Below, in pieces: positions 1-64,000 of a stretch of DNA of 64,000 nt (its first letter is position 1; each line of letters starts with the position of its first letter). The DNA is from Sorangiineae bacterium NIC37A_2. GTDB taxonomy: Bacteria > Myxococcota_A > Polyangia > Polyangiales > Polyangiaceae. A model generated the notes under the pieces. That model was not told the origin of the DNA and did not search any database. It saw only the letters and a program-made list of their open reading frames with translations. The stretch spans positions 123,642 to 187,641 of the forward strand of contig NASX01000001.1 in NCBI GenBank assembly GCA_002085155.1. Direction: 5' to 3'. A program made the translations under genes and the position numbers.

Positions 1-475
1 CCCTCCAGTTCACCTCATAGGATGCGCCTACGCCGCCTGCCGGCTGAACGAGCGCGGCTCGTCCCACGTACTGGCCTCGGACAATGACGTGACCCACCCC
101 CGTCGGGTCCACGAGCATGGCGCGCGCAGGGTTCGCGTTCCCTACGATGGCCACCAACTTCAGCTCGTCGATCGAATATTGGTCGAGGAGGACTTCACGC
201 TGACTGCGCACGGAACCGCGCGCCTCATCGACGAAGGCCTGAGCGTAGCTCCTGAAGGGATCGCGACTTCGGTCTGATTCAATGAAGTCTGCCTCCTCGA
301 GCGGCACGGTGGGCAGCTTCTCCGCTGGCTTCTCCGACGAGTCGTCGACTTGTCCCGTGCCACGCCGATCCGTGGCAGCGGCGGGCCCGCCCACCTGAGC
401 CGAGGTGATGACCTCATCCTCACAAGCGGGCAAACCCGCGAGCAGGCCCAAAAACAGAGCAGCTCGGAACCTCAC
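1..475 (-). CDS. pilP: PilP, type IV pilus inner-membrane lipoprotein (3' end outside window)
   Basis: About 158 residues are visible; the C-terminus lies beyond the left edge. The start is a GTG overlapping the TGA of pilO (GTGA), so translation is probably coupled. The N-terminus is a lipoprotein signal ending in the lipobox GLPAC, followed by a low-complexity linker. A conserved region then begins near DPFRSY (about residue 73), and the stretch LKLVAIVGNANPARAMLVD is typical of PilP. In known pilus systems PilP binds PilN/PilO and contacts the secretin PilQ; pilQ would be expected next, off the window. Identity rests on this sequence plus gene order pilM-N-O-P. Confidence 0.93.
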   Translation of the reverse strand, partial: MRFRAALFLGLLAGLPACEDEVITSAQVGGPAAATDRRGTGQVDDSSEKPAEKLPTVPLEEADFIESDRSRDPFRSYAQAFVDEARGSVRSQREVLLDQYSIDELKLVAIVGNANPARAMLVDPTGVGHVIVRGQYVGRAALVQPAGGVGASYEVNWR

Positions 476-1077
476 CCGCCCCTCCGATTCGTGCCGGATT
501 GACCTTCGGTCTCGTCCTCACCGAGCGCGCGGAAGGCCGTCGCCAAGCCGGTCACCGTGACGACCACATCTCGGTCGACGATTGTCGGCTTCGAGATGGT
601 GATGTTCTCGATGTTCATGATTCGATCGTTCTGACCGATCCCGAAGAAGAACTTCGCGACTTGGTGGAACCGACCCGTGAGCTCGATTTTCATCGGGACT
701 TTCGCGTAGAACTTCTCTTTGACCTCGGGCTCGGGGGTCCACGCCGAAAGTTCGACCCCGGCCATGTTCGCCACCGTCTGCACCGACGACAAGAACGCCG
801 GATATTCGGTGGTCGCAGGGAGGATCTTGTTGAGCTCTCTCTCGCGCTCACGGCGGCGAGCGAGCTCTTCAATGTCTTTCTGGTAGGCGACCTCAGCGGC
901 CTTGGCCTTCTTCAGGTCCGCTTCCAGCTGAGTGCGGGTGGCGACCGCTCCTTCGATCTGACCTGCGATATCGCTGTAAAAAACGACGTAGTAGGCGAGC
1001 GCACCGAGCACCAAGAGCCCTGCCGAGATGGCAAAGCGAGCGGGCACAGGCACTTTCGCAAGAACACTTTCGGCCAT
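472..1077 (-). CDS. pilO: PilO, type IV pilus alignment subcomplex protein
   Basis: 201 residues, the usual PilO length. There is a short cytoplasmic N-terminus, one membrane span at about residues 15-35, and a charged coiled coil at about 38-88. A C-terminal ferredoxin-like region contains a hydrophobic stretch around KVPMKIELTGRFHQVAKFFF. Its ATG overlaps the pilN stop by one base (TGATG), and its own stop overlaps the pilP start. PilO dimerises with PilN in the inner membrane and links the cytoplasmic PilM ring to PilP and the secretin. The order and overlaps support one operon. Confidence 0.95.
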   Translation of the reverse strand: MAESVLAKVPVPARFAISAGLLVLGALAYYVVFYSDIAGQIEGAVATRTQLEADLKKAKAAEVAYQKDIEELARRRERERELNKILPATTEYPAFLSSVQTVANMAGVELSAWTPEPEVKEKFYAKVPMKIELTGRFHQVAKFFFGIGQNDRIMNIENITISKPTIVDRDVVVTVTGLATAFRALGEDETEGQSGTNRRGG

Positions 1078-1718
1078 CAGTATTTCACCTCCGCCTCGAG
1101 CGCGAACTCGACCAACGCAAGTCCCGTCTTGGCGTCGTTGAGCCGGCGAGCGGGCAAGAGCCGGACTCCCCCGAAAAACGCCGAGAGGTTCATGCGCTTA
1201 GCGAGCTCGCTGACGTCCGACGCATCCCGCGCCGTGCCCCGCAAGCGAAGCAAACGGTTTTCTTCACTGAACTCAGTGATCCAAAGGCGCCGCGTATCCC
1301 AGGTCGGGCTCGAGACCGCGAGCGGGTTGTCCCGACGAATCTGGGCAAGAGCCTCGGGATCGATGGTGGGGCCTCGGCCAGGCGTGAGCATCTTGGCGAT
1401 CTCGAGCAAGACCGCAGTCGGTCCCGTCCGCGCGCTCTGGAGCTTGGCGATCGCGTCCTCCCGTGAACGCAGGCGCTCGAGCTCACGCGTGATCTCCGCG
1501 TGATTCTTGACGGCGTTCTGGCTCGTCGTGATCTGAGATTGGATCGTCGCGTTCTTCTGCTGTTCTTCGAGAAGCTCGCGCTCCTTGAAGCCGTGGAACA
1601 CGAAGAGCAGGACAAACTGCACGATCAGGGCCAAGAGCGCGAAAAGCACCCACGTGTCGCCTCCAGCGGAGGCTTCCATACGCCGGCGTTTCTGAGGAAG
1701 GAGGTTAATGCGAATCAT
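1077..1718 (-). CDS. pilN: PilN, type IV pilus assembly protein
   Basis: 213 residues. It begins MIRINLLPQ, the conserved N-terminal PilN motif that docks into PilM. A membrane span follows at about residues 24-46, then a coiled coil to about 95 and a periplasmic ferredoxin-like C-terminus. The start overlaps the last codons of pilM by four bases, and the stop overlaps pilO. PilN couples the cytoplasmic actin-like PilM to periplasmic PilO/PilP. The motif and context leave little doubt. Confidence 0.96.
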   Translation of the reverse strand: MIRINLLPQKRRRMEASAGGDTWVLFALLALIVQFVLLFVFHGFKERELLEEQQKNATIQSQITTSQNAVKNHAEITRELERLRSREDAIAKLQSARTGPTAVLLEIAKMLTPGRGPTIDPEALAQIRRDNPLAVSSPTWDTRRLWITEFSEENRLLRLRGTARDASDVSELAKRMNLSAFFGGVRLLPARRLNDAKTGLALVEFALEAEVKY

Positions 1719-2770
1719 GCGCGCACCTCACGATCCTTCCGCAGCGCAAGGCCAAGCGCGACCGACAGCTGCAGGGCGTGGCGGTCGAGAGCGATGGGAT
1801 CGATGTTCTTCTTGAACCCGACGAGCCCTTGGGTCGGGATCCAGAGCTCGACCGGAATGCGAGAACGGGACTCGATCGCCTGAGCGAGAGGCGAAAGGGC
1901 CGCTGAGCCACCGGTCAAATAGAGACGGGTGAGATCGGAGTCTCCGCTCGTCGCCATGAAGAAGTCGAGGCTCCGTTGGATCTCGGCGGCGATCGCGTCA
2001 CACGCTCCGTCGATCACCTCGAGCACCTGACTCGGAACCATGCCGTCACGCCCATCTCCACATTTGTAGGCTTCTGCCTGTTCAAAGGGAACGTTCAGCG
2101 TGCGCTGAATTTCCTCGGTGACCGCGTTGCCTCCGTTGGCGATTTCTCGCGAAAAGGCGCTAATTCCGCCGGAGATGACGTTGAGGCTCGAGAGACTGGC
2201 GCCGACGTTGACGAGGCCGATACGCGCGTGGGGGTCGATCCCGCGAGTGGCCTCGAACAGGTTCTGTACGCTGAAGGCGTCGATGTCACAGACAACCGGC
2301 CGGAGCTTGGCGTCGCGGGCGAGCCGCGCGTAATCCTCGATTTGCTCCTTCTTGGCGGCGACGAGGAGGACCTCCATCTGCCCTTCTTCGGGGTTCCGGC
2401 GGAGGACCTGGTAGTCAACCTGGACGTCCTTGATGTCGAAGGGGATATGCTGCTCAGCTTCCCACTGGATCTGTTCACTGAGCTCCGCGTCAGTCATGAG
2501 CGGAACGTTGATCTTGCGGATGATCGCCGACTGGCCCGACACGCTGATCGCCACGTCTCGCTGACGAATCTTGGCGTCCTTCCAGATCTGCTGGATGGTC
2601 TCGATGACCGCAGTCGCGTCCATCACCTGGCCGTCGACGATGACTTGGGGCCGGAGCGGGGCATATCCAAATGCGCAAAGCTCATAGCCTTTTCGCGTTT
2701 GCTTGAGCTGGCAGACTTTGATTGAGGTGGTCCCAATATCCACGCCCACCAGGTTCTTTCCTTCGCGCAC
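1715..2770 (-). CDS. pilM: PilM, actin-like ATPase of the type IV pilus
   Basis: 351 residues, a normal PilM length. The N-terminal phosphate-binding loop reads GVDIGTTSIKVCQLK (from about residue 9) and the second nucleotide motif LYLTGGSAALS lies near residue 286, as in FtsA/PilM-type folds. No membrane segment is seen, as expected for the cytoplasmic member. The start is GTG at 2770. The nearest SD-like run (GGAGGGTGAG) lies unusually far upstream, so initiation may be weak or the start slightly different. It is the first gene of pilM-N-O-P and diverges from a sigma-factor gene across a 441-bp regulatory region. Confidence 0.95.
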   Translation of the reverse strand: MREGKNLVGVDIGTTSIKVCQLKQTRKGYELCAFGYAPLRPQVIVDGQVMDATAVIETIQQIWKDAKIRQRDVAISVSGQSAIIRKINVPLMTDAELSEQIQWEAEQHIPFDIKDVQVDYQVLRRNPEEGQMEVLLVAAKKEQIEDYARLARDAKLRPVVCDIDAFSVQNLFEATRGIDPHARIGLVNVGASLSSLNVISGGISAFSREIANGGNAVTEEIQRTLNVPFEQAEAYKCGDGRDGMVPSQVLEVIDGACDAIAAEIQRSLDFFMATSGDSDLTRLYLTGGSAALSPLAQAIESRSRIPVELWIPTQGLVGFKKNIDPIALDRHALQLSVALGLALRKDREVRA

Positions 2771-2917
2771 GGGAAAATCTTCTCACCCTCCGGTACCTAG
2801 AGCCAAGTAAAAGGCGAACAGACCTTGCTTTGGGCCTCAGGAGCCGCCGGGGAGCCGTCCCCGGGGGAGCCGTTTGAGGGAGACTCCCCTCCCTCCGCTC
2901 TCGAAACGAGAGGGGCT

Positions 2918-2933
2918 GGGTCACAGATGACCC
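2918..2933. promoter_or_regulatory. Inverted repeat 1 (GGGTCA-N4-TGACCC)
   Basis: Perfect dyad with 6-bp arms and a 4-bp spacer (CAGA) in the region between divergent pilM and the FliA/WhiG-type sigma gene. It is the first of three dyads fitting GGGTCR-N4-YGACCC. A second, unrelated dyad (CTCTCG-AAA-CGAGAG) lies just upstream at 2898-2912. Binding by a dimeric regulator is inferred. Confidence 0.6.
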
Positions 2934-2994
2934 GGTCCAAAAGGGGCATTGGCTAGCTGGAAACTGTCATTTTGCGCCGAAACGAGACGCGTCC

Positions 2995-3010
2995 GGGTCG
3001 TCTGCGACCC
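2995..3010. promoter_or_regulatory. Inverted repeat 2 (GGGTCG-N4-CGACCC)
   Basis: Second dyad of the series, with the same spacer length (TCTG) and one symmetric base change in each arm. The compensating change keeps the palindrome, which argues that the symmetry is selected. It starts 77 bp after the first dyad. Confidence 0.58.
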
Positions 3011-3095
3011 ACTGTGCGCCCGTCCCGTGTCCCACGAGAAAGCCTGAAAACTCGCGGATGGCGGGGCTTTCACCCGGAATCGGGCGGGCTCTGGC

Positions 3096-3111
3096 GGGTC
3101 ATTCGTGACCC
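3096..3111. promoter_or_regulatory. Inverted repeat 3 (GGGTCA-N4-TGACCC)
   Basis: Third dyad, with arms identical to copy 1 and spacer TTCG. It lies about 60 bp upstream of a GG-N10-GC element. As RNA it could also form a short UUCG-capped hairpin, but three spaced copies fit DNA-binding sites better. Confidence 0.6.
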
Positions 3112-3167
3112 CCCGTCCCAGAGCGATACAGCCGAGAAGCCTCGGAATTCTCAGGCTGGAGCACGAT

Positions 3168-3182
3168 GGCACACGTCCTGCT
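3168..3182 (+). promoter_or_regulatory. Candidate sigma-54 promoter (-24/-12) of the sigma-factor gene
   Basis: TGGCAC at 3168-3173, five bases, then CTGC at 3179-3182 gives the GG-N10-GC spacing of sigma-54 promoters; the -12 box differs by one base from TTGC. Transcription would start about 11-13 bp downstream, just ahead of the AAGGAG ribosome-binding site at 3197-3202. The three upstream dyads lie where enhancer-binding activators usually bind. Inferred from spacing and motif only. Confidence 0.42.
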
Positions 3183-3211
3183 TTGGGGAGACTCACAAGG
3201 AGTTCCCCCAA

Positions 3212-3949
3212 ATGACTGACACCACCACCGAGACCTACCGAGCCAAAGACCTTCGTGCCAAGCCCGTGAGTGGTCCGTTTCAGGCGGCAGATTCGGTGGC
3301 CCCCGAGTTCCCAAGTGAGTCCGCCGACTCCGGTGTGCGTCTTCGTCCTCAAATGAGCGATGCAGAGCTGGTTGAGCTCTATGCGCCCCTCGTGCGCCAA
3401 ATTGCCGGTGGTTTCCAGAGGAAGCTTCCCCGCAACGTGCTGCGCGACGACTTGATCGCCGCTGGCATGAGCGGTCTGTGGGACGCGGTGCGCCGCCAAG
3501 TCGAGGCCCCCGATGAGCGCTTCGAGTATTACGTCCGCGTGCGGATCCGTGGCGCCATCCTCGACGAGCTCCGCGCTCAGGACTGGCTGCCGCGCCGTGC
3601 TCGCGCCCTGGCCCAGGAGGCACAGGAGAATGGGAACCACGCCCGCGCTGTCGCGCCCGCCGTCGTGCGCTTCGACGACGTGAGCGAGTGGGAACAGAGC
3701 CGCTGTCTGGCGACCGCCGATGACACCAACAGCGAGCTCGCCCTCGAATCGAAGATGACCCACGCGACTCTGACGCGCGCCGTCAATCAGCTGCCCCAGA
3801 GAGAGCGCCACATCGTCTCGGCGCACTACTTCCGCGGCGTGAAGTTCAAGGACCTCGGCATCGAGCTCGGCGTGAGCGAGCCGCGCATCTCGCAGCTCCA
3901 CTCCCGTGCCATGGAGCGCCTCAAGGCCCTCATGGCCGACGCTGCATAA
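3212..3949 (+). CDS. FliA/WhiG-type alternative sigma factor
   Basis: 245 residues. The start is the ATG preceded by AAGGAG 9 bp upstream; a longer open frame begins at 2972 but would run through the dyads and the promoter. Region 2 (about 49-125) contains DDLIAAGMSGLWDA and RFEYYVRVRIRGAILDELRA, then DWLPRRAR, the hallmark of the FliA/WhiG subfamily rather than ECF or SigA. Region 4 (about 190-238) has LPQRERHIVSAHYF and the helix-turn-helix LGVSEPRISQLHSRAMERL. No flagellar gene is visible. From memory, Myxococcus xanthus SigF belongs to this subfamily and affects pilus-based motility and development, so the pil neighbour is suggestive. A strong hairpin follows. Confidence 0.9.
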   Translation: MTDTTTETYRAKDLRAKPVSGPFQAADSVAPEFPSESADSGVRLRPQMSDAELVELYAPLVRQIAGGFQRKLPRNVLRDDLIAAGMSGLWDAVRRQVEAPDERFEYYVRVRIRGAILDELRAQDWLPRRARALAQEAQENGNHARAVAPAVVRFDDVSEWEQSRCLATADDTNSELALESKMTHATLTRAVNQLPQRERHIVSAHYFRGVKFKDLGIELGVSEPRISQLHSRAMERLKALMADAA

Positions 3950-3971
3950 GTCATTTCTATTGCAGCTCCCT

Positions 3972-4021
3972 GACCCTCGCGTGAGCGTCCTCCCCCTGGG
4001 GCGCTCCACACCGCGAGGGTC
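3972..4021 (+). terminator. Hairpin terminator after the sigma gene
   Basis: GACCCTCGCG at 3972-3981 pairs with CGCGAGGGTC at 4012-4021. The inner segment also pairs (GAGCG with CGCTC, CCCC with GGGG). No strong T-run follows, so it may act as a bidirectional terminator between this gene and the convergent methyltransferase. Confidence 0.55.
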
Positions 4022-4047
4022 TCTCGATTTCGGCGCCGGACGCCGCC

Positions 4048-5226
4048 CTATGGAGATCGCTCGAACACTGCGAGAGTTTCGACGTGCTCGGTGAAGGGGA
4101 AATACGAGTAGGCCCCGAGGAAGCGCGGCAAGATCCCCGCTTTGGCTAAGGCGCTCGCCTCCTTGAGAAATGCCGGTAGCCCGCAGCTTAAATAAATCAA
4201 TCGCCCCGGGAAGTGTGCGATGAGCGCGCGGAGCAGGTCCTCTTCGAGTCCCTTCCGCGGCGGATCGACAATCACCACGTCGGCGCTGCGAAGGAGTTCA
4301 GTGTTCTGGCCCGCGGGCCCTTCAATGACCTCAATGTCTTGTGGCTCACTGAGAGCTCTCAGGCCCAAGCGGAGCCCCGCGAGCGAAGGACCGCTGATCT
4401 CGTTCATCTTCAAAGAAGCCAAAGGGCGCGCCCCATGCACGGCGAGCCCGATGCTCCCGACGCCCGCGTGGTATTCGACGACCCTCGCGCCGCTCGGAAC
4501 CCACTCGATGATCCTCTCAACAGCGCGCTCATGGAGCGCGGGGTTCGCCTGCCCGAACGCTCCGGGAGGGAAAAAATTCTTGGTCCCGAGCAGATCTTGT
4601 TCCAGCGCCTCCGGTCCGAAGACGTGGACGAAACGCGCACCGAGCAGCGTGTTGGTGCGGTTCGGCTGAGCGTTGAAGAAGACGCTGCTCACCACTCCTA
4701 GCTGCTCAAGATCTGCGAGTACCCCTCGAAAGGTTTGCTTCACCGGCTCAGGGGCGTCGAGCAGATCATTGACGACAAGGACCACTTGGACGACGCCGGT
4801 CGTGCGGCTCGCCGCGAGCTCAACGGCGCGCAAGAGGCCCTGGTGCCGCTCCTCGTCGTAGGCTTTGACCTCACCTCGAGCGAGGCTCGCCTTGAGGCAC
4901 TCGAGCACCGCCTTCAATGACGGATGATGCAGGAGACACCCTTCGATCGGCACGAGCCGGTGACTGCCCAGTTCGAAGAGACCGAGCCGCGGATGCCCTC
5001 CGAAGGAGCGAACCGACAGGCGCACCCGATGCCGGAACCCGGGGCCGTCACAGGTGAGCTCCGTGAGGGGCTCAGCATCCGGATGCAGCTTCAGGCTTCG
5101 GAGCGCGGCGAGCGCGGACGGGGAGAGCTCCCGCTCATCGAACCTTGGACAGCCGGGGCATGGTGGACGGTAAGCACAAACCAGACCTCGTCTCAAAGAT
5201 TCTGAGGCTTCACTCCCGCCCACCAC
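4048..5226 (-). CDS. Iron-sulfur RNA (uracil-5-)-methyltransferase, RlmD/TrmA family
   Basis: 392 residues. Near the N-terminus C17, C23 and C26 (C-x5-C-x2-C) together with C95 match the four [4Fe-4S] ligands of RlmD (RumA). The SAM site is VVEYHAGVGSIGL. The catalytic Cys is C348 in YLSCGLP and the general base is E383 in the segment FTEHVETLAVF. It would methylate C5 of a uridine in rRNA or tRNA; which one cannot be told. There is no N-terminal TRAM domain, so it is shorter than E. coli RlmD. It lies 6 bp downstream of cdsA on the same strand and is probably co-transcribed. Confidence 0.85.
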   Translation of the reverse strand: MVGGSEASESLRRGLVCAYRPPCPGCPRFDERELSPSALAALRSLKLHPDAEPLTELTCDGPGFRHRVRLSVRSFGGHPRLGLFELGSHRLVPIEGCLLHHPSLKAVLECLKASLARGEVKAYDEERHQGLLRAVELAASRTTGVVQVVLVVNDLLDAPEPVKQTFRGVLADLEQLGVVSSVFFNAQPNRTNTLLGARFVHVFGPEALEQDLLGTKNFFPPGAFGQANPALHERAVERIIEWVPSGARVVEYHAGVGSIGLAVHGARPLASLKMNEISGPSLAGLRLGLRALSEPQDIEVIEGPAGQNTELLRSADVVIVDPPRKGLEEDLLRALIAHFPGRLIYLSCGLPAFLKEASALAKAGILPRFLGAYSYFPFTEHVETLAVFERSP

Positions 5227-5232
5227 ACGCCT

Positions 5233-6057
5233 TCACCCCTGCCACAAGGTGTAGATGTAAACGAGCGGACCGACCACGAGGAGCGCGTCGATGCGATCGA
5301 GAAGACCTCCGTGCCCCGGAAGGATCGAACCAGAGTCCTTCGTGCCGAAGGAGCGCTTGAGGAGCGATTCGACGAGGTCCCCTGCTTGCCCGAGAAGGGC
5401 TCCTGAAATGCCCAGCGCGAGCGCGCCCACGACCGGGAGCTCTGGAAGGTAGGTGAAGCTCGCGAGCAGCGCGCTCAAGGCTGCGAAAACAACGGAGCCG
5501 AGCAGTCCTTCCCGCGTCTTCTTCGGGCTGACCGCGGGATAGAGCGGAGTTTTGCCCCAAAGGCGCCCGAAGGTGTAGCCGCCGGTGTCTCCCATCCATG
5601 CGATGGTGAGCGTGAGCAGCACGAACCACGGCCCCCGATCCCCCTGCTCGGTGCGAAGCAGCGCCAAGGTGCCGAGGAAAAGACCGACGTAAATCGGTGC
5701 AGCGATGCCCCCGAGGATCCGGAGCGCCGCCGTCTTGATGTCTCCGAGACGAAACAGCGGGACAAGCGCGGAGACGAGGATGACAGCGAAGAGGGCCGTC
5801 AGAAAGACCGGCGCTTCGCCTCGGCAGACGAGTGACCCCGCGACCACGAAAGCGGCGAGGGCTGCCCATCCTTGCGAGACGCGATCCCCCGGATGACTCA
5901 TCGTGACGAGCTCAAAGGTGCCCTGAGCGGCGCTGAGCGCGATGAGCAGACTCCAGCCCCAAGCGGGCCCAGCGAAGAGCAAGAGCAAGAGCAACGGGCC
6001 GAGAACAACCGTGGTCCCGATGCGAATCCAGAGGTTCGTGTTTTTGCCTTGGCTCAT
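5233..6057 (-). CDS. cdsA: Phosphatidate cytidylyltransferase (CDP-diglyceride synthase)
   Basis: 274 residues from ATG 6057 (MSQGKNTN), close to the normal CdsA length. The open frame extends to 6288, but the extra N-terminus is basic and not CdsA-like. Several membrane spans are evident. The family signature appears near the C-terminus as KRSFGTKDSGSILPGHGG followed by LLDRIDAL. It makes CDP-diacylglycerol from phosphatidic acid and CTP in the inner membrane. No clear Shine-Dalgarno precedes the chosen ATG. The divergent secreted-protein gene starts only 30 bp away. Confidence 0.92.
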   Translation of the reverse strand: MSQGKNTNLWIRIGTTVVLGPLLLLLLFAGPAWGWSLLIALSAAQGTFELVTMSHPGDRVSQGWAALAAFVVAGSLVCRGEAPVFLTALFAVILVSALVPLFRLGDIKTAALRILGGIAAPIYVGLFLGTLALLRTEQGDRGPWFVLLTLTIAWMGDTGGYTFGRLWGKTPLYPAVSPKKTREGLLGSVVFAALSALLASFTYLPELPVVGALALGISGALLGQAGDLVESLLKRSFGTKDSGSILPGHGGLLDRIDALLVVGPLVYIYTLWQG

Positions 6058-6087
6058 CCGGCCCGGCAGCGTTATCAGGACCCAAAG

Positions 6088-8550
6088 GTGGTCACAAGCG
6101 CAAATCCCGGGATTCGAAGCCCGATCCTGCGGTTCTTTCAGCCGCGTGCGGCTCTTTTGTTGACGGCGACGGCGGTGGGTGTCGCCTTGGGCGCAAGGAG
6201 TGCGTGGGGACCACATGCTGCGCGAGCCCAGGACGAGGCTGGACTCGCCGAGCTGCTGGGGAAGCGCGCGAACTGCCAAACGGGTCAAATCCGCTGGGAA
6301 CCATCCGGGGGTATGCTCCTTGATTGGCTCGCGGGGCGAGGTGTCTTCTTCGAGTGCAAGACGGCTGATGGGCCCCGCGACATCTATCGAGCGCGCGTGC
6401 GCATCTCGCCCGACGGCGCGTTGCTCAGTTCGACGAAAGCCTGGAACCTAACGGCAACCAGCGAAGCGGACGAGAGCGGCCTCGGCGTCAGAGGACCCTT
6501 CATCGCTTACACATCGAGTTCGTCGGCCTCTTTGGGCGTGACGGTCCTTGAGCGGCGCAGGATGCCCGCCTCCGTTGAGAGCGCGCTCCGTTCTCTCATC
6601 GAGAGCGGCACCCCCCTCGGCTACCAAAAAACACACTTTCTCTTCCCCGAAGAGATCAAGGCCATCCGCTTCGAGCTCGAGGGCAAGGTCGCTCGAGTCA
6701 AAATAGACGCCCAAACAGAGCCTGCCTCCATCGACCTGAGCGCCGCCTCCACCCCAGCCCACTTAGGGTTTCGCGTCGAACGACAGCCCATCCCGAAGAC
6801 CCCCCTGGCCCATCTCGGCGCCGACCTGCTCCGGAGCTTCCTCGGTCCAGAGCCCGTAGCGCGCCTCGAACGTTGGCTGTTCCGCTCACAAGATCTCTGG
6901 AAGAGAACCTTCCACGCGACCCCCGAGCCAGCCCCGGAGCTTCCGACCTCTGTCCCGACGCCGCCTTTTGAACCAGAGCCAGGCTCGAAGCAACAGGTCC
7001 GCTCCTGGCCCCCGGCGGACGACGCTTTGATATGGCGCCCGGTCGAACACGGCTTCTTACCGCGCCCCAGAGGAGCGCCCCTGTCGTACCACGCTGTCAC
7101 GCGGCCCGATCCGGAGCGGCCCTACGTCGAGGCGGAGCTCGTCGAGTTCGACATGCGCTACCTCGAGCTCGGCATCCGCGCCGGCTACATGGAACCGAAG
7201 CCCGAGACAGGGCCTCCTGAGGGCGGTCACGTGCCCGAGGATCCACTGGTCTATCAGCGGATCGTGGCCACGATGAACGGCGGCTTCCAATCGGTCCATG
7301 GCCAGTTCGGCATGAAGTCGGACGGACGTCTGCTCGTAAGACCGAAGCCCGGCTACGCCACGGTGCGCGTCGACGAAGCGGGGAGCGTTGAGCTCGGGAC
7401 CTGGACGGAAGCGGACCGCGCGGAGGACTTCGTATCCTTTCGCCAAAATCTCGAGCCGCTGCTCCTCGGAGGTGTCTTCGATCCGAGCGGCCGCGGGCAC
7501 TTCGGCGACCATCTCCTGCACGGCGGCGTCCTCACGGAGCGAAGCGGCCTGTGCGTCAACGCGAGAAAGAACTTAGTCTTCGTTTGGGCCAAGGATATCG
7601 ACCCCAAGGGCCTGGCCGAGGCCATGCGGCGGGCGGGCTGCGTCTACGGGATGCACCTCGATATGAACCCGGGTCACTGTTCGCTCAGCTTTCACAAAGT
7701 CGAAAGCTTTCAGCCGCTGCGCGCGCAGAGTGTTCTCTTGAACAGGGAGATGAAGGTCAACGCGAGCCGCTTCTTGCGCTGGTCTCCCAAGGACTTCTTC
7801 TATCTCGCGCTCGCCAGCGATGCGCCCACCGGCGAGCGCGTCTCCTGGTCGAAAGTTCCGTCCCAAGGAAGCTCCTCGCTCGTCTACAGCGCCGAATCGA
7901 AGGTCGGCAGTGACACCGTCCATCTGCTTCAGGTCTCGCCGCGCGGGGCTCACTTCCGCCTGCACCCAGGCAAACGCGACGGCGGCCCAAACGCGCCCGT
8001 TCCAAGGGGCGAGCTTCGGCTCGGTCTCGGTCACCGCACACACGGAAGTCGCCCAGGGCTGAGTCAGAAGGAGCGTTCCCTGGTCCCGATGCACCGAGCC
8101 TTTGCGACGCTCGAGATCCGAGCCGACGGAGAGCTCCGGATGCATGAGCCCGGTGTCCCCTTCTTGGCTCAAAAGGACGCTGATTTCGTGCAGCTTCCGG
8201 TCCTTTTGCGCGACGGCGTCCCGACCGATCGAGCCAAGGCACGGGGCGACACGAGGAGTCGCGTCGCCTTGTGCCTGGGGCGAAGCGGCGCCCTCTTCCT
8301 CGCGAGCAGCATCCAGGATAGCCCTTCGCTCCTCGTCAGCGCTTTGAGAGATCTCGGGTGCAGCTTGATCCTCGAAGCGGACCGCGGCTCCCATTTCGCG
8401 TCCTCGGTGACGCTCGGGAGCGAGGGCGGAGACCTCTCTGAGGAAACCGTACTGCTCATCGAGCAGGGAGAGCTTTCGCCTCGCGCCCGCTCGTTTACTT
8501 CACCTTCCGGCGCCGTCGCTTCTCAACCCGCTCTGGCTCCACGGAGATGA
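6088..8550 (+). CDS. Secreted phosphodiester glycosidase (NAGPA) domain protein with a second half-domain
   Basis: 820 residues from GTG 6088, which has AGGA at 6077-6080. An open frame continues upstream to 5872 but is antisense to cdsA. The N-terminus looks like a signal peptide (RFFQPR, hydrophobic core, cut near ARAQD). Residues about 330-560 match the phosphodiester glycosidase fold related to the enzyme that uncovers mannose-6-phosphate: ATMNGGFQ near 392, ERSGLCVN, and GCVYGMHLDMNPGH near 515. Residues about 700-800 (DTRSRVALCLGRSGALFLAS, then LGCSLILEADRGSH) look like a second copy of the domain's C-terminal half. The bacterial substrate is unknown. Its 3' end overlaps a convergent small gene by 56 bp. 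Confidence 0.75.
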   Translation: MVTSANPGIRSPILRFFQPRAALLLTATAVGVALGARSAWGPHAARAQDEAGLAELLGKRANCQTGQIRWEPSGGMLLDWLAGRGVFFECKTADGPRDIYRARVRISPDGALLSSTKAWNLTATSEADESGLGVRGPFIAYTSSSSASLGVTVLERRRMPASVESALRSLIESGTPLGYQKTHFLFPEEIKAIRFELEGKVARVKIDAQTEPASIDLSAASTPAHLGFRVERQPIPKTPLAHLGADLLRSFLGPEPVARLERWLFRSQDLWKRTFHATPEPAPELPTSVPTPPFEPEPGSKQQVRSWPPADDALIWRPVEHGFLPRPRGAPLSYHAVTRPDPERPYVEAELVEFDMRYLELGIRAGYMEPKPETGPPEGGHVPEDPLVYQRIVATMNGGFQSVHGQFGMKSDGRLLVRPKPGYATVRVDEAGSVELGTWTEADRAEDFVSFRQNLEPLLLGGVFDPSGRGHFGDHLLHGGVLTERSGLCVNARKNLVFVWAKDIDPKGLAEAMRRAGCVYGMHLDMNPGHCSLSFHKVESFQPLRAQSVLLNREMKVNASRFLRWSPKDFFYLALASDAPTGERVSWSKVPSQGSSSLVYSAESKVGSDTVHLLQVSPRGAHFRLHPGKRDGGPNAPVPRGELRLGLGHRTHGSRPGLSQKERSLVPMHRAFATLEIRADGELRMHEPGVPFLAQKDADFVQLPVLLRDGVPTDRAKARGDTRSRVALCLGRSGALFLASSIQDSPSLLVSALRDLGCSLILEADRGSHFASSVTLGSEGGDLSEETVLLIEQGELSPRARSFTSPSGAVASQPALAPRR

Positions 8551-8818
8551 TCTCGCGCGTTTTTGGATCGCGCAGTCGAGCTTGATAGGTGAACTTACCC
8601 GCGCCCTCGGGCGCGCCCTCGTAGAGCGTGCGCCTCTCACGAATCCATCCCTCGGCAGTGGGCTCCGGGTCTTCCACCCATTTTCCGATATCCGGAGGGA
8701 GCGGCTCGTAGACTCCGAGCCGCTCTTCGCCAGCGCCGGGGATATGCGTCAGGAACAGGGCAAGATAGGCCCCCGAGCCCAGCGCGGCGATGACCAACAT
8801 GATGACGTAGAAAGTCAC
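8495..8818 (-). CDS. Small single-span membrane protein of unknown function
   Basis: 107 residues. One N-terminal membrane helix (MTFYVIMLVIAALGSGAYLA), a Pro- and Glu-rich middle, and a very basic C-terminus (EKRRRRKVK). I recognise no domain. Reality as a gene is supported by a clean hydrophobic start and a long soluble tail of ordinary composition. It overlaps the end of the phosphodiester glycosidase gene convergently by 56 bp. Confidence 0.6.
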   Translation of the reverse strand: MTFYVIMLVIAALGSGAYLALFLTHIPGAGEERLGVYEPLPPDIGKWVEDPEPTAEGWIRERRTLYEGAPEGAGKFTYQARLRDPKTREIISVEPERVEKRRRRKVK

Positions 8819-8907
8819 GGCCCCGCGAGTCTGAGCAGAAAGAGCCCTCCTGGTAAAGTTCAGAAGAATCCCTCGACGATCGGGGGGTGAGCTCCTACGC
8901 TCGGCGC

Positions 8908-9669
8908 ATGCCCCAAGGCCCGGGAAAATCGAAGCAACCGCCGCCCTCTCGCCTGGACGAGCTGGACGAGTCCGAGGTCGAAGGCGCCGAGGACATGCTC
9001 CTCGAGGCCCTCGATGCGCTCTATGAGCTCGCCGAAGAGGACCCCGAGGAGGCCCTCGAGATGCTCGACAATCTGCCCCCGGAGGTCCGGCAGCATCGCG
9101 AGTTCCAAATCGCCGAAGCCGCCGTGGAAAAGGCTCTGGGACGCCTCGACGCCGTGGTGGCGAAGCTCAAAAAGCTTCTCGAAGACGAGCCCGACGACCC
9201 CGATCTTCATTATCTCCTCGCCGACGCGCTCGAAGATGCGGGCGCCGACGAAGAAGCCCAACGGCACTACGATAAGACGTGGCTCCTCGACGTCGAGGCG
9301 AGCGTCCCCTTGCCGGAGGAGGTCGACCAGGCCATCGAACGCGCCGCCCTGCGCGCCATCGAAGAACTTCCCGAGCAATTCCGCGCCCCCTTGAAGGGAG
9401 TTCCGGTGTTTTTGGCTGAGCGTCCGACACGCGAAGAGGTGGCCAACGGGTTCGACCCGCGAGCTCTTGGGCAGTTCGAAGGTTCGGGCATCGAGGCGCC
9501 GGACGGGGCCGTCGAGCCCCCCAGTCGCATCGTTCTCTACACCCAGAACCTCGCCTCCGAGTTCGAGGGAGAGGAGCTGGAAGCCCAGGTCGAGCTCACC
9601 GTCCTCCACGAGCTCGGTCACTATTTCGGTCTCGACGAAGACGACATGGTCCGACTCGGGCTGGACTGA
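8908..9669 (+). CDS. TPR-like protein with C-terminal zinc metallopeptidase domain
   Basis: 253 residues from ATG 8908; an in-frame GTG at 8887 is an alternative, and neither has a convincing ribosome-binding site. Residues about 10-130 are very acidic helices resembling TPR repeats (LEALDALYELAEEDPEEALE; LHYLLADALEDAGADEEAQR). The C-terminal domain ends with HELGHYFGLDEDD, the zinc motif at 234-238, typical of the small cytoplasmic DUF1025-type metallopeptidases. There is no signal peptide. Function unknown; a protein-interaction role for the TPR part is likely. Confidence 0.8.
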   Translation: MPQGPGKSKQPPPSRLDELDESEVEGAEDMLLEALDALYELAEEDPEEALEMLDNLPPEVRQHREFQIAEAAVEKALGRLDAVVAKLKKLLEDEPDDPDLHYLLADALEDAGADEEAQRHYDKTWLLDVEASVPLPEEVDQAIERAALRAIEELPEQFRAPLKGVPVFLAERPTREEVANGFDPRALGQFEGSGIEAPDGAVEPPSRIVLYTQNLASEFEGEELEAQVELTVLHELGHYFGLDEDDMVRLGLD

Positions 9670-9840
9670 GCTCTCTCCGGGGGCTCAACTTTCTGAGTGA
9701 TTTCAGAGTTTTCCAGCTTCCTCGGCGAACGCCCGAGAAAAAAGACGCCCCCGGGTGTCACGATCCCACCTGCTTCTGCCTAGACGATCTGCGGGCCCCC
9801 TCGGATGGTCCAAGGTGAGCGCCGCGGAAATGACGGAATC

Positions 9841-9963
9841 ATGAAGCAGCTCAAGATGTTTACTGTGGTGTCCTTGCTCATGGCGCTCCCTGCGGTCGCC
9901 ATGGCCGGCGCTTGTCCGTGTGGTTCGGATTGCCCCTGCGGCGACTGTCCCTGCGGCAAATGA
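9841..9963 (+). CDS. Exported 40-residue Cys-rich peptide
   Basis: Forty codons from ATG to TGA. The first ~23 residues are a classical signal peptide (MKQLKM, hydrophobic core, cut near AMA or AMAGA). The mature tail is only about 17 residues and carries six cysteines as three CPC units separated by Gly, Ser and Asp (ACPCGSDCPCGDCPCGK). It looks like a metallothionein-like metal ligand or a disulfide/redox sensor. The Shine-Dalgarno is weak. It sits 27 bp upstream of an ECF sigma gene on the same strand, which strongly suggests a shared transcript or regulatory role. No family recognised. Confidence 0.72.
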   Translation: MKQLKMFTVVSLLMALPAVAMAGACPCGSDCPCGDCPCGK

Positions 9964-9990
9964 CGCGCCGGAGGGGCCGGAGCAGCGAGC

Positions 9991-10527
9991 GTGGATCAAC
10001 AAGGCAAAGAAGCACTCAAGGTGCTGATGATTCGGCTCGCCGATGGCGATCGAACTGCCTTTGATCCGATCTTCACCGCGCTCTGGCCCCTTGTTCTTCG
10101 CTTCTCAGAGCGATTTCTCGCCGATCCCCGCGACGCAGAGGACGCAGCCCAAACCGCACTCATCAAACTATTTTCTCATATTTCGGACTTCGATCCGGAG
10201 CGCGACGCGCTCGCCTGGGCGCTCGGGATCGCCGCTTATGAGTGTAAGACGCTGCGCAAGAAGAAGCAGCGCCGCCGCGAGACCGCGGGTGAGGTCCCCA
10301 TCGAAGCGGACGAGCGGGCGGGACCCGAGAGCCTCGCGAGTCAGCGTGAAACCGAGGCTATCGTGCGAGAAATCCTGTCCACACTGAGCGAGAAAGATCG
10401 CGAGCTGGTCCTCATGCATATGGAGGACCGAAGACCCCCTGGAGACGACGCTACTTTCCGAAAAAGACTCTCCCGCGCGCTGCGCCGCTTCAAGCTCAAC
10501 TTCACCGGAGGCCCAAACGATGCATGA
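9991..10527 (+). CDS. ECF-type RNA polymerase sigma factor
   Basis: 178 residues from GTG 9991, preceded by GGAG 8 bp upstream. Region 2 runs from about residue 10 to 85 with DPRDAEDAAQTALIKLF and WALGIAAYECKTLRKKK. Region 4 runs from about 118 to the end (LSTLSEKDRELVLMHM). The usual region-4 helix-turn-helix is unusually short: after MHMEDRRPPGDDATFRKRLSRALRRFK little is left of the recognition helix seen in standard ECFs. Its stop overlaps the start of the next gene (ATGCATGA), so the downstream membrane protein is probably its partner. Confidence 0.85.
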   Translation: MDQQGKEALKVLMIRLADGDRTAFDPIFTALWPLVLRFSERFLADPRDAEDAAQTALIKLFSHISDFDPERDALAWALGIAAYECKTLRKKKQRRRETAGEVPIEADERAGPESLASQRETEAIVREILSTLSEKDRELVLMHMEDRRPPGDDATFRKRLSRALRRFKLNFTGGPNDA

Positions 10528-11089
10528 CAGTAGGATCGCCGAAGACCCGAAAGAGCGCGCTCGATTGCTCGCTCGGCGCGCCTACGAGCGCGGACGTCTC
10601 CGCTTGGGCCTGTTGCCTGCGCTCCTGACGCTTCTGTTTACTTTGATCTCGCTCTCCCTCGGACGCGAGCCGCTCTACTCCGGTGCAATTGGCCTAGGGC
10701 TCGCGGCGATCGCCGTGCTCTTCACTTACCGAGGCGGCATCCCCGGGCGGGCCGTGCTCCCCGGACTCGTCGCCGGCATGCCTCCGCTGCTCTTTCCCTG
10801 GGCTCTCCGCTCCGTCGGGCACTACTGCACGAGCGGCTCTTGTCATTCGCTGTGCCTGCTCGGCTGCGTGAGTGGCGGGCTGGTCGCGGGATTCTTGCTC
10901 GGGAAATGGGCGACAAATCAGAGCGCTCGTTACACGTTCCTCGCTTCCGGTGGGATCCTAGCTACTGGTGCAGGACTGCTCGGCTGCACGATGGCCGGAG
11001 CGGCAGGGATGGTCGGGATGAGCGCCGCCCTCGTGCTCTCGTCCGTCCCGATCTTGATGCTCAGTCCGACGCCTTCGGGTGCTCGTTAA
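10520..11089 (+). CDS. Multi-span membrane protein with a Cys/His cluster, putative anti-sigma factor
   Basis: 189 residues. A basic cytoplasmic N-terminus of about 30 residues precedes five or six hydrophobic segments. Between helices lies HYCTSGSCHSLCLLGC (four cysteines, two histidines, about residues 104-119), and a further Cys occurs in a later helix. Start and upstream ECF stop overlap by 8 bp. Its layout recalls NrsF (DUF1109), the six-helix anti-sigma of Caulobacter SigF with two conserved cysteines, but I cannot claim homology. Inferred role: membrane sensor holding the ECF factor, responding to metal or thiol stress. Confidence 0.62.
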   Translation: MHDSRIAEDPKERARLLARRAYERGRLRLGLLPALLTLLFTLISLSLGREPLYSGAIGLGLAAIAVLFTYRGGIPGRAVLPGLVAGMPPLLFPWALRSVGHYCTSGSCHSLCLLGCVSGGLVAGFLLGKWATNQSARYTFLASGGILATGAGLLGCTMAGAAGMVGMSAALVLSSVPILMLSPTPSGAR

Positions 11090-12333
11090 GGCTCACGCAC
11101 GCGGGGGCTCTCGAAATCCGAGGGGCGCGCGAGCGCATCGCCGATCAGCTCCGGGACCAAGTGCGGTTCGACGCCGCGCCAAAAGACAGTCCAGTCGCCG
11201 ACCCGCTGCATGCCGTCACACACGGCGCGATACCAGCCGTTCGCGCGGTTCTCCGTGCGTGAACGCCAATAGAGCGAAGGGTTCCGCCTCACCATGTGCC
11301 ACCAAAGCTCCTGCCCGAGACCTTCGCCCTGCTCTTCGGGGAGCACGGCAAACTTGCTCAGGTAGGGGACACGGTGCCCCGGCTCGGTGAGCGCCACCCC
11401 ACGGTAACCCTTCTCGAGGTGGATCTCGAGCGGCGTTCGGCCCCAAAACCCCGGTCGAAGCTCGCGTCCAAAGCTCGCCTCGAGCAAGGAGTGCAACCTG
11501 TTGCGATCGATCTCGTCCCAGCTCGAGAACTTCTCGACCTCAGCGCCCAAGCGGATGAGCGTTCCTTCGCCACGCACCGTAAAGAGCTCACGGAGCAAGG
11601 ACAGAGGAGACGCGATGGTGACTGCGGTCTGAGGTCCTGACCCGGACCAAAGCAGCTCAAGGAGGCTGCGAGCGCGACGCAGCCAGGCCACATCCAAAGG
11701 CGGCAGGAAACCGCCCCGAACGAGCGGAGCTTGGTCGCTCCTGAGGTTGATCACAGAGAGCCCGCTCGCGTGCCCGAGCAAGACGTGGCCCGGCGCCACC
11801 TCAAGACGACCCACGCCGTGAGGACCGAGACCACCCCGGCCGCGCAAGATGATGATCTTCCGCGGCGAAAGCTTCACGAGCAGCTCCTCGAGATCCGGGG
11901 CAATCGCCGCGTCCTCGGGGAGACCAACGGAGCCCACCGCGCGCTCTCGGAGAACGAACACGGGGATCTCCGAGCGCGAGAGAGCCTCTTCGGCTTTTTC
12001 GAGGGCGTCCTCCGAGTAAGGAATGCGCACGGCGGGGAGCTCCGCCTCACGGAGCGCGTCGAACAGCCACCCGACCTCTTCTTCGGTAGGATTGTCGAAG
12101 GCGCCGACCGCGAGCGAGACCGAAATGTCGAGAGCATGGAGAAGCGCCAGCTGCTCGGCGAGCGTTCCGGCGCGCTCCCGGAGCACAGCGTCCGTCGGCA
12201 ACACGACGGCAAATCGCCCGCGCGGAACGGCTCGAAACAGGCGCAGGTACATCTGCGCTTCCGTTGGAGACCCGACGCTGTCCAAAAAGGAGAGCAGCGC
12301 CTGGCCCGGAGAAGGCTTGTCGGGTGCGGTCAT
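11086..12333 (-). CDS. N-acetylglutamate synthase, vertebrate-type (AAK-like + DUF619 NAT domain)
   Basis: 415 residues. The N-terminal ~250 residues resemble a diverged amino-acid-kinase fold (IIILRGRGGLGPHGVGRLEV; SGLSVINLRSD). The C-terminal ~150 residues are the NAT/DUF619 acetyltransferase of vertebrate and fungal NAGS: YLSKFAVLPEEQGEGLGQEL, then SLYWRSRTENRANGWYR and DWTVFWRG. The predicted reaction is acetyl-CoA + glutamate to N-acetylglutamate, the first arginine step. Its kinase half looks degenerate, so phosphorylation is doubtful. No arg genes are adjacent. It overlaps the upstream convergent membrane-protein gene by 4 bp. Confidence 0.75.
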   Translation of the reverse strand: MTAPDKPSPGQALLSFLDSVGSPTEAQMYLRLFRAVPRGRFAVVLPTDAVLRERAGTLAEQLALLHALDISVSLAVGAFDNPTEEEVGWLFDALREAELPAVRIPYSEDALEKAEEALSRSEIPVFVLRERAVGSVGLPEDAAIAPDLEELLVKLSPRKIIILRGRGGLGPHGVGRLEVAPGHVLLGHASGLSVINLRSDQAPLVRGGFLPPLDVAWLRRARSLLELLWSGSGPQTAVTIASPLSLLRELFTVRGEGTLIRLGAEVEKFSSWDEIDRNRLHSLLEASFGRELRPGFWGRTPLEIHLEKGYRGVALTEPGHRVPYLSKFAVLPEEQGEGLGQELWWHMVRRNPSLYWRSRTENRANGWYRAVCDGMQRVGDWTVFWRGVEPHLVPELIGDALARPSDFESPRVREP

Positions 12334-12336
12334 CTC

Positions 12337-13224
12337 TCACCCCAAGCGGAGTTTCGCTCCCATGGCGCGCTCCCGGAGTGAAGCGGCAAGCTGTTTGCAA
12401 GCGGTGGCGGTCGCTGCCCTAAGGAGCGAATCTGGTAAAGAACTCACGATCCAACGCACCGTAAACTTTGAGCTCTCGCCCGGGGGGATCGTCTCGTACT
12501 TTCCCTGCACTTCGATCTCGACGTACGCGCCGTCCAGGTTCGCAAAGATCTCCACCTCACCTTCGCCGGGCGCTTGCTCAGATGGCGCAAGGTCCGGAAA
12601 TGCTTTGACGAACAAGAGAGGCCGGCTTCCCTGAGGGCGCGCCAAATGCGCGAGGTAGCCGCCACGGCCATCCGCGTGCACCTTGAGACTCGTGCCTTGC
12701 TCGAATTTCTGGTGATCGAAAACGCTCAGCTCGCCGAACTTTTCCAGGTGGAGCGCGCCGTGGGGCGCGATCGGGGTGAGCTCAGCGTCGCCGGTCGGGA
12801 AAAATGTCAGTCCACCGGGCAGCACCCGCGAAATCTGCCAACCCGCGACCTCCAAAGTCGCCTTTCCGACGTTATGAAGCTCATAGGCAATCTCGAAGCC
12901 GCTCTCGCCCTCAAGAGGTACAAAACGCTTCTCGAGGACGACCTCGGTCTCACCGAGACGGGCGGGCTGCCCCCTGAGAACAAGCGGCGCCTCCCCTTTG
13001 ACTGCGAAAGGCTCCGAATCGATCGCGGCCACCGGAGGCCAGCCCCACAAGTTCTGAGGACTCGGCCAATAGGTCGTCCCCCAGTTGTCCGGATGAGCCT
13101 CCGGTCCCGAGAGGAGCTCTACCCCCTGATAGGAGAGTGAGCTGATTCTCCCGCCACGAGAGGGCAAAACCCGGAGCTCGAGGGCGCCCGCTTGGAGAGC
13201 AATGTCGGAGGAGGGGGGGGTCAT
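12337..13224 (-). CDS. DUF4380-like protein with sugar-mutarotase-type beta fold
   Basis: 295 residues from ATG 13224 (MTPPSSDIAL). The N-terminal motif LELRVLPSRGGRISSLSYQGVELL resembles galactose-mutarotase-like folds. Repeated beta strands and Trp-rich segments (NLWGWPPVAAID; GTTYWPSPQN) fit the DUF4380 family, whose function is unknown. There is no signal peptide in the chosen frame. It ends 3 bp before the NAGS gene on the same strand, so the two are probably co-transcribed. A catalytic role is not evident. Confidence 0.6.
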   Translation of the reverse strand: MTPPSSDIALQAGALELRVLPSRGGRISSLSYQGVELLSGPEAHPDNWGTTYWPSPQNLWGWPPVAAIDSEPFAVKGEAPLVLRGQPARLGETEVVLEKRFVPLEGESGFEIAYELHNVGKATLEVAGWQISRVLPGGLTFFPTGDAELTPIAPHGALHLEKFGELSVFDHQKFEQGTSLKVHADGRGGYLAHLARPQGSRPLLFVKAFPDLAPSEQAPGEGEVEIFANLDGAYVEIEVQGKYETIPPGESSKFTVRWIVSSLPDSLLRAATATACKQLAASLRERAMGAKLRLG

Positions 13225-13285
13225 GGGGGGCGCGAACGTACACCTTTTTTGGGGTTTCGGGGGCATTCTGTGGCAAAACCGTCCC

Positions 13286-13948
13286 ATGCGCCCGGTCGAC
13301 TTGTTGAACCCCACAAAAAACGCGCTGAAAGCCCTCGCCGCGAGGCCTTGGGCTCCCTTGCTCGGACTCGCGCTCGCAGCGACCACCCTCGTCCCCGCAC
13401 ACGTGCAGGGACAATCGGAACGGGAGTCGCGCTACCCTTACGATCCTGCCTGCCCCTGGGGGCGTCTCGCCAATGGAAAGGGCATGATTCACCGCTGCCT
13501 CTCTGAGGACGAGGCCAAGCGCATCGCCTCCGGCGCCATCGCACCCACCACATCGAGCGCTCCGAGCGCACCGGCCGTCAACCCGGCGGCTCCGCCCACC
13601 CCGGAGCCCGCGCCGGCCGCTCCCCCGAAGGACTTCACGATCACCGTTGGGCCCATCCGCGCCGCCGAAGGCGACATCACGATCGGAAAGCTCGGTAAGC
13701 CCCTGGATCGCTACAAGGCCTGCGTCGTGGAGAACGGGGGCCTCGAGGCAGCGCGCGCCAAGGTCGTCGTCAGCTTCCTGGTCCAGGCAGAGCGCTCCCG
13801 CGCCGAAGGAGCGGAGGTCGTCAGGTCGAGCGGCATCAGTAAGAAGGCCGCCGCCTGCATCGCGGACGTCATCGACCGAAGGCAGGTGGGCACCCCGACC
13901 CAGCCCACGACCGGCGCCGAACTCACGATCGAGCTCATCGCCAAATGA
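13286..13948 (+). CDS. Exported protein of unknown function with Pro/Ala linker
   Basis: 220 residues from ATG 13286 (MRPVDLLNPT). A signal peptide with a long n-region ends near HVQGQS. A short region containing CPWGRLANGKGMIHRC follows, then a Pro/Ala-rich linker at about residues 90-115. The C-terminal domain (YKACVVENGGLEAARAKVVV to the end) keeps two cysteines (KACV, AACI) and resembles C-terminal domains seen in several myxobacterial exported proteins. I cannot name it. Its stop overlaps the start of the MutS-like gene by ATGA, implying co-translation. Confidence 0.6.
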   Translation: MRPVDLLNPTKNALKALAARPWAPLLGLALAATTLVPAHVQGQSERESRYPYDPACPWGRLANGKGMIHRCLSEDEAKRIASGAIAPTTSSAPSAPAVNPAAPPTPEPAPAAPPKDFTITVGPIRAAEGDITIGKLGKPLDRYKACVVENGGLEAARAKVVVSFLVQAERSRAEGAEVVRSSGISKKAAACIADVIDRRQVGTPTQPTTGAELTIELIAK

Positions 13949-15828
13949 GCTTCCCTCTGAGCGATCTCGACGAGCGCATCCAAGCAGTCCGTCTCCGAGA
14001 GAAAGCTGCCCAAGCTCAGGCAGATCACTGGGACGACAAGAGCCGGCGCATCGGACATCTCCGAGGCCTGACCTTTCTCGTCGCCCTCCTCTCCGGCGGC
14101 TCCGCGTTCATGGCGGAGACGGAAGCCAGTGTCTGGGGGGCCGCCGCCCTCGCGGTGGTCGCCTTCGTCGCGTTTCTCTGGCTGATCAGGCGCCACGACG
14201 TTTGTCTCTTGGCCATGCAGCGCGCCGAGCGAGAAGCCCTCGTCGAACGGGCGCGCGCTGTGCGTCTCGCTGGACAATTCGATGGCCTCGAGGACACCGG
14301 GCGCGATCTGCATCCAAGCGGTCACCCATACGCCGCCGACCTCGACCTCTTCGGCGAAGGCTCGCTTTTCCAGCGCATCTCCATCGCCCATACCCATTTT
14401 GGCCGAAACGCCCTCGCCCAGAGCCTCCTGGTTCCGCTCGATCCCGCTTCGGTCCCCGAACGTCAGCAGGCCGTGAGTGAGCTCGCCGAGCTCCGCGCAT
14501 TTCGAACGGAGCTCGAGCGCGAGGCACGAGCCCTCGTCCATTTCTCTCACAAAGGGAAGGTGCTCACCCGAGAGACCCCCGATCCGAGCTTCCTTTTGAC
14601 CTGGATCGAGAGCCCGCGCGGACTGCCCACCTCTTCTGGTTTTCAGGTTCTTTGCACCCTCATCCCGATCGCCACGATCGGCGGTATGGTCGCGAGCTTC
14701 GCCTTCGGCGCCGCCCCCTATTATCTCATTCCCTTGGTGGTCGGCCTCATCCTTTTGGCCAAGACCCGCGACGTGACCGGGCCGACCTTCGGGACCGTCA
14801 GCCAAACGGAAGGCTCATTCCTCCCCTACGCAGACTTACTCCGAGTCCTCGAAGGGCTGGACCCCAAGACGCCCCACACTCAGAAGCTCATCTCCGAGCT
14901 CAAGCCGAGCCGAGAGGATACGAGCCGTCTCACGGCGAGCCACGAGATGCAGCGCTTCCGCGATCTCGTCTCCTGGTACGACATTCGCCATAACGGGATG
15001 ATCTACCCGTTCATCGAAGCCATCTTTCTCTGGAGCATCCACTCGACTTTGCGTCTCGAGCGCTGGAAGACCAGGATTGGCCCCCGAGCGCGCCGCTGGT
15101 TCGAGATCATCGGCGAGATGGAAGCGCTCGCCTCCCTCGCAGAGCTGATGGACGTCGACCCCATGGCGACCCTCCCCGAGCTCGCGCGCGAAGACGCCGA
15201 GCTCGTAGCAGAAGAGCTCGCTCATCCGCTCATCGCCGCCTCGCGCCGTAAGACGAACGACCTCCCCACACTTGCTTCGGGCAAAGGTCTGCTCATCACC
15301 GGCTCGAATATGTCCGGCAAGAGCACGTTCCTCCGCGCGCTGGGCGTGAACGTCGTCTTGGCGCTCGCCGGTGGCCCCGTCACAGCAAGGCGCTTCCTGC
15401 TGCCGCCGCTGGTGCTCCGGACGAGCTTGCGCATCGAAGACTCGCTTCTGACCGGAACCAGCCACTTCTTCGCAGAGGTCAAGAAGCTGGCCTCCGTGGT
15501 CGAAACGGCTCAAGCGGGCCAGCCCGTCCTGTTCCTGCTCGACGAGGTTCTCCACGGAACCAACTCGCGAGAGCGCATCATCGGCGCCCGGTGGGTCTTG
15601 GCTGAGCTCCTCGAGCACGGCGCTCGAGGGATCATGACGACCCACGACGAAGGACTGACGAGCTTCGAAGGTCCTCTCCGGGAGCGCGTTTCCATGTACC
15701 ACTTCCGCGAGGACGTCGAAGGTGGTGCGATGACCTTCGATTACACGCTGCGCGAAGGTCCCGTGCGCTCGGGCAACGCGCTGCGTTTGATGCGCTCGGT
15801 GGGCCTTTCGGTTCCGATCGAAGAGTGA
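13945..15828 (+). CDS. Membrane-anchored MutS-like ATPase
   Basis: 627 residues. Two N-terminal membrane helices (about 45-83) and another hydrophobic pair (about 235-275) flank a helical core. The C-terminal ATPase is clearly MutS family: Walker A GSNMSGKST at 453-461, then LRIEDSLLTGTSHFFAEVKK, Walker B FLLDEVLHGTNSRER and the TTHD motif. The mismatch-recognition domain I of true MutS is absent. It belongs to the poorly characterised MutS-related group, and the membrane anchoring makes a role in mismatch repair doubtful. Start overlaps the upstream exported-protein gene. Confidence 0.85.
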   Translation: MSFPLSDLDERIQAVRLREKAAQAQADHWDDKSRRIGHLRGLTFLVALLSGGSAFMAETEASVWGAAALAVVAFVAFLWLIRRHDVCLLAMQRAEREALVERARAVRLAGQFDGLEDTGRDLHPSGHPYAADLDLFGEGSLFQRISIAHTHFGRNALAQSLLVPLDPASVPERQQAVSELAELRAFRTELEREARALVHFSHKGKVLTRETPDPSFLLTWIESPRGLPTSSGFQVLCTLIPIATIGGMVASFAFGAAPYYLIPLVVGLILLAKTRDVTGPTFGTVSQTEGSFLPYADLLRVLEGLDPKTPHTQKLISELKPSREDTSRLTASHEMQRFRDLVSWYDIRHNGMIYPFIEAIFLWSIHSTLRLERWKTRIGPRARRWFEIIGEMEALASLAELMDVDPMATLPELAREDAELVAEELAHPLIAASRRKTNDLPTLASGKGLLITGSNMSGKSTFLRALGVNVVLALAGGPVTARRFLLPPLVLRTSLRIEDSLLTGTSHFFAEVKKLASVVETAQAGQPVLFLLDEVLHGTNSRERIIGARWVLAELLEHGARGIMTTHDEGLTSFEGPLRERVSMYHFREDVEGGAMTFDYTLREGPVRSGNALRLMRSVGLSVPIEE

Positions 15829-15848
15829 CAAGGGGCGCCCTAGGGGGC

Positions 15849-15876
15849 GGGGCGGACCTGCTCCGCCCTCGCTTTT
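15849..15876 (+). terminator. Rho-independent terminator after the MutS-like gene
   Basis: GGGGCGGA at 15849-15856, loop CCTGC, TCCGCCCT at 15862-15869, followed within three bases by TTTT. It lies between convergent genes. Confidence 0.6.
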
Positions 15877-15897
15877 CCTTCAGACCTCGCCTCGCCG

Positions 15898-16875
15898 CTA
15901 ATCCTCGCAGCCGATGCGCGCCGTATCGATGGCGAGTTCGTCGATCCAAACGTCAAAAGGCTCCGGATCGGACTGATACTGCCACCAGCCGAACCAGAGG
16001 CTCGTCACCTCCGGCAGGACGTACTTCACGCGAGGATCTTCGCCCCCATGCTGGGTTTCGCTCGTAGCGAGCGACGGATGCTCGACGCCGTCCACGAAAA
16101 AGCGCGTCACGTTCTCCGAGCCGCGATGTTCCCACTCGAGACAGATCCAGGTGCTTATGGGCGGCTCCTCGGGTTTTCCCAAGGGGTCGGCATCATGCAG
16201 GGTCCAATCGCCGGTCGGTCCTCCGTCAGATCCGACGCCATATCGATTCGCCCCGAAGTGATCCGCGTATTGTCCTCCCACCCGGATCAAAGAACCGTCG
16301 CCCTTACCCGCCGCCTCAGCCACGGTCCAATGAGCATAGCTCACCGTCGAGAAGCGCTTCACGCGCAAGAACATGCGCCCGAAATAGTTGTTCGAAGGAA
16401 CCGGGAACACACTCGTGTTCTTCAGGTATCCGAAGCCATTTTCGGCCTTGATGTGCACTGACTGCGCCCCTCGCGCTGCGGTCTCCTGGGAAAGTTCGAC
16501 AACGTTCGCGCCGTTTTTTTCGATGGTCCAAAGGGCGCTATCGATCGATGTTGTCTCAAACCCATCACAGAGCAAAAATGAGCGCGCCTGACAGCGGGAG
16601 TCGCCGAAAAATGTGCTGCGATCCGGCGCGCCGCCCGTAGCGTTCCCTCCTCCCACAGCCGGCGCGCCGCCTGTCATCACCGCGCCTCCCGAAGACGACG
16701 CACCCATTCCGCCGCCGCCGTCGCTCGAGGCCGCCCCCCCAGAAGCGCCCGTCGACCCGCCCGAATTCCCAGGGTCACCGCCTACAGCCGGGCTCCCACC
16801 TGACCCGACACCATTCGAGGCAGATGGAGTGCACGCCGTTACGCACCAAACGCAGATCAACGAGAAAGCACGCAT
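15898..16875 (-). CDS. Lipoprotein with jelly-roll (Cip1/polysaccharide-lyase-like) domain
   Basis: 325 residues. Lipobox VTAC with C15, then a Gly/Ser/Ala-rich linker to about residue 85. The C-terminal domain starts LLCDGFETTSIDSALW and ends FDVWIDELAIDTARIGC. It contains FGRMFLRVKRFSTVSYAHW and RVGGQYADHFGANRYG, a pattern seen in concanavalin-like carbohydrate-binding jelly rolls and, more weakly, in Cip1-type fungal cellulose-induced proteins. It is likely displayed on the outer surface and binds or cleaves polysaccharide. Activity is unproven. Confidence 0.6.
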   Translation of the reverse strand: MRAFSLICVWCVTACTPSASNGVGSGGSPAVGGDPGNSGGSTGASGGAASSDGGGGMGASSSGGAVMTGGAPAVGGGNATGGAPDRSTFFGDSRCQARSFLLCDGFETTSIDSALWTIEKNGANVVELSQETAARGAQSVHIKAENGFGYLKNTSVFPVPSNNYFGRMFLRVKRFSTVSYAHWTVAEAAGKGDGSLIRVGGQYADHFGANRYGVGSDGGPTGDWTLHDADPLGKPEEPPISTWICLEWEHRGSENVTRFFVDGVEHPSLATSETQHGGEDPRVKYVLPEVTSLWFGWWQYQSDPEPFDVWIDELAIDTARIGCED

Positions 16876-17118
16876 GCTGAACGACTATGCGACTTGGTTT
16901 CTGACAAATCCATGTTGCGTTGGAGATTTCTTGCAGGAGGAATCCAGTGAGAGCTCACTGAGCTCACCTTGCGCCCTTCTCATTGGTTCCCTGTTCAGAG
17001 GGTTGTAACGTCGGGCCCTCGTTTGAGCTCTGTGGAGGGACAGAGAGGCTCGCGTCTCACGCGAGCGCAGCATTCGCTCTTCGCGAGAGTAACGAAACTG
17101 AAGAAGGAAGAAACACGC

Positions 17119-18894
17119 ATGATCAGGAAAAGCATACCGGTATGGACACTCGGAGCGGCGCTTGCGCTCACTCTCGGCGTAGGCCCCGTCGGCTGTGGCG
17201 GCTCGGACACAGACACAGCCGACTTTGGAGGTTCCGGCAACGACGACGACGATGAGGACTCCTCGAGCGGCGGCAGAAAAGCCTCCGGCGGCTCGAAAGC
17301 CACAGGCGGGAAGTCGAACGGCACCGGCGCCATGGGGGGCGATACGGCCTCAACGGGCGGTCGGAATGGGACCGGGTCGGGCGGGAAGTCGAGCACCGAG
17401 CCTGCGAAGATCGAGGACCTGATCGCCGCCATCTGCGAGTATGAGTTCAACTGTTGTTCGGAAGGTGAGCTCGCCTATCGGCTCGGCTCGACAGGCGAGA
17501 GCGTCGACGAGTGCATCAAAGACTTCACGTTCCAGCTCAAAGAGTCGAACGCCGCGAGCAACCCCTTCCCCACGGGAACTGCAACAGGGCTCCTTGGTAT
17601 ACTTGGTTATACGGTCGACCTGAAGCGCGTCGAAGAAAGTCCGAAGGGCATCGCCGAGTGTATTGCGTCTTGGGAAAGTCGCGAGTGTCCCAAGCTCCCG
17701 AGCGGTGAAGCGAGCTTTTGTGAGCCCGGTGTTGGAAAAAATCCGTGCGCTCTGACCAACCTCTTTAAGCCCGCCTTGGCCGAGGGGGACCGCTGTACCC
17801 TGAGCCTCAGCGAAAACACTACTGAAAATGACGTGGAGTGTAAGGCCGGAACGACCTGTCTCCCCGCCAATGACCCCGACAATCCGAACGACTACCCGAG
17901 CTGTGTTCGCCGCGGTGTCGCTGAGGAGCCCTGCAGCGCCGACAAGGACTGCGACTTCAATTTTTACTGCAACCGCTCTGGCGACTGTACGGAGAAGGGT
18001 GACGAAGGAGACGACTGTTCTTTCAAGGACCCGGACGCCCCTTCGCCGATGGCGGTCGAAGCCGACTGTAAGCCCGGTTTGAAATGTAGTCCGGAGACGG
18101 AAAAGTGCGTCGCGCAATGCAAGGAAGACTTCCCCTGTTCGTCCAACTCCGAGTGCCCCGAGGGTCTCGTTTGCGCGCCCACTACCATCGGCAACGACTC
18201 GGTGACCTGGAAGACCTGCCAGCCTATCGGAAAGAATGCGAACGCTCGCTGCGACGAGGACGCGGACTGCGAACCCAATCGCTATTGCGATGGCAACGTC
18301 TGCCAGGCCGACAAGAGCATCAACGACGGGTGTGTCCGCGACGAGATGTGCGAAAGCGGATCGTTCTGCGACCGCGCCACGGTGAATGAAAATGGCGCCG
18401 TTCGCACGCCCTCTCTCGCCTGCACCGCCTACTTCCAGGCAGGAGCTACCTGCTTCCCCGTAGCGGACGCTTCGAACGGTTGCGCGAGTGCGGCAAGCCG
18501 CTGCATCTACAACCCGGACGATCTCGAGTACCAGTGCTCGAAGAACCTCAGGAAGGCGAATGAGCCTTGCAATCCGGACAACGGCGTCCCCGAGTGCCAA
18601 GCCGGACTGAAGTGTGAGGTCGTCGACTCCACCGCGGATTGGCCCTATGCGTGCACGAAGGGCGCGAGCAAGGGAGAGGCTTGTGACGACGACCTCGAAA
18701 AAAAAAAAAAAACTGAGCAGCGTGGGCCGGGTGAGGACTGTGAAGATCCGGATTACCCCGGCTATCCGAACGACTCGCTTTGCCTCAACTCGAGTTGCGT
18801 ACGGAACTGGGCGAACACCGGGATCGACTGGCTCTGCAGCGACGCTCCGGTCCCCGTCGACAACGCAGGCTCCGGCCTGACCTGCGGCGGTTAA
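17119..18894 (+). CDS. Disulfide-rich lipoprotein with a 15-A coding homopolymer
   Basis: 591 residues from ATG 17119, with AAGGAAG 8 bp upstream. Lipobox GPVGC (C26), acidic stretch NDDDDEDSSS, and a Ser/Gly/Lys linker to about residue 95. The rest is Cys-rich with many short units of the form C-x(4-6)-DC-x(3-5)-YC (for example CSADKDCDFNFYC; CDEDADCEPNRYC), as in Dickkopf-like and related myxobacterial surface proteins. Codons 527-531 (E-K-K-K-K) are encoded across an uninterrupted run of 15 A, a slippage hotspot. Function unknown; likely outer-membrane surface. Confidence 0.8.
   Translation: MIRKSIPVWTLGAALALTLGVGPVGCGGSDTDTADFGGSGNDDDDEDSSSGGRKASGGSKATGGKSNGTGAMGGDTASTGGRNGTGSGGKSSTEPAKIEDLIAAICEYEFNCCSEGELAYRLGSTGESVDECIKDFTFQLKESNAASNPFPTGTATGLLGILGYTVDLKRVEESPKGIAECIASWESRECPKLPSGEASFCEPGVGKNPCALTNLFKPALAEGDRCTLSLSENTTENDVECKAGTTCLPANDPDNPNDYPSCVRRGVAEEPCSADKDCDFNFYCNRSGDCTEKGDEGDDCSFKDPDAPSPMAVEADCKPGLKCSPETEKCVAQCKEDFPCSSNSECPEGLVCAPTTIGNDSVTWKTCQPIGKNANARCDEDADCEPNRYCDGNVCQADKSINDGCVRDEMCESGSFCDRATVNENGAVRTPSLACTAYFQAGATCFPVADASNGCASAASRCIYNPDDLEYQCSKNLRKANEPCNPDNGVPECQAGLKCEVVDSTADWPYACTKGASKGEACDDDLEKKKKTEQRGPGEDCEDPDYPGYPNDSLCLNSSCVRNWANTGIDWLCSDAPVPVDNAGSGLTCGG
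18698..18712 (+). repeat. Poly-A homopolymer (15 A) inside a coding sequence
   Basis: Fifteen consecutive A bases in GC-rich DNA inside the disulfide-rich lipoprotein gene. The displayed length keeps the frame open into a further 60 Cys-containing residues. A one-base change would shift into another frame. The run also contains slippery A AAA AAA sequences. Confidence 0.95.
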
Positions 18895-18913
18895 CGAGAC
18901 ATCGGCTCAACCA

Positions 18914-18954
18914 GAAAAGGGGCCCGGACACCAGTTGTTCGGGCCCTTCTTTTT
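18914..18954 (+). terminator. Rho-independent terminator after the disulfide-rich lipoprotein
   Basis: GGGCCCG (18920-18926) pairs with CGGGCCC (18940-18946), extended by flanking A/T pairs, and is followed by TTCTTTTT. Classic intrinsic terminator, possibly bidirectional because an A-run lies on the 5' side. Confidence 0.8.
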
Positions 18955-19015
18955 CGCGTCGCTGAGCCCGGGGCCTGTGCTCGCGCGACGTCAATCATCG
19001 ATGCGCCCCAAGCCT

Positions 19016-19933
19016 TCAACCGCGCGCTTGAAACCGCTGCGAGCGTCTCCGGGTGCGCGTCATCGTCACTCCGAGGACCGCCAAGAACGCGGCTCCGAAG
19101 GGGATTTTTCCGCGTGCGGCGGGGCTTACGACAGCACATCCTCCCGCCTCCATCGGCGCTTCCTCCTCGCCCGGGGCCTGAGCTCCCCCGCCCTCCCGCG
19201 ATGAGCCTCCCACACCTGCATCTCCGCCTGCGGAAGTCGCCGGAGCTCCCCCCGCCGAAGCTCCACCGGACGGCATAGCTCCGCCTGTTTCGCCTCCGCC
19301 CGCGCCCGCGCCCGCAGGCGCGCCTCCACTCGCGGCCGCCCCTCCTGCCCCGGGCTGTCCTCCTGCCCCCGGCTGTCCCCCGGAACCAGGAGCGCCTCCG
19401 CTGCCATTTTCGCCGCCTCCTGAGCCGGGCTCGTCCTCTGCCGGTCCGATCACAATATCAGCGCATTGGTAGTAGAAGGGCGCGCCAGGTTTATCGTACA
19501 TGATCTGCATGAGCTGCAGCACACAACTGTCGCAGGGCTCGTCAGGAAGGACGACTTCGATGGTCCCCTTGCGATTGTTCCCTTGATCAAGGTCCTCGAT
19601 ACCATCCAAAAGCTCGTTACCATCCGTCGTCTTGTCCATGAGACTCGTGGGATCGACGAAGGCGTCATCTCCTTGCCGACTGAGCGCCAAGCGATAGTGG
19701 CTCGGGTGGTCGATGGTCTCAGTGTACTCGACGACGACCGTCGCTCCCGCCGTCCAACCCTCGATGACCTGAGGTGTCCCCGGAGTGCTTGCACCGCAGG
19801 GGGCCGTTTTCAGGTTCGGGGTGGGTCGAGCCTTGGGCACGTCGAGACTGATGTGAGCGTTCACTACAGCCGGAGCCGTCAGGACCGCGAGAGCGAGGCC
19901 GAAAACCGGGAGATTTCGAGACATCATGCCCAT
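19016..19933 (-). CDS. Polysaccharide monooxygenase-like protein (SCE4755-like) with Cys-TM-Arg C-terminus
   Basis: 305 residues from ATG 19933. The signal peptide ends VVNA and leaves His as residue 1 of the mature protein (HISLDVPKARPTPNLKTAPC), as required for a copper histidine brace. A second candidate ligand is in HPSHYRLAL. The domain ends near YYQCADIVIG. A long Gly/Ala/Ser linker with GGQPGAGG repeats follows. The C-terminus has GGCAV, a hydrophobic span and RTRRR, resembling the MYXO-CTERM sorting signal. It would be surface-attached and act on chitin, cellulose or similar glycans, but activity in this subgroup is unproven. Confidence 0.72.
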   Translation of the reverse strand: MGMMSRNLPVFGLALAVLTAPAVVNAHISLDVPKARPTPNLKTAPCGASTPGTPQVIEGWTAGATVVVEYTETIDHPSHYRLALSRQGDDAFVDPTSLMDKTTDGNELLDGIEDLDQGNNRKGTIEVVLPDEPCDSCVLQLMQIMYDKPGAPFYYQCADIVIGPAEDEPGSGGGENGSGGAPGSGGQPGAGGQPGAGGAAASGGAPAGAGAGGGETGGAMPSGGASAGGAPATSAGGDAGVGGSSREGGGAQAPGEEEAPMEAGGCAVVSPAARGKIPFGAAFLAVLGVTMTRTRRRSQRFQARG

Positions 19934-20073
19934 CGTACCGGGACTCGCTTCGCTCAGGTCGCACTGATTCGTCCCGGCGGCGGATTTCGGACTCAGGAGT
20001 TCCAAGTGGACGGCAAAGTTGCCCCCCGCACGCTCCTCTCACGGACGCATCTCGGGCCTGCGTCAGAGCTCGT

Positions 20074-21621
20074 CTACTTGATGATGTACAAGCAGCGCCC
20101 CCCGGAGCAGGGCACATCTTCGCAGCAGTCGCTCGACTGGGAGCACGTCTGCCCGTAAGCCGCGCATTCGAGCCCTCCGCCTCCACCGGTGCCCTGGTCA
20201 GGTCCGCCGCCACTTCCGTCGTCAGGCGGATCCACGCTCCCGTCTCCGCACGTCCCCGTCGCCGCGCCCGGGCGGCGCAAACAGAGGCTTCCACGACAGC
20301 AGTCCGCGTCCACGGTGCAGGGGCCGCTCGCTGGCACACACTCTCCCGGCGGGTCGTAACAAACGAAAGCGCCGCTCTCATCTTGAACGCACGGAACCCC
20401 ACCGCAACAGTCGCTCGCGGTCGCACAAGCCTCACCCGCCTCACGACATTCGGAAATCGCATCGCAGCGCGGGATCTGCAAGAGATCGAGCGCGCAGTTG
20501 CTATTGGCACCGAGGAAGTTGCAGCAGTTGTTCGGTGACGTCGAGTTCCCGCCGCAGAACTCGACATAATCAGCGTCGTCGTACTTGCAGATGCCTCCCT
20601 GCGGAGTGCAGCCTCGATTCTTACAGCGCCCGATTCCCTGCTCGTTGATGTCTTCGCAGGTCGCGTTGCCCGCGCCCGGCAGGTCTGCATCCGGATCGCC
20701 ACCACAACAGTCGCGATCCGTGCGGCACAGCTCGCCTTCGGGCCGACAGCCGCTCGGAGGCTGGCAGATGGTTTTTCCACTGGTCGGATGAGGAGCGCAG
20801 GCTCTCGAGCAGCACGCTGCGCAATCGCCCTCACAAACCTCCCCCGCCATCAACTTGTTGTCACAGCGCGAGCCCGAACCAACCTGGACCTGACAATAGC
20901 CAATCGTAGCGCCGTCTTCGATCGCGCAGGTGCCGTGACAACACTGCTCATTGTCGGTGCACAGGTCCCCAAGCTGAACGCAAAAGGAAGATCCGAGCAG
21001 ACAGAACCCGTTTTCTCCGCACAGCTTCGAACAACAGTCCCCGTCATTTTCGCAGGCGTTGCCCGCGGTCGCACAAGAGAATGCACCATTGATGTCTGCG
21101 CACACCGAATCAGCGCAGCGCCCGCTACAGCACTCTTGTCCGCTCTCACAGGCCTCACCGTCTCCGCTGCATTGCGTTTCCGAACAGCGACCATCGTGAC
21201 AAGAGAGCGAGCAGCATTCGATTCCACTCTCACAAATCGCCCCCACAGATCCACAGGCCGCTAGGTTCGTCGCACAAACCCCGCGCACCGCATCACACTG
21301 CCCCGAACAACAGTCTCCGCCGCTCTTGCACGCGCCGCCGGAGGGAGCGCAGACCGCGCCCGCCCCGCCCAAACCACTCGAGGCCCCGGTCCCGCTCGTA
21401 GCCCCCGAAGAGCTTCCCGCAAGGCTCAGGTCACCACCAGAGCCGTTTCCAGCTGCGCCCGTGCCTTTACCTCGTCCGCCTGAGCCAGTTCCGGAATCGG
21501 CGCCGGTCCCCGAGTCACCCGAGTCCGGGTCGCTCCCCGAAGAACACGCTGGCGCGACGAGCGCGATCGCAAAGCCAAGGGAGAGCACAGTCCCGAAAGC
21601 GCGGCGAACTGAAGATGCCAT
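20074..21621 (-). CDS. Lipoprotein with about eleven cystine-knot-like repeats
   Basis: 515 residues. Lipobox APAC (C26), Gly/Ser linker to about residue 90, then about eleven units of roughly 25-40 residues with the pattern C-x5-C-x5/6-CC-x3/4-C-x(4-13)-C, for example CGSVGAICESGIECCSLSC and CAAYGQTCSQSSDCC. The adjacent CC and six-Cys spacing match inhibitor-cystine-knot (knottin) topology. Several units are diverged (units 6-8). A Gly/Asp-rich segment precedes the final unit. Likely an extracellular, protease-resistant rod or binding array; no enzyme domain is seen. Confidence 0.75.
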   Translation of the reverse strand: MASSVRRAFGTVLSLGFAIALVAPACSSGSDPDSGDSGTGADSGTGSGGRGKGTGAAGNGSGGDLSLAGSSSGATSGTGASSGLGGAGAVCAPSGGACKSGGDCCSGQCDAVRGVCATNLAACGSVGAICESGIECCSLSCHDGRCSETQCSGDGEACESGQECCSGRCADSVCADINGAFSCATAGNACENDGDCCSKLCGENGFCLLGSSFCVQLGDLCTDNEQCCHGTCAIEDGATIGYCQVQVGSGSRCDNKLMAGEVCEGDCAACCSRACAPHPTSGKTICQPPSGCRPEGELCRTDRDCCGGDPDADLPGAGNATCEDINEQGIGRCKNRGCTPQGGICKYDDADYVEFCGGNSTSPNNCCNFLGANSNCALDLLQIPRCDAISECREAGEACATASDCCGGVPCVQDESGAFVCYDPPGECVPASGPCTVDADCCRGSLCLRRPGAATGTCGDGSVDPPDDGSGGGPDQGTGGGGGLECAAYGQTCSQSSDCCEDVPCSGGRCLYIIK

Positions 21622-21758
21622 GAGAGTAGACTACGGTGTCGACGCGATGCGTGGAATAAGAGTCACTCTGCCCTCCGGCAGTTTGGTAGGTCTCGAGCTC
21701 ACACCCGCAGATTGGGGGCTCTTTTTGGCTCACTTGTGTGCGATAGTTTCGCGGTTCG

Positions 21759-22997
21759 ATGGATGCCCCGAAAAAGCTCCCACTCTTCGCGCAGATCCTC
21801 ATAGGTATGGTGGCTGGAGCCGTGACGGGGTTCGCGCTGGGGGAGAAAGCTGCGCCGCTCGGAGAATTTGGCTCCCTCATGATCTCCGTGATCAAGGGAC
21901 TCGCTGCGCCGCTCTTGTTCTTCGCCGTAGTCGACGCATTCCTAACGACCGAAATCCGCGCAAAAGACGCCGGTCGTCTGCTCGCTATCAACGCGCTCAA
22001 CGCAACACTCGCGCTCACGATCGGGCTTACGCTCTCGAACTTGATCCGACCGGGCGTCGGCTTTCCCGCGCCCCCTCTCGTCGGCGACAAACCTCCGGGG
22101 ACGATCGATGTCGCACAGACACTGAAGGACTACGTCCCCACCAATCTTTTTCGACCTTTCGTGAGCGACTCGATCATTTCGATCATCCTGATCGCAGTAT
22201 TGATCGGCCTCTCGCTGCGCAAAGCCTCCCAAGAAACCGAGGAATACCGCGGTCTCATCCAGCACCTCGTGCGCGTCGCCTACCGCTCGCTCCAGATCGC
22301 GATCGGCTGGGTGATTCGTTTGATTCCCCTCGCGGTGTTCGCCGTCGTAGCGAAGACGGTCGGTGAGCATGGATTTGCTCCGGTCAGCGGCCTCGCTGTC
22401 TATCTCGGTGTAGCGCTGCTCGGCATCAGCCTCCAGGTCGCTCTCGTCTATCAAGCATGGATCCTGGTCGTCGCTCGGATGTCTCTCGTCCACTTCTGGA
22501 AGGGCGTTCGTGAAGCCGCCGTGTATGCGCTCGGCGCGAGCAGTAGCTTGGCGACGCTGCCTGTGACCCTTCGCTCTCTCGACAAGATGGGAGTTTCCCG
22601 CGAGTCCTCGACGCTCGCCGCCTGCGTCGGGACCAACCTGAACAACGACAGCATCCTCCTTTACGAAGCGATGGCTGCGCTCTTCGTCGCCCAGGCTTAC
22701 GGCATCGATCTCTCGCTCGGCGACCAGCTCACCATCGCCGCAGCGGCCGCGCTCGCGGGGATCGGGATCGCCGGAGTCCCCGACGCCGGCCTGATTTCCT
22801 TAGCGCTCGTGCTCGGGACCGTTGGCCTCCCTGTCGAGATCTTGCCGCTCCTGCTCACGGTCGACTGGATCCTCTCTCGCGCCCGCGCGACAGCCAATGT
22901 GGTCTGCGACTTCGTCGTCGCGATCCTCCTCGACCGTTTCTCCGGAGCCCCGGAGGGAGGCCCGCCACCGAGCGAAAACAAAGCGGAGGAGGCTTGA
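21759..22997 (+). CDS. Dicarboxylate/amino acid:cation symporter (SDF/DAACS family)
   Basis: 412 residues, typical for GltP/DctA. Eight or more hydrophobic segments. Family motifs: ASSSLATLPVT (the serine-rich hairpin), GTNLNNDSILLYEA replacing the usual NMDGT-type motif, and GIGIAGVPDAGL near the C-terminus. The variant NLNND sequence at the substrate/Na+ site suggests a substrate other than glutamate or C4-dicarboxylate. It stands alone, with no neighbour that names the substrate. Confidence 0.85.
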   Translation: MDAPKKLPLFAQILIGMVAGAVTGFALGEKAAPLGEFGSLMISVIKGLAAPLLFFAVVDAFLTTEIRAKDAGRLLAINALNATLALTIGLTLSNLIRPGVGFPAPPLVGDKPPGTIDVAQTLKDYVPTNLFRPFVSDSIISIILIAVLIGLSLRKASQETEEYRGLIQHLVRVAYRSLQIAIGWVIRLIPLAVFAVVAKTVGEHGFAPVSGLAVYLGVALLGISLQVALVYQAWILVVARMSLVHFWKGVREAAVYALGASSSLATLPVTLRSLDKMGVSRESSTLAACVGTNLNNDSILLYEAMAALFVAQAYGIDLSLGDQLTIAAAAALAGIGIAGVPDAGLISLALVLGTVGLPVEILPLLLTVDWILSRARATANVVCDFVVAILLDRFSGAPEGGPPPSENKAEEA

Positions 22998-23153
22998 ATC
23001 GAGAGGCCGGACGGGGACCGCTCGTTTTCGCGGGTAGACCAGCTCGCCCGAGCTCCTTGGCCCCAGAATATAGGCTAGCAGCCGAAAGTATCCTGCATTT
23101 CCCTACGTTGATTTTGAAAGCGTCCACAGCCAAGTCGAGCTAGGGTCCGGCCC

Positions 23154-24491
23154 GTGTCGGACGCCCCCCCGCCCCTTGCCGCCGAAGTTGACCCGAAGGG
23201 TCCTTGGCGCTCGTACAAGGAGCGGATCTCCCGATTCTCCAAGCGGATCGTTCGGGCCCAAGAGCCCATCCGCATCTTAAATGCCGTCAAATGGCCGGCT
23301 CGGGTGTGGACCGAGTTCCAGCGCTCCCGCTTCCGTAGCCTTCCGCCGATTGAATATTCCCGAGCCGACCTCGGCTACGATCCTGTGCTCAAACGAGAAG
23401 AGCTCATCGAGCTCGAAGGCGACGTCCGGCGTGAGCTTGGAGAGACGGATCCGATCGCCGCGATCTTGATCGCAACAGCGCGCGAGTATCGCCTCGTCGT
23501 CGAGATGCTCGAGCGCCGCGGTACACCCACCTTCTATGAGCTGTCTCGAGAACTCTACGGCTCGTCGTCCGACCTCTTCGCAGACGGTGTCACCAGCGTG
23601 CGCGACATCGCTCGAGACATGTACGGAATCCTGACGGGGATGGACGACACGAAGCTCGGTCCGATTCCCTCGCGCACCATCGACGCCGAACAAGCCGTCG
23701 TGATGTTGAACGAGCGTCTCGCCCACGTATTCGGCGACAGTCGCGTCCGCGTCATCGTCGACGACGGTATCGCCGCCGACGCCGCAGCGGGCAGCGACTA
23801 CGTCAAAATCCGGGCTGGGGCCAAATTCAGCCTCGAGGACATCCGACTGCTCGAAGTCCACGAGGGTTGGGCCCATATCGGGACCAGCATGAACGGCCAG
23901 ACGCAGCCCGTAGCCTCCTGGCTCGCCAAAGGTCCTCCCCGCACCGCGGCCACCCAAGAAGGTCTCGCTTCGCTGCTCGAAGTTCTGACCTTCGCCAGCC
24001 ACCCCGCCCGCGCGCACCGTCTGAACAACCGAGTTCTCGCCGTCGACAAGGCAGAATGCGGCGCCAGCTTCTATGATGTCTTCGAGTGGTTCCGCACCGA
24101 GGGCTACGACGAGGAGACCTGCTTCTGGAACACGCAGCGCATCTTCCGCGGAGGGACACTCGACGGGGGCGCACCCTTCACGAAAGACATCGTCTACATG
24201 AAGGGCATCGTCCAGAACTACAACTTCCTCCACGCGGCGATCGCTCAGGGGCGTCCCGAGCTGATCCGCTGGCTGTTCGTGGGCAAGGTGGCGCTCCCCG
24301 ACATTCCGATCCTCGAAGCCCGGGCCCACGAGGGCCTCGTGCGTCCTCCCCAGTATGTCCCTGAGATCTTTAATGATCTTCGGGGGATCGCTATTTGGCT
24401 GAGCGTTGGCACGTTCTGGAGCAAGCTGAACTCCCACGCCGTCTTCAAACACTACGAGAAGGTGTTTTCCTATTCCAGGGCACCTGTCTGA
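23154..24491 (+). CDS. DUF1704 (MATCAP-like) zinc metallopeptidase-family protein
   Basis: 445 residues from a GTG start. It has HEGWAH at 236-241, an HExxxH zinc motif, and the QEGLA motif at 268-272 (ATQEGLASLLE), the two signatures of the family annotated as flavohemoglobin expression-modulating QEGLA protein. Eukaryotic members (KIAA0895-type MATCAP) remove C-terminal tyrosine from tubulin, which shows the fold is a peptidase. The bacterial substrate is unknown. No signal peptide. It precedes a DEAD-box helicase gene by 18 bp and is probably co-transcribed. Confidence 0.85.
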   Translation: MSDAPPPLAAEVDPKGPWRSYKERISRFSKRIVRAQEPIRILNAVKWPARVWTEFQRSRFRSLPPIEYSRADLGYDPVLKREELIELEGDVRRELGETDPIAAILIATAREYRLVVEMLERRGTPTFYELSRELYGSSSDLFADGVTSVRDIARDMYGILTGMDDTKLGPIPSRTIDAEQAVVMLNERLAHVFGDSRVRVIVDDGIAADAAAGSDYVKIRAGAKFSLEDIRLLEVHEGWAHIGTSMNGQTQPVASWLAKGPPRTAATQEGLASLLEVLTFASHPARAHRLNNRVLAVDKAECGASFYDVFEWFRTEGYDEETCFWNTQRIFRGGTLDGGAPFTKDIVYMKGIVQNYNFLHAAIAQGRPELIRWLFVGKVALPDIPILEARAHEGLVRPPQYVPEIFNDLRGIAIWLSVGTFWSKLNSHAVFKHYEKVFSYSRAPV

Positions 24492-24509
24492 GAGAAAAAC
24501 AAGTTAGAA

Positions 24510-26207
24510 ATGTCTGAAAACTTCGCCGAGCTCCCGCCCGAGCTCTCCCGAACCCTCGTCAAACGAGGTTTCCAATCCCTGACCCCCGTTCAGTCCGCCG
24601 TCATGGCCCAGGCCAGCGGAGACGCCGATCTCCGTATTTCCTCACAAACGGGCTCAGGTAAGACCGTCGCCGTTGGCATCGCCATCGCGCGCGCTCTGCT
24701 CGCGGAGGGACCGCGGCAAGGAAAGCCCTTCGGGCGCGCACCCTCGGTCATCTTGCTGACGCCGACGCGCGAGCTCGCAGCCCAGGTTCAGCGTGAGCTC
24801 GAGTGGCTGCTCGCAGAGATCCCGGACGCTAGCGTCGACGTGGTGACAGGAGGAACCAGCCTCGGCCTCGAGCGCAAGCGCCTCGCCAACGGCCCGCGCG
24901 TCATCGTCGGCACGCCGGGACGCTTGCTCGACCACCTCTCCGCTGGCGCATTCGACGGCTCCAAGACCACGACTGTCGTCCTCGATGAAGCCGATCAGAT
25001 GCTCGACATGGGTTTCCGCGACGAGCTCGAAGGAATCTTGGAGAAGATTCCGCATCGCCTCCGCACGCATCTCGTCTCCGCGACATTCTCAGGTGAGGTC
25101 GAGCGCATGGCGTCCAAGTACCAGTCGAACCCTCTGCGCATCGAGGGAACGCCGCTCGGACAAGCCAACCAGGATATCGAGCACATCGCCCACGTCGTCG
25201 ACATGCGCCACCGCTTCGACGCGCTCGTGAACATCCTCTTACTCGCCGCTGCGAAGCCCGAGGAAGAAATCGGCCGAACGCTCGTCTTCACGCGCACGCG
25301 CGCCGACACGCTCGAGGTCGCGGAGAAGCTGGTGCGCGAAGGCATCCGCGCGGAACCTATGAGCGGTGACCTTCCCCAAGCCCAGCGGACCCGCACGCTC
25401 AAGGCTTTCCGGACAGGCCAGATCACGACCATTGTCGCCACCGATGTCGCGGCCCGCGGTCTCGACGTCCAGGGCGTCTCCCTCGTCGTTCACTACGATC
25501 CGCCGAGCGACGCCGACACGATGACCCATCGAAGCGGACGCACCGGCCGCGCCGGCCAAAAGGGAACCAGCGTCCTGCTCTTGCCTCCGCAGGCTCGTCG
25601 CCGCATCGAGCGCTTGCTGAACGACGCCAAGATCAAGGCAACGTTCGGACCGGTCCCGGCTCCCTCCAAGATCATCAAGGCGTACCAGAAGCTCGGCAGG
25701 CGGCGGGTCTACGCCGCGCTCGAAGCAGAGCTCCAAAAGCAGGTGGCTCCGGAACAGATCGCGACGCCGGGAGATGACTCGGAGGAATTCGTTCAGAAGC
25801 TCCTCGCGGATCGCTCACCCGAGCTGGTCATCAAGGCGCTCCTTTCGCTGCTCGAGGTCGCCCCGCCGTGTCCGCCGCGAGAGGTCGTTCAAGCCCTCGA
25901 GCACCATGGACATCATCCTCGCGATCGCGACCGCGGTCGCCCGCCCCGCTCCGGCTTCCGCCCCGATCGGCCGCCGCGCCCCTTCCATGGGGAACCGCGC
26001 CCGAAGGGCCCAGCTCCAGATCGCGGACGCCCCGGACCGTCCCGTTCCAGTCCCTTCGCCGCCCCGCGCCCGAGCTCAGGCGGCTTCGGCGGACCGCGTC
26101 GTCGAGACGACAGACCGCCGCACCCGGACGCCCCGCCGCGCGCCAAAATCCACGCTCAGCGCAGCGCTCCGGGCATCAAGTTCCACAAAGGGCGCGACCG
26201 CGGCTGA
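24510..26207 (+). CDS. DEAD-box ATP-dependent RNA helicase
   Basis: 565 residues. The N-terminal motifs are complete: Q-motif region GFQSLTPVQ, Walker A SSQTGSGKT, PTREL, GTPGRLLDHL, DEAD box VLDEADQML and SAT. Domain 2 has VFTRTRADT, TDVAARGLDVQG and HRSGRTGRAG. A domain of about 80 residues follows (about 380-460), then a Pro/Arg/Gly/Asp-rich disordered tail that may bind RNA. It probably unwinds structured RNA in ribosome assembly or decay. It overlaps nothing on the same strand; the open second frame across its 3' end is a composition effect. Confidence 0.92.
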   Translation: MSENFAELPPELSRTLVKRGFQSLTPVQSAVMAQASGDADLRISSQTGSGKTVAVGIAIARALLAEGPRQGKPFGRAPSVILLTPTRELAAQVQRELEWLLAEIPDASVDVVTGGTSLGLERKRLANGPRVIVGTPGRLLDHLSAGAFDGSKTTTVVLDEADQMLDMGFRDELEGILEKIPHRLRTHLVSATFSGEVERMASKYQSNPLRIEGTPLGQANQDIEHIAHVVDMRHRFDALVNILLLAAAKPEEEIGRTLVFTRTRADTLEVAEKLVREGIRAEPMSGDLPQAQRTRTLKAFRTGQITTIVATDVAARGLDVQGVSLVVHYDPPSDADTMTHRSGRTGRAGQKGTSVLLLPPQARRRIERLLNDAKIKATFGPVPAPSKIIKAYQKLGRRRVYAALEAELQKQVAPEQIATPGDDSEEFVQKLLADRSPELVIKALLSLLEVAPPCPPREVVQALEHHGHHPRDRDRGRPPRSGFRPDRPPRPFHGEPRPKGPAPDRGRPGPSRSSPFAAPRPSSGGFGGPRRRDDRPPHPDAPPRAKIHAQRSAPGIKFHKGRDRG

Positions 26208-26307
26208 TCGGTTGCGAAAGTGGCTCGGTCGGTCGAAAAAGTGGTCAACGCGAGGGTTCGACCGGCCGACAGGGCAAGGTCGGCACCTGCCCCCGGAGCC
26301 CCTATCG

Positions 26308-27327
26308 ATGATGCCCATCAGACCGAGCCTCTTCTTCGCGACCCTTCTCTTGACGAGTGCGTCCTTCGCTGAGACGCGTTCCGCTTCCGATGCGCGCGCC
26401 GCCGCCGAGAATCCGCTCATCGAAGAGGCCCGCAAAGCCTTCGCCGAAGGCCGCTTGCACATGGACGAAGGGCGCTACCGCGAGGCAGTCGAGAAATTCC
26501 GCATGGCGGCTCAGGTCAAAGACACGCCAGGCCTCCGGTATTACATCGCTTATTGCCTCGAACAGCTCACCGAGCTCCTCGAAGCCAAGCGAGAGTACGA
26601 TCGGGCCGCAGAGCTGCTCTCAGAGTTCGAGGCCAATGACGTCCGCGAGCTCCTCCCCGAGGCTCAAGAACGCATCAATCGGGCCCTGCCTTCCCTGATC
26701 CTCGTCGACGCGCAACCGGGCGACATCGTCCAACTCGACGGAAGTGTCGCTTTCACAGACGAGCCCCTCCGCATCAATCCCGGACACCACATCCTGCGAG
26801 TGGTGCGCGGGGACGCACCCGCCATCGAACGTTCACTCTCGATCGCTCCCAGCGAACAGAAACGGATCTCCTTACGTGACCTCACTCCTTCGCCCGTCAT
26901 CTCCGAAAAACCCGCGGTGACCCCCGCTGCTGAGCCAAGCTCCGCAGAACCTAACTTGCAGCCTATCGTCTTTTGGTCGAGCGTTGGCCTCGCCGCAGCA
27001 GGTGTCGGCGTAGGGCTCGGTGGATTCCTCCTGCGGGCGGACGCCGCTGACGAGTCCAAGGCCTTAGCCTCCACGATCCGCGACGAGACGACTGGAGCGA
27101 GCCCTTGTGGCCCGCGGGGCGAGGGACACCCTGGTTGCGCGGGGCTTGCTGCCGCCGGCGATCGGCATCAGCTCGGCAACACACTGTTCATCGCGGGAGC
27201 GATCGGCGCGGGAGCCGGCCTCACGGGGGCCCTCCTGTCCCAGCTCCTCTGGCCGAGGGGCGAGCTCGAAATCGGCACCACAGCCGCACCGGACCTCGCG
27301 TGGTTCAGCGTGCGCGGCCGGTTCTAA
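26308..27327 (+). CDS. Exported TPR protein with PEGA-like domain and two membrane helices
   Basis: 339 residues from ATG 26308 (MMPIRPSLFF). The signal peptide ends near SFAET. TPR-like helices at about 35-125 (EARKAFAEGRLHMDEGRYRE) are followed by a beta domain at about 130-185 (ILVDAQPGDIVQLDGS; PLRINPGHHILRV), resembling PEGA domains. Two membrane helices come near the C-terminus (about 215-240 and 285-310) with a Cys-containing loop between (CGPRGEGHPGC). This layout is common in myxobacteria, but function is unknown. The open frame extends upstream across the helicase gene and was trimmed. Confidence 0.75.
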   Translation: MMPIRPSLFFATLLLTSASFAETRSASDARAAAENPLIEEARKAFAEGRLHMDEGRYREAVEKFRMAAQVKDTPGLRYYIAYCLEQLTELLEAKREYDRAAELLSEFEANDVRELLPEAQERINRALPSLILVDAQPGDIVQLDGSVAFTDEPLRINPGHHILRVVRGDAPAIERSLSIAPSEQKRISLRDLTPSPVISEKPAVTPAAEPSSAEPNLQPIVFWSSVGLAAAGVGVGLGGFLLRADAADESKALASTIRDETTGASPCGPRGEGHPGCAGLAAAGDRHQLGNTLFIAGAIGAGAGLTGALLSQLLWPRGELEIGTTAAPDLAWFSVRGRF

Positions 27328-27340
27328 GCGGACGGTCCTC

Positions 27341-28372
27341 TTAGGGCGAAACGCTCTCGGCCCCGGCGGTCCTCTCGGATGCACTCGAGTCCAGCGCGCG
27401 CGAGAGGCGGCGCTCCTTCGCTTGCGCGTCTTTTTCGCTGCGAATCGTCGACCCTGTCATGCGCTCCGCTGCGCGGAACTCCTCGTCGATCAACTTCCGG
27501 ACCACAACACTCGCGGCGGTGAGGCCGAAGGTGCCGGTGACGAAGGAGGCTGTCCCGTCGATGCGCTGTCTGTGATCGCAATCGGCGCGACCTTCTTTGC
27601 CCCCCGGGCAGACGCAGCGGAAGCCGGAGCCATGGTCGTAGCTCGGGACGCTCGGCGGCGTCGGAGGTTCGATGCTGAAGACCGTCGGTACCCCGACGAG
27701 CTCACCCTTCTCCCTTGTGAGGCCGTACTCCTGCCGGAGACGCTTGCGCACCATGGCAGCGAGCGGATCGTTATAGGTCTCCATCAGATCGGCCACTCGC
27801 ACGAGGGTCGGATCCATACGCGCCGCCGCGCCCATCACAGAAACCAGCGGAATCTTTCGCTCGATACAGGTGGCGATGAGATGGATCTTCGCGCTGATCG
27901 CGTCGATCGCGTCGATCACGTAGTCGTACTTCTCAGAGAGGATCGCCTCCGAGCTCGCGCGTCCGTAGATCTCCTGCATCGGCCGAATCTTGGCGGTCGG
28001 GTGGATCAACCGCAGCCGCTCAGCCATGACGTCGACCTTCATGCGACCGATCGTGCCGCGCATCGCGTGGAGCTGACGGTTCGAGTTCGTGATGCAAACC
28101 GTGTCGAAGTCGACGAGGGTCAGCGCGCCAACGCCGCTCCTCGCTAGAGCCTCCGCCGCGAAAGAGCCCACGCCGCCCACCCCCACGACGAGCACATGAG
28201 CCCCCGAGAGCCGGGCCATACCGGCTTCGGAGAAGAGACGCGCCGACCGATCGAAGCGACGTTCGAGTCGATAACCGCCCTCGTCCTCCGTGCTCTCAGG
28301 GCTCGCCGTCTCCCCCGGAGCGAGGAGGTCCGATCGGGTCACGCCGTCCAGGGTCATCGGAAGGGGCTTCAT
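27341..28372 (-). CDS. tcdA: tRNA threonylcarbamoyladenosine dehydratase
   Basis: 343 residues from ATG 28372, with GAAAGG 6 bp upstream. E1-like ThiF fold: FDRSARLFSEAGMARL, nucleotide motif VLVVGVGGVGSFAAEAL, then TNSNRQLHAMRGTIGRMK and YDYVIDAIDAISAK. CVCPGG and a later Cys lie in the C-terminal half, as in TcdA (CsdL). It would cyclise t6A at position 37 of tRNAs to ct6A in an ATP-dependent reaction. It is downstream of tatD with a 34-bp gap, likely one operon. Confidence 0.9.
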   Translation of the reverse strand: MKPLPMTLDGVTRSDLLAPGETASPESTEDEGGYRLERRFDRSARLFSEAGMARLSGAHVLVVGVGGVGSFAAEALARSGVGALTLVDFDTVCITNSNRQLHAMRGTIGRMKVDVMAERLRLIHPTAKIRPMQEIYGRASSEAILSEKYDYVIDAIDAISAKIHLIATCIERKIPLVSVMGAAARMDPTLVRVADLMETYNDPLAAMVRKRLRQEYGLTREKGELVGVPTVFSIEPPTPPSVPSYDHGSGFRCVCPGGKEGRADCDHRQRIDGTASFVTGTFGLTAASVVVRKLIDEEFRAAERMTGSTIRSEKDAQAKERRLSRALDSSASERTAGAESVSP

Positions 28373-28406
28373 GCGGCGCCTTTCATGAACAAAGACCGGG
28401 GGCGGA

Positions 28407-29204
28407 TCAAGGCTGGAACGAGCACTGGAAGAGAGTTTCCGTGTTCTGGCGGATCGCGGCGGCCAGATCCTCAGGGTGATCACCCCTGATTTCGGCGAGT
28501 CGCTTCACGACCTGAACCACCCCTCGGAGGTCCTCGGTTTGGTCCGGAGCGTCCGTTTCGACCAAAATTCGATCGAGAGGAACTCGGGCAGCGGCGCGCG
28601 CCAGGGGGGAGTCGGGATGGCTCGCTCGCTTGAGGAGCGACATCCCAAACCCGAGGTAGAGATCGCGCTTGAGGAGCTGCTCGGCGGATTCAGGACCGCC
28701 CGAGAAGCCGTGAACGACCCCTCCGTACTCGACAGGATTGGTCTTGAGCGCTCCGAGCAGCTCTCCCTCTGCGCGGACGAGGTGCACTATGATCGGCAGC
28801 CGGAGCCGATTGGCGACGCGCACCTGGAGCTCGAATACTTTTGTTTGGTCTTCGAGCGCCGAGGAGTATTCGGGTTTGCTCTTGTCGAAGCCGGTCTCTC
28901 CGATCGCAACTGCCTCGAGTTCTTCCGCCGACTCGGCGAGCAGGTCCTCGACTGCGTCGGGCCCGCCCAGGGTCCGAAGCGTGCTCGCCGCAAAGTAGGG
29001 GTGCACTCCGACGGCAAACCGCACCATCCCGTAGAGTCCAGCCGCTCCCAGCTGCGTGAGCAGCGCCATGCGGTTGTCGAGCGTGCCGAGGTCCACCCCG
29101 GGCACAACCCAACCGCTGATTCCTTGGGCTCGCTCAGCTTCGAGACGCGCAGCGAGCGCTGATTCACAGCGCGGGTCATCCAAATGTGCGTGACTGTCGA
29201 TCAT
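28407..29204 (-). CDS. TatD family metal-dependent hydrolase / DNase
   Basis: 265 residues, normal for TatD. Metal ligands and motifs are in order: DSHAHLDD (H5, H7), GVHPYFA, GETGFDKSK (usually GETGLD), HLVRAEGE in place of the common HxRxA, HGFSGG and ETDAPDQ. Family members cleave DNA 3' to 5' or hydrolyse D-aminoacyl products, and all are metal-dependent TIM barrels. It is the first gene of a pair with tcdA. Confidence 0.9.
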   Translation of the reverse strand: MIDSHAHLDDPRCESALAARLEAERAQGISGWVVPGVDLGTLDNRMALLTQLGAAGLYGMVRFAVGVHPYFAASTLRTLGGPDAVEDLLAESAEELEAVAIGETGFDKSKPEYSSALEDQTKVFELQVRVANRLRLPIIVHLVRAEGELLGALKTNPVEYGGVVHGFSGGPESAEQLLKRDLYLGFGMSLLKRASHPDSPLARAAARVPLDRILVETDAPDQTEDLRGVVQVVKRLAEIRGDHPEDLAAAIRQNTETLFQCSFQP

Positions 29205-29560
29205 CCGTTTTTTCTGAGTTCAAAGAGAGAAGCTTTCGGGCACAAAGCTTAGCCGAGCAGAGCGGATCCGTCCTCCCCTGCTCGGCCGGGACCCCACCCA
29301 AAACGCGGACGCTTGTCCGGTCACGAGTCCTTGCGTCGCTCCTCCTACAACTGAACAAGACGGAAGGAGCGCGGGCCGAAATCCGGAAAGGCACACCGAG
29401 CTCTCGTCTCAGCCCATGGCGAAAAAAGGAAAGCGTAACGCGGGACTTACACGCGCGCTCCTCGCCGGTGAGGACCTGCGCCCGGGGGCCTCGCGGAGAC
29501 CTGCCTCCCGATCCGAAGCTTCTTCAGCGCCTGGCACAACATATGCTTCAGATTTGATCG
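29205..29560. other. Intergenic region, no supported gene
   Basis: 356 bp between divergent tatD and the universal stress gene. Two short open frames cross it (for example from ATG 29416, MAKKGKRNAGLTRALLAG), but they run into the universal stress gene in another frame and show no recognisable domain or ribosome-binding site. It probably holds the divergent promoters. Confidence 0.5.
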
Positions 29561-30109
29561 ATGGTCCCGCTCCGCTACCTCGTCGTCGGCTTCGATGGGT
29601 CACCGCTGAGCGAGCTTGCGCTCTTCCGAGCCCTTCGCCTCACTGAGTTCACACAATTCTCCTTGGTGCACGTCGTGACAGTCGTCGAGGACGAGGATGA
29701 CCTCGTCGTACTCCCGGACGGGGTGCGTCTCCCTGAATGGTCAGCGAGCGAGATGCTCCGCCTCACAGTCCTTGGCCTCGCGGCAGGGTCAAAGCGCCTC
29801 GGTCGCTTCGCCCGGATCATCCCCCATATCTGCGCGGGACGCCCTGCCGCCTCGCTCGCCGACTTCGCGCGGCGCTATCAAGCGGACATGGTCTTAGTCG
29901 GGGCGCGGGGCACGGGCGACACCAAAAAGCCGCTCGGCTCGGTTCCGAGAGAGCTCCTCGAAAAGCTCGACATCCCCGTGCAGGTGGAGACCTTCCCGCT
30001 CGACAGGGCCTTCGCCAGCGAGCCCCCCCGAACCGGAGAGGCCGCTCTTGCCCGCGCCCTCTCGCTGCTCTCTCCGCGCGCCCACCCCACTCGAGTGGAG
30101 CTCAACTGA
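29561..30109 (+). CDS. Universal stress protein (UspA family, ATP-binding type)
   Basis: 182 residues. The N-terminus YLVVGFDGSPLSELAL is the beta1/ATP-binding motif. The ATP-binding signature G-x2-G-x9-G(S/T) is present as GARGTGDTKKPLGS. DMVLVGARGT is typical of the family. A short C-terminal extension (~35 residues) lies beyond the usual fold. It probably binds ATP and acts in stress survival. Monocistronic as far as can be seen. Confidence 0.85.
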   Translation: MVPLRYLVVGFDGSPLSELALFRALRLTEFTQFSLVHVVTVVEDEDDLVVLPDGVRLPEWSASEMLRLTVLGLAAGSKRLGRFARIIPHICAGRPAASLADFARRYQADMVLVGARGTGDTKKPLGSVPRELLEKLDIPVQVETFPLDRAFASEPPRTGEAALARALSLLSPRAHPTRVELN

Positions 30110-30215
30110 GAAAGCTCGCGATGGTGAGCTCTCTAGTGGTCCTGTGATCTTTTGGCGCGGGCGGCATTTCTCCTGCGCGCTGTGGGGACGATGAAGATGA
30201 GTTATCGTCTCCGCA

Positions 30216-30677
30216 ATGCAGCTCCGAGCGGAGATTGAAGTCGCGGCCTCGCCGGAAAGCGTTTGGCGTGCACTCACCGACACCTTGCGCCTCCATGAGT
30301 GGAACCCTTTCATCACCCGCATCCAGGGGCCTCTCACGGAAGGATCATCTGTCCAGGTTCACTTCACGTTGCCGGAAGGCAGCGACCGCCGCGTGCGAGC
30401 CCAGGTCGTCACCTCAGAGCCTCGAGAGAGGCTGCGCCTGGTCGGGAGCCTCGGAGCCAGCTGGCTCCTCCAAGGAGAACATTTCGCCGAGATCGTTCCC
30501 TTGGAAGAGGGCCGGACGCGGGTGGTTCACGGCCAGAACTTCGAGGGACTCCTGCTCCGCGTCGCGCCCAACACGATGACACGCGCAGCTCGAGCCCTCA
30601 CGCTCATGAACGCTGCGCTGAAAAAGCGCGTGGAGAGCCTCCCGAGCTCGAGCCCTGCATCGCGCGCTGCTCCCTGA
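30216..30677 (+). CDS. SRPBCC (START/Bet v1-like) domain protein
   Basis: 153 residues. The start motif IEVAASPESVWRALTDTLRLHEWNP and the later WLLQGEHFAEIVPLEEGRTRVVHGQNFEG are typical of SRPBCC/polyketide-cyclase-like proteins, which form a hydrophobic ligand cavity. No signal peptide or catalytic residue can be named. The ligand is unknown and the neighbours give no hint. Confidence 0.8.
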   Translation: MQLRAEIEVAASPESVWRALTDTLRLHEWNPFITRIQGPLTEGSSVQVHFTLPEGSDRRVRAQVVTSEPRERLRLVGSLGASWLLQGEHFAEIVPLEEGRTRVVHGQNFEGLLLRVAPNTMTRAARALTLMNAALKKRVESLPSSSPASRAAP

Positions 30678-30852
30678 GGGCAAGACCGGGTCGAGGCTTC
30701 CCCAGTGCGCGCAAGAAAAAGCAGCCAACCAGGGGCCTCGTCACGCGCTCTTGCCGCCGGTTTCTCGGCAAACGGCCCGTGAAATAGCCCGCCCCGCCTT
30801 CGGCGACGTTGAAACCAGCGGGGCTTCGGCCTAGAAATTCTACTGCGCCCCT

Positions 30853-32883
30853 ATGGTTCACCGGAAATGGAAGATCCTGCTCGCGTGCCTCGCAGCGGGT
30901 GCTGTCCCTTTGTCGATTCTCTTCTGCGTTCCCGCGCGTGAGTGGGAGAAGACGGGCGTCGAGGACGAGGCCGCCGCAGCAAAGGTGCCCGAGAAGAAGG
31001 CGCCGGTGGCGAAAGGGCCTCCCGGGAAAGCACCGATCAGTCGCTATCTCGTTGTCGACCAGTTCGGTTATCGGCCCGAAATGCGGAAGGTGGCAGTGCT
31101 CGTTGATCCCGTCGAGGGCTGGAACGCAAAGGACAGCTACGAGCCCGGCCCCGAGATCGAGGTTCGTCAGGCCCAAGACGACAAGGTCGTCTTCCAAGGC
31201 AAGCCCCAGGTCTGGAAAGGGGGCGCTCTCGATATCCTCTCGGGCGACCGCGGCTCTTGGTTCGATTTCAGCGAGCTCCGCGAGCTCGGAAAGTACTACC
31301 TCTACGATCCAAAGAATCACCTCCGGAGCGGTGAGTTCGTCATCAAAGGCACCGCCTACGACCAAGTGCTCGCCGCGGCGCTCCGCGCCTTCTACTTCAA
31401 TCGAGCAAACTTCGCCAAAGTGGCGCCGTTCGCCTGTGTGGGTGACAAGTGCTGGCTCCAAGGCGCTGACTACGTCGGCCCTGGGCAAGACAAGTCCGCG
31501 CGCAGCGTGCGTAAACGCGACGATCCGAAGACCGAGCGCGATCTGCACGGCGGCTTTTGGGACGCCGGCGACGTGAACAAGTACACGACGTTCATGTACT
31601 CGGTGATGCACCAGCTGCTCACCGCCTACGTCGAGAATCCTCACGCTTTCACAGATAATCTGAACATCCCTGAGTCGGGCAACGGTATCCCAGACTTGCT
31701 CGATGAAGTTGACGTCGAGATTCGCTTTCTCGAGCGCATGCAAGCAGACGACCTCAAAGGCGGCGTCTTGCTCAAGGTCGGCAATGTCGCCTTCGGCGAT
31801 CCGAAGCCAGAAGCCTCCGATTTCCCCCGCTATTATTATCCAGAGTCCTGCTCCTCCGCGGTCATCACGGTCGCCAGCGTCTTCGCACAAGCGGCGCTCG
31901 TCTACGCTTCCGTGCCGAAACTCGAGCCCCGCGCCGAAGAGCTCAAGAAGCGCGCTCTCGCCGCTTTTTCGCACTACCAAAAGAATCCAAAGTCCGAAAA
32001 CTGCGACGATGGAACGATCCACGCCGGCGACGCGGACGTTTCCCTCGCGGAGCAAGAGCTGCGCGCAGTCAGCGCGGCCGTGTACCTCTACGCCCTGACG
32101 AACGAGCCAGAGTTCTTCGAGTTCGTCGAGAAGAACTGGCAGAAGTCACGCCCGTTCACCGAGGACCGCTGGAGCATCTACGACGCCCCTGTCGGCGATG
32201 CACTTTTGTACTTCGCGACCCACCCGAAGAACGCCTCGACCGCCCTCGCTCAGGCCATCTTGAACAAGAAGCGGGAGCAGTCAAAGTCGGACATCTACGT
32301 GTTTGACCCCGAGAAGAGCCTGTACCGCTCGTACATGCGGCGCGACTCCTATCACTGGGGAAGCAATCAAGCCCGCGCCAACCACGGAAACACAGTGTGG
32401 GACTTGGTGCAGTACGGGCTCGTGAGCGGCGAAGACCTGGAACGCGCGATCGAGCGCACCGCAGGCCTCTTGCACTGGTTCCACGGGGTGAACGCGATGG
32501 GCCTCGTTTACCTTTCCAACATGTACCCGTACGGCGCTGAGCGCTCGGTGAATGAAATTTATCACGTCTGGTTTAGAGACGGCGATCCCGACTACGACAG
32601 CGCCCTCACCTCGAGGCTCGGCCCCGCACCAGGTTACGTCGTTGGCGGGCCCAATCCGACTTACTGCCAGACGGAACAAGACCACGTCTGCCGCGTCTCC
32701 CTGTTCCAGAAACAGCCGCCCGAAAAGGCCTACGTCGACTTCAACACCGGCTGGGAACCCAAAGCCGACTTTGACATGTCTTGGTCCCTCACCGAACCGG
32801 CCACCTATTACCAAGCCGCCTACGTGAAACTTCTCTCGAAGTTCGTGGGACGTCCGCTGCCTTCAGCTGACTCTCAGAGGTGA
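30853..32883 (+). CDS. GH9-family glycosidase (cellulase-like) with N-terminal Ig-like domain
   Basis: 676 residues. The N-terminal hydrophobic segment (about 8-25) is an uncleaved anchor or signal and is followed by a Lys/Pro linker. The CelD N-terminal Ig-like domain begins ISRYLVVDQFGYRP (about 63). The GH9 (alpha/alpha)6 domain starts near 165. The catalytic base motif is DAGD at 237-240 (GGFWDAGDVNKY). The acid is E648 in SWSLTEPATYYQAAYV, the conserved C-terminal GH9 motif. It likely hydrolyses beta-1,4-glucans or related glycans at the cell surface or outside. It overlaps the convergent thioesterase by 10 bp. Confidence 0.88.
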   Translation: MVHRKWKILLACLAAGAVPLSILFCVPAREWEKTGVEDEAAAAKVPEKKAPVAKGPPGKAPISRYLVVDQFGYRPEMRKVAVLVDPVEGWNAKDSYEPGPEIEVRQAQDDKVVFQGKPQVWKGGALDILSGDRGSWFDFSELRELGKYYLYDPKNHLRSGEFVIKGTAYDQVLAAALRAFYFNRANFAKVAPFACVGDKCWLQGADYVGPGQDKSARSVRKRDDPKTERDLHGGFWDAGDVNKYTTFMYSVMHQLLTAYVENPHAFTDNLNIPESGNGIPDLLDEVDVEIRFLERMQADDLKGGVLLKVGNVAFGDPKPEASDFPRYYYPESCSSAVITVASVFAQAALVYASVPKLEPRAEELKKRALAAFSHYQKNPKSENCDDGTIHAGDADVSLAEQELRAVSAAVYLYALTNEPEFFEFVEKNWQKSRPFTEDRWSIYDAPVGDALLYFATHPKNASTALAQAILNKKREQSKSDIYVFDPEKSLYRSYMRRDSYHWGSNQARANHGNTVWDLVQYGLVSGEDLERAIERTAGLLHWFHGVNAMGLVYLSNMYPYGAERSVNEIYHVWFRDGDPDYDSALTSRLGPAPGYVVGGPNPTYCQTEQDHVCRVSLFQKQPPEKAYVDFNTGWEPKADFDMSWSLTEPATYYQAAYVKLLSKFVGRPLPSADSQR

Positions 32884-33341
32884 ACTTCGCCCGGGATCGT
32901 CTCCGCCGAGAGCAAGAGCTGCTCCGCGTCGCGGGACATGCGCACCGGTGCGTGCTTGTTGTCGACGCAAGCGAGCATCGTCGAGCCCGTCGCGATGAGC
33001 GACACCTCATCAGTCTCAAGCGACGGCCGGAAGACCTGGTAATCAAAGCCGACCCGAACCCGTGACAAAAAGGACAGACGCGCCTCCACACGCAAGAGGT
33101 CGTCGAGGTAGGCGGGCTTCCGATAGTCGGCTTGAAGACCGATCACCGGCAAGTGCAAACCGAGGTTCGTCCAGGAGACGTAGTTCAACCCACGCCTCCG
33201 AAGATACTCGATCCGAGCCAGCTCAAAGTATTTGATATAGTTCGAGTGATGGACCACACCCATCATATCCGTATCACAGAACCGAACGCGAACGAGCGAC
33301 GTGGTCTTACAGTGATCGGGGAAGTGAGTGAGCGGAGGCAT
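32874..33341 (-). CDS. Acyl-CoA thioesterase, YbgC/4-hydroxybenzoyl-CoA type
   Basis: 155 residues. Hotdog fold with VRVRFCDTDMMGVVHHSNYIKYFELARIEYLRRRG (read in two parts), the D-x-M-G-V-V-H-H-x-N-Y active-site motif of this family. It hydrolyses acyl- or aryl-CoA esters in the cytosol. The Cys before DTD replaces the usual Tyr/Ala and is unlikely to matter. Convergent with the GH9 gene. Confidence 0.88.
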   Translation of the reverse strand: MPPLTHFPDHCKTTSLVRVRFCDTDMMGVVHHSNYIKYFELARIEYLRRRGLNYVSWTNLGLHLPVIGLQADYRKPAYLDDLLRVEARLSFLSRVRVGFDYQVFRPSLETDEVSLIATGSTMLACVDNKHAPVRMSRDAEQLLLSAETIPGEVHL

Positions 33342-33594
33342 CTCAAACGAACAGGTCCCGCCGGCGCCTTCGACGGCGGGAGGGCGAACGATATGGAAAG
33401 TCTGCGCGAGCGCAATCGCCCACCGCTAGAGGCTCCCTGCCGCCATTTCGCTCTCACGAGAACCGGGTGACCTGGCAGGACTCGCTCGAAAACTGCGCTC
33501 GCTCAGCTGGCTGGGCGCGCCCCAGGACGAACGTTCGACATTCCGATAGCGTGGCCCCATCTCCTTCCGCCTTTGGTGCGCACGACCGACGTCC

Positions 33595-35160
33595 ATGACC
33601 CACCCTCTCCTCGATGAGCGTTCAGCCGGCCTTCTCCTTCACCCCACCTCTCTCCCCGGGCCCCTTGCCTCTGGAGATCTCGGACCAGCCGCTTACCGCT
33701 TCGTCGACTTTCTGAAGGACTCGGGCTGCACCTTCTGGCAAATGCTCCCGATTCATCCCATCGGGGGTGGAGATTCTCCCTACGACTCCTGTAGCGCCTT
33801 CGCCGGTGCGCCTCATCTCGTGAGTCTTGAGCTCCTCGCCGACGAGGGGCTCTTGGATGCCTCCGAACTGCGCACGTTTTGCAGTTCGAGAAACAAGACC
33901 TCCCTGGAGGGACCGAGGCACGCGGACCTCACGGAAGGCCTCCGTCTTCGCAGTGAGTGGATGCGGAGGGCATTTTCCCGCCTCAGTGACAAAGGGCGTG
34001 AGCTCGGGCCGAGCTATCATGATTTCGTCGAACGAGAGAAGTCCTGGCTTTGGGACTTTGCGCTCTTCTTGGCGCTCAAGAACAAATACCAAGGCGCCCC
34101 CTGGTTTACCTTCGAGCCAGCTCTTCGAAGGCGCGAGCCAGAGGCCCTCTCGCAGGCCCACAGGGAGCTCGAAGACGAGGTCCTCTACCGAGTCTTCGAG
34201 CAATATTGCTTCGACCGACAGTGGGCCACCTTGAAGCAATACGCGTCCGAGCGCGGCATCCGCCTCATGGGCGATATTCCGATGTTCGTGGCCCACGATT
34301 CGGTCGACGTGTGGGCGAACCAACACATGTTCTTCCTCGACGAGGCTGGCCAGCGCACCGTACAAGCCGGCGTGCCTCCCGACTACTTCAGCGAGGACGG
34401 GCAGCTCTGGGGTAATCCTCTCTATCGCTGGGACGTGATGCAACGCGACGGCTACGGCTGGTGGATCGATCGCCTGCGCCGCGAACTCAGGCGCTTCGAT
34501 GTCATTCGCCTGGACCACTTCATCGCCTTCAGCCGCTACTGGGAAGTGTCAGTCAGCGAGACGACGGCCAAAAATGGTCGTTACGTCGCCGTGCCTGGCT
34601 ACGACTTCTTCCAGCGCGCCGAAGCAGAGCTCGGAGCTCTGCCTTTTGTGGCCGAAGACCTCGGGATCATCACCCCTGACGTAGAGCTGCTCCGAGACTC
34701 GCTCGGCTTGCCGGGCATGAAGATCTTGCAGTTTGCGTTCTCGCCGGGCGCCGAAGCCTACCTGCCTTACCGTCATCCGGCTCGCTCCGTCGTCTATACG
34801 GGAACTCACGACAACGACACGACCGCTGGTTACGTGCTCAACCTCACGAGGCGAGCCGGAGCGGCCGACGAGTCCGCACAAGCCGCCGCGATCGAGCTCG
34901 AGCGCCTGACAGCCTGGACTGGCACCAATGAGCCCGTCGCGGCAGCGGAAGCGCTTGTGCGCATTCTGTTCGCCTCTCCCGCCAACACCGCGATCATCCC
35001 GGTCCAAGATCTGCTCGGTCTCGGCAGTGAGGATCGCATGAATATCCCCGGCATCGCTCAGGGCAATTGGGGTTATCGGCTCAGCGAAGGAGACCTCACC
35101 CCGGCCCACGGTCGTCGCCTCCACACTTTGCTCAGCGCCACCGGTCGCACCGTCACATGA
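33595..35160 (+). CDS. malQ: 4-alpha-glucanotransferase (amylomaltase, GH77)
   Basis: 521 residues, near the family length. It starts with AGLLLHPTSLPGP and contains FWQMLPIHPIGGGDSPYDS. The catalytic triad is visible: nucleophile D307 (VIRLDHFIAF), acid E354 (VAEDLGIITPDV) and D406 (GTHDNDTT). It transfers alpha-1,4-glucan segments in glycogen or maltodextrin metabolism. Its stop overlaps the start of the next gene (ATGA), so the two are co-translated. Confidence 0.95.
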   Translation: MTHPLLDERSAGLLLHPTSLPGPLASGDLGPAAYRFVDFLKDSGCTFWQMLPIHPIGGGDSPYDSCSAFAGAPHLVSLELLADEGLLDASELRTFCSSRNKTSLEGPRHADLTEGLRLRSEWMRRAFSRLSDKGRELGPSYHDFVEREKSWLWDFALFLALKNKYQGAPWFTFEPALRRREPEALSQAHRELEDEVLYRVFEQYCFDRQWATLKQYASERGIRLMGDIPMFVAHDSVDVWANQHMFFLDEAGQRTVQAGVPPDYFSEDGQLWGNPLYRWDVMQRDGYGWWIDRLRRELRRFDVIRLDHFIAFSRYWEVSVSETTAKNGRYVAVPGYDFFQRAEAELGALPFVAEDLGIITPDVELLRDSLGLPGMKILQFAFSPGAEAYLPYRHPARSVVYTGTHDNDTTAGYVLNLTRRAGAADESAQAAAIELERLTAWTGTNEPVAAAEALVRILFASPANTAIIPVQDLLGLGSEDRMNIPGIAQGNWGYRLSEGDLTPAHGRRLHTLLSATGRTVT

Positions 35161-35759
35161 TCCAGCCGTCGCCCTTCCTGCTCGCCCTCGACCTCAGCGG
35201 AAAACCCGTGCTCGTCGTCGGCTCGGGAGAAGAGGCGATCGCGCGCGCGAGCGCGCTCAAGGAAGCAGGAGCGAGCGTTTCGCTGGTCGCCCCGGCCCCC
35301 GAAGCCGTGCTCCAAAACTGGGCCGCTGAGAACAATGTCTCACTCGTCGAACGCGAGCCTTCCGAGGTTGACCTGGACGGCATGTGGCTTGTGGTGCTCG
35401 CCGATCAAAACGCACAGTGGGCCGAGCGCCTAGGACGGGCTGCGAGTGCGCGCCGCGTCTTCTTCTGTGCGATTGACCAGCCGAAGTGGAACAGCTTCGC
35501 TCACGTCGCCCTCGCCCGCGCCGGAGCTCTGCGCGTCGGGTTCAGCTCGAGCGGCCGCGCTCCCGCTCTCGTAGCGGCCCTCCGGCGGGAGCTCACTCGG
35601 CTCTTTGAAGAAGCGCGTCTCTCGGAATTCGTCGAGCGCATGGCGGAGCTCCGACAACGTCTGCCCCCGGAAAAGCGCGCCGAGAAGCTGCGCGCTCTGG
35701 CCTCCCAGGTTCACCTGACGGGCCGCCTTTCGCTTCCTGAGAGCGATTGCTCTGAATAA
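35157..35759 (+). CDS. Precorrin-2 dehydrogenase / sirohydrochlorin ferrochelatase (Met8/SirC-like)
   Basis: 200 residues from ATG 35157, which overlaps the malQ stop by ATGA; the frame is open further upstream inside malQ. NAD-binding start PVLVVGSGEEAIARASALKEAG, then VFFCAIDQPKWNSF and LRVGFSSSGRAPAL, the last two matching the siroheme-synthase N-terminal family (cf. CysG, Met8p). It makes siroheme for sulfite or nitrite reductase, which fits the nearby sulfur-assimilation genes. The NAD loop lacks the usual G-x-G-x-x-A spacing (GSGEEA). Confidence 0.8.
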   Translation: MIQPSPFLLALDLSGKPVLVVGSGEEAIARASALKEAGASVSLVAPAPEAVLQNWAAENNVSLVEREPSEVDLDGMWLVVLADQNAQWAERLGRAASARRVFFCAIDQPKWNSFAHVALARAGALRVGFSSSGRAPALVAALRRELTRLFEEARLSEFVERMAELRQRLPPEKRAEKLRALASQVHLTGRLSLPESDCSE

Positions 35760-35762
35760 CGC

Positions 35763-36416
35763 TCACTCGAAGAGGGGCGCGTCGGTCGGAGCCGGCGGCG
35801 CGTAGGTCGCCAGAATCGCTATCTCATAATAGCGGAACTGGTGCTCGATCTTGTCCCACTCCGGCGCCGCCAAGCCTTGTTTGACACATTTGGTGGCGTG
35901 GCGGGCTTGTGGCCCCCGCCATTTTCCGCTCGCCCCCGGAAAGACGTGGGTCTGTTTTTGCGCGAAGTCGATCTTGAGCACGTAATTGAGCGTGCCAGCT
36001 TCGCCGGTCCTCGGCGCACAATCGATCGAGCTCAAGATGGAGTTGGCGAGCGCCTTCTCAAAGAAGGGCAAAGGATCGCAGAGGCGCCCAGAGCCGCCGA
36101 CGGCGTTCGGGCTCGCACCACAGCGCACCCGTTCGACCTCTCCCAGCCGAACGCGCCCGTCTTCCTTCTTTTCGCTGGAAGAGCTCGGAACGACGGGAGC
36201 AAAGCCCAAAGGAGCCACCTCTGACTCCGGTCCTTGGACGGGCTCAGGACGCCGGAAGAAGTAAAGAGGGAGCGCGATCACCACGAGACCGAGCGCGATG
36301 CCAAAGATGACCTGGGCGCGAATCGGCTTGTCGAGCTGGGCCGAAGACCGGACTCCCAGACGACGGAGAGCCGGCTCACTCGGCGGCGCAGACGGCAGAC
36401 GGTGCGGAAATTTCAT
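35763..36416 (-). CDS. Membrane-anchored protein of unknown function
   Basis: 217 residues. A Pro-rich N-terminus, one membrane helix at about 33-54, and a linker come first. The C-terminal region has cysteines (CGASPNAV; CDPLPFF; CAPRTGE) and ends in ILATYAPPAP. The domain (FFEKALANSILSSIDCAP; LNYVLKIDFAQKQTHVFPG) is like the C-terminal domain of myxobacterial exported proteins that include AgmX/PglI types. Its start overlaps the kinase stop by TGATG, so it is likely co-expressed with the kinase. Confidence 0.6.
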   Translation of the reverse strand: MKFPHRLPSAPPSEPALRRLGVRSSAQLDKPIRAQVIFGIALGLVVIALPLYFFRRPEPVQGPESEVAPLGFAPVVPSSSSEKKEDGRVRLGEVERVRCGASPNAVGGSGRLCDPLPFFEKALANSILSSIDCAPRTGEAGTLNYVLKIDFAQKQTHVFPGASGKWRGPQARHATKCVKQGLAAPEWDKIEHQFRYYEIAILATYAPPAPTDAPLFE

Positions 36417-38107
36417 CAGAAATCGAGCAATTGTTCGACGGGATGCTCAGGATCGCCGCGGACCACGGAAGCATCGAGATCGAGGGTATCGGGCATCAAG
36501 CCCTGCACCTGGGCGACGACTTGTTCCACGATGGCGCGCGCTTCGTCGATCCCGGGGCCCATCATCCCGATCGCAAACTTCAGGTGACCGGTGCGACCAG
36601 CGACCGCCGGGATCATCGCAATCATCATCATCTCAGTGAGCTCGACGATCCGCGTCGCCACTCGACGCAACGCGAGCATCTCCAAGATGGTCGGGCGCTC
36701 GGAGTCCGAGCGCGTCGGCCCACGGATCTTGTAGCGCGCCAGGGAGACGCTCGAGCCGGTCCACTTCGCGAACGCCACCTCTTCGGCCAGCGCGCGCAAG
36801 AAGGGCTCCCGTTGCAGAAGGCCGGTCAACCCGTCATGCCGCGCAAGGTAGAGCTTGGCCCGCTCGTGTTGCGCGCTGCCATTGGCGAAACTGACCAGTT
36901 TGACGCGACATTCACCCAGCTGCGCTTCCGCACCGTGCAAGAGGCTCAGCCTCTTCTTTCGCTCGTAGCTGTGGTCGGCGAAACTGCCGTTGGTGCTGCC
37001 GACGTCCTCGACGAGCCAGGTGCCCGCTTGCCAGCGCATTACCGCGTGATGTCCGGAGACCGTCGCCTCCGGCAAGACGACGTCTTGATCGGCGCGACGA
37101 CCGACGGTGACCGTCGGTTGATTCAGAGGAATCAAAAGTCCCGGCGCGTCGGTTGCGTTCGTGCAAAAGGTGACGAGGAGAGCCTGCGCGCCTGGATGAA
37201 AGGTCTCAGTGTAGGACCGACCGAGCGGAGCTCCGGGCGCGATCCTCTCTTTCGGGATCTGCAGTTGGCTCGTGGTGAGCTGAACAGGATTGAAGAAGCG
37301 CATGCGGCGCGCTTCTGGACGCATCTCCGGATCGTCCGCGAGACAACGAAAGACCTGCTTGACCTCGTCGACAGAGAGCGAAGCGGGAACGTCGAACATG
37401 ATCTGCGTCCGCATCGGCTTGGCCCGGGGCTTGTAGCCGGGCTCGGGAACACGGCAGGTCCACATCTCCCAGAGCGTGAGACCAAGCGCGTAAATATCGT
37501 CTTCTGGGCTCGCGCCGCCGCTCTTCAACCGCTCGGGCGCCATGTAGTTCGGCGTGCCGCCGTCGGGGGGCGCACCAGGGCGCCGAGCGCCGAGACGAGC
37601 CCTCTCTTGAGCAAAGCCGAAGTCGAGGATGATCGCTCGATCTTTGGTGACCATCACGTTGCCCGGTTTCAAATCCCCGTGCACGAGGCCCTGCGCGTGG
37701 ATCGCGGCGAGCCCCGCGGTCACTTCACTCGCGATCTTGCGAAACTCGTCGGCGGTATAACCCCCTTGTGCTTTGCGACGACGGATGTGCGTGTGCAGCG
37801 TTTGGCCGTTGATGTGCTCCATCACCAAAATCGGCCCCCAGGGACTGGGCGCTAGATCGTGAACACGGCAAACGTTCGGGTGACTGATGGAGCGCGCGAG
37901 CAGCAGCTCTTGACGAAGTGCCTCGTCATCACCGGGCATACGAGATTCTTCGCGGACGACCTTGAGCGCAACCGGCTCCTGGGTGCTCCGATCGTAAGCG
38001 AGGAATACCTCACCCATGCCCCCCTTCCCGAGGCTTTGGCGAATCTCATATCGGTCATTGACCAGGCTGCCTGGCCCAAGCGGAGGGGGAGTCCTTGTTT
38101 GCTGCAT
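36416..38107 (-). CDS. Ser/Thr protein kinase - FHA - degenerate GGDEF fusion
   Basis: 563 residues in three parts. Kinase (1-280): GKGGMGEV loop at 27-34, K49, catalytic HGDLKPGN (D145; the usual HRD Arg is Gly, so a non-RD kinase), DFG at 162-164 and APE. FHA (about 322-408): GRR at 337-339, S351/H353 and STNG at 371-374, the phosphothreonine pocket. C-terminal (about 421-560): LARHDGLTGLLQREPF is the entry motif of GGDEF domains, but the signature reads GRTGHLKF (504-511) and metal/GTP residues are lost, so no cyclase activity is expected. It leads an operon with a membrane protein. Confidence 0.85.
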   Translation of the reverse strand: MQQTRTPPPLGPGSLVNDRYEIRQSLGKGGMGEVFLAYDRSTQEPVALKVVREESRMPGDDEALRQELLLARSISHPNVCRVHDLAPSPWGPILVMEHINGQTLHTHIRRRKAQGGYTADEFRKIASEVTAGLAAIHAQGLVHGDLKPGNVMVTKDRAIILDFGFAQERARLGARRPGAPPDGGTPNYMAPERLKSGGASPEDDIYALGLTLWEMWTCRVPEPGYKPRAKPMRTQIMFDVPASLSVDEVKQVFRCLADDPEMRPEARRMRFFNPVQLTTSQLQIPKERIAPGAPLGRSYTETFHPGAQALLVTFCTNATDAPGLLIPLNQPTVTVGRRADQDVVLPEATVSGHHAVMRWQAGTWLVEDVGSTNGSFADHSYERKKRLSLLHGAEAQLGECRVKLVSFANGSAQHERAKLYLARHDGLTGLLQREPFLRALAEEVAFAKWTGSSVSLARYKIRGPTRSDSERPTILEMLALRRVATRIVELTEMMMIAMIPAVAGRTGHLKFAIGMMGPGIDEARAIVEQVVAQVQGLMPDTLDLDASVVRGDPEHPVEQLLDF

Positions 38108-38305
38108 CGGCGCGCTGCGAAGGCACCTGCCCTCGCCCTACGGTCCCCCAAGCGTCGCCAATTTATGCTGGCGACGCAACTCCGAGGGGGCCTCCATGGG
38201 GCCGGAAAAGAGGCCCAATATCGCGGATCCATGAGCACAAGGAGCCTCCTCGGGGCCAAGGGCGCGCCGCTCGACGGGACAATTGCCTTGATTTAAGTTG
38301 ATCTC

Positions 38306-39250
38306 ATGGCGCTCGATGACCTCCGCGCGTTCCTGGCCGTGGTGGAACAGGGCTCTCAGGTGGCTGCGGCAAAGTCGCTCGACTTCGCCCGCGGCGCGCT
38401 CCATCGCCAGGTCGAATCCCTGGAGGCGAGCATCGGCACCCCTCTCATCAACCGGGTGAGCGGTGGTGTCGTGCTCACGCGCGCAGGCGAGCGGCTCGCA
38501 GAGCGAGGCCGGCGCGTGCTCCGTGAGGTGAACACAATTTGGGACGCGGCCAAGACTCTGAGTGGGGAGACCCCTCTCATTCCGCTCGAGATCCCCGTCG
38601 GCATGCCGCCAGCCTTCGAGCAGGCGCTCTATTCGACGCTACGCCGCGCGGCGCCGCTTCTCCGTTTCGAAGTTCGTTATACGAGCGGTCAGTTCACCTC
38701 TGACACCGACGCCTGGCTTTCCTTGCACACGGGCCCCGTGACGCCGAGTCCTGAGTTCAAAGCCCGTCGCGTCGCGGCTCTCGACAAGAAGCTCCTCGCC
38801 TCGTCGGATTACCTTTCCTCTCACGCTCGGATCCAGTCGACCGATGACCTCACTAGTCACCCCATCGTCGTCTCCGGCGTTCCTGAAAAGGATGGGAAAA
38901 CCTTGCCGCTTCTTGCAGGCGGCACGATCCCGATTCGCCCCATCCTAGTGACCCAAAACGCTCATCTTCTGCGCAAGATGGCAGGCTCCGGCCACGCCAT
39001 CGCCTTCGCGCCGATGCTACCGACCTTGCTTCGTTCCCTCTCCGAGGAGTCGAAGCTCGAAGTTGTCCTCGGGGACGTGGTGGGGGAGCCGGGCGAGCTG
39101 TGGATCTCGATCCGCGTCCGGGGCATCCACCCTGCCTTCGAGACGGTCGCTCTCGCCCTCGGCCGCTTCCTCACCGCGATCATGGGCTCGGGAGGGGGTT
39201 CGGGCGCAAGTGAGTGGCCAGGGGATGAATCGGAAGGGTCGCCCGGCTAG
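38306..39250 (+). CDS. LysR family transcriptional regulator
   Basis: 314 residues. N-terminal winged helix-turn-helix (LRAFLAVVEQGSQVAAAKSLDFARGALHRQVESLE, read in parts) matches LysR. The C-terminal ~215 residues fit a substrate-binding-like effector domain. It diverges from the kinase gene and is upstream of cysC, but its target is unclear. CysB-type LysR regulators control cysteine/sulfate genes; the neighbour cysC hints at such a role but does not establish it. A Gly/Ser-rich tail is present. Confidence 0.82.
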   Translation: MALDDLRAFLAVVEQGSQVAAAKSLDFARGALHRQVESLEASIGTPLINRVSGGVVLTRAGERLAERGRRVLREVNTIWDAAKTLSGETPLIPLEIPVGMPPAFEQALYSTLRRAAPLLRFEVRYTSGQFTSDTDAWLSLHTGPVTPSPEFKARRVAALDKKLLASSDYLSSHARIQSTDDLTSHPIVVSGVPEKDGKTLPLLAGGTIPIRPILVTQNAHLLRKMAGSGHAIAFAPMLPTLLRSLSEESKLEVVLGDVVGEPGELWISIRVRGIHPAFETVALALGRFLTAIMGSGGGSGASEWPGDESEGSPG

Positions 39251-39360
39251 AAATTTGGATTCAGTGAGGAAGGATCTGTCCTCACCCTCTCCCATTTCCT
39301 CTGCCGAGCGCGAAAAGATTGGCTTGAATCGAGGGCGTTCCCGAGGGAAGAAAAGCGCCC

Positions 39361-39903
39361 ATGGAAAACGTCTCCTCCGGTCGTCCCGGCTTCGTCGTGT
39401 GGCTCACAGGTCTCCCTTGTTCCGGCAAGTCGACGATCTCGAACTGGCTCCTGCCCGCCATCCGCGGCACCGGTAGGAACGTCGAAATCCTCGATGGCGA
39501 CATCGTCCGAACCAACCTGACGAAAGGCCTGAGCTTCGACAAAGAGGACCGCGATACGAACGTCCGGCGCGTCGGATTTGTCGCGAACCTCCTGGCCCGA
39601 AACGGCACGGCTGTCGTATGCGCGGTGGTCAGCCCCTATCGAGACATCCGCGACGAGCTCCGAAACACCGTCACCAACTTCGTCGAGGTCTTCGTCGATA
39701 CTCCTGCCGAAGTCTGCGCTCAGCGGGATGTGAAGGGAATGTGGGCTCAGGCCAAGGCCGGCCAAATCAAGAACTTCACCGGCTATGACGATCCCTACGA
39801 GCCGCCCACCGCGCCTCACGTTCACATTAAGACGATGGAAGAGAGCGTCGACCAGAGCGGCCAGAAAATCCTCGATTTCCTCAAGGAAAAGGGCTGGCTC
39901 TAA
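39361..39903 (+). CDS. cysC: Adenylyl-sulfate kinase
   Basis: 180 residues. P-loop GLPCSGKST at 17-25, then the CysC signature FDKEDRDTNVRRVGFVANLL, VVSPYRDIRDELR, and the C-terminal DVKGMWAQAKAGQIKNFTGY. It converts adenosine 5'-phosphosulfate to PAPS with ATP. A stretch GAGGGAAGAAAAG upstream of the ATG can serve as the ribosome-binding site. It supplies the sulfuryl donor for the sulfotransferase 1.1 kb downstream; no ATP sulfurylase is in view. Confidence 0.95.
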   Translation: MENVSSGRPGFVVWLTGLPCSGKSTISNWLLPAIRGTGRNVEILDGDIVRTNLTKGLSFDKEDRDTNVRRVGFVANLLARNGTAVVCAVVSPYRDIRDELRNTVTNFVEVFVDTPAEVCAQRDVKGMWAQAKAGQIKNFTGYDDPYEPPTAPHVHIKTMEESVDQSGQKILDFLKEKGWL

Positions 39904-39963
39904 GGGCCCGCGGGGGCCCGAGAGGCCGCGCTCGACCCATCGCTCGGGTCGCAGACAAAGCAG

Positions 39964-39993
39964 AAAGGGAGAGGCGCTCGCCTCTCCCTTTTC
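39964..39993 (+). terminator. Rho-independent terminator after cysC
   Basis: A perfect 12-bp stem (AAAGGGAGAGGC and its complement) with loop GCTC and a trailing TTTT. A further dyad (CGACCC-N7-GGGTCG) lies just upstream of it at about 39936-39954. A strong signal that also suits the convergent gene that follows. Confidence 0.85.
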
Positions 39994-40030
39994 TCATTTT
40001 CGTCTCTCCCTACTCAGGCGAGCAAAGAAC

Positions 40031-40825
40031 TCATTTGAGCGAGGACAAGAGCAGCTGACGATAGTCGGTCCCCGGAGCAAAGTAGGACGTGAGGACGATG
40101 CGCCGCTTGTCCGCGCCTTGATCGACGCGATCGACGAGCACCTGACCCTCGCGCGTCACGGCGACAGTTCTGATCTGATTGGGCTCGATGCGATAGAGCA
40201 CTCGATCGCCGTTCTTGTAGCCGCGAGACTCGACAGGCTTGAACCAAACAGGCAACCCTTCGCTGACCTGCTTCCGCACGGACGCTGACAAGAGGCCCGC
40301 CTTTTCCGCAGCCTCGAGGCTCTCTCGGACGCCGTCGATCCACTGCTTCAGGGTCACATCGCGCACGAACTTGAGCTGGATGACGGCGCGGTCCGCATCC
40401 ATGGCCGCCTTCGCTAACTCGGCCTCAGCGGCGGCGCTATAAGGCTTTCCGCCAAGGATCTGCTTGAATTTCTCTTGAGTCGAAGGGCCCACCTTCACAT
40501 CGATGGTGGCGACGTCGACCTTGAGAATCGTCTTCTCGAGCATCATGTGCATGCTCGAGAAGGGCCCAGAGCCGAGTCCCGGTTCGCTGAGCGAAGGAAC
40601 ATCGCCCGCGAGAGCCGTCGCCGCGACAAGCAAGACGATCGCGAGAGTGCGAAGCATCCCCCGAGACGACCAAGAAGCTGCGCGTACGCCGAAAGTTCGG
40701 AAAGCGTTCATGCCGTGAATCAAACCACGCGAAAACGGCTCCGCCAAACGAAATACGTCCTTCTTTTCGGTCGCAAGATGGACCCTCTGTTCGGTTACCA
40801 TTTCGATTCGTTCAAATTTGCTCAT
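40031..40825 (-). CDS. Chalcone isomerase-like domain protein, exported or membrane-anchored
   Basis: 264 residues from ATG 40825, which has a strong AGGAGAGG ribosome-binding site. In-frame ATGs at 40711 and 40657 give shorter forms; the latter starts directly at a signal-like segment (MLRTLAIVLLVAATALAGD). The domain (about 90-264) has VGPSTQEKFKQILGGKPY, IQLKFVRDVTLKQWIDGV and GDRVLYRIEPNQIRTV, like the bacterial chalcone isomerase-like family, whose function is unknown. The long N-terminal extension before the hydrophobic span is unusual. Confidence 0.7.
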   Translation of the reverse strand: MSKFERIEMVTEQRVHLATEKKDVFRLAEPFSRGLIHGMNAFRTFGVRAASWSSRGMLRTLAIVLLVAATALAGDVPSLSEPGLGSGPFSSMHMMLEKTILKVDVATIDVKVGPSTQEKFKQILGGKPYSAAAEAELAKAAMDADRAVIQLKFVRDVTLKQWIDGVRESLEAAEKAGLLSASVRKQVSEGLPVWFKPVESRGYKNGDRVLYRIEPNQIRTVAVTREGQVLVDRVDQGADKRRIVLTSYFAPGTDYRQLLLSSLK

Positions 40826-40987
40826 CGCCCACCTCTCCTGCCAACAAGATAAAAATATTCACCGGAGACGAACCTCTACTGTCGATCTCGTCAGAGATGA
40901 GAGATTTCTCGACGGAGCTGCCCCCCGTGCGGGTACAGAGCGCTGGAAGTGGACCGTCGTCCACTGCGTGCCCCCTGCAAGAGTCCC

Positions 40988-42109
40988 ATGAATACGACGT
41001 TTCAGCGCCTTCTTCGCGTCTTCGGTGTTCTTCGTCACGCCCACGGTCTCCGCGTCAAACCGTTCATCTTCGCGTTTCTCTTCGGGTTCATTCGCCTGCT
41101 CGTCGCGGCCTCTATGGCGCTCGACCGCCTTTTCTTCCCTGCACTCCGGCGCGTAAAAGCGAAAAATCCCATCGTCATTGTGGGAAATCCGCGCACAGGT
41201 ACGACCTTCCTCCAGCGTTTCCTCTCGGACGCCGGCTTTGGAGCGGGCATGGAGCTCTTCTTGATGCTCTATCCCTCCCTGATCCTACAGGCCATCCTGA
41301 AGCCGCTCTTGCCGCGCCTCGAGAAGCTGAACCCCGCTCAGTTCCATTCGAGCGCCGTCCACGAGACGAGCCTCGGGTCAGTGGAGACCGACGATGTTGC
41401 GCTTCTCTTCCGTTACCTCGACGGCTTCTTCCTTTATGGGTTCTTCCTCGCTTTTGACGACGAGGAGCTCCTGGACCAGTTCGATCCGCGGATTCGCGAC
41501 ACCTCGTCGCGAGATTTTGATTGGCTCGAGGCGCTTTGGACGCGCAGCCTGGTCAAGCACAACGCCGAGCGAAACATCGCCAAGCTTTTTACCTTGTCGA
41601 CCCGCCTGCCCCAGTTTTTGAAGCGCTTCCCCGAAGCTCGCATCCTGTACATGGTGCGTGATCCCCTCGACACGATTCCGAGCACCATGAGCCTTGTCAC
41701 GGGCCCGCTCGATAAGGCCTTCGGCTTCTGGAAGAAGCCTCAAGAAGAGCGCGATCGCTTCCTCCGCCGCCTCTACAACGGCCAGGTGAAGATCCTCGAG
41801 CGATTCCACGACGACTGGGTCAACGGTCGGATCGATCGGAGCCGCGTCTACTTCGTGCGTTACGATCGCATGATGGCGGAGTTCGAGAATGTCGTCTCGG
41901 AAATGTGCGCCTTCCTTGGACATCCGCTGACGCCCGAGCTCGCCGCCCAGGTCCAAAAAATCGGCGCGAAGCAGCGCGCTTATAAGTCCGAGCACAAGTA
42001 TGACCTCTCGAAGTACGGGCTGACCGAGGAGCAGATCCGAAGGGATTGTCACTTCCTCTACGAGACCTTCCTGCCGCCTCTGCCGCTCGCGGCAAATTCC
42101 GGCGAGTAA
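40988..42109 (+). CDS. PAPS-dependent sulfotransferase
   Basis: 373 residues from ATG 40988. The 5'-phosphosulfate loop is VIVGNPRTGTTFLQRFLSD (67-73 core) and the 3'-phosphate site is ILYMVRDPLDTIPS. An N-terminal hydrophobic segment (about 24-50) suggests inner-membrane association. A C-terminal KSEHKYDLSKYGLTEEQI is seen in related bacterial sulfotransferases. It would transfer sulfuryl groups from PAPS to a lipid, sugar or small molecule; the acceptor is unknown. cysC upstream and cysQ downstream complete the cofactor cycle. Confidence 0.88.
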   Translation: MNTTFQRLLRVFGVLRHAHGLRVKPFIFAFLFGFIRLLVAASMALDRLFFPALRRVKAKNPIVIVGNPRTGTTFLQRFLSDAGFGAGMELFLMLYPSLILQAILKPLLPRLEKLNPAQFHSSAVHETSLGSVETDDVALLFRYLDGFFLYGFFLAFDDEELLDQFDPRIRDTSSRDFDWLEALWTRSLVKHNAERNIAKLFTLSTRLPQFLKRFPEARILYMVRDPLDTIPSTMSLVTGPLDKAFGFWKKPQEERDRFLRRLYNGQVKILERFHDDWVNGRIDRSRVYFVRYDRMMAEFENVVSEMCAFLGHPLTPELAAQVQKIGAKQRAYKSEHKYDLSKYGLTEEQIRRDCHFLYETFLPPLPLAANSGE

Positions 42110-42191
42110 GCCGGAGAGAAGCGACGCTCGGCGAGGGAGGCTCCAAGCGTCCCGCTTTTGTCGACGTCTCGCAGAAAAACGAGAATTTGCG

Positions 42192-42220
42192 CGCCACCGG
42201 GGAACTTTCCGGTGGCGTTT
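42192..42220 (+). terminator. Hairpin terminator after the sulfotransferase
   Basis: CGCCACCGG (42192-42200) pairs with CCGGTGGCG (42209-42217), followed by TTTGTGT. It lies between the sulfotransferase and the second MutS-like gene. Confidence 0.7.
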
Positions 42221-42237
42221 GTGTCTGATCGCCTTCA

Positions 42238-43857
42238 ATGGGTGGTCAGATCTGGCCGCTCGACCTCTTAGAGTTCGAGCCGGCCCTTCGCATCAATGGG
42301 GCAGTCACCGACGCGGCCATCGTGTTCGCTTTTGCGGGGAGCGCGTCGGTGGGCCTATTCGGTGACGCTCTGGCCCAAAGCAAGATTCCGGCCTCGTCTT
42401 TTCAGCCGGACGGCTTCGTCGAAGACCTGTTCCTGAAGGACTTTGTTCGCTCAGCTTTTCCAATTCGCGTGGGCGATCGACTCCAAAGTCCCAACGTACC
42501 CTGGCTGGTCCGACTCCTCTCCCATCCGCCCGTCGACCTTCGTTCTCTGGAGTTGCGCCGGGGGATCACGAGTGAGCTCACTCAAAAGCCGCTCCTTCGA
42601 AGCGCGCTCCAGCGGGTCTACGAACACCTCGCCCAACTGCAGGCCCTCCTCGAGAGCGGCGGCGACCGCACCAACCCTAACCGCCGTCAGATCGAGATCC
42701 TGTCGACCTTTGCGGAGGTGATCGAGCTCTTCGCCACCGAGTTTTCAACTTCAGAGACAGCCCTCCAAAGGCTCCACGCCTTCGGTGTGCGCGTCGCCGA
42801 AAGTGAAGGCTTTCGGGCGCTTCGCGAGCTTCTTGCTTACGAAGGACACCTGGCGACCCTCCGACTCAAGGTCGACGTCGGTTCTGACGGGCGAATCACT
42901 CGCCTGCAGATCGAAGGCGTCACAGAGAACCGAGACAATGTCTTCGTAGCTTCGCCGCTCCGCCGCTGGATGTCTCGTTTCGAGCTATTGTTCCGCGGCT
43001 ACCGATTCTCGGAAGGAGAGGTCATGGCTCGAATGTTGGACGCCGTCTTCGAGGGCGTGCGCTATGAGTTCGTTCCGCTCGTTCAACTGGTCGGTGACCT
43101 CGAGTTTTATCTCGGGGCGCTCGGCTTCGCCGAGCGCGCCTCGGCGGCAGGTCTCGCCGTCTCGCTCCCCGATTTCGCAGAGCCAGGCTCGCCGCGCACC
43201 GTGACGGACTTGTTCAATCCGCTCCTTCTGGGCGCGGGCATTCGTCCTATCCCCTGCTCAATTGCCCTCGATCGACACGACGCGATCCTTCTGGTCACCG
43301 GACCGAATTCCGGCGGCAAGACACGGCTCCTGCAGTCGCTCGCGCTCTGTCAGCTCCTCGGACAATCAGGGCTCTTCGTACCCGCACGAGCCGCGACCTT
43401 GGCCATCACACCGGGTTTGGTTGTCTCGCTCATCCAGGAGACGCGCGCTGACCAAACGGAAGGGCGCCTCGGCGTAGAGCTCATGCGCATCCGCGCCCTC
43501 TTCGAGCGCTTGCCTCCGGGTGCGATGGTCGTCCTCGACGAGCTCTGCTCTGGCACCAACCCTTCCGAAGGCGAAGAAATCTTCGAGCTCGTGATTGAGA
43601 TGTTGACGCTGCTCCGGCCCCAAGCCTTCATCACGACGCACTTCCTCGCCTTTGCTGCGCGACTCGAACGCGAGCGAAAGGTCGAATCTCTGAGGTTCCT
43701 TCAGGTCGAGCTCGGACCGAACCAAGATCCCACCTACCAATTCAGAAGCGGCGTTGCTCACACGTCCTTGGCCGGCCGCGCGGCGGAGCGACTCGGCGTC
43801 ACGGGTGAGCAGCTCCTCGGCCTCATCAGCAAGAAGGTCGCACAAACTGCACGTTAG
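42238..43857 (+). CDS. Second MutS-like ATPase, soluble
   Basis: 539 residues. The ATPase C-terminus has Walker A GPNSGGKT (355-362), then QETRADQTEGRLGVELMRIR, Walker B VVLDELCSGTNPSEGEE and TTHF. The upstream ~340 residues are helical lever/clamp-like but lack a mismatch-recognition domain. It differs from the first MutS-like protein in having no membrane segments. It belongs to a little-studied MutS-related group; a role in DNA structure processing is possible but unproven. The ATG start lacks a clear Shine-Dalgarno. The next gene begins 12 bp after its stop. Confidence 0.82.
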   Translation: MGGQIWPLDLLEFEPALRINGAVTDAAIVFAFAGSASVGLFGDALAQSKIPASSFQPDGFVEDLFLKDFVRSAFPIRVGDRLQSPNVPWLVRLLSHPPVDLRSLELRRGITSELTQKPLLRSALQRVYEHLAQLQALLESGGDRTNPNRRQIEILSTFAEVIELFATEFSTSETALQRLHAFGVRVAESEGFRALRELLAYEGHLATLRLKVDVGSDGRITRLQIEGVTENRDNVFVASPLRRWMSRFELLFRGYRFSEGEVMARMLDAVFEGVRYEFVPLVQLVGDLEFYLGALGFAERASAAGLAVSLPDFAEPGSPRTVTDLFNPLLLGAGIRPIPCSIALDRHDAILLVTGPNSGGKTRLLQSLALCQLLGQSGLFVPARAATLAITPGLVVSLIQETRADQTEGRLGVELMRIRALFERLPPGAMVVLDELCSGTNPSEGEEIFELVIEMLTLLRPQAFITTHFLAFAARLERERKVESLRFLQVELGPNQDPTYQFRSGVAHTSLAGRAAERLGVTGEQLLGLISKKVAQTAR

Positions 43858-43869
43858 AGGCCCGAGCTC

Positions 43870-44841
43870 ATGCCGACCTTCCTCACGACCGAAAAGATGC
43901 ACCCGGAGCTCCGGGCTCGGATTCAGCGCAGCGTATCCGGACAAACAACAAGCGGTCGCACTGAACGCCCAGGATTGAGAGCCCTGTTTCGCGCGACCCT
44001 CCTCCTCGGCATCGGCTCCCTCGCCGCCTTTCTCCTGCTTTCCTACCAGGCAGAGGTCCGAGAGCTGGAGTCGGCTCGACGTGGGCTCAAGGCTCAGCTT
44101 TCCTCCCTGAAGCAAGCTCTCACCCCCGACGATCTCGAGCTCGGCGAGCGAATCCAGACGCTCATCGCCCGCGAAGCCGACTCGTATCAGGGCGACGTGC
44201 AAGGGGCCCCCGAAACGTGGACCCCGAGCGAGACGAGAGCAGCCCTCTACGTCAGGCTCTCTCTCGCCGACGCTCAGAGCGCAGGCCGGGTCGAACAGCA
44301 GAGCCTCGAGTCACGGCGGGACGCGCTCCTCGATTGCTTTCTGGACCCTCCCGAGACGCGAGATGAGTCGAGTTTGCTGCGTCGGGTCAGGCAAGTGTAT
44401 TCGGGCGCACGACCCGAGCTCTCTTCGGTCCACCCTGTCTCGAGTGTCTTCCTCTCGCTCGTCTATTTAGCCCCTGCCTTCGAGGCTCAGGTCGACGCCG
44501 CCACGAGCCGCCGTATCCTGAATCAACTCGAGAGCAGTGTGCGAGAAGCTCGCCTGCCCCGGCTCACGCCCGCGCTCCGGGCAAGTACTCTGATCCTGGC
44601 CCTCGACGAGCCGAAGGACCCCGGCGTTGCCAGCGAAGTGGACGGCGCTTCGCGCCATTTCATACGCCTCGTCGTCGCGGACCTGCGCGACCATCGCGTC
44701 CTCCTTCGGGCGCGGCGCGAAGTCGATCCAAACTGGATCAGCGAGAAAGTTCGGTTCCGCTATGCGCTCGGTCTCGACGGCTGTCGTTTCGCCCGCGACG
44801 TGCGGTTGAATGAGAAAAACGAAACAGGCGCCGAACCCTAG
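43870..44841 (+). CDS. Single-span membrane protein with coiled coil, unknown
   Basis: 323 residues. A membrane helix (about 42-60, FRATLLLGIGSLAAFLLLSY) is followed by a coiled coil (about 62-85) and a soluble domain to the end. It could be a secreted or periplasmic helical bundle. No motif is recognised. It begins 12 bp after the MutS-like gene and is probably translated from the same mRNA. Its stop codon lies inside the terminator hairpin. Confidence 0.6.
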   Translation: MPTFLTTEKMHPELRARIQRSVSGQTTSGRTERPGLRALFRATLLLGIGSLAAFLLLSYQAEVRELESARRGLKAQLSSLKQALTPDDLELGERIQTLIAREADSYQGDVQGAPETWTPSETRAALYVRLSLADAQSAGRVEQQSLESRRDALLDCFLDPPETRDESSLLRRVRQVYSGARPELSSVHPVSSVFLSLVYLAPAFEAQVDAATSRRILNQLESSVREARLPRLTPALRASTLILALDEPKDPGVASEVDGASRHFIRLVVADLRDHRVLLRARREVDPNWISEKVRFRYALGLDGCRFARDVRLNEKNETGAEP

Positions 44842-44857
44842 GGTGCGGCGCCTGTTC
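44822..44857 (+). terminator. Bidirectional hairpin between convergent genes
   Basis: ACAGGCGCCG (44824-44833) pairs with CGGCGCCTGT (44846-44855); the loop contains the stop TAG of the plus-strand gene. Flanking A-rich and T-containing sequence lets it work in both directions. Confidence 0.7.
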
Positions 44858-44882
44858 CTCAGGGCTCGGAGAGCACTCGACG

Positions 44883-45689
44883 TCAGGTGCGTTCGATGAA
44901 CGCGGTCGTGAAGTACTCGTCCTTCGTGTTCGGAGCGAACGAGATCTGTTCGATCTTGAACACGGACTTTCGACCGTTCTGAAGATTCTCCATGATCATC
45001 TTCATCGGCCGATAGCGCTTGCTCGCAGGATCAACGAGCTTCACGTCTTCGCTGGTGAGCGTCTTGATATGCTTGCCCGAAGTATCGAAGAAGTGTCCCT
45101 TGCGGACGGTGTTCGTAGCCTTGCTGATCCAATAGGTCTTCTTGGAGTAACCTTCCTCTTTCGCAGCCGTAGCGTTCTTCGGCACCACGTCGACCACGTA
45201 ACAGGCCTCGCCACCCGCCGCCTCCTCCTTCACGAGGGTGTAGGTGTAGGCGGTGAGCTCAGGAATCGTCAGATCCGCGTACGAAAACTCGCTCCCCATG
45301 AAGCTCTTACCTCGGTCGGAGCTGACGACGCGCCGCGTCTTCCTCATGGCGGGCAAGAAGACCCAAACGTCATCGGCGCCACTCTCGTGATCGAACACCA
45401 AAACGCCCGTCCCCTTGATCTCCGGTGGATCCAGGAAGCGGTAGACGCGCTTCTCGGTCTTTCCACCGTCGAAGAGCTTGGTCGCCATGGACAACTTCCG
45501 CTTCTCAGCGCCAATCGACATCTCGACCACCGCTTCAGACCCCGCAAGCTTCAGGGCAGAGGCGACCTTCTTCATGATCTCATCGCCCGTCGGGGCTGCG
45601 TCAGCGGAGCGAGTCGGCGCGAGCACCGACGCCGAGAGCGCGAGAGCTAAGGTCAAAGCGGCGAATTTTTGGGCAGTCTTCGTCATCAT
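44883..45689 (-). CDS. Outer-membrane lipoprotein-sorting (LolA-like) protein
   Basis: 268 residues. Signal peptide ends near SADAAPTGDEI. The LolA-like fold of the RseB/LolA superfamily is evident from KRVYRFLDPPEIKGTGVLVF, WVFLPAMRKTRRVVSSDRGK and the C-terminal YRPMKMIMENLQNGRKSVFK. GAGGAG 7 bp upstream of the ATG is a good ribosome-binding site. Such proteins often partner MMPL/RND lipid exporters; none is adjacent. It likely binds a lipid or lipoprotein in the periplasm. Confidence 0.85.
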   Translation of the reverse strand: MMTKTAQKFAALTLALALSASVLAPTRSADAAPTGDEIMKKVASALKLAGSEAVVEMSIGAEKRKLSMATKLFDGGKTEKRVYRFLDPPEIKGTGVLVFDHESGADDVWVFLPAMRKTRRVVSSDRGKSFMGSEFSYADLTIPELTAYTYTLVKEEAAGGEACYVVDVVPKNATAAKEEGYSKKTYWISKATNTVRKGHFFDTSGKHIKTLTSEDVKLVDPASKRYRPMKMIMENLQNGRKSVFKIEQISFAPNTKDEYFTTAFIERT

Positions 45690-46135
45690 TCATTCTCCTC
45701 GTGGCTTTTCGCCTTGTCCGGCCAGTGTCTTACCACTCCTTCCGGCGATTTCTCCCTTACTGGCACCTCACGACGCACTGTCGCTCATCAGGAACGACGA
45801 GAACAAAAAAGTCCGCGCGCACGGATCGATCACTCTGAACTTCCAGTTCCGTCGATTTCTTGTTGAGAGAGTCGATCGCGGCGCGCCGCCGCGACAAATG
45901 GAAGCCCTTCGACACGTCGAGAGGTACGAGTCAGCGTTCATGAGCCCACAAATGCGCACGCGAGAGCGCCTTTGAATGCAGACCAGAGTAACCAAAGCCT
46001 CCGTCTGGAAGGCACTGGATCTTGTAATTTTCACCCGGAAATTTCGCTCATCTTGGTGCTTTGCTTCAAGGGATGCGCGTGTAGAGTCCGCCGCGCCTGA
46101 CGCGCTCTCCTCTCGGGTGTTAGGCTATCAGAGAC
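45690..46135. other. Intergenic region, no supported gene
   Basis: 446 bp between the LolA-like gene and the KAS III-like gene. It is less GC-rich than the surroundings. One open frame (to 45975) crosses it but lacks recognisable motifs and ribosome-binding signals. It presumably holds the two divergent promoters. Confidence 0.5.
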
Positions 46136-47164
46136 GTGAGTTCAGAAGCCCTGTTCCTCTCGCGACCCGGCGTCGCCTTTCCCGATCATCTCGTCGACAA
46201 CGCAGAGATCATCGCCAGAGTCGAGCGCCACTATCGTGGGCCCAAGTCTGGGTTTTCGACGATCCAATCGGGCATCGAGAAAATCTTTGCGCTCTGCAAC
46301 TCGAAGGAACGCTACCTCGAGGACTCCCTCGACGCGCGCGTTGCCGAATATGCTGCGCGTGCCGCGCGCCACTGTCTCGAGGTCAACGGAACGACGTTCG
46401 ATGACGTTGACCTGCTCATTCACGGCGGCATTCCTCGCCAATATTTCGAACCCGCCACGGCCATGGAAGTCGCCGATCGCCTCGGCATCTCGCCGGGACA
46501 CGCTCTCGATGTGACGGCGGCCTGCGTCGGGCATATCGAGGCGATCCATACCGCCGTCGCCTATATGAAGATGCATCCGGAATACCGGACCGCGCTCATC
46601 ACGACCGCTGAGCTCACCTACGACTATATCGACTACGATATCCAAGAGGCACGCGATCTGAAGAGCAAGGCGGCGGGCCTCACGATCGGTAACGCCGCGG
46701 CTGCCATGCTCCTGCGCCGCCGTCCCTTCCCTCAAGGAGGGATCCAGATCATGAGCGTCGATACGCACACCGCCCCAGCCCATTGGGAGCTCTGCACCGC
46801 GCCGATCGGGGGCAAATTTGACTCTTCTTCCGTGGAATTGATGCGGCTTGGCGTTTTGATCCCGCCGGTCATGAAGCGCAATCTCGAAAAGCTCGGGCTC
46901 AAGGCCACGGATATCGACCACTACGTCTTTCACCAGCCGAGTGAGGTCATGGTGAGAAAGATCCTCGATGACATCGGGGCCGGACAGGAGCGCGGCGTGT
47001 ACACCCACCACCTCTACGGAAACACGGCGAGCGCCGCGGTGGGCGTCACCTACCACCACCTGCTCCAGACCCAGGGCATCCGGCCAGGAGCTAAGGTGGT
47101 CCTCGGCAGCGCTGCGGCAGGGTTCACCGCGTCCATGGTGACTGGGACTTGGACCGTGGGGTAA
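46136..47164 (+). CDS. 3-oxoacyl-ACP synthase III-like (KAS III / FabH superfamily)
   Basis: 342 residues from GTG 46136. The Cys-His-Asn triad is complete: C130 (DVTAACVGHIEA), H266 (YVFHQPSEVM) and N296 (LYGNTASAAVGV). The N-terminal region (GPKSGFSTIQSGIEKIFA) differs from classical FabH, suggesting a specialised condensing enzyme (OleA/DarB-like or starter-loading) rather than the housekeeping initiation enzyme. Stop and next start are 2 bp apart. Nearby acyl-activating and ammonia-lyase genes suggest secondary metabolism. Confidence 0.85.
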   Translation: MSSEALFLSRPGVAFPDHLVDNAEIIARVERHYRGPKSGFSTIQSGIEKIFALCNSKERYLEDSLDARVAEYAARAARHCLEVNGTTFDDVDLLIHGGIPRQYFEPATAMEVADRLGISPGHALDVTAACVGHIEAIHTAVAYMKMHPEYRTALITTAELTYDYIDYDIQEARDLKSKAAGLTIGNAAAAMLLRRRPFPQGGIQIMSVDTHTAPAHWELCTAPIGGKFDSSSVELMRLGVLIPPVMKRNLEKLGLKATDIDHYVFHQPSEVMVRKILDDIGAGQERGVYTHHLYGNTASAAVGVTYHHLLQTQGIRPGAKVVLGSAAAGFTASMVTGTWTVG

Positions 47165-47166
47165 GT

Positions 47167-48666
47167 ATGAGCGGGGTTCAAGGGGGGAGAACGCTCTTAC
47201 GACTCAGCGTGACATTTGCGGCTCTCAGCCTCACGTGCGGTGTTGCCTGTTTCGGCTCCGGATCCCAGGACGCCCCTCGCGGAGCTCCCTCCGATGGTGG
47301 AATGCAGGTTGAGGCGGATGGCGGAGCGCCGTCGGGAGGAGCGAAGAGTGGCGGCGCACCTGGGACCGGTGGCTCAGCCGGGGAAGCGGGAGCGGACGGC
47401 AGCGGGGGCCAGCCGGCCGCGACGATTGGGCGCCCGCTCACATTTGCGCCCACGAGAGATGGCTTCGGGATCAACTTCATCTGGGTGAACGGCGATCCGG
47501 GTGAGCTGATCGCAGAGGTGCGACCTCGAGACGGAACGGAAGAGTGGACCGACCTGGGCCCGCCAACGGTTCCGGCGAGTGATCTCGCAGAGTGGCGCGC
47601 CAAGGGCCTTACGGCAGGGACTCGATATGAGTACCGGATCATTCGAGAGCGCGGTGAAGAAAGAGAGGTCGTTGCCTCAGGTTCTGCGGTGACTCAACGT
47701 CCTTCGGGAGATTCTTTCACCTTCGGACTCCTCAGTGACACACATATCCCGCCCCGCGCTATCAGCCCCGGCGACGACTCCCAGGTGAACTATCAAGAAG
47801 TCACCCTGGCTGCGGTCGCGTCGAACCTGGCCCCCGAGAACCACGATTTCGTTGTGAACCTCGGGGACATGCTCGACTTTCACCTATTCGGCTTCAATTC
47901 GCCGCCCCCGTCGGGCTCGTACACTCGTGAAGGGTACGTCAACTATCGACGCTTACTCGGCGACGTACTCTCCGCGTCGGCGCACTTTCCGGTGGTGGGG
48001 AACTGGGAGGGAGAAAATGGCGACTATACCGAGGAGGAGATCGCGCGCTCGCGAGAGCAGCGGATTCTTTACGCTCCTGGACCCGATCCCGAGACCTATC
48101 CAGAAGGCGGAAGTCCCCACCAAGACTATTATGCCTTCGAGTGGGGAGACGCACTTTTCATCACGCTCAACGTGATGACGTACACACCCACGCCTCATCT
48201 GCTCTCCTATGAAAAGGGAGAGCCCGATGACTGGACCCTCGGCGAAAAGCAGCTCGCTTGGTTCGAAGAAACGCTCAAAAATGCACGAGCAAAGTGGCGT
48301 TTCGTCTTGATCCATCACGCAGTCGGCGGAAAGGCTGGCAACGACTACGACTCGGCCTACGGGCGCGGCGGCGGCCAAGCTGCTCGCGTCGGCGAGCAGG
48401 CGATCGTGCACGATCTCATGCTTGAGCACGGGGTTCAGATTTTCTTCTACGGTCACGACCACGTCTTCACTGACATGGTCGTCGACGGCATCCATTACAC
48501 GTTGCCCGGGAGCGCTGGCGCCCCGTGGAAGTTCGATGCGCAATACACAGGCTATCAGACCTATTGGATCGACTCCGGCCACGGCCGAGTCGAAGTCACT
48601 CCTGACAAGGTCCGCGTGGAGTTCGTCGCGATCGATGGGAAAATTCTACTGCGTTACGAGATCTGA
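47167..48666 (+). CDS. Lipoprotein metallophosphoesterase with Fn3-like domain
   Basis: 499 residues. The signal and lipobox (LTCGVAC, C about 28) are followed by a Gly/Ser-rich linker to about 90. An Fn3-like domain of the purple-acid-phosphatase type follows (GINFIWVNGDPGELIAEVR; GLTAGTRYEYRIIRERG). The catalytic domain has DTHIPP, GDMLDF, VVGNWEGE, FVLIHHAVGG and FYGHDHVF. The usual GNH(D/E) is GNW, so the Asn ligand is kept but the catalytic His is lost. It starts 2 bp after the KAS III-like gene. Substrate unknown; activity may be reduced or altered. Confidence 0.82.
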   Translation: MSGVQGGRTLLRLSVTFAALSLTCGVACFGSGSQDAPRGAPSDGGMQVEADGGAPSGGAKSGGAPGTGGSAGEAGADGSGGQPAATIGRPLTFAPTRDGFGINFIWVNGDPGELIAEVRPRDGTEEWTDLGPPTVPASDLAEWRAKGLTAGTRYEYRIIRERGEEREVVASGSAVTQRPSGDSFTFGLLSDTHIPPRAISPGDDSQVNYQEVTLAAVASNLAPENHDFVVNLGDMLDFHLFGFNSPPPSGSYTREGYVNYRRLLGDVLSASAHFPVVGNWEGENGDYTEEEIARSREQRILYAPGPDPETYPEGGSPHQDYYAFEWGDALFITLNVMTYTPTPHLLSYEKGEPDDWTLGEKQLAWFEETLKNARAKWRFVLIHHAVGGKAGNDYDSAYGRGGGQAARVGEQAIVHDLMLEHGVQIFFYGHDHVFTDMVVDGIHYTLPGSAGAPWKFDAQYTGYQTYWIDSGHGRVEVTPDKVRVEFVAIDGKILLRYEI

Positions 48667-48730
48667 GCGCAGAGACAAATCCGAGATAGTACGTTGTAAC
48701 AGAGGTCGTTCCGTCCTCTACTCGAAAACC

Positions 48731-49555
48731 ATGAGCACGAATCCGAAGGCCCAGAGTTCGCTTCTCAACCTCGCCATCGAGGCCGCGCTAACAGCCGGCG
48801 CGGAGATCCAAAGCGTCTATGAGAGCCCTGATTTCAACGTGGAACTCAAGGGGGACGGCTCTCCGCTGACACGAGCCGATCGCCTAGCGCATCAAGCGAT
48901 CGTGAAAATGCTTGCTGTGAGCGAGCTTCCGGTACTGAGTGAAGAGGGAAAGACCATCCCCTACGAAGAGCGAAGCTCCTGGCAGCGATTCTGGCTCGTC
49001 GATCCACTCGATGGGACAAAAGAGTTTCTCAAGAGAAACGATGAGTTTACTGTGAACATTGCGCTCATCGATGGGCAGAGTCCGATCCTAGGAGTCGTCT
49101 ACGCCCCCGCCTGCCGAGTTCTCTATGCTGGGGTCGTCGGTGAGAGAGCGCTCGTCGTGCGCGAGCTGGCCCCAAAGCCTGCGCCCGCGGGTCTGGTACT
49201 CGAGCAAGCTCGTCCCCTCCCGGACTTCGAAGGCGAGCGCCCGTTTCGCGTCGTCGGCAGCCGTTCTCACAGCACAGCCGAAACCGAGCGCTACGTCGAC
49301 GAGCTCCGCCGGGCTCACCCCGATCTCGAGCTTGTCAGTATGGGCTCTTCGTTCAAGCTATGCATGGTCGCGGAGGGTTCCGCGGACGAATACCCGCGCT
49401 TCGCTCCGACCATGGAATGGGACACGGCCGCCGCTCAGGCCGTCGTGCTCGCCGCAGGCAAACAGGTCCTCAGGGTCGACTCGAACGGAAAGCCGGAAGG
49501 CCCAGTCGTCTACAATAAGCCCGATCTCTTGAACCCCTGGTTCCTCGTTCGTTAA
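48731..49555 (+). CDS. cysQ: 3'(2'),5'-bisphosphate nucleotidase
   Basis: 274 residues from ATG 48731. The Li-sensitive phosphatase motifs are present: SEEGK (E71/E72), DPLDGTKEF (D91, D94) and, near the C-terminus, EWDTAAAQAV. Length and sequence match CysQ. It hydrolyses PAP, the by-product of sulfotransfer, and so completes the PAPS cycle with CysC and the sulfotransferase. An upstream open frame extends into the phosphoesterase gene but is not needed. Confidence 0.92.
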   Translation: MSTNPKAQSSLLNLAIEAALTAGAEIQSVYESPDFNVELKGDGSPLTRADRLAHQAIVKMLAVSELPVLSEEGKTIPYEERSSWQRFWLVDPLDGTKEFLKRNDEFTVNIALIDGQSPILGVVYAPACRVLYAGVVGERALVVRELAPKPAPAGLVLEQARPLPDFEGERPFRVVGSRSHSTAETERYVDELRRAHPDLELVSMGSSFKLCMVAEGSADEYPRFAPTMEWDTAAAQAVVLAAGKQVLRVDSNGKPEGPVVYNKPDLLNPWFLVR

Positions 49556-49575
49556 AGCGAGACAATCAGCTCTGC

Positions 49576-50283
49576 ATGGCCGGCGATCAGCACTCACCTC
49601 TCGACCAGCTGCTCGAACGCATGCAGGCAGACGTTCACACCAAGAAGCGAGACCTTTTGGCTCGCGTCACCCCTCTCGAACAAGCTGTCCAAACCTATCG
49701 CCTCGCGCTCGAGTCCGCCCTCGCTCGCGACCTCGCCGGGAGCCACTCGCTGCCTCGCCCCCCTTCGGCCACCCTGACGCCCGAGGTGGCCGCGCAGCGC
49801 TTGCTCGACCTCGTGAGCGCCCTGCCGGAGCTGACCGCAGCGCCTGCCCCTCAGTCCCCGGGCCAACGAAAAACCCTGGTCGGTCCTCTGAGCCCAGCAC
49901 CGCGGGCCGAACCTTCGGGGAACGAGGCGGCATCACCTCGCTCCGCTCCTTTCCCTCGACTGGTCCAAGCCTCGAGCGGGAGGAAGCTCGTGCTGATCGG
50001 CGCCTTGTCGGGGCGTCGAAAGAAGCTCCCAGAACCATTCGATACGATCGTTGAGTGGATCGACACCGGTCAGGGCACAGCGAACGCCATCGGGAATCTC
50101 GCCACGAGGATTCGTCAAGGACGCGTCTCCGCCCTGGTGCTTTGTGACCAAGCCATCTCCCACAAGCATTCTGAGCCCCTGGTCGCGGCTGCAAGAGCCG
50201 CCCACGTGCCCGTCGCCTTCGCCGGAAAGGGCGGAGCGCAGAGCATTTTGCGCGCATTTCAAGCGATCGAAGACCAGCTATAA
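49576..50283 (+). CDS. DUF2325-like protein with helical N-terminus
   Basis: 235 residues. A helical N-terminus (about 1-80) and a Pro/Ser linker precede a C-terminal ~95-residue domain: KLVLIGALSGRRKKL, IVEWIDTGQGTANAI, LVLCDQAISHKHSEPL and VPVAFAGKGGAQSILRAF. This resembles DUF2325, a Rossmann-like unit of unknown role. No signal peptide. It lies 20 bp after cysQ and 65 bp before the ligase gene. Family call is by eye. Confidence 0.55.
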   Translation: MAGDQHSPLDQLLERMQADVHTKKRDLLARVTPLEQAVQTYRLALESALARDLAGSHSLPRPPSATLTPEVAAQRLLDLVSALPELTAAPAPQSPGQRKTLVGPLSPAPRAEPSGNEAASPRSAPFPRLVQASSGRKLVLIGALSGRRKKLPEPFDTIVEWIDTGQGTANAIGNLATRIRQGRVSALVLCDQAISHKHSEPLVAAARAAHVPVAFAGKGGAQSILRAFQAIEDQL

Positions 50284-50348
50284 AGGCCGGGTCCCTAGGC
50301 CTTTGCTGCTTTTCGCTCCCCGAAAACGCGGCCCCGGCGGCGCGAGCC

Positions 50349-51968
50349 ATGATCGTCTCTCCTTCCCCCTCTCCCTGCGCGCTCTCTCGGACCGACGCCA
50401 GCTGCCGCAGCTACGCGGACTTCGTCGCCATGGTCCAGCGCGTTCAGAGCGCCGTCTCACAGATCGCGCGCCCAGGTGATCGGCTCCTCCTCACCACCCG
50501 TGACAGATACCACGTCGCCGCTGTCCTCCTCGCGATGCCCGCCCTCGGCACCTGCCTCAGGATTCAAAGCAAAGACCCGTCCCTGCCGACTTCGACTCTA
50601 CGCCTCCTCAAAGATGGGACGGCGAGCGGAGAAGACCTCGACGTCCGAGCCTTCGACGAGCAGGCAATAGAGAGCTCGGGTCCGCTCGATTGCCCTGTCG
50701 AGAGTGACGAACCGTTCCTCGAGCTCACCACGTCCGGCAGCGATGGGTCGCCCCGGGTCATCGAGAAGACCCCTCGCCAGCTGTTCAGCGAGGCCATGAT
50801 GCATCGGGAGCTGCTCGGAGTTCGAAGCGACGCGCGAATTTTGAGCACCGCGTCTCCCGAACACATCTACGGCCTCCTCTTCACCGTCCTGCTCCCGCTC
50901 GTTTCCGGCGCCAGTCTCAGCCGAGAGACCCCGCACCACGCCGCCTCCATCCTCGGCAGTCTCTCGTCCCTCGCAGCCACTCATCTCATCACTTTGCCGG
51001 TTCACCTCAAGGCACTCCAAAGTGAACTAATGAGCCGCTCTGACCTGAAGCTCCCGAAGAGCCTCCGAACCGTCATCTCCTCCGGCGCCGAGCTGCCCCC
51101 TGCCCTCGCCACCGCCTTCGCCGAGAGAGGACTCCGCGTGGTCGATGTCCTCGGTTCGACAGAGACCGGCGGGATCGCTTCACGGGAGCCGGCTACGAGC
51201 GAGCTCTATGAGCCTCTGCCATGCGTCCGCGTCGATGTCGGACTCGAAAACGCACTCCTGCTCGACTCTCCATTTCTCCCCACGGGGACGGGCCGCTACG
51301 AATGTGCGGATCGCGTTCAGCTCGAAAATGGCAAAATCCGATATCTAGGCCGCCGGGATCGGATCGTGAAGGTCGGGGGGACACGGGTCTCTTTGGCTGA
51401 GCTCGTCAGGATCGCGCGGGGCTTGGCCCAAGTCGACGACGCATTTGCCTTTGCGAAAGACGATCCCGGAGACCTTCGCGGGACCGCCATCTATCTGGTC
51501 ATTGTGAGCCAGGCCCGCGAGCGCGCCGAGCTCTGGCAGGAACTTCGCCGGGCGCTCCCAGACGCACTCTTGCCCCGGCATCTGTGCGTCGTTCGACAGG
51601 CGCCGACGGACGACCGAGGCAAAGTCACCATGAGCTGCCTCGAAGCGCTCTTTGCGACATCCGAGAAGAAGAACGAGCAGCGCGTGGAGCTGCGCGGCCT
51701 CCGTGCCCCCGTCTGCGAAGGCCATTTCGAGGGCGAACCCATCGTTCCCGGAGCCGTCGTCATCGAAGACCTGGTCCTTTCGAGCATTGCTCGCTCTTTT
51801 AGCGACCTCAGGACGCCGAAGCGCCTGCTCCGCGTCCGTTTTCCTGAGGCGATCGCTCATGGCGCCCTGGTCAACGTCTCGCTCTGTCGCCGCGACAATA
51901 AGGTGGACTTCGAGGTTTATGTAGGCGCATCGCCTCGAGCCACAGGAACTGTAGAGTACCCGTCATGA
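50349..51968 (+). CDS. AMP-dependent ligase fused to a hotdog dehydratase-like domain
   Basis: 539 residues. The N-terminal ligase has FLELTTSGSDGSPRVIEKTP (the phosphate loop), HIYGLLFTVLLPLVSG, LGSTETGGIA and YLGRRDRIVKVGG, the order seen in ANL adenylating enzymes. The C-terminal ~90 residues (CEGHFEGEPIVPGAVVIEDL) are a FabA/FabZ/ApeI-like hotdog domain with the family's H-x-x-G-x-P-x-V-P-G motif. Such fusions occur in aryl-polyene clusters. The stop overlaps the ammonia-lyase start. The substrate is probably a hydroxycinnamate or fatty acid, but unproven. Confidence 0.82.
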   Translation: MIVSPSPSPCALSRTDASCRSYADFVAMVQRVQSAVSQIARPGDRLLLTTRDRYHVAAVLLAMPALGTCLRIQSKDPSLPTSTLRLLKDGTASGEDLDVRAFDEQAIESSGPLDCPVESDEPFLELTTSGSDGSPRVIEKTPRQLFSEAMMHRELLGVRSDARILSTASPEHIYGLLFTVLLPLVSGASLSRETPHHAASILGSLSSLAATHLITLPVHLKALQSELMSRSDLKLPKSLRTVISSGAELPPALATAFAERGLRVVDVLGSTETGGIASREPATSELYEPLPCVRVDVGLENALLLDSPFLPTGTGRYECADRVQLENGKIRYLGRRDRIVKVGGTRVSLAELVRIARGLAQVDDAFAFAKDDPGDLRGTAIYLVIVSQARERAELWQELRRALPDALLPRHLCVVRQAPTDDRGKVTMSCLEALFATSEKKNEQRVELRGLRAPVCEGHFEGEPIVPGAVVIEDLVLSSIARSFSDLRTPKRLLRVRFPEAIAHGALVNVSLCRRDNKVDFEVYVGASPRATGTVEYPS

Positions 51969-53500
51969 CTCCGGATCACTCGCGCCAGCTCGAACTCGAC
52001 GGGAAGGACATCTCCCTCGAGGATGTGGGTCGCGTCGCCGAGCGGAAGCTCAGCACCAAAGTCTCAACCGATGGAGCTTTCCTCGAACGGCTCGCCGAGA
52101 GCCGCCGAGTGCTCGAAGAGGCTCTCGCGCGGGGCGAGGTCGTCTACGGGGTCGCTACTGGATTCGGAGACTCTTGCGAAACGTCGACGCGTGATGCGCT
52201 CGACCACGACCTCGCGCGCAACCTGTTCCGTTACCATCACGCGGGCGTCGGAGAGCTGCTCCCCCGCGCCGAAACGCGCGCTGTCCTTTTCGCACGAGCC
52301 GTGTCGCTCGCGCGAGGTTACTCGGCCGTGCGCACCGAGCTCCTAGAGCGTCTTTGCGCTCTCTTGAACGAGGACATGCTCCCAGCGATTCCCTCGCTCG
52401 GCTCCGTTGGCGCGAGCGGCGATCTGACCCCACTCGCCTATGTTGCCGCGGCCCTCAGCGGCGAAGGAGAACTCTACTCCCAGCGGGGACCTTTGCCTGC
52501 GGAAACTTTTTGGGCGCGCCTCGGCCCTGGACGCCTCCTTCTGACGCCCAGAGAGAGCCTCGCCGTCATGAACGGGACGAGCGTGATGGCGGCGCTCGCC
52601 GCGCTCGCCGTCTTGCGCGCAGAGCGGCTCGTCCGACTCGCGAGCGCTCTCACCGCCTTCGCTTGGGAGGCGCTCGAGGGCGCCCCCGGCGCGTTCACAG
52701 AGGTCATCACGGAAGCCAAGCCCCATGTGGGCTCGAAGCGCGTGGCCGAATGGATTCGCGCTGACCTCGAGGGCACAAGAGTGCAGCGTCCGGCGGACGC
52801 CCGCATCCAAGATCGGTATTCGATCCGCTGCGCCCCTCAGGTGCTCGGGGCCAGTCTCGACGTCGCGACCGACGCTCGTCGTTACGTGGAGATCGAGCTC
52901 AACTCCGCAAGCGACAACCCGATCATCGATCCGGTCACAAAGACCATCGCCCATGGCGGGAACTTCTACGGAGGACACATCTGCCACGCGATGGACAGCG
53001 TGAAGGTGCAGCTCGCGAACGTCGCCGATCTGTTAGATCGGCAGCTCCTGCTCCTCTGCAACCCCATGACGAGCCGCAAGCTCCCCGCCAATCTGAGCGG
53101 CGCAGAAGGGCCCGGTGCGTCGGCGCACCACGGCTTCAAAGCGCTGCAAATCACCACTTCGGCGCTCGCGGCCGAGGCAGCAAAACAGTCGATTCCGATG
53201 AGCATTTTCAGTCGCAGCACTGAAAATCACAATCAGGACAAGGTGAGCATGGGCACCATCGCGGCCCGCGACGCGCTCCGGATCCTCGACCTCACAGAGA
53301 ACCTCGCGCTCATCCACGCGCTCGCCTTGGCTCAAGCCGCCGACCTCAGAGGCCCCGAGCGCTTCAGCGCGAGTGCAGAGCGCATCCGGTCAGAGATCCG
53401 CGCCATCTCCCCTAAGCTCGTCCACGACCGCCCCCTCGACCAAGACATCGCCGCGCTGCTCGCCTCTTACCGAAAGCGCGAGCTCTTCTCGCACCTCTGA
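51965..53500 (+). CDS. MIO-dependent aromatic amino acid ammonia-lyase (HAL/PAL/TAL family)
   Basis: 511 residues. The MIO triad A150-S151-G152 is in VGASGDLTPLAY, preceded by YGVATGFGD and followed by LMNGTS-type and NSASDNPI motifs. The substrate-selectivity position reads Y90-H91 (FRYHHAGVG). By hand alignment this is neither the S-H of histidine lyase nor the H-L of tyrosine lyase, so the substrate is uncertain. The start overlaps the ligase stop by ATGA. No hut genes are nearby, which argues against simple histidine catabolism. A 4-coumarate or cinnamate starter is possible. Confidence 0.85.
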   Translation: MTPDHSRQLELDGKDISLEDVGRVAERKLSTKVSTDGAFLERLAESRRVLEEALARGEVVYGVATGFGDSCETSTRDALDHDLARNLFRYHHAGVGELLPRAETRAVLFARAVSLARGYSAVRTELLERLCALLNEDMLPAIPSLGSVGASGDLTPLAYVAAALSGEGELYSQRGPLPAETFWARLGPGRLLLTPRESLAVMNGTSVMAALAALAVLRAERLVRLASALTAFAWEALEGAPGAFTEVITEAKPHVGSKRVAEWIRADLEGTRVQRPADARIQDRYSIRCAPQVLGASLDVATDARRYVEIELNSASDNPIIDPVTKTIAHGGNFYGGHICHAMDSVKVQLANVADLLDRQLLLLCNPMTSRKLPANLSGAEGPGASAHHGFKALQITTSALAAEAAKQSIPMSIFSRSTENHNQDKVSMGTIAARDALRILDLTENLALIHALALAQAADLRGPERFSASAERIRSEIRAISPKLVHDRPLDQDIAALLASYRKRELFSHL

Positions 53501-53511
53501 TCCCCTTCGTC

Positions 53512-53976
53512 TCAGCCCGTGATCGGGGCGCCCTGTCCCTCACGGGCTCCGGCCCCCTCCTCGCTCGAACCGGTCCTCTGGCGCGTCAAGAACTCGGCTT
53601 CGACGTAGACCTCTCCTTCTTCGCTCATCAATCTCCCTGAGAAGGAAGCACTAGGCCCGGAGGTCGCGATCTGCTCGACGCTGGCCACGAGAGACTCGCC
53701 GGGGGGAAGGTGAGTGACCTTGAGCTCCACGAACCGGGCACTCACGAGGTATCCGCCGAGCGGGCGTGTTCCGCCGCCGTAGCCGAGGAATGCAGCCGCC
53801 GCCTGAGCCAAGACCTCAAGACCCATGGCCGCCGGCACCCCTCCCTCCCGCGCGAGGCTTGTGGCCCCGAGCGGGACGGTCGAGCAACGAATCGAGCTCA
53901 GGTCCGCGGAAAGGACCGCCCGGAGCACTATGGCGGGGCCACGGTGTGGGAGGATTTCGGCCACGTCAGGGAACAC
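53512..53976 (-). CDS. ApeP-like 3-hydroxyacyl-ACP dehydratase (hotdog)
   Basis: 154 residues. It begins near EILPHRGPAIVLRAV, the PHRxPM-type active-site start of the ApeP family. GLEVLAQAAAAFLGYGG follows, then GGYLVSARFVELKV, a single hotdog. ApeP proteins act in aryl-polyene chain dehydration. It faces the ammonia-lyase gene convergently, so it is not on the same transcript. The C-terminal 25 residues are low complexity. Confidence 0.75.
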   Translation of the reverse strand: MFPDVAEILPHRGPAIVLRAVLSADLSSIRCSTVPLGATSLAREGGVPAAMGLEVLAQAAAAFLGYGGGTRPLGGYLVSARFVELKVTHLPPGESLVASVEQIATSGPSASFSGRLMSEEGEVYVEAEFLTRQRTGSSEEGAGAREGQGAPITG

Positions 53977-54068
53977 CGGCGGATTCTTGGCCGAGATTTG
54001 CGCTCCGCGCCACCCGACTGGCCCTTTCTCGCCTCGGTTGCTACCTCCGACTTGGAGTTTGAGACCCA

Positions 54069-54713
54069 GTGACCCAGATCGTCGACATCTTCCTTCACCT
54101 CGACCAGCACCTTGGCGAACTCTCGCAGTCGCTCGGACCGTGGATGTACATCGTGCTGTTCGCGATCATCTTCTGTGAGACGGGCCTCGTCATCACGCCG
54201 TTCTTACCAGGGGACTCGCTCCTGTTCGCGGTCGGGGCGCTCTGCGCGCTCGAGAGCTCGGGACTGAACCTTGGGTTGATGATGGGCCTCCTCGTGATCG
54301 CAGCGATTCTCGGGGACGCCGCGAACTATGGGATCGGGAGGTACCTGGGTCCGGCGGTGTTCACGAGCGAGCGCTCTTTCCTATTGAACAAGAACCACCT
54401 TTTGCACACGCAGCGCTTCTACGAGAAGCACGGTGGTAAGACGATCGTTCTTGCCCGCTTCATCCCCATCGTTCGTACCTTCGCTCCCTTCGTCGCTGGC
54501 ATCGGACGCATGAGCTACCGCCGCTTCGGAGTCTTCAACGTGGCAGGTGCGCTCGCTTGGGTCATCGGCTTTTTGTCTCTCGGCTACGCCTTCGGGAACA
54601 TGCCCATCGTCAAGAAGCAGTTCCACTACGTGATCCTCGCGATCATCATTCTCTCGGTATTGCCCGCGGTGATCGAGTTCATCCGCGCCAGGCGCAGCCC
54701 CCACGCGGCCTAA
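54069..54713 (+). CDS. DedA family membrane protein
   Basis: 214 residues from GTG. Family motifs: FCETGLVITPFLPGDSLLFAVGAL, GDAANYGIGRYLG, FYEKHGGKTIVLARFIPIVRTFAPFVAG (read in parts) and the C-terminal span. DedA proteins are inner-membrane lipid-flipping or proton-linked transporters involved in undecaprenyl-phosphate recycling and membrane homeostasis. Followed at once by a repeat array. Confidence 0.92.
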   Translation: MTQIVDIFLHLDQHLGELSQSLGPWMYIVLFAIIFCETGLVITPFLPGDSLLFAVGALCALESSGLNLGLMMGLLVIAAILGDAANYGIGRYLGPAVFTSERSFLLNKNHLLHTQRFYEKHGGKTIVLARFIPIVRTFAPFVAGIGRMSYRRFGVFNVAGALAWVIGFLSLGYAFGNMPIVKKQFHYVILAIIILSVLPAVIEFIRARRSPHAA

Positions 54714-54784
54714 GACTGAGCGGCCGCCTGAGACTGAGCGGCCGCCTAAGACTGAGTGGCCGCCTGAGACTGAGCGGCCGCCTG
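54713..54784 (+). repeat. Four tandem 18-bp repeats containing GCGGCCGC
   Basis: Copies begin at 54713, 54731, 54749 and 54767, each close to AGACTGAGCGGCCGCCTG. Copy 3 has T for C in the palindrome core (GTGGCCGC) and copy 2 ends in A rather than G. They start on the last A of the DedA stop codon. A second run of short imperfect repeats (GCCGCCCGAGGTCGAGC twice; GCGAGCTCCTC-type units) follows to about 54880. Confidence 0.9.
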
Positions 54785-54911
54785 AGCGGCGCCGCCCGAG
54801 GTCGAGCGCCGCCCGAGGTCGAGCCCAGGCGCCCTCGGGAGCCTCGGGAGCCTCGCGAGCTCCTCGCGAGCTCCTCGGGCCTGCCCCAAGGAGCTGCTCC
54901 GTCGAGGGTCC

Positions 54912-55466
54912 TCAGTTGATGCGCTTACCGCGGAAGAAAACGGCCCGCTCTTTTCGCGGCGGGCCCGCCCGCCCCATCGATTCCGGCGCGCCCGCACCAC
55001 TCGACTTCGGCTGCTCGGCGAAGATGTTCTCTGCGAGCGGGAGCGGCGCCGACGAGATCAGAGTCTGATTCAGGTCGATCGCCGGGGGAGGTGGTGTCAC
55101 CTCCACGGGGCCCGTAGCGAGGTCGTCCGCCGTGATGCGGCGGCGCGCCAAATTGACCGCGGTCCGCAGCGCCGAGTCGTTCACATTGGCCGCTGCCATC
55201 ACGGCCAGGATTCCGCCCGCCGTAGGGGCGAGGGAGAGCTTACTGCTCGCAAAGCGCAGGTTGCACGCGGAGACATCACCTTCGGAGAGCGCGAGGGCAT
55301 CCCGCAAGCGAGCGAGACGAGGGCCCACCTTTCGCGCCCCTTCGAGCAGCTCATCCGGTAAGTCGGCGAACACAAGCTCGCCGTCCCCGTCGAGGAGAAA
55401 ACTTCCGATCGTGCCGTCAACGTCTTTGAGGGCGTCGAGGGTTCTTGCAAGTGACTTGGATTGCAT
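54912..55466 (-). CDS. Roadblock/LC7-domain protein
   Basis: 184 residues. The first ~100 residues look like a roadblock/LC7 fold (LARTLDALKDVDGTIGSFLLDGDGELVFADL; LARLRDALALSEGDVS; APTAGGILAVMAAANVNDSALRTAV, read in parts), the MglB-like class that regulates small Ras-like GTPases. A Pro/Ser/Ala tail follows. No MglA-type GTPase lies in the window. It is 15 bp downstream of the DUF4388/roadblock gene on the same strand. Confidence 0.75.
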   Translation of the reverse strand: MQSKSLARTLDALKDVDGTIGSFLLDGDGELVFADLPDELLEGARKVGPRLARLRDALALSEGDVSACNLRFASSKLSLAPTAGGILAVMAAANVNDSALRTAVNLARRRITADDLATGPVEVTPPPPAIDLNQTLISSAPLPLAENIFAEQPKSSGAGAPESMGRAGPPRKERAVFFRGKRIN

Positions 55467-55481
55467 CTCGCTTCTCCTCTC

Positions 55482-56330
55482 TCAAAACCCTGCGCGCTTC
55501 TTGTAGCCGTCAATGTTGCTCGCGCTGTCCGCTTCGAGCGCGACCACGGTGTCGCCATCGGGAAAAACGAGCATGGTGCGGTCGGGCGCCTTGCATTCAA
55601 GCCCCACGAATTCATCGAGGCCCAGGCCCTGTCCAATGAGCCGAGCCAGGCGCGCGGCGTAGGCTGCGACGTCCGAGAGATCTCCCACGTCACCCAAGGT
55701 ACTGACTGTCTGCCCTTCTTCGTCGATGCGCACTGCCCGCAGGAGGCCATAGCGACCTGCGTCGTTCTCAGATGCTCCCAAGCCATCCTCCATTCGCTTC
55801 GCCTCGACCTTTTGCTCACTGGGCGCCCTCGAGGGTCGAGGAGGAGCAGCGCTCCGCATGCCCGGCGAGCGCGTCGAATCTTTGACGAGGTGCTTCGAGG
55901 CGATGGTCTCGCCTGAGTCGGGCACATTTTCGCGGCGAGACTCATCGCTGCGACGCATCGCTTCGATCAAGAGCATCTGCCAGCCCGTGTGAATCGTCGG
56001 TCGCAGAGGCCACGGCCGCTCCACGCTCACAAACGTCCCATCTTTCCAGGACATCATCTCAAACACAGCTTCCTCGCCATAGGCGCGACCCGAGGAGGCG
56101 TGCACGACGTTGCCTTGATCAAAGAACAGGTAGCCGACCTTTACGCCGGACGAGACACAGATGACGTGCCGCGCGCCGCGCAAACACTCCATCTGAATCA
56201 GATCTCCGAGTGACGCGCCCTGTAGTCGGGCAACGAATCCTCGGGATGGACTTTCATCACTACTTTCAATTCGCGGTGCCGGGGGCGTCATTTGGGGAGC
56301 AATCCAATCATCCTCATTCCCTGTTCCCAT
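55482..56330 (-). CDS. DUF4388 protein with C-terminal roadblock-like segment
   Basis: 282 residues from ATG 56330 (MGTGNEDDW). The DUF4388 region (about 30-125) has FVARLQGASLGDLIQMECLRGARHVICVS, YLFFDQGNVVHASSGRAYGEEAVFEMMSW (read in parts) and IHTGWQMLLIEAMRRSDESR. The C-terminal ~100 residues (VSTLGDVGDLSDVAAYAARLARLIGQGLGLDEFVGLEC, in parts) look like a second, roadblock-like module. Such proteins are linked to GTPase control and gliding or pilus motility. The longer upstream frame (to 56408) lies in the amtB divergent region and is not used. Confidence 0.7.
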   Translation of the reverse strand: MGTGNEDDWIAPQMTPPAPRIESSDESPSRGFVARLQGASLGDLIQMECLRGARHVICVSSGVKVGYLFFDQGNVVHASSGRAYGEEAVFEMMSWKDGTFVSVERPWPLRPTIHTGWQMLLIEAMRRSDESRRENVPDSGETIASKHLVKDSTRSPGMRSAAPPRPSRAPSEQKVEAKRMEDGLGASENDAGRYGLLRAVRIDEEGQTVSTLGDVGDLSDVAAYAARLARLIGQGLGLDEFVGLECKAPDRTMLVFPDGDTVVALEADSASNIDGYKKRAGF

Positions 56331-56489
56331 CGTAGGATCCACTCGGCCGAAGATCGATAAAATTAGGGTTTCGAATAGCACAGAGGCACGACATGGAGGT
56401 GTTACCAAGCCGAAACAAACCTCGCGCGAACCTAGACAGGTCGTGGGTTCAATAACTTACATTGTGATACTTTGCGGAGGGCATGCCTC

Positions 56490-57917
56490 ATGAGGCGCTC
56501 TCGAACTTTGGTCGCTGTCTGCGTCGCTTTGGCCTGCTTTGCCGTCGCAGGTCAGGTCCTCAGCGCCGAAGGCACACAGCCGCAGCTTTCCTGGGAGGAG
56601 TACCGAGATCACCTCGGGCTCCGGTCCATTGCCGACGTTGAGGCGAGTCCTGTGGGGAAAGAGGGGGGGTTCGCGGTCGACGCGGCCTGGACCCTGTTCG
56701 CCGCCATCTTGGTCTTCTGGATGCAGGCAGGCTTCGCGCTGCTCGAGACCGGGTTCACTCGCGCGAAAAACGCCGTGAATATCCTGATGAAGAACCTCGT
56801 CGACTTCAGCGTTGGCTCTGTCGCCTATTGGCTCGTCGGTTTCGGTCTGATGTTCGGAGCCACCAACGGGTTTTGTGGGCAAACGGGCTTCATGCTCTCC
56901 GGTCACGAGAACGACACCTGGTCCTACACGTTCCTCATCTTCCAGACCGTGTTCGCCGGCACCAGCGCGACGATCGTCTCCGGCGCGCTCGCCGAACGCA
57001 CGAAGTTCAGCGCTTATATCCTCTACAGCCTGCTCATTACCGTCGCGATCTACCCGATCTTCGGGAGCTGGGTGTGGGGCAGCGCAGTCGACGGGAGCGG
57101 TTGGCTCGAAGCGCCTCCGGACGGCGTCTTGGACCGACTCGGTCTGCCCCCTTTCATCGACTTCGCAGGTTCCACAGTCGTCCACTCGGTCGGCGCCTGG
57201 GTCGGACTCGCGGGGGTCCTATTTCTCGGGCCCCGTCTCGGAAAATACGGCGAAAACAGCAAGCCGCTCCGGGGCCACTCAATGAGTCTCGCGACCCTCG
57301 GTGTGTTCATCCTTTGGATGGGCTGGTTCGGCTTCAACTGCGGGAGCACCACGAGTGTCGCGGGGGGCCTCGGTCCTCACGACGGCTCAGGCAAAGCCAT
57401 TGGACTCATCGCGGTCAACACAAACCTCGGCGCGTGCGCTGGCGCCCTGGCGGCGATGATCACGGTCTGGATCCGAACTGGCAAGCCCGAGATCGGAATG
57501 ACTCTGAACGGGGTTCTCGCCGGCCTGGTCTCGATCACCGCTTCCTGCTCGGTGATCAATCCCATCTCAGCCCTTGTGATCGGTGCCATCGGCGGCGTCA
57601 TCGTCGTCTTCGCCGTCGACTTCTTCGAGCGGCTGGAGATCGACGATCCGGTCGGTGCCCTCAGTGTGCACGGTATCTGCGGCGCTTGGGGGACGATCGC
57701 TGCTGCGCTCTTCCACTACGAAGGATTTCGCCCGGCGCAGCTCGCCACCCAGCTGATTGGGGTTATCTCCGCTTTTGTCTGGGCCTTTGCAGGGGGAGCG
57801 CTCATCTTCTGGCTCCTCAAGATCACGATAGGTCTGCGCGTCGACCCGAACGACGAAATCGACGGCCTTGACCTGAGCGAGCATGGCGGTGAAGCATACC
57901 CGCGCGAAGAATTCTGA
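56490..57917 (+). CDS. amtB: Ammonium transporter (Amt/MEP/Rh)
   Basis: 475 residues from ATG 56490, with GGAGG 9 bp upstream; a TTG frame start at 56472 is rejected. A signal peptide is followed by 11 membrane spans. The twin-His pore is visible as FAGSTVVHSVGAWVGLAG and GALSVHGICGAWGT, with FWMQAGFALLETGF and MGWFGFNCGSTTS typical of the family. It conducts NH4+/NH3 across the inner membrane. No GlnK gene adjoins. It diverges from the DUF4388 gene. Confidence 0.93.
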   Translation: MRRSRTLVAVCVALACFAVAGQVLSAEGTQPQLSWEEYRDHLGLRSIADVEASPVGKEGGFAVDAAWTLFAAILVFWMQAGFALLETGFTRAKNAVNILMKNLVDFSVGSVAYWLVGFGLMFGATNGFCGQTGFMLSGHENDTWSYTFLIFQTVFAGTSATIVSGALAERTKFSAYILYSLLITVAIYPIFGSWVWGSAVDGSGWLEAPPDGVLDRLGLPPFIDFAGSTVVHSVGAWVGLAGVLFLGPRLGKYGENSKPLRGHSMSLATLGVFILWMGWFGFNCGSTTSVAGGLGPHDGSGKAIGLIAVNTNLGACAGALAAMITVWIRTGKPEIGMTLNGVLAGLVSITASCSVINPISALVIGAIGGVIVVFAVDFFERLEIDDPVGALSVHGICGAWGTIAAALFHYEGFRPAQLATQLIGVISAFVWAFAGGALIFWLLKITIGLRVDPNDEIDGLDLSEHGGEAYPREEF

Positions 57918-57937
57918 CCGTTCCAACGACCGAGGAC

Positions 57938-57965
57938 GCGGCCTCACGCGAGAGGGCGAGGCCGC
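57938..57965. terminator. Hairpin between convergent amtB and the efflux operon
   Basis: GCGGCCTC (57938-57945) pairs with GAGGCCGC (57958-57965). A T-run follows about 12 bp later on the plus strand, inside the last codons of the outer-membrane factor gene. Bidirectional use is possible. Confidence 0.4.
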
Positions 57966-57974
57966 TCACCGGGT

Positions 57975-59420
57975 TCACTTTTTTTGGACGCGCCAGCCGC
58001 CGCCCAAGGCCTGATACAAGCTCACCATCGTCAGAAGCTGGCGCTTCTTGGTCTCGATGAGCTCGAGCTCCGCGTCGAGGGCGTCCCGCCGCGTCATGAG
58101 CACCTCCATGTAGTCTGCGCGCGCAGATTGAAAGAGCACGTTCGAGATTTCAACGGACTCCGTCAGCTTTTCCACCTGCTTGGCCTCGAGCTCATAGCTC
58201 TTCTTGAGGTTCTCCATGCGCGCGAGCTGGTTCACGACATCGGTGAATGCCTGAAGGACCGTCTTCTCGTATTGATAGACGGCCCGGAGCTGCTCGGCGT
58301 TCGCGGTGCGGTACTCGGCGGCGATCCCAGCCCGATTCAAGAGCGGCGCGCTCAGATTCCCGGCCAAGTTGTAGATCAAAGAATCAGGAGTCGCGACCAA
58401 GTGCTGAGCGTTGAAGGACCGGTAGCCGACCTCTGCGTCGATGCTGAGCGAGGGGTAGAAGTTCGCCTTGGCGGCCTTCACGTCGAGCTTGGCTGCTTCG
58501 AGCTCAAGCTCGGCCTGGCGCACGTCAGGCCGATTCTCGAGCAGATCTGCGGGCAGGCCCGCGCTCAGAGCTTCAGGCAGCGGGCTCTTGAGCCGCACGG
58601 GGTCGCGCGCGACCTTCGTCGGATAGCGGCCAACCAGGAAGTTGATGCGGTTTTCTAGCTGCACCCGCTCCTGTTCGAGCTCATAACGCCGACTCTTGTT
58701 CTTGAGCACTTCGGCCTCGAAGCGCTGCACCGCGAGCTCCGTCACTCGAGCCGCGAGCTTCTCGAGCCGAACGACCTCGAGCGCGTCCATCTGCAGCTCG
58801 ATGTTCTTGTCGAGAACTTCGAGCTCATTGTCGATCGCGATCAGCTCGTAATAGGACCGAGCGATCTCTGCCACGAGCTCCGTGATCAGGAAGTTCCTCC
58901 CTTCGATTTGCGCGAAGTAACGAAGCTGCGCCGCGTCCGCCGCATTCCTGAGCTTCCTCCACACATCGATCTCCCAGGAGCCTGCCAGACCGAACTTGAA
59001 GTCTCCGAGATTTTCTGGGAGTTCGTGCGCCTCGTCGCTCACACCCTGACTCGTGTTCTTCCCGACGCGCTCCACCCCGGCGCCGGCCCGAGCGCTGAGC
59101 TTGGGCAGGTATTCGCCCTTCCTCGCCTGGACCTCAGCGTAAGCGATCACGATCTCCTGAAGGCGGATATTCAGCTCCTGATTGTTCGCGAGGGCCGCTT
59201 CGATGAGCGCGCGGAGCTCTGGTTCGGCGAAGAACTCCTCCCAGCTCTTTTGGCTGATGTTCTCTCCGGAGCGGGCCGCCGCGGCTTCGGACGCCAAGAA
59301 CTGACTCGGGACGTCCTTCTTCGCCTCCCGCGGCGGGTTATCCTTGAGCGAGGGAAGACACCCGCTCAAGACGAGGCTCAGAAGGACACCGCCGAACGCG
59401 ACGTGCCTGTTAGCTCTCAT
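57975..59420 (-). CDS. Outer-membrane efflux factor, OprM/TolC-like lipoprotein
   Basis: 481 residues from ATG 59420. Lipobox LVLSGC, then a TolC/NodT-like duplicated coiled-coil barrel (LRALIEAALANNQELNIRL; GLPADLLENRPDVRQAELEL; NLAGNLSAPLLNRAGIAAEY). It overlaps the RND pump stop by 11 bp and is co-translated. It forms the outer-membrane channel for the efflux system encoded upstream. The start was chosen as the ATG just before the signal; the open frame begins at 59459. Confidence 0.93.
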   Translation of the reverse strand: MRANRHVAFGGVLLSLVLSGCLPSLKDNPPREAKKDVPSQFLASEAAAARSGENISQKSWEEFFAEPELRALIEAALANNQELNIRLQEIVIAYAEVQARKGEYLPKLSARAGAGVERVGKNTSQGVSDEAHELPENLGDFKFGLAGSWEIDVWRKLRNAADAAQLRYFAQIEGRNFLITELVAEIARSYYELIAIDNELEVLDKNIELQMDALEVVRLEKLAARVTELAVQRFEAEVLKNKSRRYELEQERVQLENRINFLVGRYPTKVARDPVRLKSPLPEALSAGLPADLLENRPDVRQAELELEAAKLDVKAAKANFYPSLSIDAEVGYRSFNAQHLVATPDSLIYNLAGNLSAPLLNRAGIAAEYRTANAEQLRAVYQYEKTVLQAFTDVVNQLARMENLKKSYELEAKQVEKLTESVEISNVLFQSARADYMEVLMTRRDALDAELELIETKKRQLLTMVSLYQALGGGWRVQKK

Positions 59421-62400
59421 GGGCCATCTCCTCCGTGAGAGGCTCGTCCCGCTCATCACGAATCAAGCTCTTGCCGTCGGCGAGCGCGCCGAAGATGTAA
59501 TAGAGACCTGGCACGATCAAGACGCCGAAAATCGTCCCAAACAGCATGCCCCCGAGCGCTGAAGCGCCGATGGTTCGATTGCCGATGGCACCGGGACCGG
59601 TGGCCCGCACGAGCGGAATCAGGCCCGCGATGAACGCAAACGAGGTCATGAGAATGGGGCGGAAGCGCACCTTCGCCCCCTCGATGGCTGCCTGAGCGAT
59701 ACTTGCCCCTTGTCTGCGCTTTTGTACCGCAAACTCCACGATCAAGACCGCGTTTTTCCCGAGCAAGCCGACCAACATCACAAGCCCGACTTGAGCATAA
59801 ATGTCGTTGGCGAGGCCCATGGTCTTGAGGAGTAAGAACGAGCCAAACACCCCGGGAGGCAGGGAGAGCACCACGGCGAACGGGATGATGAAGCTCTCGT
59901 ACTGAGCGGCGAGCACTAAGTACACGAACGCGAGCACGATCAAGAAGATGAACAGCGCTTCGTTCTGTCGCTGCGCCTCATCGAAGGACAGTCCTTCCCA
60001 GGCGATGTCGTAGCCGCGCGGGAGCGTTTCCGCCGCGACCTCTTTCACCGCTTGGATCGCGTCACCGCTCGTATAGCCCGGTGCCGGTCCGCCTCGGATG
60101 GCCGCCGAATTATAGAGGTTATAGCGGGTGATTTCGTTCGGTCCCTGGGTCTTTCTCATCGTCATGAAGGCCGAATAGGGAACCATCTCGCCGCGGTCGT
60201 TCTTCACATAGAGGTTCAGGACGTCCGAAGGCAGCCTGCGGAACTCCGGTGCCGCTTGTGTGTACACCTTGAAGAAGTTCTGGAACCGAATGAACCCCTG
60301 CTCGTACGTACTTCCGATCAGGATATCGAGGTTGTCCATGGCGGCCTTGATCGAAACCCCCTTTTGCATCGCGAGATCGTTGTCGATCACGAGCTCGTAC
60401 TGGGGATAGTTGGCCGCGAAGAACGTAAAGAGTCCGGTGAGCTCCTTGCGCTTGCGCAAGTTGTCCATGAACTCCTGATTGATCCGATCGAACTCCTGAT
60501 AGTCGGTGCCGTTTGTCTTATCGAGCAAACGCAAAGCAAAGCCGCTCGCCGCGCCGTAGCCGGGCACGGCCGGCGGTTCGAAGAACTCGACGATGGCCCC
60601 GATATCCTTCGACCTCTCCTCGAGCTCTTCGATGATCTCAGTCACCGAGTGTTTCCGCTCACTCCAGCTCTTGAGGTTGATCAGACACGTGCCCGCGTTT
60701 GATCCGCGACCCTCCGTGAGGACCTCGTACCCTGCCAAGGAGGACACCGACTCGATGCCTTCGACCTCCTCCGCGATCGCTTGGAGCTCTCTCGAGACCG
60801 CGTTCGTTTGCTCGAGCGTGGAGCCGGGCGGGGTCTGGATGATCGCGTAGATCATGCCCTGGTCCTCGTTGGGCACGAACCCTGCGGGCAGGATCTTGTT
60901 GACCTGGAGGATCCCGAGACAGAACGCGATCAAGAGCCCGAACGTCACGCTCCGCCTCGTCACAATCCGCTCGAGCACCTTCACGTAGGCTCCGGTTCCC
61001 CGTTCAAATGTCCTGTTGAACGCGGAAAGCAGGACCTGAATCGGAGTGCGCCGCTTGGGCTTGCCGTGATCGTTCTTCAAGATCATGGCACACAAGACGG
61101 GGGTGAGCGTCAGCGCAACGATGCCGGACAGCACAATCGACGAGGCCATCGTGATCGCAAACTGTCGGTAAAAGATGCCCACCGGGCCGGTCATGAACGC
61201 GACAGGCACGAACACCGCGGTCATCAAGAGCGTGATCGCGATGACCGCCCCGCTGATCTCCCCCATCACGCTCTTGACGGCTTGGTAGGGAGAAAGATGC
61301 TCTTCGGCCATCTTCGCATGCACCGCCTCGACGACAACGATCGCGTCATCCACGACCACACCGATCGAAAGGACCAACGCGAACAGCGTGATGAGATTGA
61401 TCGAGATGCCGAAGACCTGCATGAAGATGAAGGAGCCCACAAGCGAGACGGGCACCGCGAGCGTCGGAATCAGCGTCGAACGAACGTCGCCCAAGAAGAG
61501 GAACACAACCAAGGCGACCAGCACGAAGGCTTCGCCCAAGGTGTGGACGACCTTTTCGATCGACGCATCGAGGAAGGTCGAGACGTCGTAGCTGATCTGG
61601 TAGTCCATCCCAGCCGGGAACGTCGTCGCCTTGAGCTCTTCGAGCTTCGCTTTGACGTTGCCGATGACCTCACTGGCGTTACTGCCGTAGGTCTGTTTGA
61701 GCACGATCGCGGCCGAGGGGTGTCCGTCGAGGTTCGAGTAGATGTCGAAGAACTCGCTCCCGAGCTCGACCTCGGCCACGTCTTTCAGCCGGAGCATTTG
61801 GCCATCAGGGTTGGCCCGAAGGATGATGTTTTCGTATTGCTCCGGCTGATTGTAGCGGCCCTCGTAGACGAGCACGTACTCGAGAGCCTGCGCGTGTTTA
61901 CCGGAGGCCTGTCCAATGCGCCCCGGGCGCCCGATCACGCTCTGCTCCGAGATGGCATCCATGACCTCCTCGGTCGACACCCTGTAGGCGCGCATACGAT
62001 CAGGATTCAGCCAAATGCGCATCGCATATTGGCGCGAGCCCAAAATGCGCGTCTGAGCGATGCCCTTGATGCGCCCGAGCTCCGGCAGCATGTGCACGTT
62101 CGCGAAGTTGTAGAGAAACTTCTGATCGGCGCTCTTCTCCGTGCTGTACAGGTTCACATACATCAGCATGCTGGGCTGTACGAAGTTCACGACGACCCCC
62201 TCGAGCTGAACGAGCGGAGGGAGGCGGCTCATGACCTGATCAACGCGGTTCTTCACGTTGACCATGGCTTGATTCGGGTCGGTGCCGAGCTCGAAGATGA
62301 CCTGAATCGTGGCTTCTCCGGCGCTCGTAGCGTCGGAGATAATGTAGCTCATCCCTTGGACGCCGTTGATGGCGCGCTCGAGAGTGATGAGCGAGGATTG

Positions 62401-62574
62401 GACGAGGACGTCGGCGCTCGCCCCCGGGAAATCCACGGTCACGATCACGCGCGGCGGCGAGATTTCAGGAAACTGCGAGATCGGGCGGGATCGCATGGCG
62501 AGCAGGCCGACGAACACCACGACGGCCGAGAGCACCATGGCGAGAACAGGCCGATGAATGAATCTGCCGGTCAC
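59410..62574 (-). CDS. RND multidrug efflux pump, AcrB/MexB (HAE1) family
   Basis: 1054 residues, the full AcrB length. The proton-relay residues are present and numbered almost as in AcrB: D409-D410 (VVVDDAIVVVE) and K940 (LLGKNAVLIVEFA). N-terminus FIHRPVLAMVLSAVVVFVGLLAM and repeated RND halves with DSF-like domains are seen. Substrates cannot be told. It is the middle gene of an adaptor-pump-outer-membrane factor operon; no local repressor is seen. Confidence 0.97.
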   Translation of the reverse strand: MTGRFIHRPVLAMVLSAVVVFVGLLAMRSRPISQFPEISPPRVIVTVDFPGASADVLVQSSLITLERAINGVQGMSYIISDATSAGEATIQVIFELGTDPNQAMVNVKNRVDQVMSRLPPLVQLEGVVVNFVQPSMLMYVNLYSTEKSADQKFLYNFANVHMLPELGRIKGIAQTRILGSRQYAMRIWLNPDRMRAYRVSTEEVMDAISEQSVIGRPGRIGQASGKHAQALEYVLVYEGRYNQPEQYENIILRANPDGQMLRLKDVAEVELGSEFFDIYSNLDGHPSAAIVLKQTYGSNASEVIGNVKAKLEELKATTFPAGMDYQISYDVSTFLDASIEKVVHTLGEAFVLVALVVFLFLGDVRSTLIPTLAVPVSLVGSFIFMQVFGISINLITLFALVLSIGVVVDDAIVVVEAVHAKMAEEHLSPYQAVKSVMGEISGAVIAITLLMTAVFVPVAFMTGPVGIFYRQFAITMASSIVLSGIVALTLTPVLCAMILKNDHGKPKRRTPIQVLLSAFNRTFERGTGAYVKVLERIVTRRSVTFGLLIAFCLGILQVNKILPAGFVPNEDQGMIYAIIQTPPGSTLEQTNAVSRELQAIAEEVEGIESVSSLAGYEVLTEGRGSNAGTCLINLKSWSERKHSVTEIIEELEERSKDIGAIVEFFEPPAVPGYGAASGFALRLLDKTNGTDYQEFDRINQEFMDNLRKRKELTGLFTFFAANYPQYELVIDNDLAMQKGVSIKAAMDNLDILIGSTYEQGFIRFQNFFKVYTQAAPEFRRLPSDVLNLYVKNDRGEMVPYSAFMTMRKTQGPNEITRYNLYNSAAIRGGPAPGYTSGDAIQAVKEVAAETLPRGYDIAWEGLSFDEAQRQNEALFIFLIVLAFVYLVLAAQYESFIIPFAVVLSLPPGVFGSFLLLKTMGLANDIYAQVGLVMLVGLLGKNAVLIVEFAVQKRRQGASIAQAAIEGAKVRFRPILMTSFAFIAGLIPLVRATGPGAIGNRTIGASALGGMLFGTIFGVLIVPGLYYIFGALADGKSLIRDERDEPLTEEMAHES

Positions 62575-62644
62575 GCTTCCACCTCACGCAGATTCCCTTT
62601 GGGTTGGGCTGGCGAGCGGTGGCGCCGGGACTGTTTTGGTGAGG

Positions 62645-63721
62645 TCATTCTGCCGGGACCTCCAGCTGGGCGTGAACCTCTGCGGGCGCTTTGAACTCCG
62701 CGTGAATGAGGCTGCCGTCACGGACCTTGCGGAGCCCATCGATGAGGACACGGTCATTTTCCTCGAGTCCGCTCGCCACGGCATACAGCTGGGGCAACTC
62801 AGCTGCGACAGTGATGGGGCGGGAATGAACGACGTTCTGCTCGTCGACAACAAAGACGAACTTCTTATCGAGAACCTCAAAGGTCGCCTTTTGCGGGATG
62901 AGCAGCGCATCCCGCAGTGGAACGCTCATGACGACCTTGCCGGTCTCGCCGTGCCGCAAGAGGCCACTCGGGTTCGGAAAGGTAGCACGAAACGCTATGT
63001 TGCCGGTCTCGCTGTTGAAATCGGCTTCGATCGTCTCAACTTTTCCAGGATGCTCAAAGAGCTCTCCGCTCGCCATCACCAAGCGCACGACCGGCGCCTC
63101 GTCGCCGGGAGTCTTCGCCTTGTAAGCGAGGTACTCGGCCTCGGAGACGTTGAAGTAGACCCAAATGGTTCGGTTGTCCGAGAGGGTCGTCAAAAGGTCT
63201 CCCTCATCGACCAAGCTGCCGAGCCGGACGTGGAACCTGCCCATGATGCCCTCGAAGGGCGCTCGGATTTCCGTCAACCCCTTGTGCGTCGTGGCGAGGA
63301 CGAGCTCAGCGCGGGCCTTGTTGACGTGGGCCTGGGAGAGGGCGAGCTCATTGGGTGAGACGACGTTCTTGTCGGCGAGGAGTTTCGTGTTGTTGTACTC
63401 GAGCTCCCGCAGCTCAGCCTCGGCCTGGGCCTTCTGGACCTCGGCTTGATAGATGAGCGGCATGATCTGAAACATCCGCTGTCCGCTCTTCACGGTCTGA
63501 CCTTCGTCGACGAAGATCCCTTGGAGATAGCCGCGCTCGAGCGCCCGCACCTCGATGTGCTGGATGGCGCGAACCTGGCCGACATACTCCCGAACCAGCT
63601 CGGTCGTCTTACGGAGGGGCGTGGTCACGAGGAGCTTAGGGGTCTCCTCGTGTTTTTTGTGTTCGTGGCGACAGCCGATCGCCGAGAGCAGACAAAGGGC
63701 AAGGAGAAGAAAACGGGACAT
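62645..63721 (-). CDS. RND efflux periplasmic adaptor (membrane fusion protein)
   Basis: 358 residues from ATG 63721 (MSRFLLLAL). Lipobox LSAIGC, then the HlyD/AcrA-like domains: beta-barrel VRALERGYLQGIFVDEGQTVKSG, coiled-coil hairpin VQKAQAEAELRELEYNNTKLL, and DNRTIWVYFNVSEAEYLAY. It is the first gene of the tripartite operon and links the pump to the outer-membrane factor. A 70-bp gap separates it from the pump gene. Confidence 0.95.
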   Translation of the reverse strand: MSRFLLLALCLLSAIGCRHEHKKHEETPKLLVTTPLRKTTELVREYVGQVRAIQHIEVRALERGYLQGIFVDEGQTVKSGQRMFQIMPLIYQAEVQKAQAEAELRELEYNNTKLLADKNVVSPNELALSQAHVNKARAELVLATTHKGLTEIRAPFEGIMGRFHVRLGSLVDEGDLLTTLSDNRTIWVYFNVSEAEYLAYKAKTPGDEAPVVRLVMASGELFEHPGKVETIEADFNSETGNIAFRATFPNPSGLLRHGETGKVVMSVPLRDALLIPQKATFEVLDKKFVFVVDEQNVVHSRPITVAAELPQLYAVASGLEENDRVLIDGLRKVRDGSLIHAEFKAPAEVHAQLEVPAE

Positions 63722-63754
63722 AGTCTTGGGGGTCGAACAGCGCTGGTTTTGCGC

Positions 63755-63894
63755 GGGCAGAAGCGGGCACACCCGCTCAGAGAGAGGTCACAAGGGTCAA
63801 AGCGGAGCGCTCCTCGCGCCGAGGCGCAGATGCGCTCCGAGGAGAGTCACCAGACGCTCCTTTCGGGAGCTACGCTCCTTGGGCAGAAGCGGGC
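63755..63894. repeat. Upstream region of the efflux operon: 14-bp direct repeat and inverted repeat
   Basis: GGGCAGAAGCGGGC occurs at 63755-63768 and again at 63881-63894. Between them CGGAGCGC (63803-63810) is inverted as GCGCTCCG (63832-63839). These sit just upstream of the adaptor gene and may bind a regulator of the efflux operon. Unproven. Confidence 0.5.
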
Positions 63895-64000
63895 GCCGGA
63901 GCTCCACAGGCCGGTACGACAGACCGCCATGGGCGTATCCTCATCGCGCGCGAGAGAGCCTCATGGAGGACTACTCTTGGCGCGCGAGTCTGCGCGACGG

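Follow-up and report, generated by a model that had tools for sequence, protein, structure and literature searches.

NrsF of Caulobacter crescentus is a membrane protein with six spans and two cysteines directed to the periplasm, and the loss of these cysteines frees the sigma factor SigF (PMC3511200). The SigF-NrsF genes occur with Sec-exported, copper-chelating cysteine peptides, and their promoter is autoregulated (PMC3511200, PMC12452194). This SigF-NrsF-bufferin system is the closest known to the locus described here, in which an ECF sigma gene is likewise followed by the gene of a six-span membrane protein with conserved cysteines predicted to be periplasmic (PMC3511200, PMC12452194). 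The locus differs from it in several respects. The membrane protein has no profile similarity to NrsF, which is encoded separately in the same genomes; the promoter motif is another one, and region 4 of the sigma factor is reduced. Unlike the bufferins, the peptide is much shorter, of the CPCG type, and has no MNIO/DUF2063 partner genes at the locus. As interpreted below, the locus also resembles SigAb-AabA-AabB of Acinetobacter, a copper-responsive ECF operon that regulates itself, has partners in the membrane and the periplasm, and directly controls a small regulon; AabA is a 107-aa CnrY-like anti-sigma factor, and an exported cysteine peptide is not described there (PMC12153292). A myxobacterial ECF sigma factor with a metal theme is shared with CorE and CorE2 of Myxococcus xanthus, which are metal-dependent and control copper oxidases, ATPases and efflux (PMC3107203, PMC8999054). 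In CorE, a Cys-rich domain at the C-terminus is the sensor and there is no anti-sigma gene, whereas the sigma factor here lacks such a domain and has a membrane partner encoded next to it. CnrH-CnrYX of Cupriavidus is a metal-sensing ECF system as well, with sensing in the periplasm by a separate sensor, CnrX, and a small anti-sigma factor, CnrY. The proposed periplasmic metal sensing is common to both, whereas CnrX and CnrY are separate proteins and the metals are Ni and Co.

In the window, the whole stretch of 64,000 nucleotides that was analysed, the three genes and their promoter are arranged as listed in Table 1. The stop codon of the peptide gene is separated by 27 bp from the GTG start of the sigma gene at 9991, and the stop of the sigma gene (10527) overlaps the ATG of the membrane-protein gene (10520). 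This layout, including the six cysteines of the CPC peptide, agrees with the first-pass annotation.

Table 1. Coordinates of the operon features in the window
Feature	Position	Strand	Remarks
ECF-type promoter	9757-9782	+	-35 GTCACG 9757-9762, 15-bp spacer, -10 GCCTA 9778-9782
Exported Cys peptide gene, 40 aa	9841-9963	+	signal peptide 9841-9906; predicted mature GACPCGSDCPCGDCPCGK at 9907-9960
ECF sigma factor, 178 aa	9991-10527	+	sigma2 residues 28-95; reduced sigma4 residues 112-172, lacking the first HTH helix
Six-span membrane protein, probable anti-sigma factor, 189 aa	10520-11089	+	contains HYCTSGSCHSLCLLGC
H101-C103-C108-C112-C116 cluster	10820-10867	+	predicted periplasmic loop, TM3-TM4
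C156 (GCxC motif in most relatives)	10985-10987	+	periplasmic end of TM5

Of 59 close genomes, 18 have a relative of the membrane protein; for the class the figure is 79 of 290 genomes, and in a phylum-wide set that includes other classes it is 28 of 284. The locus counts given here refer to a set of 60 related loci with flanks. In 58 of the 60 loci, the membrane-protein gene is directly preceded by an ECF sigma gene, which belongs to a single family and mostly overlaps it. A Cys-rich short ORF with a signal peptide lies 5' of the sigma gene in 33 of these 58, and 25 are without the peptide. A strict detector of such ORFs found them at 28/58 sigma genes versus 3/4408 random windows of the same DNA, the relatives being not independent of each other. 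Both the association of Cys-rich exported peptides with ECF genes and the co-occurrence of the trio across Myxococcota, as raised in the first-pass annotation, are borne out by these counts and by distant members: the same gene arrangement is present in other Myxococcota classes (L180, L182, L183, L186, L189), and also on an Acidobacteria MAG contig (L216). Among the named hosts of the membrane protein are strains of Sorangium cellulosum, a species with all three genes, and Myxococcus xanthus AM003, in which the peptide is missing. When the presence of the peptide was mapped on the tree of the membrane protein, 7 changes were counted versus 18.5 in shuffles, which makes the peptide an old part of the operon that was lost or gained several times. 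No description of an operon that combines an ECF sigma factor with a Cys-rich peptide was found in the open-licence papers searched, as the first-pass annotation had supposed. The trio is conserved and, in these papers, undescribed; it would work like SigF-NrsF-bufferin, yet the tests place it outside those families. One further locus, L207, labelled as a Phycisphaerales MAG, is nearly identical to the Myxococcales locus L052; a misbinned contig or a recent transfer is likely.

The membrane protein matches no Pfam or NCBIfam model above the cut-off. In the AlphaFold2 model, the protein is a bundle of membrane helices, predicted with confidence (pLDDT 89.2). The mean number of K+R is 5.6 at the N-terminus, 0.9, 2.2, 0.7, 2.9 and 0.0 in loops 1-5, and 2.3 at the C-terminus. 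These alternating charges fit the positive-inside rule, and therefore the N-terminus is predicted to be inside. According to this rule and the AlphaFold2 helices, the conserved cysteines fall in loops 3 and 5, which are predicted outside. Among 50 relatives, C103 is conserved in 45, C108 in 41, C112 in 48, and C116 and C156 in 47 each; H101 is kept in 36. The H-x-C..C..C..C motif is present in 17 of the 25 peptide-less loci and in 22 of the 33 peptide loci. The likeness to NrsF in the first-pass annotation holds for the predicted layout, that is, six spans, an inside N-terminus and conserved periplasmic cysteines, and fails for homology: no relationship is detected by profile (PF06532), the hhalign probability against 13 NrsF sequences is 0.7%, and PF06532 has no match in the whole genome of the window. 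True NrsF genes are located elsewhere in related genomes. As a search of the PDB gave no confident fold match (best Foldseek E value 0.5; VIA Z below 8), no family is assigned by fold. The predicted topology and the gene order agree with the earlier view of a membrane protein whose cysteines face outward and whose place is that of an anti-sigma factor. From gene order, layout and the analogy to NrsF, it is a probable anti-sigma factor. Five peptide-less loci (L067, L069, L083, L100 and L102) form a subclade that lacks the H-x-C-x4-C part of the motif. They often lie beside small MerT-like ACC.LP proteins, some of which have divergent promoter copies, and this subclade is possibly a mercury version of the system.

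The sigma factor is recognized by the curated whole-protein model TIGR02937 (62.7 bits, cut-off 42.9) and by the region 2 model PF04542, Sigma70_r2 (1.4e-12), which matches 47/47 members of the sigma family. The canonical region 4 model PF08281 reaches only 16.3 bits in the window protein against a cut-off of 25.7, covering positions 3-24 of 54, and region 4_2 is found at E<=0.01 in just 2/47 family members. The protein is named an ECF variant because the whole-protein model matches despite this shortfall. In the AlphaFold2 model (pLDDT 91), the C-terminal helices are 112-131, 134-144 and 154-172 only. As no helix lies between 134-144 and 154-172, the first helix of the DNA-reading HTH is missing. 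The stretch from D136 to R157 has 18-25 residues across the family; the corresponding stretch in NrsF-linked ECF factors of the same genomes is longer and keeps the full LSxxxAAxVLGTT helix. RKRxxRAxxRLR is nearly invariant in the alignment of the sigma family. The window protein has a single cysteine (C85) and ends with FTGGPNDA; the Cys-rich C-terminal domain of the CorE type and the linker CxC are absent.

The motif GTCAC[GA]-N14/15-GCC[TC]A is found by a simple criterion directly 5' of the operon in about 50/60 loci, and it lies farther 5' in L052, L059 and L063. Like the reduced region 4 of the sigma factor, this shared promoter was out of reach of the first-pass annotation. The promoter stands before the peptide gene; in the peptide-less loci, it stands directly before the sigma gene or before another small exported gene. 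In L079, L089, L104, L106 and L107, the promoter copy ends just 5-10 nt from the ATG of the peptide gene. Since the promoter precedes all genes of the operon, the operon is probably autoregulated, with the peptide gene on the same transcript. In L052 (about -1000 to -600 before the membrane-protein gene), L059, L063 and L207, all of them peptide-less, the first gene after the promoter codes for a different small exported protein, about 134-142 aa long, which contains TPPSQDCLLREHRITSVAPYRVEERIG and has no Pfam match. The first-gene slot of the operon seems to be interchangeable.

The product of the peptide gene is MKQLKMFTVVSLLMALPAVAMA followed by GACPCGSDCPCGDCPCGK, with its six cysteines in three CPC units. 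The first-pass annotation had given the Cys-rich tail 17 residues; the tail itself is confirmed, and its predicted length is 18 residues, with the likely cleavage after AMA. The peptide has no Pfam match, and its sole NCBIfam match (E 0.24) lies inside the signal peptide, so that it is placed in no described metallothionein family. A Sec signal peptide and Cys motifs, which are bufferin-type features, are predicted from the sequence. Related peptides are GGCPCADCPCPDCPCG in Sorangium (L056), GPCPCGTSCPCGAGCPCGH in L087, SDCPCCPDCPCDDCPCPNCPCG in L101 and ECCAPGAACCKPGAACC in L055. The peptides vary greatly, from about 37 to 99 residues, with CPCG, CCP and CxC types and different spacing. In close pairs, the changes at the first, second and third codon positions are 5, 3 and 14 (L087/L092) and 4, 3 and 10 (L078/L081). 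This excess at the third position and the persistence of Cys tails across lineages indicate that the peptide is very likely translated. MNIO (PF05114) and its partner gene were found neither among the neighbouring ORFs scanned nor among the recurrent neighbours, and the MNIO of the window's own genome sits on a different contig. MNIO is absent from the whole of genome G013, which has the trio; thus MNIO modification would not be required, and an MNIO-modified peptide was rejected. In L159 (G259), a stand-alone exported Cys-rich frame, containing YCQAMGTLQAHCCCPHG and then APCCCEPG, lies 3' of a promoter copy, and the operon of that genome is without the peptide.

A matrix was built from the primary promoters and scanned over the loci with a threshold of at least 18 bits. 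There were 14 secondary matches versus 0 in the reversed sequence, and three of the 14 are the distant operon promoters of L052, L059 and L063. Secondary promoters were located before a multicopper oxidase in L052 (Cu-oxidase_3, 5.7e-44), before outer-membrane efflux factors in L050, L052 and L062, before a Cupredoxin_1 protein in L072 and L076 (8e-18), and before small proteins in L083 and L100 that are MerT-like by eye only. In L049, a second oxidase has a weaker copy (16.4 bits) in front of it. The heavy-metal theme of the first-pass annotation is therefore reflected in the promoter-linked genes of relatives. With the primary region left out, secondary promoters occur in 9/25 peptide-less versus 0/33 peptide loci (Fisher p = 0.0002, kinship ignored). 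This mutual exclusion suggests that the peptide and the detoxification genes fill the same role. By raw recurrence, the neighbours include a CusA/CzcA RND protein (TIGR00914, 8.9e-236), a CzcB adaptor, a copper P-type ATPase and a CopA-like oxidase; the promoter evidence for the regulon is stronger than these neighbour frequencies. Some partners are not copper-specific, namely the RND pumps (L062 and L210 of M. xanthus) and the MerT-like proteins of one subclade. No copper gene was found near the operon of the window, nor any other convincing promoter copy in its genome: a scan allowing one mismatch gave 87 matches versus 73 in the backward control, which is noise. The assignment to copper thus rests on the regulon genes of relatives, and from these genes the soft metal involved is probably copper.

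We consider it likely that the locus is an ECF operon which responds to metal, controls its own transcription and has as its first product a metal buffer for the periplasm. In the resting state, the membrane protein would keep the sigma factor at the inner membrane face, probably via its conserved basic N-terminal segment. A soft metal in the periplasm, most likely Cu(I), would be bound by H101, C103, C108, C112, C116 and C156, and this binding would reshape the membrane protein and free the sigma factor. The freed sigma factor would transcribe its own operon from GTCACG/GCCTA; the conservation of this promoter is observed, and its recognition is presumed. The first gene would give a short Sec-exported peptide, cleaved to the 18-mer, whose six cysteines are arranged as CPCG units. 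The unmodified 18-mer would chelate the metal as a metallothionein-like buffer, and the switch would be reset. In peptide-less relatives, the same promoter is placed to drive multicopper oxidase, cupredoxin and efflux genes instead.

The first-pass annotation had proposed that the peptide signals to the membrane protein. As part of the sensor, it would bind metal or be oxidized in the periplasm and donate the metal or a disulfide to the membrane-protein cysteines, or act in a metallochaperone relay. The position of its gene between promoter and sigma gene, its co-conservation, and the cysteines predicted to be periplasmic in both proteins are consistent with such a role. However, the 25 peptide-less loci keep the switch and the promoter, and the membrane Cys motif is mostly retained; moreover, peptide length and spacing vary more than expected if the peptide docked to one fixed partner. 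We regard this role as improbable. Because the switch persists without the peptide, and promoter-linked detoxification genes are found only at peptide-less loci, the peptide would be an effector rather than a messenger; it is probably an output of the regulon, a metal chelator, and not a signal. Copper-sensing leader peptides such as CutF/CruR are known. Similarly, the short ORF could be a regulatory leader without a job for its peptide, in which translation slowed by Cys/Pro codons or by metal binding of the nascent chain controls the translation of sigma. The ORF is short, lies 5' on the same transcript, ends Cys/Pro-rich and has a small gap to sigma in most loci. Such a leader is very unlikely, as the RNA folds of five loci, at the point where the peptide and sigma genes meet, are unexceptional (z -1.16 to 0.04), the gaps to sigma vary widely, and the conserved cleavable signal peptides argue for export.

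It is rather unlikely that another soft metal (Hg, Cd, Zn, Ag) or thiol or envelope stress is sensed, with the peptide protecting against it. Cys clusters bind many soft metals, the peptide-less subclade with the altered motif adjoins MerT-like small membrane proteins, and NrsF answers Cr and Cd, not diamide or peroxides (PMC3511200). Most of the named promoter-linked or neighbouring genes, however, are of the copper type (multicopper oxidase, cupredoxin, copper ATPase). Returning to the metal-buffer operon, we suggest tentatively, at somewhat below even confidence, that it represents a separate, undescribed family of metal switches. In such a family, an ECF group minus one HTH helix would read a strict -35 GTCACG, an anti-sigma factor unrelated to NrsF would bind metal via periplasmic His/Cys, and an unmodified CPCG peptide would serve as buffer and reset, the logic having been reached independently of SigF-NrsF-bufferin.

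If the metal-buffer reading is right, copper would be sensed and buffered at the bacterial envelope by a compact set of parts, namely a single promoter, a membrane protein that is itself the sensor, and a tiny peptide for which no modifying enzyme is required; the locus would also point to likely places of overlooked small metal-binding peptides. It also raises the question of how DNA is read by a sigma factor with a trimmed region 4. Culturable Sorangium and Myxococcus strains would allow an immediate test of the promoter that defines the regulon. In M. xanthus AM003 (L210), the sigma/membrane pair, of which no published description was found, has the same promoter, and a second copy precedes an outer-membrane factor plus an RND pump. 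In the window, the gene at 11086-12333 (-) has a C-terminal NAT (N-acetylglutamate synthase) domain, and its product resembles fused acetylglutamate kinase/synthase models with scores below their cut-offs. Just 5' of the operon, the gene at 8887-9669 (+) encodes a fusion of TPR repeats with a Zincin_1 metallopeptidase-like domain.
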